Shown here piece after piece: positions 1-36,329 of a stretch of DNA of 36,329 bases (position 1 is the stretch's first letter; each line of letters starts with the position of its first letter). The notes under the pieces are model-generated. The model did not search any database. It had not been told where the DNA came from and saw only the letters and a program-made list of their open reading frames with translations. The DNA comes from an uncultured bacterium (GTDB taxonomy: Bacteria; Cyanobacteriota; Vampirovibrionia; Gastranaerophilales; Gastranaerophilaceae): the NCBI GenBank assembly GCA_902774905.1, contig CACYKF010000016.1, positions 1 through 36,329 on the forward strand. Reading direction: 5' to 3'. The translations under genes were made by a program, and so were the position numbers.

Positions 1-38
1 CACTCATTAAACGGCATTTATTGTTAAAATTTTTTGAA

Positions 39-86
39 AACTTCCGACTAAATATGTCAAACTCGGTATACTTTATCTCAAAATCC
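39..86. repeat. Left copy of diverged 48-bp direct repeat
   Basis: Matches 3839-3885 in the same orientation. Identical blocks are AACTTCCGACT, TATGTCAAACTCG, ATACTTTAT and TCAAAATCC, separated by short differences. With the copy at 3839 it brackets the two-gene cassette 302-3828. Each copy is followed after about 75-80 bp by the same 16-bp T-arm sequence (169-184 and 3960-3975), so the repeated unit is really about 145 bp with a diverged middle. Confidence 0.8.
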
Positions 87-127
87 CTCATACACAGTAC
101 CCTTTTTCATGTGCAAATTCAAAAAAA

Positions 128-195
128 TATGCCGATAAAGAGATTCGGACTCGTGCCCTTAGTTAGAAGACTCGAACTCCTGACCTGACATTTAA
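128..195 (-). other. tRNA-like remnant (T-arm fragments)
   Basis: Read on the minus strand, 169-184 is identical to the T-arm of the tRNA-Ala at 3948-4020 (GTCAGGAGTTCGAGTC). A second T-loop-like stretch (GAGTCCGAATCTC) lies at about 141-153 and is followed by a T-run. I cannot fold a complete cloverleaf, so this is called a remnant or attachment-site-like fragment and not a tRNA gene. Confidence 0.45.
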
Positions 196-301
196 TTGTC
201 ATACACATCTTAACTCTGTGTTATAATTGTTTCAAGTCGGACTGATACATTTTGTATCATTTAGACACATACAAAAGGAAAGGTGTAGAATAAGTATTAA
301 T

Positions 302-2593
302 ATGACCATTTTAGAACTTTTTGCAGAGCACGTCCAAAAAAAGCCTGAACAGATAGCAGTTATATATAAATCTGAAACAAAAATTACAAACAAAAAATTA
401 TGGGAGCTGTCAGGGAAAATTTATGCTTGGTTAAAATCTAAAGGAATAAGCTCAGAAGATTTAGTAATGTACTGCTTGCCGAGAGGCGTTGAACTTTATG
501 CCTGTATTATAGGAACTATAAGAATCGGAGCTGCTTTTGTATTAACAGAAACAGATAACAACCAAAAACGTACTGAATTTATAAAACAAGACTGTAAATG
601 CAAACTTTTTGTAGATGAAGATTGTTGGAAAGAAATTATAAATACTGATTCATTAGATGGGTACGAACCCGTAAATTTACATAATTTATGCTATATAGCT
701 TACACATCAGGTACAACAGGAAACCCGAAAGGGCTTATGCACGAATACGGTTCTTTGGAAAATGCTTGGAAATCAGCACGATATAACGGCAAACCTTTAT
801 TTTCTAATGATGATACATTTCTAGTTATGAGCCCGATGAATTTTGTCTCACTTCCGATAATTATGGCTTTCTCTTGTGCGTTTGGCAATACTATTGCTAT
901 AATGCCTTATTTATACGCAGAAAATGAAGAAGAATTTAATAAATATATTAAAGAAAACAATATAAATTGCGGTTATTTAACACCTTCTTTTATATATAAA
1001 CACAGTGAATGGAAAATTCCTTGGAAAAAATGTATAATCTCAAGCGAACCTGCTGACGGATTATATCTTCCGAATGTTAAGTGCTATAATGCCTATGCTT
1101 CAACAGAATCAGGATGTTTATTAGCAATGTATGAATATACTAATCCCCTAACTCCGCTTCCTGTCGGCAAATCACAATCTGACATTAAACTTTTTATACT
1201 GGATGAAGAAGGAAAAGAAGTTCCGCAAGGTAATATTGGTGAAATATGCTATAAAAACCCTTATGTAAGAGGCTACATTAATCACCCTGAGCTGACAAAT
1301 AAATTAATACAAGATAATATTTTTCATACAAGTGATGCAGGGAAAATAAATGATGAAGGAAATCTTATCGTTCATGGACGCTTAGATCAAATGTTTAAAG
1401 TCAGAGGCTATAGAATTGATACAAACGATATTGCTGATGCCGTTAAAAAAGTAAGTAATTTGAAAAATATTGTAGTAAAGGGGTTTATTTATAAAGATAT
1501 ATCTTCAATTATTGTATTTTATACCGATAATATCAATATTAATGCGGCAATTATGAGAGAAAAACTGCTTAATATACTGCCGGAATATATGATACCAACA
1601 AACTATGTACATCTTGAAGAATTTCCTCTTCTTGAAACCAATAAATTGGATAAGCAAAATCTTTTGCCTCCGGAAGGAAGTTGGGAAAACCTAACAAAAA
1701 TATCTTCACCTAATTTGCAGTTGATTGCAAAAGGAAGAACATCTGACATTTATAATTTTGGCGATAACAAGATTTTGAAGCTTTATCACAGGTCAATTCC
1801 TTTTAATGAGATAAATAAAGAATTAGATTTAATAAATACAGTTAGTTCTTTTGGCGTTCCAACCCCTTATGCCTATGAAATCGTCCGTTCATCAAATAAT
1901 AATTACGGTATTATAATGGATAAATTAAACGGCATAACGATAGAACAAGCCATAAAAAACAATCCAGATAAACAAAAATTTTTAATTGAAAAATTTACTC
2001 AAGCCATAAAAAAACTTCATCGAACACAGGTGCAAGATGAAAGAATACCTGATATTAAGCAGACTTCAATAATGTATGCTAAACAGCTCAATTCTTCATT
2101 TTGTTCCAATGAAGATAAAACGAAAATTATAAAAATTTTTGAAAATATTCCTAATACTAAAAATTTCTTACACGGTGATTATCACACAGGCAATGTAATT
2201 ATAACTGACAACAAAATACAATTTATTGATTTGATGTTTTGTGCAAAAGGGCACCCTGTATTTGATATTTTATGTATGTATTCTCATTATGTATTCTTAC
2301 CATCATTTGATTCTGATGAAGCGTGTATTTTAAATCTGGGTTTAGATAAAACGGGTGCAGAAAAGTTGTATAATCTTTTTATCAAAATGTACTACAACAA
2401 CAAAACAGATAATGAAATTGCAAATGTAAAGGAATACATAAAAGGAGTCCATGCTGCAAGGATATGCCTTGCTGATGTTGCGCTTGCAAATGTATTTTCT
2501 AATGAAATATTGCAAACGGCAAAGAAAAGAGCACTTGCATTTTATGAACAATTAAATAATTTTAAAGCGGATATAATAAGCAGCCTATGTTGA
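302..2593 (+). CDS. Adenylation domain fused to APH/choline-kinase-like phosphotransferase
   Basis: A 763-residue two-domain enzyme. Residues 1-455 are an ANL-superfamily adenylation domain of NRPS/DltA type: core A3 YTSGTTGNPKG at 134-144, A5 NAYASTESG at 263-271, A7 Asp345, A8 GRLDQMFKVRGYRID at 359-373, and the A10 lysine in NKLDK at 447-451. Residues about 472-760 are an APH/choline-kinase fold with Brenner motif HGDYHTGN (624-631) and metal-binding FIDL (641-644). No carrier-protein (PCP) or thioesterase domain is visible, so the acyl- or aminoacyl-AMP must go to a free acceptor or a partner protein in trans. The ATG at 302 is preferred because it opens with the usual adenylation-domain start; an in-frame start at 227 would add 25 unlikely residues. 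The stop overlaps the MFS gene by 7 bp, so the two are probably translationally coupled. Substrates are not predictable by eye. Confidence 0.85.
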   Translation: MTILELFAEHVQKKPEQIAVIYKSETKITNKKLWELSGKIYAWLKSKGISSEDLVMYCLPRGVELYACIIGTIRIGAAFVLTETDNNQKRTEFIKQDCKCKLFVDEDCWKEIINTDSLDGYEPVNLHNLCYIAYTSGTTGNPKGLMHEYGSLENAWKSARYNGKPLFSNDDTFLVMSPMNFVSLPIIMAFSCAFGNTIAIMPYLYAENEEEFNKYIKENNINCGYLTPSFIYKHSEWKIPWKKCIISSEPADGLYLPNVKCYNAYASTESGCLLAMYEYTNPLTPLPVGKSQSDIKLFILDEEGKEVPQGNIGEICYKNPYVRGYINHPELTNKLIQDNIFHTSDAGKINDEGNLIVHGRLDQMFKVRGYRIDTNDIADAVKKVSNLKNIVVKGFIYKDISSIIVFYTDNININAAIMREKLLNILPEYMIPTNYVHLEEFPLLETNKLDKQNLLPPEGSWENLTKISSPNLQLIAKGRTSDIYNFGDNKILKLYHRSIPFNEINKELDLINTVSSFGVPTPYAYEIVRSSNNNYGIIMDKLNGITIEQAIKNNPDKQKFLIEKFTQAIKKLHRTQVQDERIPDIKQTSIMYAKQLNSSFCSNEDKTKIIKIFENIPNTKNFLHGDYHTGNVIITDNKIQFIDLMFCAKGHPVFDILCMYSHYVFLPSFDSDEACILNLGLDKTGAEKLYNLFIKMYYNNKTDNEIANVKEYIKGVHAARICLADVALANVFSNEILQTAKKRALAFYEQLNNFKADIISSLC

Positions 2594-3828
2594 ATAATTT
2601 AATGCAAAAGTATAAAGATAAATTTTATCGTAATTATTTATGGTACACAGCTCTTGAAACAGAATTATTGTTTTTCATTGTATGTGATGTAATGTTTTTA
2701 ACAAAAGTGAAAAATATTTTACCTGACAAAATCTCATTGCTTGTATTTCTTTCACTTGTATTCTCTCTTATCATTCAATATCCGCTGCTGAAATGGATTA
2801 ATAAAATGGGAAACCGTTTTGCAGTACGTATAGGAAGTATTATATTTATGCTTTCTGCAATATTTATAACATTTTCTCCAAATTTTTTAGGGGTTCTTTT
2901 TGGGGGATTTTTAAAATGCGTAGGACATACACTAAATTCTATCGGAACAGCTATTTTAAAGAATAAACTGTCGAAAGATAATTTAGAAGAGCAATATGTA
3001 TCTTATCAGTCTGATGCCAACAGTTTTACATCATTTGTTACTATGTGTACATCTTTAATTTGTGGAGGATTGTTTTATTTTGATGCATACTTGCCAATGC
3101 TTGCCTGTATTGCTTTCAGCATTTTTGGTGTATTTATTTCATTTATAATAACGAAAGAGGATTATAATTCAAAAAATACAGATACAACAAACAATATGCA
3201 ATATTTTACAAAAGATTATGCGCATAAAGCAAATTATTTCAGTATTTTAATTTTTATTTCGTTTGCAATAGTTACAAGCTTATCAGGGATAGGATTATCT
3301 TATGCGAGGATAAATTTTCAGGAAGTATTAACAAACTATAATGCTGAATTTATTGTATCATTGCTTGGCATAATCTCGGCGATTGTCTATTTAATAAGGA
3401 TTTTTTCTAATTTAATAATGAAAAAAATATATGAAAAAATAAGAAATCGTTCGGCTTTTATTTTTTCTAAATTGCTGATAATCGGATTGTTTTTGCAGAT
3501 ACTACCTTGGATACACAATATACACAACTGTAAAATTATATGCTGTATTTTATTATGCAGCGGATATCTTTTGCTTTCTTTTGTCAGAGATCCGTTTATT
3601 ACACTTGTTCAGAATATATGTCTTGAAAACAGCAATAATAAAATTGAGCAGCAAAATGCTCTTGTACTACTCAATGCTTCAAAAAAAACAGGAGCGTTAT
3701 TACTTTCTGCCATATGCACATTATTGCTAAACAGATGGAATGTTGTGAATGTAATTGTACTAATGACTATAATTGCAATGATAAATTACACAATTTTAAA
3801 ATATGATCGAATTTGGGATAATAAATAG
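2587..3828 (+). CDS. MFS-type multidrug or metabolite transporter
   Basis: A 413-residue, strongly hydrophobic protein with about 12 predicted membrane spans, the length and pattern of major facilitator superfamily carriers. The loop after the second span (WINKMGNRFAVRIGS, about 62-76) resembles the MFS motif A loop between TM2 and TM3. Its ATG lies inside the end of the adenylation/kinase gene (7-bp overlap), so both are made from one transcript. It probably exports the product of that enzyme or imports its substrate; direction and cargo are inference. It is the last gene before the right-hand direct repeat. Confidence 0.75.
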   Translation: MLNNLMQKYKDKFYRNYLWYTALETELLFFIVCDVMFLTKVKNILPDKISLLVFLSLVFSLIIQYPLLKWINKMGNRFAVRIGSIIFMLSAIFITFSPNFLGVLFGGFLKCVGHTLNSIGTAILKNKLSKDNLEEQYVSYQSDANSFTSFVTMCTSLICGGLFYFDAYLPMLACIAFSIFGVFISFIITKEDYNSKNTDTTNNMQYFTKDYAHKANYFSILIFISFAIVTSLSGIGLSYARINFQEVLTNYNAEFIVSLLGIISAIVYLIRIFSNLIMKKIYEKIRNRSAFIFSKLLIIGLFLQILPWIHNIHNCKIICCILLCSGYLLLSFVRDPFITLVQNICLENSNNKIEQQNALVLLNASKKTGALLLSAICTLLLNRWNVVNVIVLMTIIAMINYTILKYDRIWDNK

Positions 3829-3838
3829 TGACTAATCG

Positions 3839-3885
3839 AACTTCCGACTTGTATGTCAAACTCGCGATACTTTATGTCAAAATCC
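3839..3885. repeat. Right copy of diverged 48-bp direct repeat
   Basis: Partner of 39-86, about 42 of 47 aligned positions identical. It begins 10 bp after the MFS stop codon and lies just downstream of the 3' end of tRNA-Ala, which is on the opposite strand. It may be an attachment-site remnant or part of a longer diverged duplication. Confidence 0.8.
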
Positions 3886-3910
3886 TTGAGGCAGAACATT
3901 TATATACAAA

Positions 3911-3946
3911 ATTACAGACCGAAAACAAATGTTCTCGGTCTGTAAT
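3911..3946 (-). terminator. Terminator of tRNA-Ala
   Basis: Arms ATTACAGACCGA (3911-3922) and TCGGTCTGTAAT (3935-3946) are perfectly complementary, with four further inner pairs (AACA/TGTT). Read on the minus strand, the hairpin starts one base after the tRNA 3' end and is followed by TTTTGT. It looks like a rho-independent terminator or a 3' processing hairpin. Confidence 0.75.
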
Positions 3947-3947
3947 C

Positions 3948-4020
3948 TGGAGGATAGGGGACTCGAACTCCTGACATCCTGCGTGCAAAGCAGGCGCTCT
4001 ACCAACTGAGCTAATCCCCC
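3948..4020 (-). tRNA. tRNA-Ala (anticodon TGC)
   Basis: A complete 73-nt cloverleaf on the minus strand. The acceptor arm GGGGGAT pairs with ATCCTCC, the D-arm is AGCTCAGTTGGTAGAGC, the anticodon stem-loop is CCTGCTTTGCACGCAGG with anticodon TGC, and the T-arm contains GTTCGAGTC with discriminator A73. CCA is not encoded; the next bases are GAT. The T-arm sequence recurs at 169-184 on the far side of the adjacent cassette. Confidence 0.95.
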
Positions 4021-4112
4021 AAGTTGTCTTGGGCGAACAGTCTTTCAACCGCTCGTATTATTCATTCTACATGAAAAATTTTTTTTGTAAAGAGGTAACT
4101 TAAAATTTTGTA

Positions 4113-4138
4113 AAAAATAAGGTGCGATACCTCGCACC
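4113..4138 (-). terminator. Terminator of the iron alcohol dehydrogenase gene
   Basis: Stem GGTGCGA (4121-4127) pairs with TCGCACC (4132-4138) around a 4-nt loop. On the minus strand it is followed by TTATTTTTT. It lies 17 bp after the stop codon at 4155. The same 7-bp stem recurs in the terminator at 11111-11140. Confidence 0.85.
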
Positions 4139-4154
4139 CTATCCTTATAATCAT

Positions 4155-5360
4155 TTATGCCTTCAAAGATTCCTGATAAATATTTCTTACCAATTCTTTT
4201 GAATTTCCGCTTGGCCCGATTCCGATTAAACCGTCTAATGATGGGGTTGTAAATGCCAAATCCGTTAATTTATCAACATCACTTGCACTAAAACCTTCAT
4301 CTTCAAGTTTTTGACCCACATCAACAGATTTTAACCAAGCATAAACTCCGTCAGCCGCTTTTTGTGCTTCATCAGGTGTTCCTTTTAAATCAGGAACAAT
4401 CGGTGCTAAAATATCTGCTAATGTTGCGGCTTTGTCTTTATAAATAGTTTTAACAACCGCAGGTAATAATATTGCCAAGCCCAAACCATGTGCAAGTTCA
4501 GGTTTAACCGCACTCAAAGGATGTTCCAAAGCATGCGTATAGTGTAACAATCCGTTATCAAAACTTACACCTCCCATCAATGCCGCATAAGCCAAGAAAT
4601 ATCTTGCCTCCAAATCCTCAGGATTTTCTATTGCTTTAGGCAAATATTTTGCAACTAATTCTATTACATCTTTCGCTAAAGAAATTGAATAAGGTGATGC
4701 AACTTTTGATGTTGCAGCCTCAATAACATGGTTTACAGCATCAATAGATACATATCTTGTTTGTTTTGGCGAAAGTTTTGTCATAAGTTGCGGATCATCT
4801 ATCGCATACATCGGATAAATGCAATCATAAGCAATTGCAGGTTTAAAATTCTTTTCCAAATTGGTTACAACCGCAAATCTGTTTGTTTCTGTTCCCGTTC
4901 CGTGTGTTAAATTTATTGAAATAATTGGTACGGCATATTCAGGTGTAAATGTGAAATCAAATAATTCTTCAGCAGTTTTATCAGGATATTTCAGTAAAAT
5001 TGCAACCGATTTTCCTGCATCTGTCGGTGAACCGCCACCGATTGCAATAACTCCTTTTGCTCCAAATTCTTTTGCCATTTTGACTGCATCATTAACATGG
5101 TGCGTATTCGGGTTTGGGGTAACCTGATCAAAATTTATATAACCGATACCGTTATTTTTTAATGCGCATTCAACTACATCCCACGCACCGGTTGCTTTAT
5201 AAGCGTTGCGACCGGACATAACGATAACTTTATCTATTCCTTTTGATTTAATATCTTTTGCAATATCGTGAATTTTTTGGATAGCACCCACCCCAAAATA
5301 AACATTTGTACGAGTTCTGATTTCTTTCACTTCATTGATGTTAATATCTTTTTCCCACAT
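4155..5360 (-). CDS. Iron-containing alcohol dehydrogenase
   Basis: A 401-residue group III (Fe-dependent) alcohol dehydrogenase that interconverts alcohols and aldehydes or ketones with NAD(P)H. The N-terminal nucleotide-binding half carries GGGSPTDAGK (108-117). The C-terminal helical half carries the metal ligands Asp207 and His211 (DAVNH), His276 (HALEHPL) and His291 (AHGLG), spaced as in FucO. Length is standard. A Shine-Dalgarno AAGGAGAG precedes the ATG and a terminator follows, so it looks monocistronic. The exact substrate (ethanol, butanol, propanediol) cannot be told from sequence alone. Confidence 0.93.
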   Translation of the reverse strand: MWEKDININEVKEIRTRTNVYFGVGAIQKIHDIAKDIKSKGIDKVIVMSGRNAYKATGAWDVVECALKNNGIGYINFDQVTPNPNTHHVNDAVKMAKEFGAKGVIAIGGGSPTDAGKSVAILLKYPDKTAEELFDFTFTPEYAVPIISINLTHGTGTETNRFAVVTNLEKNFKPAIAYDCIYPMYAIDDPQLMTKLSPKQTRYVSIDAVNHVIEAATSKVASPYSISLAKDVIELVAKYLPKAIENPEDLEARYFLAYAALMGGVSFDNGLLHYTHALEHPLSAVKPELAHGLGLAILLPAVVKTIYKDKAATLADILAPIVPDLKGTPDEAQKAADGVYAWLKSVDVGQKLEDEGFSASDVDKLTDLAFTTPSLDGLIGIGPSGNSKELVRNIYQESLKA

Positions 5361-5461
5361 ATAACTCTCCTTTCTTATTTTTCACAAAAAACATCAATAC
5401 TATATGATGTCTGACCATACAGAATTATAAATTCGTAAAATATTATTTGCAAGAAACAAAA

Positions 5462-5950
5462 TTAATAACCGTAACCGGTTTGCACATTGCTTATTTCTTT
5501 CAAATACTGCAATAATGCTTTATAACCGTTATATATTTCATTAGACACTGTTGCATAAGAACTTGCTTCAAGATATTTGAGTTCTGCAACTCTGATTTGT
5601 AAAATATCATCAGAATCCTGTCTTAATTTTTCATCATCGGACACAGACCATTTTTGCAAAAGAACAAGTTCATTATACATTTGCTGCATTGTGGTAAATT
5701 CTAAAGTATTAAAGTCATACTTTTCTAACAATGACTTTTCAACATTTGTAATTCTGCTCAAACTAACCTGAAATTTGAAAATTTGTTTTATAATCAAATA
5801 ATTGTCTGCAATTCTTTTATGAGATAGAGGAACGGTGTTTTTTGCAAGCAAAGCGGCGACCGAACGGGATGTAAATGTATCGTTTTCGCTTGAGAATGCG
5901 CTTTTTGAAGTTAAATCAATATTTGCTTTATTTTCTATCATGTCTAACAT
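5462..5950 (-). CDS. Hypothetical helical protein
   Basis: A 162-residue protein with no motif that I recognise. The composition suggests a soluble helical protein: charged and polar, no signal peptide, no membrane span. The start is well supported, with GGAGGAAAT directly before the ATG. It ends in a short aromatic/Gly tail (TGYGY). It sits alone between two dehydrogenase genes, so context says little. Confidence 0.6.
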   Translation of the reverse strand: MLDMIENKANIDLTSKSAFSSENDTFTSRSVAALLAKNTVPLSHKRIADNYLIIKQIFKFQVSLSRITNVEKSLLEKYDFNTLEFTTMQQMYNELVLLQKWSVSDDEKLRQDSDDILQIRVAELKYLEASSYATVSNEIYNGYKALLQYLKEISNVQTGYGY

Positions 5951-6103
5951 ATTTCCTCCACAAAATTATATTAGAATGATTAAAGATTTTTGTCATGATA
6001 AAAAGTCAAATTTTTTACATTTGTTAAAATAAAAATAATGCACTTACACTTGTTTGATTATTTTCTTTTAAATTCTTTTTTCTGTTGTGAAATTGGTTTT
6101 CTA

Positions 6104-6222
6104 CCTCTCCTGTGGAGAGGATGCCCGAAGGGCAGGAGAGGGTTTGTAGTTAATACCCTCTCTTAGATTTCTAACTTTCGGCAGAGCCTCAAGTTGAAAT
6201 CTTTTTCTCCCCGCAGGGGAGA
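6104..6222. repeat. Palindrome-cluster element, probable interspersed repeat
   Basis: This lies in the 341-bp gap 5951-6291, which otherwise holds only A/T-rich DNA and the upstream regions of the neighbouring genes. Four nested or adjacent perfect palindromes are CCTCTCC/GGAGAGG (6104-6120), GCCC/GGGC (6123-6133), GAGAGGGT/ACCCTCTC (6136-6162) and TCTCCCC/GGGGAGA (6206-6222). It is far more G+C-rich than its surroundings and resembles the non-coding REP/MITE-like elements scattered through many bacterial genomes. A related cluster is at 18871-19000. Confidence 0.65.
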
Positions 6223-6291
6223 TAGGATTAAACTCACACAATTTACGAATTGGTTAAATTTGTGTTAATATTAACCTGAAAAGAGGGTTTT

Positions 6292-7272
6292 ATGAAAGTT
6301 GCACAAATAGAAAATAATAATCTTGTTATAAAACAGAGAGAAAATGAAACTTTAGACGGACGCAAAGGTGCGTTGTTGAAAGTTTTGGGTTGTGGATTAT
6401 GCGGTTCGGATATAGTCAAACTGACTCAACACATCAGCAAAGACGGAACAGTTTTGGGACACGAAATTGTTGGTCAGATTATTGATATAAACTCCGGTAC
6501 AAGTTTTAAAAACGGTGATGTAATTATTACATCCCACCATATACCATGCGGTAAATGTGAATATTGCAAAAACGGGAATGTGTCTATGTGTCGTCACTTT
6601 AAAGAAACAAACATTAAACCCGGAGGTTTTAGTGAATTTGTTTTTGTATCGGAAGAACATTTGCAAAATGTTGCTTATATAAAACCCGAAAATTTAACAA
6701 ATGATGAATCAGTATTTTATGAGCCGTTGGGATGTTGTATTCGTGCCGTAAAACGAGCAAATTTAAACAAAAATTCAACAGCCCTTGTAATCGGTCTTGG
6801 TTCAATAGGAATTTTGATGGCACAGGCTTTGCGTGCTTTTGGGATGAAAGTTATCGGGTGTGATTTGCTTAATTCAAGAGTGGAACTATTGAAAAATCTT
6901 GGTATTGAAGCGTTTAATGTTAGTGAAATGTGCGAAAGTATCAATGCTGACGGGGTGTTTATGACTTCAGGTTCAGATAAGGCTTTGCCTACCGCACTAA
7001 AATATGTTCGTGACGGGGGAAAAATACTTGTATTTTCAAGCACTCCGCAAAATACGGGTTATGCCAATAATGAAATTTATTATCGTGAGTTGACGGTTTT
7101 GGGCAGTTATTCGCCTTCACCTGCAGATTTGAAAGACTCTTATGAACTTCTTAAAAATAAAGAAGTCAAAGTCAAAGGGCTTTCGACATATTATCCGCTT
7201 GAACAAGTACAAAAGGCAATTAATGATACGCTTGAAAATAAAATTCTAAAAGCATATATTCAAATAGGTTAA
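6292..7272 (+). CDS. Zinc-dependent medium-chain alcohol/polyol dehydrogenase
   Basis: A 326-residue MDR-family dehydrogenase of the threonine/sorbitol dehydrogenase type. Catalytic-zinc ligands are Cys37 (GLCGSD) and His57-Glu58 (GHE). The structural-zinc lobe has Cys86, Cys89, Cys92 and Cys100. The FYEPLG motif and the Rossmann loop GLGSIG (about 168-173) follow. It is slightly shorter than the usual 340-350 residues, with short loops. GAGGG lies before the ATG. The substrate is unknown; threonine, sorbitol or another vicinal hydroxy compound are all possible. It is followed after 58 bp by a solute-binding lipoprotein on the same strand. Confidence 0.88.
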   Translation: MKVAQIENNNLVIKQRENETLDGRKGALLKVLGCGLCGSDIVKLTQHISKDGTVLGHEIVGQIIDINSGTSFKNGDVIITSHHIPCGKCEYCKNGNVSMCRHFKETNIKPGGFSEFVFVSEEHLQNVAYIKPENLTNDESVFYEPLGCCIRAVKRANLNKNSTALVIGLGSIGILMAQALRAFGMKVIGCDLLNSRVELLKNLGIEAFNVSEMCESINADGVFMTSGSDKALPTALKYVRDGGKILVFSSTPQNTGYANNEIYYRELTVLGSYSPSPADLKDSYELLKNKEVKVKGLSTYYPLEQVQKAINDTLENKILKAYIQIG

Positions 7273-7330
7273 TCAAATATTGCCTTAATATTTAATTGAT
7301 TTTATAATGAGCATACTAAAAGGATTTTTT

Positions 7331-8122
7331 ATGTATAAAAAAATATTTTTGTTAATAGTTTTTGTAATGTTTTTATTTTGCGGTTGTGCAAAACCTCAAA
7401 AAGAACCCATAGCAAGTACATTAGATACCATAACGAAACGAGGAAGTGTAATAATCGGGGTTAAAACAGATGCTTATCCGTTCGGGTTTAAAGATAAAAA
7501 CGGAAAATATGCAGGTTATGATGTTGATTTAGCCAACATGATAGGAGAAAAGATTTTTGGGGAAAAAGGAAAAGTAAAGTTCGTGCCTGTTACGGCATCA
7601 GATAGAATGATGAAACTTTTTACTGAAGATGTGGATATGATTATTGCAACAATGTCTGTCACACCGTCGAGATTGCAAATTTTGGATTTTTCTAATCCTT
7701 ATTATATAGCAGGAGAATCACTTTTGGTAAGAAAAGGGAGTAAAATTAAAGGACTTCGTGACTTGAACGGAAAGAAAGCAATTATTGTTTTTGGAACTTC
7801 AAGTGAGTCAAGCCTGCGTGCTGCAGTGCCCAATGTTAGTATAATAGGCTATAAAACTTATGCCGAAGCCGTAAAAGGCTTGAAACAAGGCAAAGCAGAT
7901 GCCATAGTTTCTGATGATACAATTTTAATAGGTTTATCATTAAAAGACGGAAGTCTTGTACTTTTACCAAAACGATATTCAAGAGAACCTTATGCTGTTG
8001 CATTCAGAAAAGGTGAAGAATCCGAAGATTTATTAAGAGTGGTGAATGATGTAATTGAAGAAGCATCAAGAAACGGCACTTTGCAAAAACTTCAGAAAAA
8101 TTACGGAATAAAAAAGTATTAA
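7331..8122 (+). CDS. Amino-acid ABC transporter substrate-binding lipoprotein (SBP_bac_3)
   Basis: A 263-residue family-3 periplasmic binding protein. A lysine-plus-hydrophobic signal ends in a lipobox-like FLFCGC, with lipidation expected at Cys17 or Cys19. The mature protein has the typical opening (TITKRGSVIIGVKTDAYPFG), the segment YAGYDVDLAN, and the C-terminal lobe KQGKADAIVSDD. The start at 7331 is chosen over an upstream ATG at 7307 because it gives a clean signal peptide and has AAAGGA before it. No permease or ATPase gene is adjacent, so it must work with components elsewhere. The ligand is probably a polar amino acid. Confidence 0.9.
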   Translation: MYKKIFLLIVFVMFLFCGCAKPQKEPIASTLDTITKRGSVIIGVKTDAYPFGFKDKNGKYAGYDVDLANMIGEKIFGEKGKVKFVPVTASDRMMKLFTEDVDMIIATMSVTPSRLQILDFSNPYYIAGESLLVRKGSKIKGLRDLNGKKAIIVFGTSSESSLRAAVPNVSIIGYKTYAEAVKGLKQGKADAIVSDDTILIGLSLKDGSLVLLPKRYSREPYAVAFRKGEESEDLLRVVNDVIEEASRNGTLQKLQKNYGIKKY

Positions 8123-8144
8123 TATATAATTATGGTTCTGTAAA

Positions 8145-8176
8145 CGCAAAAAAAAAGTCACAACTTTTTGCGACTT
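8145..8176. terminator. Hairpin with A/T tract after the solute-binding protein gene
   Basis: On the minus strand AAGTCGCAA pairs with TTGTGACTT (one G-T pair) and is followed by nine T. On the plus strand an alternative stem CGCAAAAA/TTTTTGCG can form but lacks a T tract. No minus-strand gene ends here, so its direction is uncertain. Confidence 0.4.
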
Positions 8177-8276
8177 GAACAATAATCTTGGGAGGAGATT
8201 TTGGGATAGTTTGTACATGCATGATATAATAACATGTCAAGTTTGTAACATTTCTAAATCAAGATTGTAACAAAAA

Positions 8277-8312
8277 TTTACATTTAAAATCTTTTGTGCT
8301 ATAATAACGGAC
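8277..8312 (+). promoter_or_regulatory. aroQ promoter, apparently leaderless
   Basis: The -35 TTTACA (8277-8282), a 17-bp spacer and a perfect -10 TATAAT (8300-8305) are followed by only seven bases before the ATG at 8313. Transcription would start at or next to the start codon. There is no Shine-Dalgarno sequence, consistent with a leaderless mRNA. Confidence 0.7.
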
Positions 8313-8768
8313 ATGGAGAAAGATTTAAACATACTTATCATTAATGGTCCGAACATCAATATGTTAGGAGTTAGAGAACCCGAACAGTACGGCTCAAAAT
8401 CTTACAAAGATATTGAGATGGAACTTCATGAATATTCCTTTGAACTCGGAATAAATATTGAAATTTTCCAAAGCAACTGTGAAGGTGAAATTGTTGACAA
8501 AATCCAATATGCACTTGGTAACTTTGACGGTATAGTAATCAATGCCGGTGCTTACACTCACACAAGTGTTGCTATTCGTGATGCTTTGCTTGCGGTAAAA
8601 ATTCCGACCGTTGAAATTCATATTTCAAACATATACAGACGAGAAGAATTCAGACACGAGTCAATGTTTGCGGACGTTTGTGTAGGTCAGATTTGCGGAT
8701 TTAAAATCGACAGTTATAAACTCGGGTTGCAGGGGCTTGTTAATTTCTTAACAAGTGCTAACGACTAA
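8313..8768 (+). CDS. aroQ: Type II 3-dehydroquinate dehydratase
   Basis: A 151-residue protein, the normal length for the dodecameric type II enzyme that dehydrates 3-dehydroquinate to 3-dehydroshikimate (shikimate pathway, step 3). Active-site residues are recognisable: NGPNINMLG near the start, Arg21, Tyr26 (REPEQYG), Asn78 (INAGAYTHTS), His103 (EIHISN) and Arg114 (EEFRHES). No other shikimate genes are adjacent. The promoter lies right against the start codon. The next gene, lemA-like, starts 22 bp after its stop and has its own ribosome-binding site, so the two may be cotranscribed. Confidence 0.95.
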   Translation: MEKDLNILIINGPNINMLGVREPEQYGSKSYKDIEMELHEYSFELGINIEIFQSNCEGEIVDKIQYALGNFDGIVINAGAYTHTSVAIRDALLAVKIPTVEIHISNIYRREEFRHESMFADVCVGQICGFKIDSYKLGLQGLVNFLTSAND

Positions 8769-8790
8769 TTCCGAATAAGGATAATTAATT

Positions 8791-9339
8791 ATGAATAGTA
8801 CAATTTTGGCAGCAGTTGCCATAGTTTTGGTTTTGTTTGTTGTAGTTATTTATAACAGGCTTGTAACTTTGCGTAATTATGTAAAAGAAGCGTTTTCTAC
8901 AATGGATGTATATCTCAAAAAACGCTGGGATTTGGTGCCAAATCTTATTGAAATAGTTAAAGCATACGCAAAACATGAAAAAAGTTTATTGGAAGATATT
9001 ACCAAACTTCGTTCGGGTAATTACTCCGATATGTCTGATAATGATAAAATTGATACAAATAAAAAACTCGGCGAAAATTTATCTCAAATTATTGCAATTG
9101 TTGAAAATTACCCTGATTTAAAGGCAAACGAACACTATGCAAAACTAATGGAAGAATTAACATCCGTTGAAGATGATATTGCTAATTCAAGAAAATATTA
9201 TAATGGTTGCGTTAGAATTTTAAATAATACGGTCGAAATATTCCCCACAAGTCTGATTGCGGGGTTGTTTGGAATTAAGAGTGCAAAAATGTTTGAAATA
9301 ACGGAAGGTGAAAGACAAAATATAAAAGCGGAGTTTTAA
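8791..9339 (+). CDS. LemA family protein
   Basis: A 182-residue LemA-family protein. One N-terminal membrane helix (about 5-22) is followed by the conserved YNRLVTLRNYVKEAFSTMDV, the KKRWDLVPNLIE motif, and a long antiparallel helical domain ending AKMFEITEGER. The biochemical role of LemA proteins is not settled. The TAA stop abuts the ATG of a DUF2207 protein with no gap, a pairing seen in many bacteria, so the two probably act together at the membrane. Confidence 0.93.
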   Translation: MNSTILAAVAIVLVLFVVVIYNRLVTLRNYVKEAFSTMDVYLKKRWDLVPNLIEIVKAYAKHEKSLLEDITKLRSGNYSDMSDNDKIDTNKKLGENLSQIIAIVENYPDLKANEHYAKLMEELTSVEDDIANSRKYYNGCVRILNNTVEIFPTSLIAGLFGIKSAKMFEITEGERQNIKAEF

Positions 9340-11103
9340 ATGAAAAAGATTTTTGGTTTGATTTTTGGTTTATTAATTTGTATTTTTGTTGCAGTACCTG
9401 CATTTGCGGAAAATTTTTATATCACAAATTATGATGTAAATATTAATGTTGATAAAAACAAAACGGCACATGTAACAGAAGAAATTGATGTTAATTTTAC
9501 GGTTTCTTCTCACGGAATTTACAGAACAATACCGCTAAAAGGAAACAATATATCAAATATTCGTATTTATCCTTACCAGTACAGTGACAGTATTGAAGGT
9601 GATAACTTAAAAATTAAAATAGGAGACCCTGATGTATATGTAAATGGTCCTAAACATTATCAAATATCTTATGATTACAATTTTTTAGATAATAAAAACG
9701 AATTTTATTTCAATATAATCGGTACACAATGGGGAACAGAAATCCGAAAAGCAAGTTTTAGTGTAACAATGCCTGAAAAATTTGATTCTTCAAAAGCGGG
9801 ACTTTCTATAGGCAGAGAGGGAACGGCAGGTTTTAACGGCGGAGCGCAGTTTTTTGTAAACGAAAATACTCTTTCCGGTTATACAACTCAAACTTTGCCT
9901 GCTTATAACGGTATTACTTTGAGAGTTGAAGTGCCAAAGGGTTATTTTAACCATAAAACAAATTATGTTCCGATGATTGTTATAGCAATAATGCTTGTAT
10001 TGACTGTAATCAGTTGGTTTATATGGTTTAAATTCGGGAAAGACAAACCTGTAATTCCGGTTGTAACTTTTTATCCGCCCAAAAATTATAACAGTGCGGA
10101 AGTTGAATTGATGTATAAGGGTAAAGCAAGTGAAAAAAGCCTTGTATCTTTGATTTTTTACCTTGCTAATAAAGGTTATTTAAAAATTTCTGATAGTATG
10201 TTTGGGTTTGAAATTGAAAAAGTTAAAGAATATGACGGAAATAATCCTATAGAGAGTGCCTTTATGAGAGCATTAATTCCGAAAAATAAAATTAGTCAAG
10301 CAGAATTATCTGTCTCAAGGGTATTTTATAAAGAATGTCAAACAATTATAGAGCATATAAACAAGGCAAGAAATAAAATATTTGTAAAAGATTCAATAAA
10401 TCCCGGGCTGATATTTTTAATGTCATTATGTCTTTTGGGCATAGGCGCACTGACATTATTTTCACTGTTTAATTTTGATATATTCAGAATAATATCAATG
10501 GGTTTTGTAATTTTATTTCCGTTGATTGCAATAGGTGTATTAATTGCATTTTTTGTATCAGGGAGAAAAAATATTGAAACAGGTATTTTTATTATAATTT
10601 GGTCAGTCTTTTTTGGCGGAATACCTTTTTTGGGACTTTTATCAAGTATTGTAATAAATTCATCAACAATACCTGCGATATTTACCGGGGTAATTGGTCT
10701 TGTAGTTTCATCAATATGTCTTTATCATCTGCCTCAGAGAAATGATTTCGGTAACAAAATGCTTGGTGAGGTTTTGGGTTTGAAACATTTTATAGAAGTT
10801 GCGGAAAAACATCGTCTTGAAAAATTATTAGCAGAAAATCCGTCTTATGTGTATGATGTTTTGCCTTATGCTTATGTGTTAGATGTTTCTGACAAATGGA
10901 TAAAACAATTTGAAAGTATAATGACACTACAGCCTGATTGGTATAGCGGCAATGTATTGAATGTCCATAATTTCAACACATTTGCAAATAATATGAGTTC
11001 CGTTTCAATTCCTTCAAGTTCTAATGGCGGAGTATCATCATCTTCAGGCGGTGGTGGTCACTCCGGCGGCGGAGGAGGCGGTGGGGGCGGAGGCTCCTGG
11101 TAA
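9340..11103 (+). CDS. DUF2207 membrane protein
   Basis: A 587-residue protein with a signal peptide (cleavage likely after AFA at about 23), an extracytoplasmic DUF2207 beta domain (about 25-200), a membrane helix near 210-232, a cytoplasmic portion, two or more further spans (about 345-460), and a Gly/Ser-rich tail ending GGGGGGSW, the hallmark C-terminus of this family. It starts directly after the lemA-like stop codon and is followed by a strong terminator, so 8791-11103 is a two-gene unit. The function is unknown; an envelope role is inferred. Confidence 0.9.
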   Translation: MKKIFGLIFGLLICIFVAVPAFAENFYITNYDVNINVDKNKTAHVTEEIDVNFTVSSHGIYRTIPLKGNNISNIRIYPYQYSDSIEGDNLKIKIGDPDVYVNGPKHYQISYDYNFLDNKNEFYFNIIGTQWGTEIRKASFSVTMPEKFDSSKAGLSIGREGTAGFNGGAQFFVNENTLSGYTTQTLPAYNGITLRVEVPKGYFNHKTNYVPMIVIAIMLVLTVISWFIWFKFGKDKPVIPVVTFYPPKNYNSAEVELMYKGKASEKSLVSLIFYLANKGYLKISDSMFGFEIEKVKEYDGNNPIESAFMRALIPKNKISQAELSVSRVFYKECQTIIEHINKARNKIFVKDSINPGLIFLMSLCLLGIGALTLFSLFNFDIFRIISMGFVILFPLIAIGVLIAFFVSGRKNIETGIFIIIWSVFFGGIPFLGLLSSIVINSSTIPAIFTGVIGLVVSSICLYHLPQRNDFGNKMLGEVLGLKHFIEVAEKHRLEKLLAENPSYVYDVLPYAYVLDVSDKWIKQFESIMTLQPDWYSGNVLNVHNFNTFANNMSSVSIPSSSNGGVSSSSGGGGHSGGGGGGGGGGSW

Positions 11104-11110
11104 AAGTTTG

Positions 11111-11140
11111 AAAAAGGTGCGATATTTCGCACCTTTTTTT
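11111..11140 (+). terminator. Rho-independent terminator of the LemA/DUF2207 unit
   Basis: Stem AAAAAGGTGCGA (11111-11122) pairs with TCGCACCTTTTT (11127-11138) around a TATT loop, with further T. Its core stem GGTGCGA/TCGCACC is the same as in the terminator at 4121-4138. Confidence 0.92.
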
Positions 11141-11168
11141 GTTAAAATTCTATCTGACTTAACTCATA

Positions 11169-11378
11169 TTATTTAAATAAATCAATTATATTTATATTAA
11201 GAATAGATGCAATTTGTTCAATTTTATCAATAGGAATATTTACTTTATATCTCTCTAATTTAGAAATATAAGAATTATCACAACCCAATTTAAGCGAAAG
11301 TTCTTCTCTTTTTAATCCTGATTTTTCTCTGTATTTTTTAATATTATCGGATATTATCTTTCTGGCTAATTGACTCAT
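11169..11378 (-). CDS. XRE-family helix-turn-helix regulator
   Basis: A 69-residue single-domain Cro/C1-type HTH protein. The motif runs through LKREELSLKLGCDNSYISKL (about 23-42), followed by the usual ERYKVNIP and a final helix. It is divergent from the small gene at 11461. The gap between them holds two copies of a 13-bp palindrome, which suggests that it represses itself and its neighbour. No effector domain is present. Confidence 0.88.
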   Translation of the reverse strand: MSQLARKIISDNIKKYREKSGLKREELSLKLGCDNSYISKLERYKVNIPIDKIEQIASILNINIIDLFK

Positions 11379-11389
11379 GCTTCAATTAT

Positions 11390-11426
11390 GGAATATCATT
11401 CTATTAATTAACAGGAATAGCATTCC
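11390..11426. promoter_or_regulatory. Paired palindromic operators of the XRE regulator
   Basis: Two sites of the form GGAAT-N3-ATTCC: GGAATATCATTCT at 11390-11402 (one mismatch) and GGAATAGCATTCC at 11414-11426 (perfect). Their centres are 24 bp apart, near two or two and a half helical turns. They lie in the divergent intergenic region between the regulator and the gene at 11461. Confidence 0.65.
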
Positions 11427-11460
11427 ATTATATAAAATAAATTTAATAAGAGGTAAATAT

Positions 11461-11739
11461 ATGGTTGATTATGATATTGATGATTTAATAGATTCTATTT
11501 ACAATCATAATGGAAATAAAGGTAGTTTGCCTAATGTAATTTTAGACAATTTAGAAGTAAAGTTTTTAAAAGGATTAGCAGATGGGAAAAGTTTAGAAGA
11601 AATAAATAGTATTATCAAAAATTTTTCCGAAACAGAAACTTTTAATACCGTATCAATGAGATTATTAGAAAAACTTGAGGCTTTTACACTTCCCCACGCT
11701 ATTTTAAAAGTTATTAAAATGAAATTAATTGAATTTTAA
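11461..11739 (+). CDS. Small hypothetical protein, divergent from XRE regulator
   Basis: A 92-residue acidic helical protein without recognisable motifs. The ATG at 11461 is chosen because TAAGAGGTAAAT precedes it; an upstream ATG at 11377 would run through the operator region and overlap the regulator start. Its position opposite an XRE regulator with shared operators suggests co-regulation, and a toxin-antitoxin-like or phage-lysogeny-like arrangement is possible but unproven. Confidence 0.6.
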   Translation: MVDYDIDDLIDSIYNHNGNKGSLPNVILDNLEVKFLKGLADGKSLEEINSIIKNFSETETFNTVSMRLLEKLEAFTLPHAILKVIKMKLIEF

Positions 11740-11764
11740 ATATATTCTCTGTATAGGCGGTAAA

Positions 11765-12007
11765 TTACAACTGTGAAGAAATTTCTGCAACGATACGGAA
11801 AATGTCCGCTCCGCCAACACTGACTTCCAAAATCAAATGTGATGCAATAAATACGGTTTCCTGATATGCCATTGTATCAACATCTATTATGTCAAATTCA
11901 ACATAATCTTCCCCGACATATTTAATTTTTCCGTATTCTCCGCCCATTGCCCATTTCATATAAGCATATTGGTTTTCAAACGCTTTTAGTTTATTTATGA
12001 GTTTCAT
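11765..12007 (-). CDS. Small hypothetical protein
   Basis: An 80-residue soluble protein, no family recognised. It contains the stretch KIKYVGEDYVEFDIIDVDT, which looks like a beta-rich (Sm/SH3-like) segment, and a hydrophobic C-terminal half. GAGGGGTACGA lies before the ATG. It lies 57 bp downstream of the 213-residue gene on the same strand, so the two may be cotranscribed. Confidence 0.55.
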   Translation of the reverse strand: MKLINKLKAFENQYAYMKWAMGGEYGKIKYVGEDYVEFDIIDVDTMAYQETVFIASHLILEVSVGGADIFRIVAEISSQL

Positions 12008-12064
12008 TCGTACCCCTCTACAATAACATCATAATTATTTTTTCTCTCAAGTCAATTTATTAAT

Positions 12065-12706
12065 TTAAGCGGTAAATGTTCTCGGATAGCCTTCTTTGTG
12101 ATATTCGTTCGGTCCGCAGACATTTTCAACGACTTTTAGAACAAATTCTCTCGGTGCATCCGTTTGATTGAGTGTAAATTCCTGCCCTGTAAATTTGATT
12201 TTAAAAATACATTTTTGAGTTTCATCCGGCGGGATAAATAATGACGCAATTTCATTTTCCAAAAGTCTTGTCATCTCTTCTTCGTGGTCTTTTACACCTT
12301 GCATAATTTCGTTATAATTCCCTTTTAGTGCCATAATTCTGTTTGACGGAATGTTTCTGCCATCATCTCTTGAAAGCACTTGAGGTTCAAAATTGCAACG
12401 AGTTGTAAAACTTATTGTTTTCCACAAAATATTTATTACTGCTACTGATTTAACGGCATCAGATTCAACATAAATATTTTGGGTTGAAACTCCTCTTGAT
12501 GAAAACGATTGTTTCATATTATCGGAAACAATATTCAGGCAATCAATCATTCTTGAAAATACTTCATTTGTATTGACTGTTGCATGCTGATAATTCAAAA
12601 ATTGCTTATACATGTGGGTTGATAGAAGTTCAACTCTGTCTTGTATTACTATATCTTTTTTGGTTGCAGTTTCGGAATTGTCAAAACTTTCAAAATTATT
12701 AAGCAA
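12065..12706 (-). CDS. Hypothetical protein
   Basis: A 213-residue protein with no recognised domain. No signal peptide or membrane span is visible. The N-terminal half looks helical and the C-terminal half alternates beta-like segments (KCIFKIKFTGQEFTL). The ATG is preceded by AAGGAAACAAAA. Together with the 80-residue gene downstream it forms a small minus-strand unit of unknown role. Confidence 0.55.
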   Translation of the reverse strand: MLNNFESFDNSETATKKDIVIQDRVELLSTHMYKQFLNYQHATVNTNEVFSRMIDCLNIVSDNMKQSFSSRGVSTQNIYVESDAVKSVAVINILWKTISFTTRCNFEPQVLSRDDGRNIPSNRIMALKGNYNEIMQGVKDHEEEMTRLLENEIASLFIPPDETQKCIFKIKFTGQEFTLNQTDAPREFVLKVVENVCGPNEYHKEGYPRTFTA

Positions 12707-12983
12707 TTTTTTGTTTCCTTTTTATAAGATATTTGTAAACTAAAAACACTCTCTTGTAAAGATTATACATTTTTTTTGAATAAAAATAAATACTTAAATG
12801 GGGTTATTTACAAATTTTATTATTTGAAATTTTATTCGGCATCCTTATAAGAGAATACATGAAGTCATTGATCTGACCGAAATTTGTAAAATAATCTCAT
12901 ACATTTAGATTATGACGCACATTAATATATATCATATAATAACCTTGATGTAGAATATTCACTCGTATAAGAGGGGTAAAATA

Positions 12984-14273
12984 ATGAAAAAGAAAATAAG
13001 TCTTTTACTTACGGCAATAATGTTAGCAGGTGTCATACCGCAAATTTCTTACGGTTTTGTAAATCCGCTCAAAAACTACGATTTATATGCCGATACGCAC
13101 AATGACAATTCTCCTCGTGATAATGCTATGAGTGAAATGTATTATACCGACAATGCGCAAAATTCAGCCTCTACAAACAGACCGCCGCAACAGGTTCCGA
13201 CAACAGCAGAAGGCGGAGTTGAGGTTAATGTTGAAATTCCGCAAAGAAGAAATGAGTATTTAAGAGAATCTTCAAGAAAAGTTTTCGGTACAGGTGCGGG
13301 GAATTGGACTAAAAAACCTTATTTTTATGATGCGCCGAATTTAGAAAGTATTAAGAAAAAATATCGTCTGAGTAATTTTGCAGGCTGTATGCAGGAATGT
13401 GAAGCCTATGTTCAATCTCATCCTTACGATACATTAGGATATTATTATCTTGCAATGAGTTATGCTAAATGCGGTAAAAAAGAAGACGCAATTCTTGCAT
13501 ACGAAAGAGTTATAAACCTGAATGATAATCCTATGATAGTAAAATATGCAACAAACGGCAGAAATTGTGTCATTGGTAATGAAGATGAGGCAAAATGTTT
13601 TCAGAATGTTAATGAACCTGAATATTTGTACCCATACAGAGATATGGCAGGCGAAATCGGTTTGACACCTGTTAATCCGCAAGATTTGATAAACAGAAAT
13701 CTGACAGAACTTCAACAAAGACTCAATCCGAATACTTCTTTTGTTGAACCCGGTCAGGAAAATCAAAATGGTCAGGAAAATCAGAACAAAATTACTTTGC
13801 CGTTCCAAAATCAGGATGATTCTTTAGACAGATTTATCAATGCTCCATACGGCTCAGGCTTCTCACCTGAACTTGAACAGGAATATAAGCAACTGCAACT
13901 TAAAAATCTGCAGCAACAAATTAACAGTGAGGATGATAATTCTCCGGGTAAATATTTCCAAAATATCAGAGATATCAAAAATTTTGATAAAAAGAAATCT
14001 GAAGGGGAAGAAACAATAAAACTTGCACTTGCAGATCAAATGGATGTTGAAGATATTTTAAAAAACCCTGAATATATTCAAAATAAAAAAGAACTTGATG
14101 AAATAAAAATGATGTTTGGAGATTATGGCACAAGTGATTTGTCATCTGATATAACAACTATGCTTCCTCAACTTGCAAAAGACGGACAAAATGTTTCACC
14201 TGAAGTTGTTCAAATGATGATGATGCAGACAGTTATGCCAAATATCATTGATACAAATTCTTCAGGATTTTAA
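12984..14273 (+). CDS. Secreted TPR-containing protein
   Basis: A 429-residue exported protein. The signal peptide has KKK and a hydrophobic stretch with cleavage near SYG (about 24). A polar, Asn/Gln-rich segment follows. A tetratricopeptide-like helical repeat region at about 112-180 (for example YDTLGYYYLAMSYAKCGKKE) precedes a Gln/Asn-rich C-terminal half with MMMMQTVMP near the end. AAGAGGGG precedes the ATG, and a -10-like TATAAT sits at about 12935. The following TPR gene starts 30 bp after its stop, so the two probably work as a pair. The binding partner is unknown. Confidence 0.75.
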   Translation: MKKKISLLLTAIMLAGVIPQISYGFVNPLKNYDLYADTHNDNSPRDNAMSEMYYTDNAQNSASTNRPPQQVPTTAEGGVEVNVEIPQRRNEYLRESSRKVFGTGAGNWTKKPYFYDAPNLESIKKKYRLSNFAGCMQECEAYVQSHPYDTLGYYYLAMSYAKCGKKEDAILAYERVINLNDNPMIVKYATNGRNCVIGNEDEAKCFQNVNEPEYLYPYRDMAGEIGLTPVNPQDLINRNLTELQQRLNPNTSFVEPGQENQNGQENQNKITLPFQNQDDSLDRFINAPYGSGFSPELEQEYKQLQLKNLQQQINSEDDNSPGKYFQNIRDIKNFDKKKSEGEETIKLALADQMDVEDILKNPEYIQNKKELDEIKMMFGDYGTSDLSSDITTMLPQLAKDGQNVSPEVVQMMMMQTVMPNIIDTNSSGF

Positions 14274-14303
14274 TTTGCATTAAAAGGTCTTTTAAAAAAA
14301 TAT

Positions 14304-14897
14304 ATGACATCAAAATATCAACAGGTTAAGCAGGATTTTTTATCAGGCAGATTAAAGGGCTGTCGTGATTATTTTGAATCTCATAACTATCCGCTTGAAA
14401 CAGGCTATTGTTATATGGTTCTTGATAATTTTGCAAAAGCAAAAGAACAATTTGAAAAAGCAAAAGTTGATAATATCCGGGGACATTGGGGTTTAATGCT
14501 TTTACAAATGATTGAAGAAAAAATTTCAATGTCACCTACCTATTTTGAAGTAAGAAATTTCCTTGAAACTGATTTAGACATATTTATAACTTACCGAAAA
14601 GGCGATATTGTTCAACAGATTATAAAATATGCAGATTTTATGGCTTTTTATAATATGGAGTGTTACAAATTTATCGGTCGTGCGTTTTGGGCTCATAACT
14701 TTATGACTCCTGCAATGTTTTTTCTGCAAAAAGCACAGGATAATTTGTATAAAGATCCTGAATTACATTATCTTTTAGCGTATATTCATTACACAAATAA
14801 AGATATCAAAAATTGCATCAGAGAGATTGACACCTGTCTTGATATTTTGCCTCAATATGCCCCTGCTGTGATGCTTAAAAAGAAGATTAATATTTAA
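14304..14897 (+). CDS. TPR-repeat protein
   Basis: A 197-residue protein without signal peptide, made of helical pairs with TPR consensus features: LETGYCYMVLDNFAKAKEQF near residues 30-50 and ELHYLLAYIHYTNKDIKNCI near 155-175. It is probably a cytoplasmic adaptor cotranscribed with the exported TPR protein upstream. Its last 11 bp overlap the convergent gene 14887-15768. The ATG is weakly preceded by AAAAGG. Confidence 0.75.
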   Translation: MTSKYQQVKQDFLSGRLKGCRDYFESHNYPLETGYCYMVLDNFAKAKEQFEKAKVDNIRGHWGLMLLQMIEEKISMSPTYFEVRNFLETDLDIFITYRKGDIVQQIIKYADFMAFYNMECYKFIGRAFWAHNFMTPAMFFLQKAQDNLYKDPELHYLLAYIHYTNKDIKNCIREIDTCLDILPQYAPAVMLKKKINI

Positions 14898-15768
14898 TCT
14901 TAATCTTTTCAATATCGTTAAAGTTAGATGCGTCAGATTTGGATTCGGTATCACCTAACAGCATAATTGCTTTAACTTTTGCCTTTTTACGGCGGGAATC
15001 TTTCGGGAAGATTGTGATAGGCTGATGCGCATAACTTCTTATCAAATCTCTTATCTGTTTTTTATCTTCGTCATTTAAATATATTGAAAAGACAAATACA
15101 TCTTTGATTTCACCTTTATCGGTTACATTAAACGAATAATAAAACCATGTTCCCAACCCGTAAAGGTCAAGACTTTTTATATACATACTGTCATCAAGTA
15201 TTCTGTTTACAAAATTACTTTTCCATGTACTCCAGTCAATATCCTGATATTTATACTTATTCATGTCAGAGCGATAGTCTTTATTGCCAAAACCGACATT
15301 ATAACTGCCAATATCCCCGTTTTCATTATTAAACGAACCGCCCTGATTATTGAAACTTCCACCGGTATTATTTAACCCGCCCTGATTACCAAAACCTGTG
15401 TTTTGGTTATTAAAGTTGCCTGTATTATTTACCCCTCCGCTGGTATTACTTAACTCGCCCTGATTACCAAAACCTGTGTTTTGGTTATTAAAGTTGCCTG
15501 TATTATTTACCCCTCCGCCGGTATTAGAAAAATTTCCCTGATTGCCGATATTGGTATTTTGATTACTCAAATTACCGGAATTATTAAATCCAACATCAGT
15601 ATTTGAAATCCCTGTATTACCCTGATTAATTACAATTTGCTGATTACTGACTTTTACTCTTGAAATTGTTTGCATATCTTTTGCATTAATAACCACAACA
15701 GATATGCCGATAAATAAGGCAACACCAAGTATTATAGGTATTTTGGGATTATGTTTTTTATTTCTCAT
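14887..15768 (-). CDS. Membrane-anchored Asn/Gly-repeat protein with TonB-like C-terminus
   Basis: A 293-residue protein: N-terminal membrane anchor (PKIPIILGVALFIGISVVVI, 9-28), then a long Asn/Gly/Gln-rich linker of imperfect repeats (about 45-150, NNTGNFNNQNTGFGNQG), then a globular domain (about 170-275). That domain contains DWSTWKSNFVNRIL, TWFYYSFNVTDKGEIKDVFV and KAIMLLGD, a pattern reminiscent of TonB C-terminal domains (WxxWxxxv, f.v...G.i..v). The layout of inner-membrane anchor, extended linker and periplasmic domain fits a TonB-like energy or force transducer; this is inference. It is the last gene of a minus-strand cluster with FHA-like and VWA proteins (16-bp and 27-bp gaps). 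DNA coding the linker contains a 78-bp tandem duplication. Confidence 0.65.
   Translation of the reverse strand: MRNKKHNPKIPIILGVALFIGISVVVINAKDMQTISRVKVSNQQIVINQGNTGISNTDVGFNNSGNLSNQNTNIGNQGNFSNTGGGVNNTGNFNNQNTGFGNQGELSNTSGGVNNTGNFNNQNTGFGNQGGLNNTGGSFNNQGGSFNNENGDIGSYNVGFGNKDYRSDMNKYKYQDIDWSTWKSNFVNRILDDSMYIKSLDLYGLGTWFYYSFNVTDKGEIKDVFVFSIYLNDEDKKQIRDLIRSYAHQPITIFPKDSRRKKAKVKAIMLLGDTESKSDASNFNDIEKIKIKY
15378..15533 (-). repeat. 78-bp tandem repeat within the TonB-like gene
   Basis: Two adjacent 78-bp units (15378-15455 and 15456-15533) are nearly identical, each coding 26 residues (VNNTGNFNNQNTGFGNQG core). More degenerate copies lie on both sides. A multiple of three keeps the frame, so slippage would change only linker length. 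Confidence 0.85.
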
Positions 15769-15784
15769 GTTTTAATATTAAAGA

Positions 15785-17410
15785 TTAGTCTAATGTTTGG
15801 AACACTTCATTGTAATTGTTTATTTTGTGCATTGTTCCGCTCAACATCATTGTTTCTGCAATCAATAATGCAGTCGGTACAAACGCTGCCATTGAACTGA
15901 TAAACATACCTGAAATATCTCCGCCGATTTCCTGAATAAAGTATGAAACATTCATTGTAAATTCAATCGCAACGATTACACAAGCAATAGCCATTGTAAT
16001 ATTCTTTTCCTTATGAAGTCCTTTAATAGCATCTAAACCGAGAATATTAACACCGTGGCTTGCATAATCATGGAAACCGTCAAATTTGATAATTTCTGAT
16101 GCCTTAATTTGTTTGCCTATAGTAAATGCTCTTACGAATGAAAAGAATGCAAAAATAATCAAAAATGTTGCAAGAACAAGGAAGATAGGGCTGAATCTTA
16201 AACCCGAAATTCTTATCCACCCTGCTGCTTCAGGGAAACAACTTGCCAAAGTGTTTGATACTCCATAAGCAAGGAATGGTGCGGTCAGCATACCGATTAA
16301 AATTTCACCCGACATTTTTATTTGTGTATTTAAAAGACTATCTTTAATAGAGTCTAATTTATTGTCACTTAAACTGTTAATATATTGAGAAATTAAAGAA
16401 CGATAACCTTTAAGGGTTGTTTCAAAATCTTCTCTGTATTCAACATTCATCAATTGATAATTTGCAGTTTTCAATTGGTATTTGAAATATCCTGATGCGG
16501 CAGAAACTATTGCAAGTGCGCCGACAAACAACAAAGATACAAAGATTGATGCAACAAATGCAATATCTTTATAGTAGAACAGGTTAATTGCATAGATTAC
16601 AAGCATAAATACGCATGAAGCGTAAACCATAAGTCTTTGTATATCATTATTTTCACCATATCTTTTATTCTGACTCGATTCAATCAGTGAGAAAACGGAT
16701 TGTTTCATTGCAAAAGACACTGCAAATACGATAAGTGAAATTGCAATTAAAAAGCCGTAATTTGTTGTTAAGTTAAGAACACCTTTGCTTGTATCAATAG
16801 GCAAGTGCAAAATAAAGTTTGTCATACCAAAAGAACAAATTATTGATAATACCAAAATTGCGGCATTAGCAACAAATGAAACTTTGCCTAAAGAAGATAT
16901 TTGATTTTTTAGAGCCTGAATTTTATATCCGATTTCTTTCACAATAGCAATTCTGTTATTTTCAATATTTCCGTTAAAAATATCTTTTTTATCTCTGTTA
17001 ATTATTCGGTTGTTTTGCACTTGAGTTGCCGCCCTTTCAGTTGTTGCAGTAGCAGTTGAAGATGCTGCTGTTGCTTTAAGTACCGTATTGTCTGTATCTG
17101 CTGATACATTTTTGTTTGATTCTATATTAACTACAACCAAAACACTCTCTTTCAATGCAGTATGCCCGATAGAAAAATGTCTTGGAACAAGAACTTTTTT
17201 GAAAGTTTTGTTATTGAACAAAACTTCACTGCTTTCATCGGAATTAACAAGTACATAACTGTTATATTTTGATGAAAACACCATTTTTACATTTATAATT
17301 TCATCGGTTCCGTCAATTACAAAATCACAGTCAGGGGTTGTACCGATGACTATGTTTTGTTTATCTTCAAAAACCTGAATATTGCTTCCGAATTTAATTT
17401 CTACATTCAT
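15785..17410 (-). CDS. FHA-like domain plus eight-span membrane protein
   Basis: A 541-residue protein. Residues 1-95 resemble an FHA domain (VIGTTPDCDFVI at 21-32, then a beta-rich stretch), though the usual phosphothreonine-binding Arg and Ser/His are not clear. A Thr/Ala-rich linker (100-140) leads to about eight membrane helices near 176-198, 219-241, 259-279, 283-305, 369-387, 405-427, 470-492 and 498-521. No transporter family is recognised. It lies between a VWA protein upstream and the TonB-like repeat protein downstream in one apparent operon, suggesting a membrane-embedded complex in which it is the central channel or scaffold. That role is inference. Confidence 0.6.
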   Translation of the reverse strand: MNVEIKFGSNIQVFEDKQNIVIGTTPDCDFVIDGTDEIINVKMVFSSKYNSYVLVNSDESSEVLFNNKTFKKVLVPRHFSIGHTALKESVLVVVNIESNKNVSADTDNTVLKATAASSTATATTERAATQVQNNRIINRDKKDIFNGNIENNRIAIVKEIGYKIQALKNQISSLGKVSFVANAAILVLSIICSFGMTNFILHLPIDTSKGVLNLTTNYGFLIAISLIVFAVSFAMKQSVFSLIESSQNKRYGENNDIQRLMVYASCVFMLVIYAINLFYYKDIAFVASIFVSLLFVGALAIVSAASGYFKYQLKTANYQLMNVEYREDFETTLKGYRSLISQYINSLSDNKLDSIKDSLLNTQIKMSGEILIGMLTAPFLAYGVSNTLASCFPEAAGWIRISGLRFSPIFLVLATFLIIFAFFSFVRAFTIGKQIKASEIIKFDGFHDYASHGVNILGLDAIKGLHKEKNITMAIACVIVAIEFTMNVSYFIQEIGGDISGMFISSMAAFVPTALLIAETMMLSGTMHKINNYNEVFQTLD

Positions 17411-17437
17411 TTAATTTTTTCTCTCTATTGCAAACTG

Positions 17438-18124
17438 TTATCTGCCAATTGCACCGAGGAATTTGCTCAGTACTCTTGCCGCACCTGTTTTGTTACCTAT
17501 AATAAGTTTATCTTCTCCCAATACAGGTCCTAATTTTTCTTTAACATAATCTAATTTTGCAGGTGAAGCATATAAAAACATCATTGCAAGTTTGTCACCT
17601 GTTTCTTTTTGAACTTTCTGAACTTCAGACGGGAAAGTATCCCAATGAATTTGGTTTTCGTATTTCCCTTCATTTTCCAAATCACCCATTACTACAATTG
17701 CAGGAATATAACCGTTCTTGTGTAAGGTTATGGAATGATTAAATGCTTTTTGAATGGCAAGTCCATACGCAGTACCAAATTCATCCCCGTCAATTTTAGT
17801 AAATTCTTTGAGGGCTTTGCGAATTTCTGATGTTGATTGCGGAGAACCTTCATAAATAATATATGATTTTTCAGAAACTCTTAAAATCTTTATATGGTCT
17901 TCAGGGTCAAGCATTGAACACAACTGTTTTAAAGTCGCTGTTTGTTGGGGTAATTCTTTTGCATTTGAAGCCGAAGAATCCACAATAAATATGACCGAAG
18001 CCTTATGAAATTCATCAACTTTTACTTTTGATAACCCAAATACCGCAAGACCTAATGCTAAAAGTATTGCGCCTACAAATAATAAAATTTTTAATTGTCC
18101 GTTGCTTGATTTTCTGTTTCTCAT
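17438..18124 (-). CDS. Membrane-anchored von Willebrand factor A domain protein
   Basis: A 228-residue protein with one N-terminal membrane helix (about 11-32) and a VWA domain (about 43-225). The metal-ion-dependent adhesion site begins with DSSAS (Asp49, Ser51, Ser53), a proper DxSxS. The later strand YIPAIVVMGDLENEGK carries the conserved acidic position. VWA domains bind partner proteins through Mg2+; bacterial anchored versions occur in membrane complexes. It is the first gene of the three-gene cluster running down to 14887. Its N-terminus MRNRK resembles MRNKK of the repeat protein, perhaps a shared topogenic signal. Confidence 0.8.
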   Translation of the reverse strand: MRNRKSSNGQLKILLFVGAILLALGLAVFGLSKVKVDEFHKASVIFIVDSSASNAKELPQQTATLKQLCSMLDPEDHIKILRVSEKSYIIYEGSPQSTSEIRKALKEFTKIDGDEFGTAYGLAIQKAFNHSITLHKNGYIPAIVVMGDLENEGKYENQIHWDTFPSEVQKVQKETGDKLAMMFLYASPAKLDYVKEKLGPVLGEDKLIIGNKTGAARVLSKFLGAIGR

Positions 18125-18176
18125 AACTATAACTTACCATAAATTTTTAAATTGTGTAATCATATAAATAGTTGAA

Positions 18177-18220
18177 GTAAGATAAGTTTGCAAGTTAAAA
18201 ACATATCAAACTTATCTTAC
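18177..18220. other. Long intergenic hairpin between rubrerythrin and VWA genes
   Basis: Arms GTAAGATAAGTTTG (18177-18190) and CAAACTTATCTTAC (18207-18220) are perfectly complementary over 14 bp with a 16-nt loop. It lies 22 bp after the rubrerythrin stop codon. No T-tract follows on the minus strand, so it could be an atypical terminator, an mRNA-stabilising hairpin or a protein-binding site ahead of the VWA operon. Confidence 0.6.
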
Positions 18221-18241
18221 TCATTCTGTTTATTAAACCTC

Positions 18242-18778
18242 TTATGAAAAATATCTTTTCAAAAGACCGTCAAAGCCTTTGCCGTGACGTGCTTCGTCTT
18301 TAGCCATTTCGTGAACCGTATCGTGAATTGCATCATAACCGAGTTCTTTTGCTCTTTTGGCAAGTTGCAATTTACCGTCACATGCACCAAATTCCGCTTC
18401 AGCACGAAGTTCAAGATTTTTCTTTGTAGAATCTGTCAAAACTTCTCCTAATAATTCAGCGAATTTTGCAGCGTGTTCTGCTTCTTCAAAAGCATATCTT
18501 TTGTATGCTTCCGCAACTTCAGGATAACCTTCTCTTTCTGCTACTCTTGACATTGCAAGATACATACCGACTTCAGAACATTCTCCTGCAAAGTTTGCTC
18601 TCAAACCTTCCATAACTTGAGCATCTTCAACTTTGCCATCGCCTACATGATGTTCGCAGGCATAAACTTTACCTTCAGCATCAAGTGCTTTAAATGTTGT
18701 AGCCCCGCAAATAGGACATTTATCAGGCATTGTTTCAGATTCTGTTGACCAACCGCATACTGTACAAATAAATTTCAT
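18242..18778 (-). CDS. Rubredoxin-first rubrerythrin (peroxide reductase)
   Basis: A 178-residue protein. The N-terminal rubredoxin-like knuckles CTVCGW and CPICGA (Cys5, Cys8, Cys21, Cys24) bind one iron. The ferritin-like domain follows with diiron ligands in [16 protein letters not shown] and DEARH (ExxH motifs). This reversed order matches the reverse-rubrerythrin/NADH-peroxidase type of anaerobes, which reduces H2O2. The ATG at 18778 is preferred over a GTG nine bases upstream, because that GTG lies within the Shine-Dalgarno AAAGGTGG. It appears monocistronic. Confidence 0.93.
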
Positions 18779-18870
18779 AATAACCACCTTTCCTTATAAC
18801 AATGAGTATAACAGAAAAACCGACTTTTGCATAGTGGGAAAAGTAAATTAAAAATTAAAAAACTTAATTT

Positions 18871-19005
18871 CCCTCCCTAAATAGGGAGGGATAAAGGGAG
18901 GGTTTCTTTTACATATATTAAGAATTCAAACCCATCCTAACCTCCCCTATATAGGGGAGGAATTGTTTTTCCCTTCCCCATGCAGGTAGTGGGACAAAGG
19001 AAGGG
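18871..19005. repeat. G+C-rich palindrome cluster, probable interspersed repeat
   Basis: Perfect palindromes CCCTCCC/GGGAGGG (18871-18890) and CCTCCCCTATATAGGGGAGG (18941-18960) are joined by AGGGAGGGTTT and CCCATCCTAACC; a CCCTTCCCC / GGAAGGGG pair lies to the right (about 18971-19005). It occupies most of the 289-bp gap between the rubrerythrin start and 19068. It is similar in style to the element at 6104-6222 and resembles mobile palindromic intergenic elements. Confidence 0.65.
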
Positions 19006-19020
19006 GTTATGATTAGCAAA

Positions 19021-19051
19021 AAAAGACCTGCCGTTTTTTGGCAGGTCTTTT
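19021..19051 (-). terminator. Strong terminator, bidirectional in form
   Basis: AAAAGACCTGCC (19021-19032) pairs perfectly with GGCAGGTCTTTT (19040-19051). On the minus strand it is followed by further T and lies 17 bp after the stop codon of the gene at 19068-20102. Confidence 0.93.
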
Positions 19052-19067
19052 AAATTTTTTATTTTTC

Positions 19068-20102
19068 TTATGCATTAAAAGTTTTGAATGAAGATTCAAC
19101 ATTTTTGGAGATAACTTTTTTGACCGCATCCATTTCTGTTGAAATAGCATTTTCTTCGGTATCAAGTTGTTTCAGTTTCAATTCTAACTGTTTATCTTGT
19201 TGTTGAACGATTTCAAGTTTTGAGTTAATTTCCTGAATTTTGTGGTCATATTCGTGTTGTTTGTAGTTATATTCGTTCATTGCATCATTATATGCTTCTT
19301 CATCTGTAGTAGTTGTTGTTGTCAGAGCATAAGTACGCTCTATTTTATTACCTTGATCATCTGTACCAAGATTGATTGTAATTGCCACATATCTGCCTGA
19401 AGAATCTTTTTCAACGGTTGCTTCTTTGTGTAATACTTCTCTTGTTTGTGTTGTAGAACCAAGTGAATAACAAGGAATACTTGCGAGGTTTTTATTGTTA
19501 TATTTTTGAGTTTGTTGTAATTCGCTTAAAGCATATAAATATGGTTCATAGTTGCCATTTGTAGTATTTTTAATATATCTGATATAGAATTTACCACTGT
19601 CACCGGTTTTTTCCTGAACCATTTTTAATAAATATGCTTCGTTTTGTAATAAAGCGGTACGCTGACTTGCTGAAAGTGATTCATAGTATTCATCATCAGC
19701 GATATTTGCAGGGGCAACACCTGCTTCTCTCAACTTGCAACTTCCGATTGAATAAGTTGAGCCTGTTTTTTCAACTAAACTTGAGGCAGCCGGAACGATA
19801 GCATAATCATCCTGCCATTCTTCGACATAGTTTACAACATACTCATTGTTGGTACCGGATTTTGGTAATAAGGAAATAAGGGTATTAGTCATTGCACCAT
19901 CATTGAAGGTGTAAGATACTTTTGTATAATCATCAATAGATGGCGGAGTCGGCACTTCCATATTACACAATTCGCTATAATAACTTGCTGATTCGTTAGA
20001 CAGGGTTGTTCTTTGCTGGTTAATCTGTTGTCCTTCAAATTCAACATTGTTTTTTCTTGCTGTTAAACTTAAAAATCTTGCTTGAGATGCTGACATTCCC
20101 AT
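19068..20102 (-). CDS. Conserved coiled-coil protein with MGMSASQAR N-terminus
   Basis: A 344-residue protein without signal peptide or membrane span. The first 35 residues (MGMSASQARFLSLTARKNNV) form an amphipathic helix. The middle is a polar beta-like region, and residues about 270-335 are a charged coiled coil. From memory this N-terminus recurs in several proteins of Gastranaerophilales genomes, but I cannot check that here. The helix-middle-coiled-coil plan resembles filament or secretion-apparatus subunits (flagellin/hook or type III needle-like); that is only a structural analogy. It is monocistronic, with AAGGAAATACC before the ATG and a strong terminator after it, consistent with high expression. 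Confidence 0.6.
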   Translation of the reverse strand: MGMSASQARFLSLTARKNNVEFEGQQINQQRTTLSNESASYYSELCNMEVPTPPSIDDYTKVSYTFNDGAMTNTLISLLPKSGTNNEYVVNYVEEWQDDYAIVPAASSLVEKTGSTYSIGSCKLREAGVAPANIADDEYYESLSASQRTALLQNEAYLLKMVQEKTGDSGKFYIRYIKNTTNGNYEPYLYALSELQQTQKYNNKNLASIPCYSLGSTTQTREVLHKEATVEKDSSGRYVAITINLGTDDQGNKIERTYALTTTTTTDEEAYNDAMNEYNYKQHEYDHKIQEINSKLEIVQQQDKQLELKLKQLDTEENAISTEMDAVKKVISKNVESSFKTFNA

Positions 20103-20186
20103 AACGGTATTTCCTTTCGTCTTATTTTATCTGTTATCTTTCATGTCGGCAGGTAAAAGCATGAACTTTAATGTTTTTGAGCATGT

Positions 20187-20205
20187 TTGTAACATTTCGT
20201 TACAA
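20187..20205. promoter_or_regulatory. 19-bp perfect palindrome upstream of ssrA
   Basis: TTGTAACATTTCGTTACAA, 7-bp arms and a 5-bp centre, typical of a dimeric CRP/FNR-type or similar operator. The half GTTTGTAACATTTC is repeated exactly at 8241-8254 upstream of aroQ. It overlaps the space between the divergent 19068-20102 gene and the ssrA promoter. Confidence 0.55.
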
Positions 20206-20211
20206 TAAAGA

Positions 20212-20239
20212 TTGAAAAAGGTTAAAATTCAGTTATAAT
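20212..20239 (+). promoter_or_regulatory. ssrA promoter
   Basis: The -35 TTGAAA (20212-20217), a 16-bp spacer and -10 TATAAT (20234-20239) predict transcription from about 20246, some 24 nt before the mature tmRNA 5' end, which RNase P would create. Confidence 0.7.
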
Positions 20240-20269
20240 AGTATTAATCGTACATTTACATTTTTATAT

Positions 20270-20666
20270 GGGGACGTTCTGGTATTTGACAGGATGTTTG
20301 GTGGTAATATGCGGCGGGTCGGAGCGCTGTTCTCCGTCATCAACGAGCAAAACAAATTAAGTGCTAACAATGTAAGAAAAGTAGACTTTGCACAAGCATA
20401 TGCTTTGGCTGCTTAGTCTATGATTAGCCACTTATATAGCCCAGCTTGCCGGCTGTATAAGTCCATTATGCAAGCGGCAGTGTATTGATGCAAAGTAGAT
20501 ACATCAAGATGACTTTGCAAGGTTTAGAGTTTCCTTTAAATAAAACCTTGGGCTGATTCGTATGGTTTAGGACATTTTCCTGAATCAGTTGAGCAAAAAA
20601 TAGCCTACACTCGTAGAAGTATGTTGTCATCCATTTTGGACGTGGGTTCGACTCCCACCGTCTCCA
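20270..20666 (+). ncRNA. ssrA: Transfer-messenger RNA (tmRNA)
   Basis: The tRNA-like domain is made by the 5' end GGGGACG pairing with the 3' end CGTCTCC plus discriminator A, a D-loop-less start (GTTCTGGTATTTGACAGG) and the T-arm GTGGGTTCGACTCCCAC. The tag reading frame ends VDFAQAYALAA followed by TAG at 20414-20416; the C-terminal YALAA is the expected protease-recognition signal. The resume codon is not certain (reading frame GAG CAA AAC AAA TTA before the tag). CCA is not encoded at this copy. tmRNA rescues stalled ribosomes. Its 3' end is a common integration target, and here the last 16 bp are repeated at 20832-20847. Confidence 0.95.
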
Positions 20667-20847
20667 TTTTTAAATATTATAAATAATAGTTGTGTGAGGA
20701 GAACCCAACAAACCGAGAGGTTTGTCTGTGGTTCGAGCGGGAGAGAGCCGAGGCTGGAGCAGATTTTGGCTTGTGCCAAATGGCACAAAAGCCAAAATGC
20801 GTAATGCCGTTTATGGCGAACGACCAAGACAACTCCCACCGTCTCCA
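20651..20847. repeat. Duplicated ssrA 3' end (attachment-site-like direct repeats)
   Basis: ACTCCCACCGTCTCCA occurs at 20651-20666 (end of ssrA) and again at 20832-20847, where it is followed by CCA. The 165 bp between hold no gene. They contain a strong hairpin (20763-20798: ATTTTGGCTT-GTGCC / GGCAC-AA-AAGCCAAAAT). The pattern fits core attachment sites left by site-specific integration at ssrA, but the intervening DNA is too short to be the island itself. Confidence 0.65.
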
Positions 20848-21205
20848 CCAAAAAAGAGAATAAGACAACTATAGGTTTTCAGGACAGTTGTGATTGGAGT
20901 TTTATTGTGGATTTGCCTAATTTTAGGGCAATAGAGGCAAGTTTATAGTGTAGAGATTTACCGGACTATTCTTGCACTTTTGTCATAATTTTTGCACTAT
21001 TTTGCACCGAAAACCTGTCACCCTGAACTTGTATCAGGGTCTATTTTGCGTGGTGTTTGAATTTTAGCGAGTGCAAATAAGTGCAAAATAGTGCAAAAAT
21101 AATTTATCTTACATTTTGATATGTGTCTTTTTGTCTCTGAGATTGAGATTTGGGACTTGATTTATTCCGAAAGGTGAGTGATGAATGTGTGTGAGGTAAC
21201 TTTTT
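20667..21205. other. Non-coding junction between ssrA and the Mu-like module
   Basis: A 539-bp stretch with no credible gene. In order it holds the repeated ssrA end, a hairpin at 20763-20798, an A/T-rich piece, two inverted groups of TTGCAC boxes (20971-21100), and a short CCCTGA/TCAGGG palindrome at about 21022-21040. The Shine-Dalgarno GTGAGGTAAC of the transposase is at the end. Confidence 0.7.
20971..21100. repeat. TTGCAC-box inverted repeats, candidate transposase end or operator
   Basis: A perfect 20-bp inverted repeat, ATTTTTGCACTATTTTGCAC at 20988-21007 and its complement at 21081-21100. Each 20-mer contains two TTGCAC boxes about 11 bp apart, and each side has one further box (20972-20977; GTGCAA at 21071-21076), giving three boxes on each side. 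It sits 105 bp before the transposase start codon. Box arrays of this kind are typical of Mu-family transposase binding at element ends or of phage repressor operators. Confidence 0.75.
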
Positions 21206-22900
21206 ATGACAAACTTCACACCCGAAAAATGTAAACAAATAGCACTTGCAAGACTTGATGTGGTTCACAAGTGGCTTGAATTTAGAAAGCAATCTCAAAA
21301 TAAACTTCAAGCCGATTATGATTTTGTAAAATTACATAACACATCAAATTCACACTTGTTTGAAATTTTAGGAAAAATATCTCGCGGAAGTTTGCACCGT
21401 TGGTATGCTATGTTAAACGGAACGGAAGATTATATGAAACTTTTGCCGCAGTATAAATATTCAACTGTTTGGGAATACCGAACAGTTCTCAATGATGAAG
21501 AAATAAAAATCTTTATGGGATTGCTTTTGCATCCTAACAGATTATCTATCGGTAAGGCTATAGCATTAACAAAATATAGATTAAAGGAGCAGGGGCAAAA
21601 TTTTATTCCGGCGGATATCACATTTAGAAGGTACGCAAAATGGTTCAAGGATAATAATTACGATAAATGGATTCTTGCTCGTGACGGAGAAAAAGCACTA
21701 TCGGATAAAGTTGAACCATACATGAAACGTGATGCAAGCTTGCTTGAAGTCGGGGACATTCTTGTCGCGGACGGACATAAATTAGCATTTCAGGTAATAA
21801 ATCCGTTTACAGGAAAACCCTGCAGAGCAACATTAGTGGGATTTTTGGATTGGAAATCTACAGCACTCGTTGGATATGAAATAATGCTTGAAGAAAATAC
21901 GCAGTGTATTGCAAGTGCTTTGCGTAATTCAATAATTAATCTTGATATGATACCCAAAGTTGTTTATCAAGATAATGGCAGAGCTTTTCGGGCTAAGTAT
22001 TTTACAGATGATAAAGGATTCAGCGAACTCGGTTTTCAGGGATTGTATTCAAAACTGGGTATAGAAACAGTTTTTGCAAGACCGTATAATGCGAGAGCAA
22101 AAGTTATTGAAAGATTCTTTAAAGAATTTCAGGAAGGTTTTGAAAAACTTTTGCCGAGTTATATCGGAAGCAGTATTCAGAATAAACCTGCTTATATGAT
22201 GAGAAATGAGAAGTTTCATAAAAATCTACATAATGAATTTATTCCAACTATTGAAGAAACAATAAAAATGATTAATATGTGGCTGAGTTTCAAGAATTCT
22301 CAACCTTGTCCGAATGCTCCGGATAAAACAGTTACGGAAGTTTTATCTGAAAGGAAACGACAAAATATTGATATAAATACGCTTGACGATTTGATGCTTG
22401 CAACTGAAGTCAAAACAATTCAGCGAAACGGTATAAGATTTTTGAATTGTGACTATTTTGATGAAAGGTTGTACGGATTCAAGAGTAAAGTCCTGATTAA
22501 ATACAATATTTTTGATCTGACAAGTATTAAAGTTTACACCCCAAAAGGCGAATATCTTTGCACCGCAGAAAGAGTAACAGAAACTCATCCGATGGCAAAA
22601 TTACTCGGTAATGTCAAAGATTATGAAGATTACAAACAAAAAATTGTTAAACAACGGCAATTAAAAAAGAAAACAGTTGAATCTGTCAAAAAATATCTTC
22701 AATGTGAGGATATAAAGTTACTTGAAACACAAAATAAAAAACCAATTGTTCAATGTGCGTTTAAAACTAGTTCAAATGGTGTTTACAAGAGTTTTAAAAA
22801 TAATGCTGATAAATATGAGTATTTAATAACTCATAATCCGCAAGATGAGTGGATAGAGCAATTTAAGCAAACAAAGGAGTATCGATTATTGTATGAATAA
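21206..22900 (+). CDS. Mu-type DDE transposase (MuA/TnsB-like)
   Basis: A 564-residue transposase. An N-terminal helical DNA-binding region (about 1-170) is followed by an RNase H-fold catalytic core: Asp189 (ILVADGHK), Asp256 (VVYQDNGRA) and Glu302 (AKVIERFF), in the order and surroundings of the rve/MuA family. A C-terminal beta-barrel-like and basic region (about 400-564) should contact the ATPase. Mu-like enzymes cut and join element ends into target DNA. The next gene overlaps by 8 bp and encodes the matching ATPase. GTGAGGTAAC precedes the ATG, with the TTGCAC repeats upstream. Confidence 0.9.
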   Translation: MTNFTPEKCKQIALARLDVVHKWLEFRKQSQNKLQADYDFVKLHNTSNSHLFEILGKISRGSLHRWYAMLNGTEDYMKLLPQYKYSTVWEYRTVLNDEEIKIFMGLLLHPNRLSIGKAIALTKYRLKEQGQNFIPADITFRRYAKWFKDNNYDKWILARDGEKALSDKVEPYMKRDASLLEVGDILVADGHKLAFQVINPFTGKPCRATLVGFLDWKSTALVGYEIMLEENTQCIASALRNSIINLDMIPKVVYQDNGRAFRAKYFTDDKGFSELGFQGLYSKLGIETVFARPYNARAKVIERFFKEFQEGFEKLLPSYIGSSIQNKPAYMMRNEKFHKNLHNEFIPTIEETIKMINMWLSFKNSQPCPNAPDKTVTEVLSERKRQNIDINTLDDLMLATEVKTIQRNGIRFLNCDYFDERLYGFKSKVLIKYNIFDLTSIKVYTPKGEYLCTAERVTETHPMAKLLGNVKDYEDYKQKIVKQRQLKKKTVESVKKYLQCEDIKLLETQNKKPIVQCAFKTSSNGVYKSFKNNADKYEYLITHNPQDEWIEQFKQTKEYRLLYE

Positions 22901-23573
22901 GATTTTTGTAAAAACGCAAAACGTCAAAAACTTTATCGGACTTGTTGAGAATCTGATTAACAAACCCAAAAATATTCCGAAAATGGGACTTGTTTATGGT
23001 GAGCCCGGACTTGGAAAATCGCAAACAGCATTGTGGCTTGCGTGCAAGTATGACGGAATATATTTAAGGGCATCAAACCTTATGACGGGCAGATGGTTGC
23101 TTGAGGAAATGGTTAAAGAACTTGATGAAATTCCGAGATTTTTGACTTTGGATAATTTCAATATCGTGGTTAAAAAGCTGAAACAAAATCCACAGTTGAT
23201 TTTTATCGATGAGATTGATTACCTTATGAATAACTACAAAACCATTGAAACTCTAAGGGATATTTACGACGAAACCGGCTGCCCGATAGTTTTTATCGGA
23301 ATGGGATTGGCTCACAGAAAACTTGAAAGATATAAACATTTGTATGACAGGTTTTCAGAAATTTTAAAATTTGAAACCTTTGGCGTAAATGATTTAAGCC
23401 AAATTATAAACCAATTGTCTGAAATCTCATTTACTTCTGATTCAATTGAATATATCCACACGAAATACAATAGATTCAGGCAAATTGTTCAATTAATAAA
23501 TCAAATGGAAACATTTGCCAAAGACAATAATTTAACCGAAATAAATATGGAGGTCATAAGTCAAATAATATGA
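22893..23573 (+). CDS. MuB/IstB/TniB-like AAA+ transposition ATPase
   Basis: A 226-residue AAA+ ATPase. Walker A is GEPGLGKS (36-43), Walker B LIFIDEID (102-109), and a sensor-1-like strand IVFIGMG lies near 133-139. Length and pairing with a DDE transposase match MuB/IstB/TniB proteins, which bind target DNA with ATP, activate the transposase and confer target immunity. It overlaps the transposase gene by 8 bp and the following gene by 4 bp (ATGA), so all three are translated from one message. Confidence 0.9.
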   Translation: MNKIFVKTQNVKNFIGLVENLINKPKNIPKMGLVYGEPGLGKSQTALWLACKYDGIYLRASNLMTGRWLLEEMVKELDEIPRFLTLDNFNIVVKKLKQNPQLIFIDEIDYLMNNYKTIETLRDIYDETGCPIVFIGMGLAHRKLERYKHLYDRFSEILKFETFGVNDLSQIINQLSEISFTSDSIEYIHTKYNRFRQIVQLINQMETFAKDNNLTEINMEVISQII

Positions 23574-24079
23574 ACATAGAAAAATTGGCACGACATTTAA
23601 AAGAGTTTGCTCTAGATGAAATCGAAATGATTGCAGAGTGTGATTGTAAAACAGAACTTGAACGGCTTTTGAACGAGGGTAAATTGGTATTTGAACAAGG
23701 ATTGTACAAATATAAAGAGCCGAAGCAACTTAAGACTTTTGATATTTTTGAAAAGCCAATTTATAAAAGCGGGGAGCGAATTTTGTTTAAGAATATGGCA
23801 ATTATATATTTGAATAATCGTAGACTTACAAAAGATACATTAAAAGGCTACCGCTCGCAGCTGAAATATAATATTATTCCGTTTTTTGAGGGTTTATATA
23901 CTGATGAAATTACTTATGAAATGATTTTAAAATTTGTGGACTTTATGAAGAAAAAATTTAAACCAAAGACCGCAAGTAACGGAGTAACATTGCTTGGCAG
24001 TATTTTAAAATATGCATTTATGGATGGTTATATCAAAAATAATCCGTATTTTGGTGTTAGAAATTCAATGTGTAAATAA
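23570..24079 (+). CDS. Protein with a tyrosine-recombinase core-binding (SAM-like) domain only
   Basis: A 169-residue protein. After an N-terminal helical segment, residues about 80-165 match the SAM-like core-binding domain of phage integrases (FKNMAIIYLNNRRLTKDTLKGYRSQL, FVDFMKKKFKPKTASNGVTLLGS, AFMDGYIKNNP). The protein then stops: the catalytic half with Arg, HxxR and Tyr is absent, and the following gene uses a different frame, so I see no simple frameshift. It could be a DNA-binding accessory factor of the Mu-like module or a truncated integrase. The ATGA overlap with the ATPase gene argues that it is a working part of the operon. Confidence 0.65.
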   Translation: MNIEKLARHLKEFALDEIEMIAECDCKTELERLLNEGKLVFEQGLYKYKEPKQLKTFDIFEKPIYKSGERILFKNMAIIYLNNRRLTKDTLKGYRSQLKYNIIPFFEGLYTDEITYEMILKFVDFMKKKFKPKTASNGVTLLGSILKYAFMDGYIKNNPYFGVRNSMCK

Positions 24080-24088
24080 GGAGAAACT

Positions 24089-24496
24089 ATGACTAAATTA
24101 GATAAATTAAAACAAGCAGAGCATTTGTATGTTTGTGAAAAAGAGCCACTTGACGTGATTAGTGCAAAACTTGACCTTTCACGCAGGACTTTATTTTATT
24201 GGAAGAAAGAATATGAATGGGACAAAAAGAGGTTTGAAAAAGGCAGAGAACAGGAACTTTTTAATCGCGAACTCTTAAATTTTGCTCAAAAAATAATGGA
24301 TAAAATTTCAAATGATATTGATAATAATCAACAAACCCCACAGGCAGAAATGTATTCCCTTATGAATATCATTAAAAATCTGCCACAAATAAAATCAAAT
24401 ATCGAAATTTCGCAAACTAAACATAAATCTAAAAAGGAAGAATATTTGCCGGAAGATATTATAAAAATAGTTGAAAAAGATATTTTAGGCATGTAA
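24089..24496 (+). CDS. DUF1804-like HTH protein (Mu-like phage type)
   Basis: A 135-residue protein. The N-terminal helix-turn-helix (LYVCEKEPLDVISAKLDLSR, then RTLFYWKKEYEWDKKR) resembles DUF1804 or small-terminase-like proteins of Mu-like phages, followed by a helical, charged C-terminal half. GGAGAAACT lies before the ATG, 9 bp after the previous stop. No head, tail or lysis genes follow, so the module looks like a transposable element or prophage remnant and not a complete phage. Confidence 0.65.
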   Translation: MTKLDKLKQAEHLYVCEKEPLDVISAKLDLSRRTLFYWKKEYEWDKKRFEKGREQELFNRELLNFAQKIMDKISNDIDNNQQTPQAEMYSLMNIIKNLPQIKSNIEISQTKHKSKKEEYLPEDIIKIVEKDILGM

Positions 24497-24598
24497 ACAT
24501 AGCACCATACTAGTTTATAAAATATTATTTTTATTTTGTTTATCTATATATTAAATGTTTGCATTGATAATGTATAAATATTCTTTATTCTAATAAAA

Positions 24599-25324
24599 CT
24601 AAGAAAGTTCTTGAACTTGCTTTTCCAGCAAACTTTTTCTACCATCCCAACTTATTTTGAATTTATGATAATTGTCTAATTTTGTTAGGTTTGATGTTAA
24701 TTCTAGTTTTAATGAAACAACATATTCATGCAATTTGCCTATTAAAATAAGAAGAGCTTCTCTATCATTTATTACTTGTTGTTCATAAGGTAAAAGCATT
24801 TGTTCTGCAATTCCTTGTAATCGTTTTAATTCTAAATCCTTTAATGTTAATTCGTGATACAAAACTCCTTGGTTTCTTTCACCTACAATATTGTGTAGAT
24901 TGTATAACTTCAGGTTAAAACTTAAAAATTGTTCTAATAAATTATTAAATTTGCTGTCAAAGAAGCTCGTATATTCATCAAAATCAAATTCTTTTATTGT
25001 ATTTATAATTTCCATTGTCAGTTTATAATTTATCCTAAAATTCATATCCGTAATTTCTTTTTTTATAAGAAAATTACCTAAATTTTTATCAATTACACAG
25101 AGTGTAAAATAAATTTCCGCGAAATTGTTATATAGTTTGTTTATAATCTTATTTTTTTCATAAAGGAACAAAATTATTGAAGTCATGCCTGTTAACACAA
25201 CTCCGGTAAATACTCCTGTAGAAAGATCATAAAACTTATTATTTTGTTCTGTAGCAAAAATTCCAATTAAAGACAAAATTAATATAATTATGCAAGATAT
25301 AATAATGTATTTTTGTAATCTCAT
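24599..25324 (-). CDS. Membrane protein with two N-terminal spans and helical cytoplasmic domain
   Basis: A 241-residue protein. Two membrane helices, about 6-24 and 36-56, are followed by roughly 180 residues of charged, mostly helical sequence with no family that I recognise. Two-span proteins with a soluble domain are common as effectors in phage-defence islands, and this one lies between a Mu-like module and a type I restriction locus; a defence role is only a possibility. GGAGCTAAA precedes the ATG. Confidence 0.55.
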   Translation of the reverse strand: MRLQKYIIISCIIILILSLIGIFATEQNNKFYDLSTGVFTGVVLTGMTSIILFLYEKNKIINKLYNNFAEIYFTLCVIDKNLGNFLIKKEITDMNFRINYKLTMEIINTIKEFDFDEYTSFFDSKFNNLLEQFLSFNLKLYNLHNIVGERNQGVLYHELTLKDLELKRLQGIAEQMLLPYEQQVINDREALLILIGKLHEYVVSLKLELTSNLTKLDNYHKFKISWDGRKSLLEKQVQELS

Positions 25325-25414
25325 TTTAGCTCCTTTTTACTAAGAGTATCACAAATATAGAGCAAAACGAAGATATAAATAAATTCAAAAAATACTTACT
25401 ACAAGTTATAATAT

Positions 25415-25663
25415 TTAAAGTCTTTCAATGTACCAGTTCGACATTCCAAAATGATTAAAATTCCAATGTAATTCAAAATAAAAATTAAACTCCAAAGAGT
25501 TGTCGTCTTTGAAGTTCCAGGAATATTTATTTAATTGTGTTTTGCGGTAACTTTCAAATGCATCCTGAATTTCTTTTGCAAACTTTTTCCTAAATTCAGA
25601 ATACGGAATATCAAGTGTTTCTTTAGTCAATTTATTTTTCACTTTCATTTCGCTTTGCTCCAT
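25415..25663 (-). CDS. Small hypothetical protein
   Basis: An 82-residue protein rich in aromatic residues in its C-terminal half (YSWNFKDDNSLEFNFYFELH). No family is recognised. It follows three other small minus-strand genes (25697-26482), with which it may form one accessory operon. No clear Shine-Dalgarno sequence precedes the chosen ATG. Confidence 0.45.
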   Translation of the reverse strand: MEQSEMKVKNKLTKETLDIPYSEFRKKFAKEIQDAFESYRKTQLNKYSWNFKDDNSLEFNFYFELHWNFNHFGMSNWYIERL

Positions 25664-25696
25664 TACAGATACAGGCTCACAAGTTTCGGCTTCGCC

Positions 25697-25906
25697 TTAA
25701 CTGTTCGCTTTGTAAAAATCATCTTCAAACCCTCTTATATTATCGAGCTCAATATTGTACCGTTTGCCGGTCTTATCAACACAAGTTGCGAAATCGACGG
25801 TTTTATCGGCAAATTTGTTCTCCCACAAGCAAATTAACAAACCGATTTCTTGCGATTTTAAGTTCAAAATCTTTGTTCCGTATAACTTATAATTTTTTTC
25901 AACCAT
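25697..25906 (-). CDS. Small hypothetical protein
   Basis: A 69-residue soluble protein with no recognised domain, containing LLICLWENKFADK and RYNIELDNIRGFEDDF. Its ATG lies 3 bp after the stop of the upstream gene (25910-26122), and AAAGGATAAATT precedes it, so translation is probably coupled. Confidence 0.55.
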   Translation of the reverse strand: MVEKNYKLYGTKILNLKSQEIGLLICLWENKFADKTVDFATCVDKTGKRYNIELDNIRGFEDDFYKANS

Positions 25907-25909
25907 AAT

Positions 25910-26122
25910 TTATCCTTTCGTTATTGTAATATCTGCGTATATCTCATCCGGTTTGTCGGGATCAATCAAAAAATCTTTATCAAATACATATCTTTCACCA
26001 TCCGGTGCAACGCAGCCGACAATGTTGTGTTCGCCAAAACAAACAACTTTAAACTCTTCGCTATCTTTTTCAAACCAACCTTTTAGCTTTTTTAATCTGT
26101 ATTTTTTACCGATTTCAATCAT
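25910..26122 (-). CDS. Small hypothetical protein, beta-rich
   Basis: A 70-residue protein with the pattern of a small beta-barrel (GKKYRLKKLKGWFEKDSEEF, then VVCFGEHNIVGCVAPDGERY), but I cannot name a family. AAAGGAGCACACT precedes the ATG. The first of two closely spaced genes; the next starts 3 bp after its stop. Confidence 0.55.
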   Translation of the reverse strand: MIEIGKKYRLKKLKGWFEKDSEEFKVVCFGEHNIVGCVAPDGERYVFDKDFLIDPDKPDEIYADITITKG

Positions 26123-26226
26123 AGTGTGCTCCTTTCAAGCTACACCATTCATCACTCTTTTCATAAGAAACATCAACCATATGTGTCTAAAACGTATCAT
26201 TCTGACATAATAATTTTTGAACACGA

Positions 26227-26258
26227 TTTAAACGGCTTTTAAACACCTTTTAAACGGC
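26227..26258. repeat. Three 11-bp tandem repeats
   Basis: (T)TTTAAACGGC, TTTTAAACACC and TTTTAAACGGC in a row, followed by ATTTAAAT, in the gap 26123-26260. The period is one helical turn, as in binding-site arrays. The start of the window (8-18) contains the similar TTAAACGGCATTTA. Confidence 0.6.
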
Positions 26259-26260
26259 AT

Positions 26261-26482
26261 TTAAATTTCAACTTCTTTTTCGTGGTCAATAAAGAATGCG
26301 TTTAGCACATCTGCATCATTTCGCAGGTGCTTAATTACCGGCGCAAGATTGTAGCATTCTTCAATATCAGGTTGGTTTGCCACAAAATAATCAATAACAA
26401 CTGCTGTGTTATAAATATTCTCCGACCACTTGCTTAACTGTTTGAATTCTTTTGGAGTAATATTCAATCCGACCTTTTCCAT
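26261..26482 (-). CDS. Small hypothetical protein
   Basis: A 73-residue helical acidic protein (ITPKEFKQLSKWSENIYNTA, NLAPVIKHLRNDADVLNAFF) with no family recognised. GGAGGTCGTAA precedes the ATG. The region upstream to 26580 contains promoters for this gene and the divergent one. Confidence 0.5.
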   Translation of the reverse strand: MEKVGLNITPKEFKQLSKWSENIYNTAVVIDYFVANQPDIEECYNLAPVIKHLRNDADVLNAFFIDHEKEVEI

Positions 26483-26580
26483 TTACGACCTCCTTTAACG
26501 TGTCGTATACATCACTCAAAGCCAGAATTAAATCAAGTTAATGTTTTACATGCCACTTATTTTTAGGCTATAGTAATAAT

Positions 26581-27321
26581 ATGAGCAACTTATCACCTGC
26601 AGATATTAAATATTTAGATAATGCTTTAAGGCTTGAAACGGGATTTATTGTAAGATTTACAAAAGAATCCTTTGCTGAATTTTTTCAACATTTTAATATT
26701 AATATTTATGATGAAAAATATACTGCAAATGGAACATCTATGACTAATATTTTACACACATTTTGGAATTTAGAAGACAACAAACTTGTTGCTATGACAT
26801 TATTAGAACTTGCGTCATTATTTCGCAATAGAGAATTAGCAATCCCAATGTATGTTAAATTTTCGGTTGAAATTGAAAAAATTGCTAATAAATTACAGAT
26901 GTACCCTTCTAAAAAAGTAGAGGTAAATAACAATATGATAAATAATATTGAAGACGCTGAAGTTACAATCAATATAAGACCTGAAATATATGAACATATA
27001 AAAAGATATTTTGCGACTCAAGATTATTATCACGCAGTAGAAGAAGCATACAAAATTGTTAGGCAAAAATTAAGGGAGTTAACGGGAGAAGAAAAAGCAA
27101 GTCAGGCATTTAGCGAAACAAATATTGAAAAAATATTTGGACACAAAGCTAAAGATGATACCGAAAAAGATTTTTTTGATGGGGTAAAATTTATAAATAT
27201 GGCAATACAAATGTTTAGAAACGAAAAAGCACACACTCCGGCAAAACAATTAGATAGAAATTTAGCAATACATTATATTTCTCTGGCAAGTTTAGCGTAT
27301 GAATTAATATCAAAAAATTAG
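26581..27321 (+). CDS. TIGR02391 (Ymh)-family protein
   Basis: A 246-residue protein. The C-terminal third (about 160-245) matches my recollection of the TIGR02391/Hypoth_Ymh family: AYKIVRQKLRELTG, FFDGVKFINMAIQMFRNEKAH and LDRNLAIHYISLASLAYELI. Proteins of this family are often found in or beside type I restriction loci and other defence islands; their biochemical activity is not established. It is 142 bp upstream of hsdR on the same strand. A -10-like TATAGTAATAAT is immediately before the ATG, with no Shine-Dalgarno, so this transcript may also be leaderless or nearly so. Confidence 0.75.
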   Translation: MSNLSPADIKYLDNALRLETGFIVRFTKESFAEFFQHFNINIYDEKYTANGTSMTNILHTFWNLEDNKLVAMTLLELASLFRNRELAIPMYVKFSVEIEKIANKLQMYPSKKVEVNNNMINNIEDAEVTINIRPEIYEHIKRYFATQDYYHAVEEAYKIVRQKLRELTGEEKASQAFSETNIEKIFGHKAKDDTEKDFFDGVKFINMAIQMFRNEKAHTPAKQLDRNLAIHYISLASLAYELISKN

Positions 27322-27404
27322 GTTTTGCAAATTCGCTACTCAGTGCGTACTGATTTTATATGTCCATATTTGGCACAGTAATAAAGTAATATAAACATAA
27401 AAGA

Positions 27405-27436
27405 CATATTGCCATGTTCATGGTAGTATTGGCATA
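27405..27436. promoter_or_regulatory. Nested palindrome in the hsdR upstream region
   Basis: CCATGTTCATGG (27412-27423; 5-bp arms, 2-bp centre) lies inside an outer imperfect repeat CATATTGCCA / TGGCATATG (27405-27436). It is 30-60 bp before the hsdR ATG, a plausible position for an operator. Confidence 0.45.
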
Positions 27437-27463
27437 TGAATTTTATGTAGTTGAGGGTTTTGA

Positions 27464-30250
27464 ATGGGCTATCAAAGTGAAGCAGAATTAGAAAATAAAT
27501 TGATTGAAAAACTTAAAACACAAGGTTATGAGAGAGTTTTAATTAATGATTATTCAGAACTTGAAAATAATTTCCGAGAACAACTTAATAAATTTAATAA
27601 AAAATCATTAGATGAGAAACCTTTAACTGATAAAGAATTTGAGAGAGTATTAAATATTCTTAATGGCAAAAGTGTTCTGCAATCTGCAATAAAATTAAGA
27701 GAAAAAATAGATTTTGACAGAGAAGACGGTACAAAAATATATTTAAAATTATTATCAGAAAATGCCGAAGACAATATTTATCAAGTTTCAAATCAAATTA
27801 CTGTTCAAGGTAAGTATAAAAACAGATATGATGTTACCATTTTAATTAATGGTTTACCATTAGTTCAAATAGAACTAAAGCGTAGCGGTATTGATATCAA
27901 TGAAGCTATTAATCAGATTGATAGATACCGTATCCATTCATATCGTGGATTATTTCATTACATACAAATTTATGTTGTTTCAAATAGTGTAGAAACAAGA
28001 TATTTTGCAAATACTGATGCCCAAAGATTATTAAAATCTCTAACATTTTATTGGACAACTGAAACAAACGAGAGAATAAATAAACTGGAAGATTTTTCAT
28101 CTTCTTTCTTTAACAAAACCCGTTTATTGAAGAATATTACCCGTTATATGGTAATTAATGAAACAGATAAAAATCTCATTGTTATGCGCCCTTATCAAAT
28201 ATATGCCACAGAAGCGTTAATCAGACATGCATTAGACACCGGTAAAAACGGATATATTTGGCATACAACAGGGTCAGGTAAAACATTAACAAGTTGGAAA
28301 TGTGCAAATTTACTATCAAAAGAACAAAGCATTAAAAAAGTATTTTTCTTGATCGATAGGAAAGATCTTGATACGCAGACAAAAGAAGAATTTAATAAAT
28401 TTGAAAAAGATTGTGTTGATGAAACTGATAAAACTGAAACATTAGTAAAACAGATAAAAGATATTGATAGAAAATTAATAGTTACAACCATTCAAAAAAT
28501 GGCAAATGCTATAAAAAATCCGAGATATTCAAAAATATTGGATAATTATAAAGATGAAAAAGTTATATTTATAATAGATGAATGCCATAGGTCCCAATTT
28601 GGAGAAATGCATACTACTATAAAACATCATTTTAAACATGCGCAATATTTCGGTTTCACAGGTACACCTCGTTTTGATGAGAATAAATCTCAAAATGGAC
28701 TCAGAACATCTGATTTATTTGAAAAATGTTTACATACATATTTAATCAAGAATGCAATATATGACCACAATGTTTTAGGATTTTCAATTGAATATATTCA
28801 AACATTCAAAGGTCAATATGATGAAAATGATAAAACCATGGTTGAAGGTATTGATACTGACGAAGTTTATATGGCAGATGAGAGAATTGACTTGGTTGCA
28901 AATCATATAATAAATAACCATAAGTGCAAAACTGTAAACGGTAAATATACAGCTATTTTCGCCACATCTTCAATCCCTGCACTTGCTAAATATTACGATA
29001 AAATCAAAAGTTTAAATTCTGATTTAAAAATTGCTGCAGTTTTTTCATATGGTGAAAATGAAGATTTAGAAGGTAAAGATGAACATAGCAAAGATATTTT
29101 AGCAAGAATAATTGATGATTATAATAAAGAATTTGATACTAATTTTTCATTAGAAACCTTTGCTGCATACAACAAAGATATTGCTAACAGATTAAAAATC
29201 AAAAAATCGCCGAAAATTGATATTTTACTTGTAGTAAATATGTATTTAACAGGTTTTGATTCAAGACCACTTAATACTTTGTATGTTGATAAAAATCTTG
29301 AATGGCACAACTTAGTACAAGCATTTTCAAGGACAAACAGGGTTGAAATGGCTTCAAAACCTTTTGGTAATATTATTTGTTACAGAAATCTTAAATCTAA
29401 TACAGATAAAGCCTTAAGATTATTCAGTAATGAATTAGAAGCAGATACAGAAAACAATCCGCCAATATGGATAATTCCGGGTTATGGATATTTTAGAGAC
29501 AAATTTAAGGAGTTGGCATTCAAGTTACTGTCTATTGCGCCAACAGTTCAAAGTGTAGATGATTTAATGAGCGAAGATGCGCAAAGAGAATTTGTTATTG
29601 CTTTTAGAGAATTGTCAAAAATAAAATCAATTCTTACGACATTTTCGGAATTTTCATGGGCGGATGTTGAAGATGCTTTAACTTGTCAGGGGTATGAAGA
29701 TTATAAGAGCAGATATTTAACATTATATGATTTTGTTAAAAAGGAACGTAATGCAGAAAAAGTTTCAATTCTTGATGATATTGATTTTGCTATTGAAGTT
29801 ATTCAAACAGATAAGATAAATGTTACATATATCATGAATTTATTAAGAAATGTCGATATCGCCAACAAAAAACAGCAAGCAAAAGATTTGGAACATATTA
29901 AGCAAGAGTTAGATAGAACCGATAATCCAGAATTAAGAAGAAAAGTTGATTTAATTAGAGCATTTATCGATAGAGTAATGCCTACAATAAAACAAAATGA
30001 TTCAATCGATGAAGCATTTGCTAATTTTGAATCAGAACAAAGAAATAAAGAAATTGAAGATTTCGCAAATAAACAAGAAATTAATGCAGAGTTTTTGAAA
30101 CAGACAATTTCAGACTATGAATTTTCAAATACAATAAATAAAAAAGATATAATAACAGGTATTGATAGACCTATAAAATTTAAAGAAAAACATGAACTTG
30201 TTGCAAAAATAATTCGATTTATTAAGGAAAATGTATTTAAATATCAATAG
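27464..30250 (+). CDS. hsdR: Type I restriction enzyme R subunit
   Basis: A 928-residue HsdR, the motor and nuclease subunit of a type I restriction-modification complex. The N-terminal PD-(D/E)xK nuclease has Asp123 and QIELKRSG (Glu137, Lys139). The SF2 translocase has Walker A TTGSGKT (268-274), DECH (372-375), FGFTGTPR and the later QAFSRTNR motif. A helical C-terminal domain contacts the methylase core. Length is normal. GAGGG precedes the ATG. The hsdM Shine-Dalgarno overlaps its end, so R, M, RhuM-Fic and S are one operon. It lacks obvious lesions, so restriction should be possible whenever a functional S subunit is present. Confidence 0.96.
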   Translation: MGYQSEAELENKLIEKLKTQGYERVLINDYSELENNFREQLNKFNKKSLDEKPLTDKEFERVLNILNGKSVLQSAIKLREKIDFDREDGTKIYLKLLSENAEDNIYQVSNQITVQGKYKNRYDVTILINGLPLVQIELKRSGIDINEAINQIDRYRIHSYRGLFHYIQIYVVSNSVETRYFANTDAQRLLKSLTFYWTTETNERINKLEDFSSSFFNKTRLLKNITRYMVINETDKNLIVMRPYQIYATEALIRHALDTGKNGYIWHTTGSGKTLTSWKCANLLSKEQSIKKVFFLIDRKDLDTQTKEEFNKFEKDCVDETDKTETLVKQIKDIDRKLIVTTIQKMANAIKNPRYSKILDNYKDEKVIFIIDECHRSQFGEMHTTIKHHFKHAQYFGFTGTPRFDENKSQNGLRTSDLFEKCLHTYLIKNAIYDHNVLGFSIEYIQTFKGQYDENDKTMVEGIDTDEVYMADERIDLVANHIINNHKCKTVNGKYTAIFATSSIPALAKYYDKIKSLNSDLKIAAVFSYGENEDLEGKDEHSKDILARIIDDYNKEFDTNFSLETFAAYNKDIANRLKIKKSPKIDILLVVNMYLTGFDSRPLNTLYVDKNLEWHNLVQAFSRTNRVEMASKPFGNIICYRNLKSNTDKALRLFSNELEADTENNPPIWIIPGYGYFRDKFKELAFKLLSIAPTVQSVDDLMSEDAQREFVIAFRELSKIKSILTTFSEFSWADVEDALTCQGYEDYKSRYLTLYDFVKKERNAEKVSILDDIDFAIEVIQTDKINVTYIMNLLRNVDIANKKQQAKDLEHIKQELDRTDNPELRRKVDLIRAFIDRVMPTIKQNDSIDEAFANFESEQRNKEIEDFANKQEINAEFLKQTISDYEFSNTINKKDIITGIDRPIKFKEKHELVAKIIRFIKENVFKYQ

Positions 30251-30259
30251 GAGTTGAGA

Positions 30260-31828
30260 ATGGTAGATATTGCGGTACAAAAAGAACAAAAAGCTGAACT
30301 ACATAGCAAATTATGGGAAATGGCAAATAATTTGCGTGGGAATATGGAAGCTTATGAATTTAAAAATTATATTCTTGGTTTAATATTCTATCGTTATTTA
30401 TCTGAACGTACCGAAAATTATATGAAAGAACTTTTAAAGGATGATGGTATATCTTATGCAGAAGCTTGGGACGATGAAGAATATAGAGAAGGTTTAAAAG
30501 AAGAATCTATCGATTATTTGGGTTATGTCATAGAACCAAAATATCTTTTTTCTCATGTAATAAAATTAATTGAAACAGGAGAATTTGATGTTGAATATAT
30601 GGAAAAGATAATAAACTCAATATCTGAAAGTACACAAGGACACGATTCCCAAGAAGATTTTGAAGGATTATGGGAAGATATGGATTTAAGATCTTCCAAA
30701 CTTGGTAAAGAAGTTTCTCATCGTTCAAAATTAATTGCAAAAATCCTAAATACAATTAACACAATAGATTTCCATTTAGAAAATATGGAACTTGATGTAT
30801 TGGGTGATGCATATGAATATTTAATCGGTATGTTTGCACAAACCGCCGGCAAGAAAGGTGGAGAATTTTATACTCCGGTTAATATGTCAAAACTTGTCGC
30901 CAAACTTGCAACTGTCGGTTTAAGTGAAGCAAGAACAGTTTCTGACTGCGCCTGCGGTTCAGGCGGTTTATTGTTGCAAGTAGGTAAATATATAAAAGTG
31001 GGTCAATATTATGGTCAGGAATTAACAAGTACAACATATAACCTTGCAAGAATGAATATGTTACTTCATGGAATTCCTTATAACAATTTTGAAATAACAA
31101 ATTGTGATACCCTTGAAGATGAAAGATATGAGGATAGAAAATATACTGTACAAGTAGCAAACCCACCATATTCTACCAATTGGAGTGCAAATTCAAAATT
31201 TTTAGATGATGAAAGATTTTCAGCTTATGGTAAACTTGCACCGAAATCTACTGCGGATTTTGCTTTTGTTCAGCACATGATTTATCACATGGATTCTGAT
31301 GGCAGAATAGCAGTCTTATTACCACATGGAGTATTGTTCAGAGGGAATGCTGAAGAAACTATAAGAAAGTATATAGTTAAAGATTTAAACTATTTAGATG
31401 CTGTTATTGGTTTACCTGCAAATTGTTTCCAAGGAACGTCGATCCCTGTCTGTTGTATAGTGTTAAAAAGAGAACGTAACGGCAACAGTGATAATATTTG
31501 CTTTATAGATGCATCTAAATATTACACACAAGGTAAAGCGCAAAACTCTATTTCTCAAGAAGATATTGACAGAATAGTTAATGCCTATACGGAAAGAAAA
31601 GATATCGAAAAATTCTGTCATATAGCGACAATGGAAGAAATTGAAGAAAATGACTATAATTTAAATATTCCAAGATATGTTGATACTTTTGAACCTGAAC
31701 CGGAAGTAGATTTACAAGAAGTTGCAAGTGATATTCGTAAAGTTCAGGCGGAGATAAAAGATATTGATAAGGAGTTGAAGCCGTTTTTTGATGAATTGGG
31801 ATTAGATTTCCCGTTTGGAGAAAATTAA
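30260..31828 (+). CDS. hsdM: Type I restriction-modification DNA methyltransferase (M subunit)
   Basis: A 522-residue N6-adenine methyltransferase. An N-terminal HsdM helical domain (about 10-150) is followed by GGEFYTPVNMSKL (200-212), SAM-binding motif I DCACGSGG (229-236) and catalytic NPPY (301-304). The C-terminal helix contacts HsdS. The ATG at 30260 is preferred to a TTG two codons earlier because it leaves a proper 6-nt gap after TAGGAG. Two bases separate its stop from the RhuM-Fic start. It should methylate the site chosen by whichever HsdS is expressed. Confidence 0.96.
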   Translation: MVDIAVQKEQKAELHSKLWEMANNLRGNMEAYEFKNYILGLIFYRYLSERTENYMKELLKDDGISYAEAWDDEEYREGLKEESIDYLGYVIEPKYLFSHVIKLIETGEFDVEYMEKIINSISESTQGHDSQEDFEGLWEDMDLRSSKLGKEVSHRSKLIAKILNTINTIDFHLENMELDVLGDAYEYLIGMFAQTAGKKGGEFYTPVNMSKLVAKLATVGLSEARTVSDCACGSGGLLLQVGKYIKVGQYYGQELTSTTYNLARMNMLLHGIPYNNFEITNCDTLEDERYEDRKYTVQVANPPYSTNWSANSKFLDDERFSAYGKLAPKSTADFAFVQHMIYHMDSDGRIAVLLPHGVLFRGNAEETIRKYIVKDLNYLDAVIGLPANCFQGTSIPVCCIVLKRERNGNSDNICFIDASKYYTQGKAQNSISQEDIDRIVNAYTERKDIEKFCHIATMEEIEENDYNLNIPRYVDTFEPEPEVDLQEVASDIRKVQAEIKDIDKELKPFFDELGLDFPFGEN

Positions 31829-31830
31829 TA

Positions 31831-32814
31831 ATGGAAAACCAAATTGCAATATATAAAAATAACGATGGAAATATTGAATGTAGTGTAAATCTACGAGACA
31901 ATACACTATGGCTTTCTTTAGACCAAATAGCAACAGTTTTTCAGAAAAATAAATCTACAATATCACGACATATAAAAAATATTTTTGAAACGGAAGAATT
32001 GGATAAAGATTCAGTTGTTGCATTTTTTGCAACAACTGCCAACGACGGAAAAACCTATAATGTAGCTTATTACAATTTGGATATGATAATTTCTGTCGGT
32101 TATAGAATTAATTCAAAAATTGCTACAAATTTTAGAAAATGGGCAACAAATGTTTTAAAAAATTATTTAACACAGGGTTATGCAATTAATGAAAAATTAT
32201 TAAGTGATAAACAGGAAAAAATACAAACTCTACAAACAACAGTAAGTTTACTAACAAGAAGTTTAACAAATCAAATTGAATCACTTGATGATGCACAGCA
32301 AGTCGCAAAAATTTTGGATAATTTTGCAAAAGGGCTTGATTTGCTTGACAACTTTGATCATAAAACATTAGATGTAAAAGGCTCTACACAAAAAGAAGCT
32401 GTTATAATTCCTGTTAAAGAATTTTTATCAGTAATAAACGAAATGAAATCGGAATTTGCATCTGATGTTTTTGCAAATCCGAAAGATGATAGTTTTGAAA
32501 GTTCTGTAAATCAAATTTATCAAACTTTTGGCGGAAATGATTGTTATCCGACATTAGAAGAAAAAGCTGCAATGCTGTTATATTTGATAACTAAAAATCA
32601 CTCTTTCTCTGATGGGAATAAACGTATTGCGGCAAGTTGCTTCTTGTACTTTTTAGAAAAAAATGGAATTTTGTATAAAAATAATTTGCCTATCATTGAT
32701 AACGGAACTTTATTTGCATTAACCATATTAATTGCCGAAAGCAATCCAAAAGAAATGGAAACAATGAAGCAAATTGTTATAAGTGTTCTAAATCAAGGAG
32801 GAGTTTGTGACTAA
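31831..32814 (+). CDS. RhuM-like N-terminus fused to Fic/Doc domain
   Basis: A 327-residue protein. Residues 1-115 are RhuM-type (LWLSLDQIATVFQKNKSTIS, an HTH-like region, and VGYRINSKIATNFRKWAT). Residues 190-320 are a Fic/Doc fold with the catalytic motif HSFSDGNKR (257-265), a near match to HxFx(D/E)GN(G/K)R, so NMP transfer (Fic) or Doc-like kinase activity is likely. It starts 2 bp after hsdM and its stop overlaps the GTG of hsdS by 8 bp, so it is translated between methylase and specificity subunits. RhuM-Fic genes recur within type I restriction operons; a regulatory or back-up toxic role is inference. Confidence 0.9.
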   Translation: MENQIAIYKNNDGNIECSVNLRDNTLWLSLDQIATVFQKNKSTISRHIKNIFETEELDKDSVVAFFATTANDGKTYNVAYYNLDMIISVGYRINSKIATNFRKWATNVLKNYLTQGYAINEKLLSDKQEKIQTLQTTVSLLTRSLTNQIESLDDAQQVAKILDNFAKGLDLLDNFDHKTLDVKGSTQKEAVIIPVKEFLSVINEMKSEFASDVFANPKDDSFESSVNQIYQTFGGNDCYPTLEEKAAMLLYLITKNHSFSDGNKRIAASCFLYFLEKNGILYKNNLPIIDNGTLFALTILIAESNPKEMETMKQIVISVLNQGGVCD

Positions 32815-32875
32815 TTCTGAAACAAAAAATTTTTCACAAAATGTATCCTCAAGTTATCATCTTGAAGAGGTATAA
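32807..32875 (+). other. Expressed start of hsdS, out of frame in this orientation (23 codons)
   Basis: GTG at 32807 has an excellent Shine-Dalgarno AAGGAGG (32795-32801) and overlaps the previous stop. It reads MTNSETKNFSQNVSSSYHLE through the left inverted repeat, then meets TAA at 32873-32875. Inversion at the 22-bp repeats would join it in frame to the hsdS now lying on the minus strand. This is the real translation start of the locus. Confidence 0.85.
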
Positions 32876-33980
32876 TGACGAGTGGGTTGAAAAAAGAATA
32901 GAAAAGGTTTTAAAAATTAAGCACGGAAAAGATCAAAAGGCAATTGAGAACAATGATGGAATATATCCGATTTTGGCAACAAGCGGGGAAATAGGACGCT
33001 CAAATACTTTTTTATGGGATAAACCTTGCGTTTTAATAGGAAGAAAAGGAACAATTAATAAACCACAGTATATGGATACTCCGTTTTGGACTGTTGATAC
33101 ATTATTCTATTCGGATGTTTTTCAAAACAATAATGCAAAATATTTATATTATTTATTTAATACAATAAATTGGAAAAAATATGATGAGTCAACAGGGGTA
33201 CCAAGTTTAAGTGCTAAAACTATTGAGAGAATAAAAATTAAAATATCTAACAATCTTCGAGAGCAAGAAAAAATAGCATCTTTTTTGACATTAATTGATA
33301 AGAAAATTGAAAAACAAAAAGAGCTTGTTGAACTCCTCAAGAAGTATAAAAGAGGATTGTTTTCAGCAATATTCAGCCAAAAATTGAAATTCAAAGACGA
33401 TAACGGAAACGATTATCCGGCATGGGAAGAAAAAAGATTGGGGGATATTTGTAAAATTGTAGGAGGTGGAACTCCAGATACTAATAATGTTAAATATTGG
33501 GGTGATGATATCAATTGGTTTACACCAACAGAAATAATAAAAAAATATGCAGATAGCAGTAATAGAAAGATTTCTAGACTAGGTTTATTAAAAAGTTCTG
33601 CCAAAATATTACCAATAGGTACTGTATTATTGACTACTCGTGCGACCTTAGGAGAAATGTCAATTTTGAGCATTGAAGCTACAACTAATCAAGGTTTTCA
33701 ATCACTGATACCTGTTAAAGATGAGGCATCAAGTGAATTTATATATTATTGCCAACCAATTATAAAACATTTTTGCTATAAATATGCCAACGGTTCAACA
33801 TTTTTAGAAATAAGCAAGCAGACTTTAGCAAAATTAAAATTAATGATACCAAATAAAGATGAACAAAATAAAATATCAGATTTTTTATCAAAATTTGATA
33901 ATAAAATCCAACAAGAAGAATGTATATTAAGTAATTTAAAAACTTACAAAAAGGGGTTGTTACAGCAGATGTTTATATAA
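32841..33980 (+). CDS. hsdS: Type I specificity subunit, frame-disconnected from its start (allele A)
   Basis: A 379-codon HsdS with two target-recognition half-domains. TRD1 spans about 10-145 (DEWVEKRIEKVLKIKHGKDQ), followed by conserved helix KIASFLTLIDKKIEKQKEL, the spacer FKDDNGNDYPAWEEK, TRD2 about 200-345, and a final helix ending KKGLLQQMFI. The ATG at 32841 has no Shine-Dalgarno. Its frame differs from the operon's GTG start at 32807, which terminates at 32875. The usual N-terminal PKLRFKG lead-in is missing here, though present in allele B, consistent with a small deletion next to the inverted repeat. I infer that this allele is silent or weakly expressed as sequenced. It converges on allele B with an 8-bp overlap. 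Confidence 0.88.
   Translation: MYPQVIILKRYNDEWVEKRIEKVLKIKHGKDQKAIENNDGIYPILATSGEIGRSNTFLWDKPCVLIGRKGTINKPQYMDTPFWTVDTLFYSDVFQNNNAKYLYYLFNTINWKKYDESTGVPSLSAKTIERIKIKISNNLREQEKIASFLTLIDKKIEKQKELVELLKKYKRGLFSAIFSQKLKFKDDNGNDYPAWEEKRLGDICKIVGGGTPDTNNVKYWGDDINWFTPTEIIKKYADSSNRKISRLGLLKSSAKILPIGTVLLTTRATLGEMSILSIEATTNQGFQSLIPVKDEASSEFIYYCQPIIKHFCYKYANGSTFLEISKQTLAKLKLMIPNKDEQNKISDFLSKFDNKIQQEECILSNLKTYKKGLLQQMFI
32847..32868 (+). repeat. Outer inverted repeat, left (22 bp)
   Basis: Perfect inverse complement of 35225-35246. Its core TCAAGTTATCATCTTGA has 5-bp dyad arms (TCAAG/CTTGA) around a 7-bp centre, the usual form of a tyrosine-recombinase crossover site. It encodes SSYHLE in both alleles. 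Confidence 0.92.
33309..33434 (+). repeat. Inner inverted repeat, left (126 bp)
   Basis: Matches the reverse complement of 34528-34653 at 125 of 126 positions; the single difference is at 33360. It covers the conserved helix and spacer between the two target-recognition domains. Identity falls off sharply on both sides, as expected for homology maintained by recombination. Confidence 0.93.
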
Positions 33981-33982
33981 AC
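33971..33982. repeat. 12-bp palindrome at the convergent hsdS stop codons
   Basis: GTTTATATAAAC is a perfect palindrome that supplies both stop codons of the overlapping convergent alleles (33978-33980 and 33973-33975). It is nearly central in the invertible cassette. Confidence 0.8.
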
Positions 33983-35250
33983 AGTTTTTGTAAAAGACCT
34001 TTTTTATAATCATTATAAGAATCTAATAAAATATTCTCTTTTTCTATAATATTATCTAACTTTGATATTATATTTGCAATTTTTACTTGTTCATCATATA
34101 CAGGGCAAGAAAATTTATAGTTTGAATATTCTTTTGCATTTATTCCCGGTTGTCCAGATCGAGCTGACATGATTGAAACCCATTTTTTATAATTAAAAGT
34201 TTGGGTTATATAAAAAATAAAATTACTACAATATTCGTTTTTTATAGAAAATTTTATTAAGAATCCTGCAAAATACATCTTTCCGTCATTTTCATTATAT
34301 AAATATGTCTTTCCTGTACTTGCCCCTGTTCTGGCAAATAATAAGTCATTAATTTTTAACTTGTAATCATCTGATAAAACACAATCTGGGGAAACGATAT
34401 CCAAATTATTAAATTTACCTGTAGTTTCATCAATATCAGTAATTCTGATATATTTATTTTCTCCGTCATAATCTTTTGATGCAGCATTTAAGCCATAAGA
34501 TATATTGCCTGTTACTTCTCCGAGAGATTTTTCTTCCCATGCCGGATAATCGTTTCCGTTATCGTCTTTGAATTTCAATTTTTGGCTGAATATTGCTGAA
34601 AGCAATCCTCTTTTATACTTCTTGAGGAGTTCAACAAGCTCTTTTTGTTTTTCGATTTTCTTATCAATTAATGTTAAAAATGATGCTATCTTTTTCTGTT
34701 CTTCATATCTTGGTAAATTTAGTTTTATATTTGTATAATCTTCATATGAAATATTTAATAAACCATCCATACGAACGCTTGAAGACACTAATTTTCTCAA
34801 TTCTCGTTCAAGTAATTTATTATTTAAATATAAGGCAATATATGGAGCATAATTATTTTTATCTATTTTAAAGCAATGATAGACATAGGGAATACGTGCC
34901 TCATCAACGTCTATTTGAAAACAACAACCGTACGGTTTTGCTTTTGAAGCACCATGATTATATGCAAGCTCACCTTTATGTATAATGGTATATTTTGTCA
35001 AACTTTTACCTGCATTATCTCGCGAATATTTTTCTGATTGCATTATAAAGCCACAATTAGCAGAAATCATCATGATAGGTGCTGTAGAATCAGAATTAAC
35101 CCTTTTTATTCGAGTAGATATATTTTTTAATGGTATTTTATCATAATTATAGGTATACCCTTTAAAGCGGAGTTTTGGGACATTGCGTGCGTTGGCACAT
35201 GTATTTTTATTACATTTACCCCTGTCTTCAAGATGATAACTTGAGGTCAA
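33973..35250 (-). CDS. hsdS: Silent type I specificity subunit, complete cassette (allele B)
   Basis: A 425-codon frame on the minus strand from a TTG at 35250 with no Shine-Dalgarno before it. It carries the lead-in NVPKLRFKG, a TRD1 unlike that of allele A, the conserved helix and spacer, a second distinct TRD2 and a closing helix ending KKGLLQKLFI. After inversion at the outer repeats, the GTG at 32807 would read straight into it, giving a 437-residue HsdS of normal size. As sequenced it is a storage copy. It overlaps allele A tail-to-tail. Confidence 0.9.
   Translation of the reverse strand: MTSSYHLEDRGKCNKNTCANARNVPKLRFKGYTYNYDKIPLKNISTRIKRVNSDSTAPIMMISANCGFIMQSEKYSRDNAGKSLTKYTIIHKGELAYNHGASKAKPYGCCFQIDVDEARIPYVYHCFKIDKNNYAPYIALYLNNKLLERELRKLVSSSVRMDGLLNISYEDYTNIKLNLPRYEEQKKIASFLTLIDKKIEKQKELVELLKKYKRGLLSAIFSQKLKFKDDNGNDYPAWEEKSLGEVTGNISYGLNAASKDYDGENKYIRITDIDETTGKFNNLDIVSPDCVLSDDYKLKINDLLFARTGASTGKTYLYNENDGKMYFAGFLIKFSIKNEYCSNFIFYITQTFNYKKWVSIMSARSGQPGINAKEYSNYKFSCPVYDEQVKIANIISKLDNIIEKENILLDSYNDYKKGLLQKLFI
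34528..34653 (-). repeat. Inner inverted repeat, right (126 bp)
   Basis: Partner of 33309-33434 within allele B, 125 of 126 identical in inverse orientation. Exchange here would give hybrid HsdS proteins with TRD1 of one allele and TRD2 of the other. Confidence 0.93.
35225..35246 (-). repeat. Outer inverted repeat, right (22 bp)
   Basis: Partner of 32847-32868. It lies 51 bp before the start codon of the recombinase gene, so the enzyme gene is immediately outside the segment it presumably inverts. Confidence 0.92.
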
Positions 35251-35258
35251 GAAATCTT

Positions 35259-35296
35259 ATAAATACCTTAATAAATAGATATAAGGAGGTATTTAT
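35259..35296 (+). promoter_or_regulatory. Hairpin covering the recombinase ribosome-binding site
   Basis: ATAAATACCT (35259-35268) is perfectly complementary to AGGTATTTAT (35287-35296) with an 18-nt loop. The Shine-Dalgarno AAGGAGG (35283-35289) is partly inside the right arm, and the ATG follows at 35298. Folding of the mRNA would hide the ribosome-binding site and limit recombinase synthesis, perhaps with temperature dependence because the stem is A/U-rich. Confidence 0.65.
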
Positions 35297-35297
35297 T

Positions 35298-36329
35298 ATG
35301 ACAAAACTAACAAAAAACACTACTTTTAAAACATTGACACATTTATGGTTAAAAGAAAAACAGGCTATGGTTACCCAATCAACTTATGCCGGATTTTTAC
35401 TTATTGTTGAAAATCATCTGATACCGTATTTTGGGACACAAAAAATATGCGATATAACAGAACCAAAAATTCAGGAATTTATTTTTTATCTTTTTAATAA
35501 TGGACGACTTGATAATTCCGGCGGTCTTACAGTAAAAACTATAAGGGATATCATTCTTGTCTTAAGGCTAACATTAAATTTTGCATATAAATCAAGAGTA
35601 ATTGCCGCATTAAATTGGGATTTAATAGACTACCCAAAAGATTCGGCAATTAAAAAAGTTATAGCATTATCCAAGGACGAAGAACAAATGCTGATACAAG
35701 CAATTTATTTGAATTTAACAAGAAAATCAGTTGGAATATTACTGACATTATTTACCGGATTGAGGATAGGAGAACTTTGCGGCTTGCAAATGTCAGACAT
35801 ATCATTGAGCGATAATACTATAACTGTCAACAAAACTGTACAAAGAATTTATGATAAATTAAAGAAAACATCTTATATTCATATCGGCGCACCCAAAACA
35901 AAAAGTTCGCAAAGAACTATTCCCGTACCATCATTATTAATGAATATTATAAAAAAGTTTTATACAAATAATCCTAATCACTATTTTTTAACAGGGAAAT
36001 CAACCCCGACAGAACCAAGAGTTTATAGACAATTTTTTGCAAGATTTGTGAAAAAACATGAACTAACACCGGTAAAATTTCATGAACTTCGTCATACATT
36101 TGCAATTAGAGCAATAGAAATTTCGGATTTTGATATAAAATCCCTGTCAGAAATATTAGGACACAAAAATGTATCATACGAAAACCGTACGTTGGATAAT
36201 CGTACGTTGGAAAATCCTACATACGATAACGAAACGCAAATAAAGAAAGAGAGAGAAAAGAAAGAAAAAGAAAATATAGATTGTATAAATCATCGAATCA
36301 TATCTTATCAGCCGGAAAACGATACTTCA
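35298..36329 (+). CDS. Tyrosine recombinase (putative hsdS invertase), abnormal C-terminus, runs off the window
   Basis: 344 codons without a stop. The N-terminal core-binding domain (about 8-105, LKEKQAMVTQSTYAGFL) is followed by a catalytic domain with Arg156 (FTGLRIGEL), Lys near 200-202 (APKTKSSQRTIP), His262-x-x-Arg265 (HELRHTFA) and His289 (ILGHKN). The nucleophilic Tyr is expected about nine residues after His289, but after NVS (293) the sequence becomes unrelated: four pentapeptide repeats (YENRT, LDNRT, LENPT, YDNET) and a Lys/Glu-rich stretch. Position 298 is Thr. This may be a natural 3' exchange, a broken gene or an assembly join. Its position beside the outer repeat points to hsdS inversion. 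Initiation is from an ideal but hairpin-covered Shine-Dalgarno. Confidence 0.85.
   Translation, partial: MTKLTKNTTFKTLTHLWLKEKQAMVTQSTYAGFLLIVENHLIPYFGTQKICDITEPKIQEFIFYLFNNGRLDNSGGLTVKTIRDIILVLRLTLNFAYKSRVIAALNWDLIDYPKDSAIKKVIALSKDEEQMLIQAIYLNLTRKSVGILLTLFTGLRIGELCGLQMSDISLSDNTITVNKTVQRIYDKLKKTSYIHIGAPKTKSSQRTIPVPSLLMNIIKKFYTNNPNHYFLTGKSTPTEPRVYRQFFARFVKKHELTPVKFHELRHTFAIRAIEISDFDIKSLSEILGHKNVSYENRTLDNRTLENPTYDNETQIKKEREKKEKENIDCINHRIISYQPENDTS
36177..36236 (+). repeat. Four degenerate 15-bp repeats coding [YL]-[ED]-N-x-T
   Basis: In-frame units start at 36177, 36192, 36207 and 36222, coding YENRT, LDNRT, LENPT and YDNET. They begin exactly where recombinase homology ends. Similar linkers followed by Lys/Glu-rich runs occur, from memory, in phage replication-initiation proteins. 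Confidence 0.7.

Follow-up and report, generated by a model that had tools for sequence, protein, structure and literature searches.

A rare fusion of an adenylation domain and an APH-type kinase encoded next to an exporter in gut bacteria

What could be the role of an enzyme that joins an adenylation (A) domain to a phosphotransferase, ends without a carrier protein and is encoded next to an exporter? The question is raised by positions 302 to 3828 of the window analyzed here, a stretch of 36,329 nucleotides from a genome of the Gastranaerophilaceae (contig CACYKF010000016.1), where an earlier, sequence-only reading had described such a fusion. The range was found to hold two genes, the fusion gene and that of an MFS transporter (Table 1). 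The existence of the fusion was confirmed, as both Pfam domains scored above their cut-offs in a single protein: AMP-binding (PF00501) at residues 7-323 (4.4e-42, 144.7 bits vs. a cut-off of 29.9) and APH (PF01636) at residues 472-664 (1.2e-16, 61.7 bits vs. 23.2). The A domain, with motifs A3 (YTSGTTGNPKG, nt 701-733), A5, A7, A8 and A10 (Lys448), belongs to the ANL superfamily of AMP-binding enzymes, while the kinase was assigned to the APH/phosphotransferase family PF01636 based on its score, its APH fold, and the HxDxxxxN motif with the following Asp (HGDYHTGN at nt 2171-2194 and FIDL at nt 2222-2233). When 10 homologues from several phyla were aligned, residues T135-G140, K143, Y265, T268, E269, D345, R360 and K448 of the A domain, and K493, E507, H624, D626, N631 and D643 of the kinase, were invariant, so that both active sites look as intact as had been proposed. 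Also in line with the earlier description, no PP-binding, thioesterase, condensation or reductase domain was detected by Pfam in the fusion gene; the carrier (PCP) that an NRPS module requires in cis is thus absent, with no PF00550 match in the fusion protein. In the region aligned with nt 274-304 of the window, compared among seven Gastranaerophilales copies, the ATG at position 302 was present only in the window and in one other (L034), the remaining five having AAG, while an in-frame ATT six bases upstream of it, downstream of a purine-rich stretch, was kept in all seven and may be the translation start.

Table 1. Features of the fusion cassette and its flanks in the window.
Feature	Position (nt)	Strand	Remarks
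A-APH fusion gene	302..2593	+	763 aa; start possibly ATT at 296
Adenylation (A) domain	302..1681	+	residues 1-460; motifs A3-A10; pocket V-S-I-Y-I-S-A-C-L-K (GrsA positions 235 to 517)
APH-type kinase domain	1709..2590	+	residues 470-763; Lys493, Glu507, HGDYHTGN, FIDL
MFS transporter	2587..3828	+	413 aa; overlaps the 3' end of the fusion gene by 7 nt
Direct repeat, left copy	53..86	+	brackets the cassette
Direct repeat, right copy	3852..3885	+	91% identical to the left copy
tRNA-Ala (TGC)	3947..4021	-	adjoins the cassette; possible integration landmark

The fusion is rare. Among 98 genomes from relatives (45 of the same genus besides the window's own), it was found only in that of the window. 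A scan of one genome per species revealed it in other Gastranaerophilales MAGs (84-99% identity), in Bifidobacterium panos DSM 109963 (58% by tblastn), and in rumen and gut Clostridia (about 50-54%). It was present in one of 111 bifidobacteria, and no further full-length copy appeared in even samples, about 390 genomes each, of the class and of the family to which one clostridial host (L045) belongs. A copy in a Spirochaetaceae MAG (L047 7935-9620) was a 561-aa ORF ending inside the kinase, had no adjoining transporter, and is likely decaying. Such patchy presence at such identities indicates horizontal transfer. Estimates of dN/dS for six pairs, some of them within Gastranaerophilales, ranged from 0.08 to 0.23 in the A half and from 0.13 to 0.31 in the kinase half; both halves are under purifying selection, and both activities seem to be needed. 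These values, together with the intact state of the fusion in other phyla, in copies 50-59% identical to that of the window, argue that the architecture is not a product of chance.

The flanks of the other Gastranaerophilales copies differed from those of the window. Codon usage, considered as a possible mark of foreign origin, matched that of the neighboring genes, making a very recent arrival from a GC-rich host unlikely. One and the same variant of the flanking repeat is present at the C4 contig end (183772-183804) and close to the beginning of contig C16 (54-86; window 1-99), and the two contigs may join at this repeat. Elsewhere in the window, a Mu-type transposase and a TniB-like ATPase were located at 21206-23573; similar transposase ORFs were also observed near the fusion cassette in two other loci (L035 and L050). 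Two opposed type I restriction specificity (hsdS) genes at 32841-35250 had in common a 175-nt inverted repeat (33260-33434 and 34528-34702, 95%) and adjoined hsdR- and hsdM-like ORFs and a tyrosine integrase (35295 onwards), a locus that looks like an invertible, phase-variable type I system.

Matches of the A domain in NCBIfam and PDB were to NRPS adenylation domains and DltA. The best PDB match, the linear gramicidin synthetase LgrA (6mfz / 6mfy), spanned the A domain in full, with its C-terminal subdomain and motifs A3-A10; unlike LgrA, the fusion has no PCP, condensation or thioesterase domain, carries a kinase instead, and has Val in place of Asp235 and Ser in place of the A5 proline. In NRPS A domains, Asp235 normally holds the alpha-amino group of the substrate. 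Mapped onto GrsA by sequence alignment rather than on a structure model, the pocket of the complete fusion copies reads V235, S/A236, I239, Y278, I/V299, S301, A/C/T322, C330, L/M331 and K517, and is almost fixed among them, while that of the A-PCP-C relatives described below is variable. Instead of the Asp expected of an A domain for alpha-amino acids, Val aligned with position 235 in all complete copies. Small neutral residues replace this Asp in A domains for alpha-hydroxy acids, and in the alpha-keto-acid domain StsA a hydrophobic residue replaces it and Met replaces the proline; McyG also has Val for Asp235, yet takes L-Phe (reviewed in PMC11253843). The two substitutions in the fusion make a non-amino-acid substrate likely, so that its substrate is probably other than an ordinary amino acid, and the earlier suggestion to look for it among the amino acids is not favored by the predicted pocket. 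Two specific candidates were not retained. Val235 and the loss of the A5 proline agree with non-amino acids in general and do not single out an alpha-keto acid; for betaine, for which there is a precedent, the mapped pocket has no evident aromatic cage.

Within clostridial hosts, the closest sequences outside the fusion family were, for the A domain, A-PCP-C proteins of about 980-1000 aa and, for the kinase, STAS-kinase fusions of about 390-404 aa. In a tree of A domains, arbitrarily rooted with two A-PCP-C proteins, the fusions formed one group separate from these proteins. From these relationships, it looks as if PCP-C had been swapped for a kinase. The A-PCP-C proteins of Lachnospiraceae and other Clostridia (e.g. 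L052 6594-9584) share 31-37% identity with the fusion over the A domain, most of them also lack Asp235, and one has a MATE gene directly after it; they differ in having PCP and condensation domains instead of the kinase, and in pockets that vary, that of the fusion being nearly fixed. The genes around them include MATE, STAS, RsbW-like and SpoIIE-like genes. A similar set (serine phosphatases, an anti-sigma factor antagonist and MatE) was described in 2010 in the NRPS cluster of the rumen methanogen Methanobrevibacter ruminantium (PMC2812497). The nearest kinases, the STAS-APH fusions and the NCBIfam paralog family TIGR02172, have in common with that of the window the HGDxHxGN motif and the GHPVFD region, but in the STAS-APH proteins the kinase is joined to STAS and not to an A domain, and the window kinase, at 106 bits, or 109.3 bits in the search of the genome, against a curated cut-off of 228.2, falls outside TIGR02172. 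Genes for STAS-APH fusions were observed in four loci (L056 6791-8005, L057, L058 and L059), near the ends of, or beside, other kinase genes; no function was found on record for these regulator-kinase fusions.

The neighboring transporter matched PF07690 with 49.2 bits (cut-off 33.4), and the overlap of the two genes implies that they are probably translated together. The MFS gene follows the fusion in Gastranaerophilales and in three Clostridiales loci and precedes it in B. panos, while a MATE gene follows it in the remaining complete clostridial loci. An MFS or an unrelated MATE transporter thus adjoins the fusion in nearly all complete loci, and the coupling to an exporter noted from the window alone holds as a conserved function. 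Since two unrelated pumps occupy this position, it seems to be export as such, and not a particular pump, that counts. In locus L033, most of the MFS gene has been deleted and the fusion gene is still open. The MATE transporters beside the clostridial fusions (L040-L049) have about 560-600 aa and a C-terminal tail resembling an RsbW-type HATPase; of two tails tested, that of L048 matched HATPase_c_2 at 6e-4, below the Pfam cut-off, and that of L041 gave no match. A pump-regulator fusion is possible.

A search for free carrier proteins, as the earlier reading had advised, yielded a single PF00550 protein in the genome of the window: AcpP, encoded beside FabF and with fatty acid synthesis genes as its only neighbors. 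L033 and L035 had one matching protein per genome, and the profile also gave matches in 11 of 14 controls; there was no match in the B. panos genome. A divergent carrier could escape the profile. No carrier gene adjoined any of the fusion copies examined. A dedicated carrier acting in trans appears unlikely, although AcpP itself may play this part.

Based on these results, the locus is tentatively explained as a horizontally spread two-gene unit, in which a carrier-free acyl-AMP ligase and kinase makes a phosphorylated small molecule for export. The A domain would activate a carboxylic acid, in which a free alpha-amino group is most likely lacking, as the acyl-adenylate. With no dedicated carrier protein found, the acyl group is proposed to move straight onto a small acceptor in solution; the fused kinase would place a phosphate on a hydroxyl of this acceptor or of the product, and the adjoining pump (MFS or MATE) would export the phosphorylated product. 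There is a precedent for carrier-free acyl transfer in the amide bond synthetases, such as McbA and ShABS: these ANL enzymes activate an acid as its acyl-AMP and then couple it with an amine in solution (PMC10804368). In contrast to the fusion, they have no kinase. Direct transfer, the action of both halves on one molecule and the identity of the pump cargo with the product are what we infer for the fusion. The explanation is weakened by the example of McyG, by the open fusion gene of L033 despite the loss of most of its MFS gene, by the mapping of the pocket by alignment only, and by the chance that a divergent carrier or AcpP takes part. In a more general form, the cassette probably makes and ships out a small molecule. 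The earlier reading, in which the protein could make, modify or detoxify a small molecule by an undescribed route, is supported in part, namely in the intact look of both active sites, the lack of a carrier in cis and of any dedicated one found in trans, the conserved exporter, and the absence of a characterized protein with this domain order from the sources searched; no support was obtained for adenylation of an amino acid, for an antibiotic action or for a particular product.

An alternative, judged unlikely, is that the A domain acts as an acyl-CoA ligase making the CoA thioester of a hydroxy acid, the hydroxyl of which is then phosphorylated by the kinase. Such a role would agree with a pocket suited to a non-amino acid, and it has a documented analogue in LvaE and LvaA of Pseudomonas putida, an AMP-forming ligase and an APH-type kinase that act on the same hydroxy acid in levulinate breakdown; the kinase domains of ACAD10 and ACAD11, fused to another acyl-active enzyme, act on 4-hydroxyacyl-CoA (PMC11342911). 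The likeness to LvaE and LvaA is one of activity; these are separate proteins of a breakdown pathway without an exporter. No ACAD or LvaA chain was among the structure matches listed for the kinase model, although kinship may exist. Moreover, the nearest matches of the A domain are NRPS domains and DltA, not LvaE-like ligases, no acyl-CoA dehydrogenase is fused or adjacent, and a conserved exporter is ill-suited to breakdown.

Resistance or detoxification, in which the kinase, with or without the A domain, would modify an incoming antibiotic to be removed by the pump, appears still less probable. The full-length AlphaFold2 model of the fusion was poor (pLDDT 66), but the kinase alone was modeled well (pLDDT 87), and its best structure match was APH(3')-Ia (4ej7; Z 19.0, rmsd 4.1 over 233 residues, 15% identity), followed by other aminoglycoside kinases, choline/ethanolamine kinases, LicA and amicoumacin kinase. 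The modeled fold suggests a small-molecule kinase and does not tell its substrate. The predicted proximity to aminoglycoside kinases, the neighboring MFS or MATE pump and the horizontal spread among gut bacteria would be consistent with resistance. However, identity to the structurally matched aminoglycoside kinases is only 10-18%, the closest kinases in sequence are the STAS fusions and not resistance genes, and the A half is conserved to the same degree as the kinase half. The A domain is not known to play a role in resistance.

That the A domain acts in trans, loading AcpP or a divergent carrier, with the kinase modifying the loaded acyl group, is more doubtful again: the retained A8 and A10 motifs of carrier-loading A domains, the presence of AcpP and the A-PCP-C relatives would fit, against which stand the lack of a carrier gene next to any copy examined, the lack of a PF00550 match in B. 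panos, and the restriction of the AcpP neighborhood to fatty acid synthesis. Least of all is it to be expected that the fusion produces or alters a signal within a partner-switch circuit of the STAS / RsbW / SpoIIE type, as might be read from the STAS domains fused to the closest kinases, the HATPase-like tail of the clostridial MATE transporters, the regulatory genes adjoining the related A-PCP-C loci and the similar set in the methanogen, since no STAS, HATPase or phosphatase gene is present in the window or B. panos cassettes and the fusion itself has no STAS domain by Pfam.

A characterized homologue with this order of domains, which the earlier reading had named as the result contrary to it, did not turn up among PDB sequences, in Pfam or NCBIfam, in plasmid and phage records, or in the open-access literature searched. 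Matches in the plasmid and phage records were confined to other NRPS A domains, with none that combined both domains at good identity; a scan of viral contigs gave no relative of the fusion, PADLOC gave no match to a listed anti-phage system, and no description of an A-APH fusion was found in paper searches. Within these sources, the A-APH protein is a new architecture.

Returning to the proposed carrier-free ligase and kinase, the near-invariant pocket suggests one substrate common to Gastranaerophilales, Bifidobacterium and Clostridia. The fusion might, although this is held with more doubt than the explanation itself, represent a new class of bifunctional, carrier-independent ligase-kinases, in which one polypeptide with an NRPS-type A domain freed from the assembly line builds and phosphorylates a secreted small molecule, and which has spread horizontally among gut bacteria of several phyla. 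If so, a unit of one enzyme and one pump would yield a gut metabolite, and rules that seek complete NRPS modules may miss such clusters.

Follow-up and report, generated by a model that had tools for sequence, protein, structure and literature searches.

Does inversion at the hsdS genes of this uncultured member of the Gastranaerophilales turn a type I restriction-modification (R-M) system on and off, or does it exchange one specificity for another? The window, the whole stretch of 36,329 nucleotides that was analysed, is an entire contig from a genome of 1,987,673 bases in 51 contigs that is 99.81% complete. The first-pass annotation had described an hsdS phase switch in an apparent OFF state, with one of the two orientations at the outer repeat looking null. 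Comparison with related loci makes it very probable that this is instead an inverting type I R-M locus that normally swaps target recognition domains (TRDs), and that its OFF look stems from a lesion or an error private to this sequence among those searched. The features of the locus are as follows.

27464..30250, plus strand: hsdR (TIGR00348 hsdR, 2.6e-135, above cut-off; HSDR_N and EcoR124_C domains)
30260..31828, plus strand: hsdM (TIGR00497 hsdM, 2.8e-136, above cut-off; searched from 30281, with ATG 30260 read as the start)
31831..32814, plus strand: RhuM-Fic fusion gene between hsdM and hsdS (Virulence_RhuM, 9.6e-23; Fic, 4.1e-10; match to the PADLOC candidate defence family PDC-S23, 8e-125)
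32807..32875, plus strand: hsdS start with a ribosome site, a 22-codon frame ending at TAA
32841..33980, plus strand: left HsdS frame with TRD1 and TRD2, displaced from the GTG frame (Methylase_S, 3.8e-47, two stretches)
32847..32868, plus strand: left outer repeat, reduced to its 22-bp core; 65 bases of RUG12035 and RUG12268 are absent after 32868
33260..33434, plus strand: left arm of the inner inverted repeat, between TRD1 and TRD2 (175 nt, 95% complementary)
33973..35250, minus strand: silent inverted hsdS copy with intact lead-in (Methylase_S, 1.4e-18); when inverted in silico, it reads in frame from GTG 32807
34528..34702, minus strand: right arm of the inner inverted repeat
35154..35246, minus strand: right outer repeat, full 93 bp, with its 22-bp core at 35225-35246
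35298..36177, plus strand: tyrosine recombinase gene, broken off after LGHKNVS (Phage_integrase, 4.3e-21; C-terminal end by comparison)
36178..36329, plus strand: stretch fused to the recombinase frame, up to the contig end

With hsdR, hsdM and hsdS all present, the locus has the gene content of a type I R-M system. It also has parts of an inverting one: a second hsdS copy lies inverted and carries different TRDs, and two sets of repeats are present, one ahead of TRD1 (22 bp, against 93 bp in RUG12268) and one separating TRD1 from TRD2 (175 nt). A recombinase gene adjoins the hsdS pair, its frame breaking before the NVYG motif near the contig end. Upstream of the R-M locus, positions 21206-24496 hold Mu/Tn7-like transposition genes (Mu-transpos_C, an AAA/TniB-like ATPase, an integrase-type SAM domain, and a terminase-like helix-turn-helix). 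The tmRNA gene at 20270-20666 ends in 16 bases repeated exactly at 20832-20847, an arrangement that resembles an island integration site.

In such a layout, the outer repeats (before TRD1) and the inner repeats (between TRD1 and TRD2) would swap TRDs between the expressed hsdS and the silent inverted copy. Since both orientations at the outer repeat would normally be in frame, specificity would be switched and R-M would not be turned off. In the window, 65 bp are missing from the left outer arm just past its 22-bp core; their absence shifts the frame and makes the expressed copy look OFF. The motif CCTCAAG is common to the outer core (32847-32868) and the inner repeat (33260-33434), and several Clostridia relatives likewise carry it in both repeat types (CCTCAAGTAACGGT in the outer, CCTCAAGAAGTATAAAAGAGG in the inner). 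Its presence in both suggests that one recombinase serves both the outer and the inner sites.

Most of what the first-pass annotation reported at the left end of hsdS is borne out. GTG 32807 is preceded by GGAGGAG and opens a frame of 22 codons that closes at TAA 32873-32875, although this stop begins 5 bases beyond the repeat arm and not "seven codons or bases" past it, as had been written. The arms at 32847-32868 and 35225-35246 are exact inverted 22-mers, and the outer repeat is beyond chance, as the 19-mer of the arm (up to 3 mismatches) has 2 matches in the window against 0.04 expected, a number reached in 0 of 100 shuffles. As also claimed, the large left HsdS lies in another frame and lacks PKLRFKG: it is open from ATG 32841 for 379 codons, and the left arm read in the GTG frame stops after SSYHLEEV. 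The minus-strand allele keeps the lead-in SSYHLED...PKLRFKG, which reads in frame with GTG 32807, and when the segment is inverted in silico an HsdS of 437 codons results. Because the left hsdS is out of frame as assembled and the other copy would be in frame if inverted, "apparent OFF state" is a fitting description of this sequence.

Several ways in which the left copy might be expressed or regulated as it stands were considered and set aside. Two starts that keep the HsdS frame, ATG 32841 and TTG 32862, have no ribosome site recognisable by eye, and no slippery motif for a programmed frameshift was recognised at 32868-32875. A promoter within the switch found no support either, with 22 promoter-like sites against 17.6 expected in shuffles.

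Whether the OFF look is a property of the switch was addressed through its relatives. A recombinase query against 382 genomes of the class matched 25 genomes at E<=1e-20, and in 11 of these, the window's own (G000) included, the match covers the whole query at 87-100% identity. Two genomes, RUG12035 (G314) and RUG12268 (G213; contigs equal in both cases), carry the entire R-M locus in the orientation of the window. Over window positions 27001-36329, RUG12035 has 0 substitutions, its sole difference being 65 more bases at 32868; RUG12268 shares this 65-base addition at 32868 and differs further by 44 substitutions. With these bases, GTG opens a frame of 412 codons in both, and of 437 codons after inversion in silico. 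In RUG12268 the outer arms match perfectly over 93 bp; the corresponding stretch of RUG12035 contains mismatches. The first-pass annotation had named extra bases near 32868-32875 that restore the frame as a finding that would speak against it; such bases exist in the relatives, which is a statement about those genomes and not about the reads of this sample.

Farther left, the window is 100% identical to RUG12268 from 21625 and to RUG12035 from 22069, in each case up to 28395. Both genomes are placed in genera other than that of the window, and the same locus in metagenome-assembled genomes of other genera means that transfer or mis-binning must be assumed. The three loci are near-identical and not independent. 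The 14-kb stretch at 21625-36329, near-identical across genomes placed in three genera, would reflect either a mobile element that moved recently or contigs assigned to the wrong bin.

Beyond these close copies, repeat arms were surveyed in the window and 14 relative loci (L081 gave none), yielding 18 arms with a core. Sixteen stay open over their whole available length, and in 14 of these the frame continues through PKLRFKG; one is not readable since the L080 contig ends inside the core, and the one arm out of frame is the left arm of the window. When relatives with a start upstream of the arm were inverted in silico between the outer repeats, both orientations were in frame from the same start in 15 of 15, a result that the window as assembled does not share. 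These 15 comprise L084, L085, L090, and 12 loci with recombinases 67-73% identical, which are mostly named as Clostridia and relatives, with two from IMG/VR. The inversion count leaves aside L103 (no start in the contig), L094 (too complex), and partial loci at contig ends such as L099, L102, L107-L112, and L131. A null orientation is therefore conserved in 0 of 15 relatives inverted in silico and in 0 of 16 other readable arms, which argues that a specificity switch is the rule for loci of this family.

The short junction itself appears in 5 of 123 loci, every one from the window's genome, and in none of the viral contigs. A query spanning RhuM-Fic and the left arm matched 44 of 383 family genomes, only 8 of them, the window's included, into the repeat core; the other 7 were inspected, and none closes within the sequence available. 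The core pattern with up to 2 mismatches occurs in 26 of 382 genomes (exact copies listed in 7), and matches to it mean little by themselves because a reversed control pattern also occurs in 22. Contig breaks within the repeat arms of relatives were not taken to indicate mixed orientations, because short-read assemblies tend to break at repeats of this sort in any case. On plasmids, HsdS relatives comprise 698 records, all below 60% identity, and add nothing to the on/off question. TRD1 of the active copy in G220 resembles TRD1 of the silent copy in G190 (90% over 185 residues), and the start of the window's active TRD1 resembles the silent TRD1 of G142 (24 of the 25 first residues identical, the contig ending soon after). 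These matches between active and silent copies fit outer inversion, and domain transfer could also explain them.

The recombinase bears on whether such an exchange could still occur in this element. In 17 of 19 relative loci, translation gives a 318-codon frame with LGHKNVSFTLNVYG (FTLNVYG; FTINVYG in one). The window, RUG12035, and RUG12268 leave the family sequence after LGHKNVS, run on into a stretch that all three share, and end their contigs at the same base, the break point lying 152 bases from the contig end. Because the loci are near-identical, these three interruptions are counted as one event. The tyrosine of NVYG is the presumed nucleophile. In an alignment with Tn1549 Int, it lies opposite the latter of two adjacent tyrosines, and the position at which the deposited chains 6en0 and 6emy differ (Y to F) lies opposite the preceding valine; this offset makes the assignment of the tyrosine uncertain by one position. 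Since the interruption falls before the conserved tyrosine of NVYG, this element has probably lost the ability to invert at its outer repeats, by analogy with the short pneumococcal repeat that depends on PsrA, and the switch would be locked. Recombination between the inner repeats would not repair the damaged start. A search of the window's genome for a second recombinase of the same kind found none at E<=1e-20 (6 of 8 candidates scored).

The stretch fused to the recombinase has no Pfam match, no match as protein in phages or plasmids, and no exact 30-mer in viral contigs. Among 382 genomes, full matches are confined to the window's genome, RUG12268, and RUG12035, and 6 further genomes show short matches of low complexity. 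The idea of a transposon end was rejected; the 11-mer repeated near 36186-36211 occurs 5 times in the window when up to 2 mismatches are allowed, where 2.97 occurrences would be expected. If the interruption is real, the element would be a natural example of an hsdS switch becoming locked.

It could be proposed that the outer inversion is designed to toggle between a functional hsdS and a null version. The assembly itself offers one orientation out of frame and another of 437 codons, and Mycoplasma pulmonis provides a precedent, as described in PMC4948785, for R-M activity lost through hsdS rearrangement. However, the 15 relatives in frame both ways, the 16 other open arms, and the in-frame locus of RUG12035, otherwise identical, all speak against a programmed switch of this kind, and the interrupted recombinase speaks against active toggling; such a design is highly improbable. 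It is likewise improbable that a real 65-bp loss right beside the recombination core made an on/off switch out of a specificity switch in one lineage, where a recombinase encoded by a second copy of the element, or at some other place in the cell, would still drive inversion. The OFF state claimed at first pass holds for the sequence as assembled, in which inversion would put the other copy in frame, and is not supported as a property of the switch.

Within the preferred reading, that of a TRD-swapping locus with a private lesion, the 65-bp difference would be either an error at the repeat or a recent deletion, found in no other genome searched. An error at the outer repeat, through assembly or a chimera, in a strain whose real arm is the longer one, has about an even chance of being correct. 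It would account for the lack of any other difference from RUG12035 across 9.3 kb and for a lesion that starts exactly where the repeated core ends, with edges at an imperfect 8-base repeat (CTTGAAGA and CTTTAAAG, 5 of 8 identical in our reading) and no clean microhomology at the join. Against an error, the junction has no N or gap, a k-mer assembler normally needs reads across the join, and the right arm is intact. The intact right arm and the contig passing the junction without a gap also indicate that the deletion may be real, having arisen recently in a locked locus, where the interrupted recombinase would leave a defect in the expressed copy that inversion could no longer bypass. This has somewhat less than an even chance, as the short junction occurs in no other genome searched and the join lacks clean microhomology. 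The error is slightly ahead, with the remainder falling to other readings. If the deletion is real, HsdS would be absent, or may still be weakly made from ATG 32841 or TTG 32862.

Compared with what has been described elsewhere, the locus is, on its sequence, a damaged member of an already known kind, the inverting type I R-M locus. One family of hsdS-inversion loci is common to the Gastranaerophilales and gut Clostridia (recombinases 67-73% identical), and a literature search pairing "hsdS" with "Gastranaerophilales" found nothing on the subject, judged by titles. The case serves mainly as a caution that, in a single assembly, a switch of specificity can be mistaken for one that turns on and off, and that a near-identical relative settles the reading. 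Gut inverton group 145, which is reported to overlap restriction subunit S genes, to be linked with tyrosine recombinases, and to bear signs of transfer, is alike by description in having subunit S genes inverted beside tyrosine recombinases in gut bacteria (PMC11892184). The pneumococcal cod locus with PsrA is alike by arrangement, having a tyrosine recombinase beside hsdS genes and a short repeat; unlike the window, it is described with three hsdS genes and three repeat pairs (PMC4948785; PMC7096588). There, inversion at the short IR1 (15-bp) is reported to be strictly PsrA-dependent, and longer repeats invert without PsrA at reduced rates (PMC7096588). In the account given of Mycoplasma pulmonis, hsdS inversions at the hsd loci are likewise made by a tyrosine recombinase, and R-M activity is missing from some of the arrangements; rearrangement there regularly ends in such a loss, whereas in the window it rests on one damaged arm (PMC4948785). 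A similar plan is found in type I loci that combine a recombinase and an additional, inverted hsdS with repeats placed ahead of the 5′ TRD and between TRDs; they are described as inverting systems producing four HsdS proteins (PMC7394358). The four-way switch drawn for Streptococcus suis shares these repeats, the inverted second hsdS, and the recombinase gene with the window, which differs in its host group, the RhuM-Fic gene inside the operon, the damaged left arm, and the interrupted recombinase (PMC7394358).
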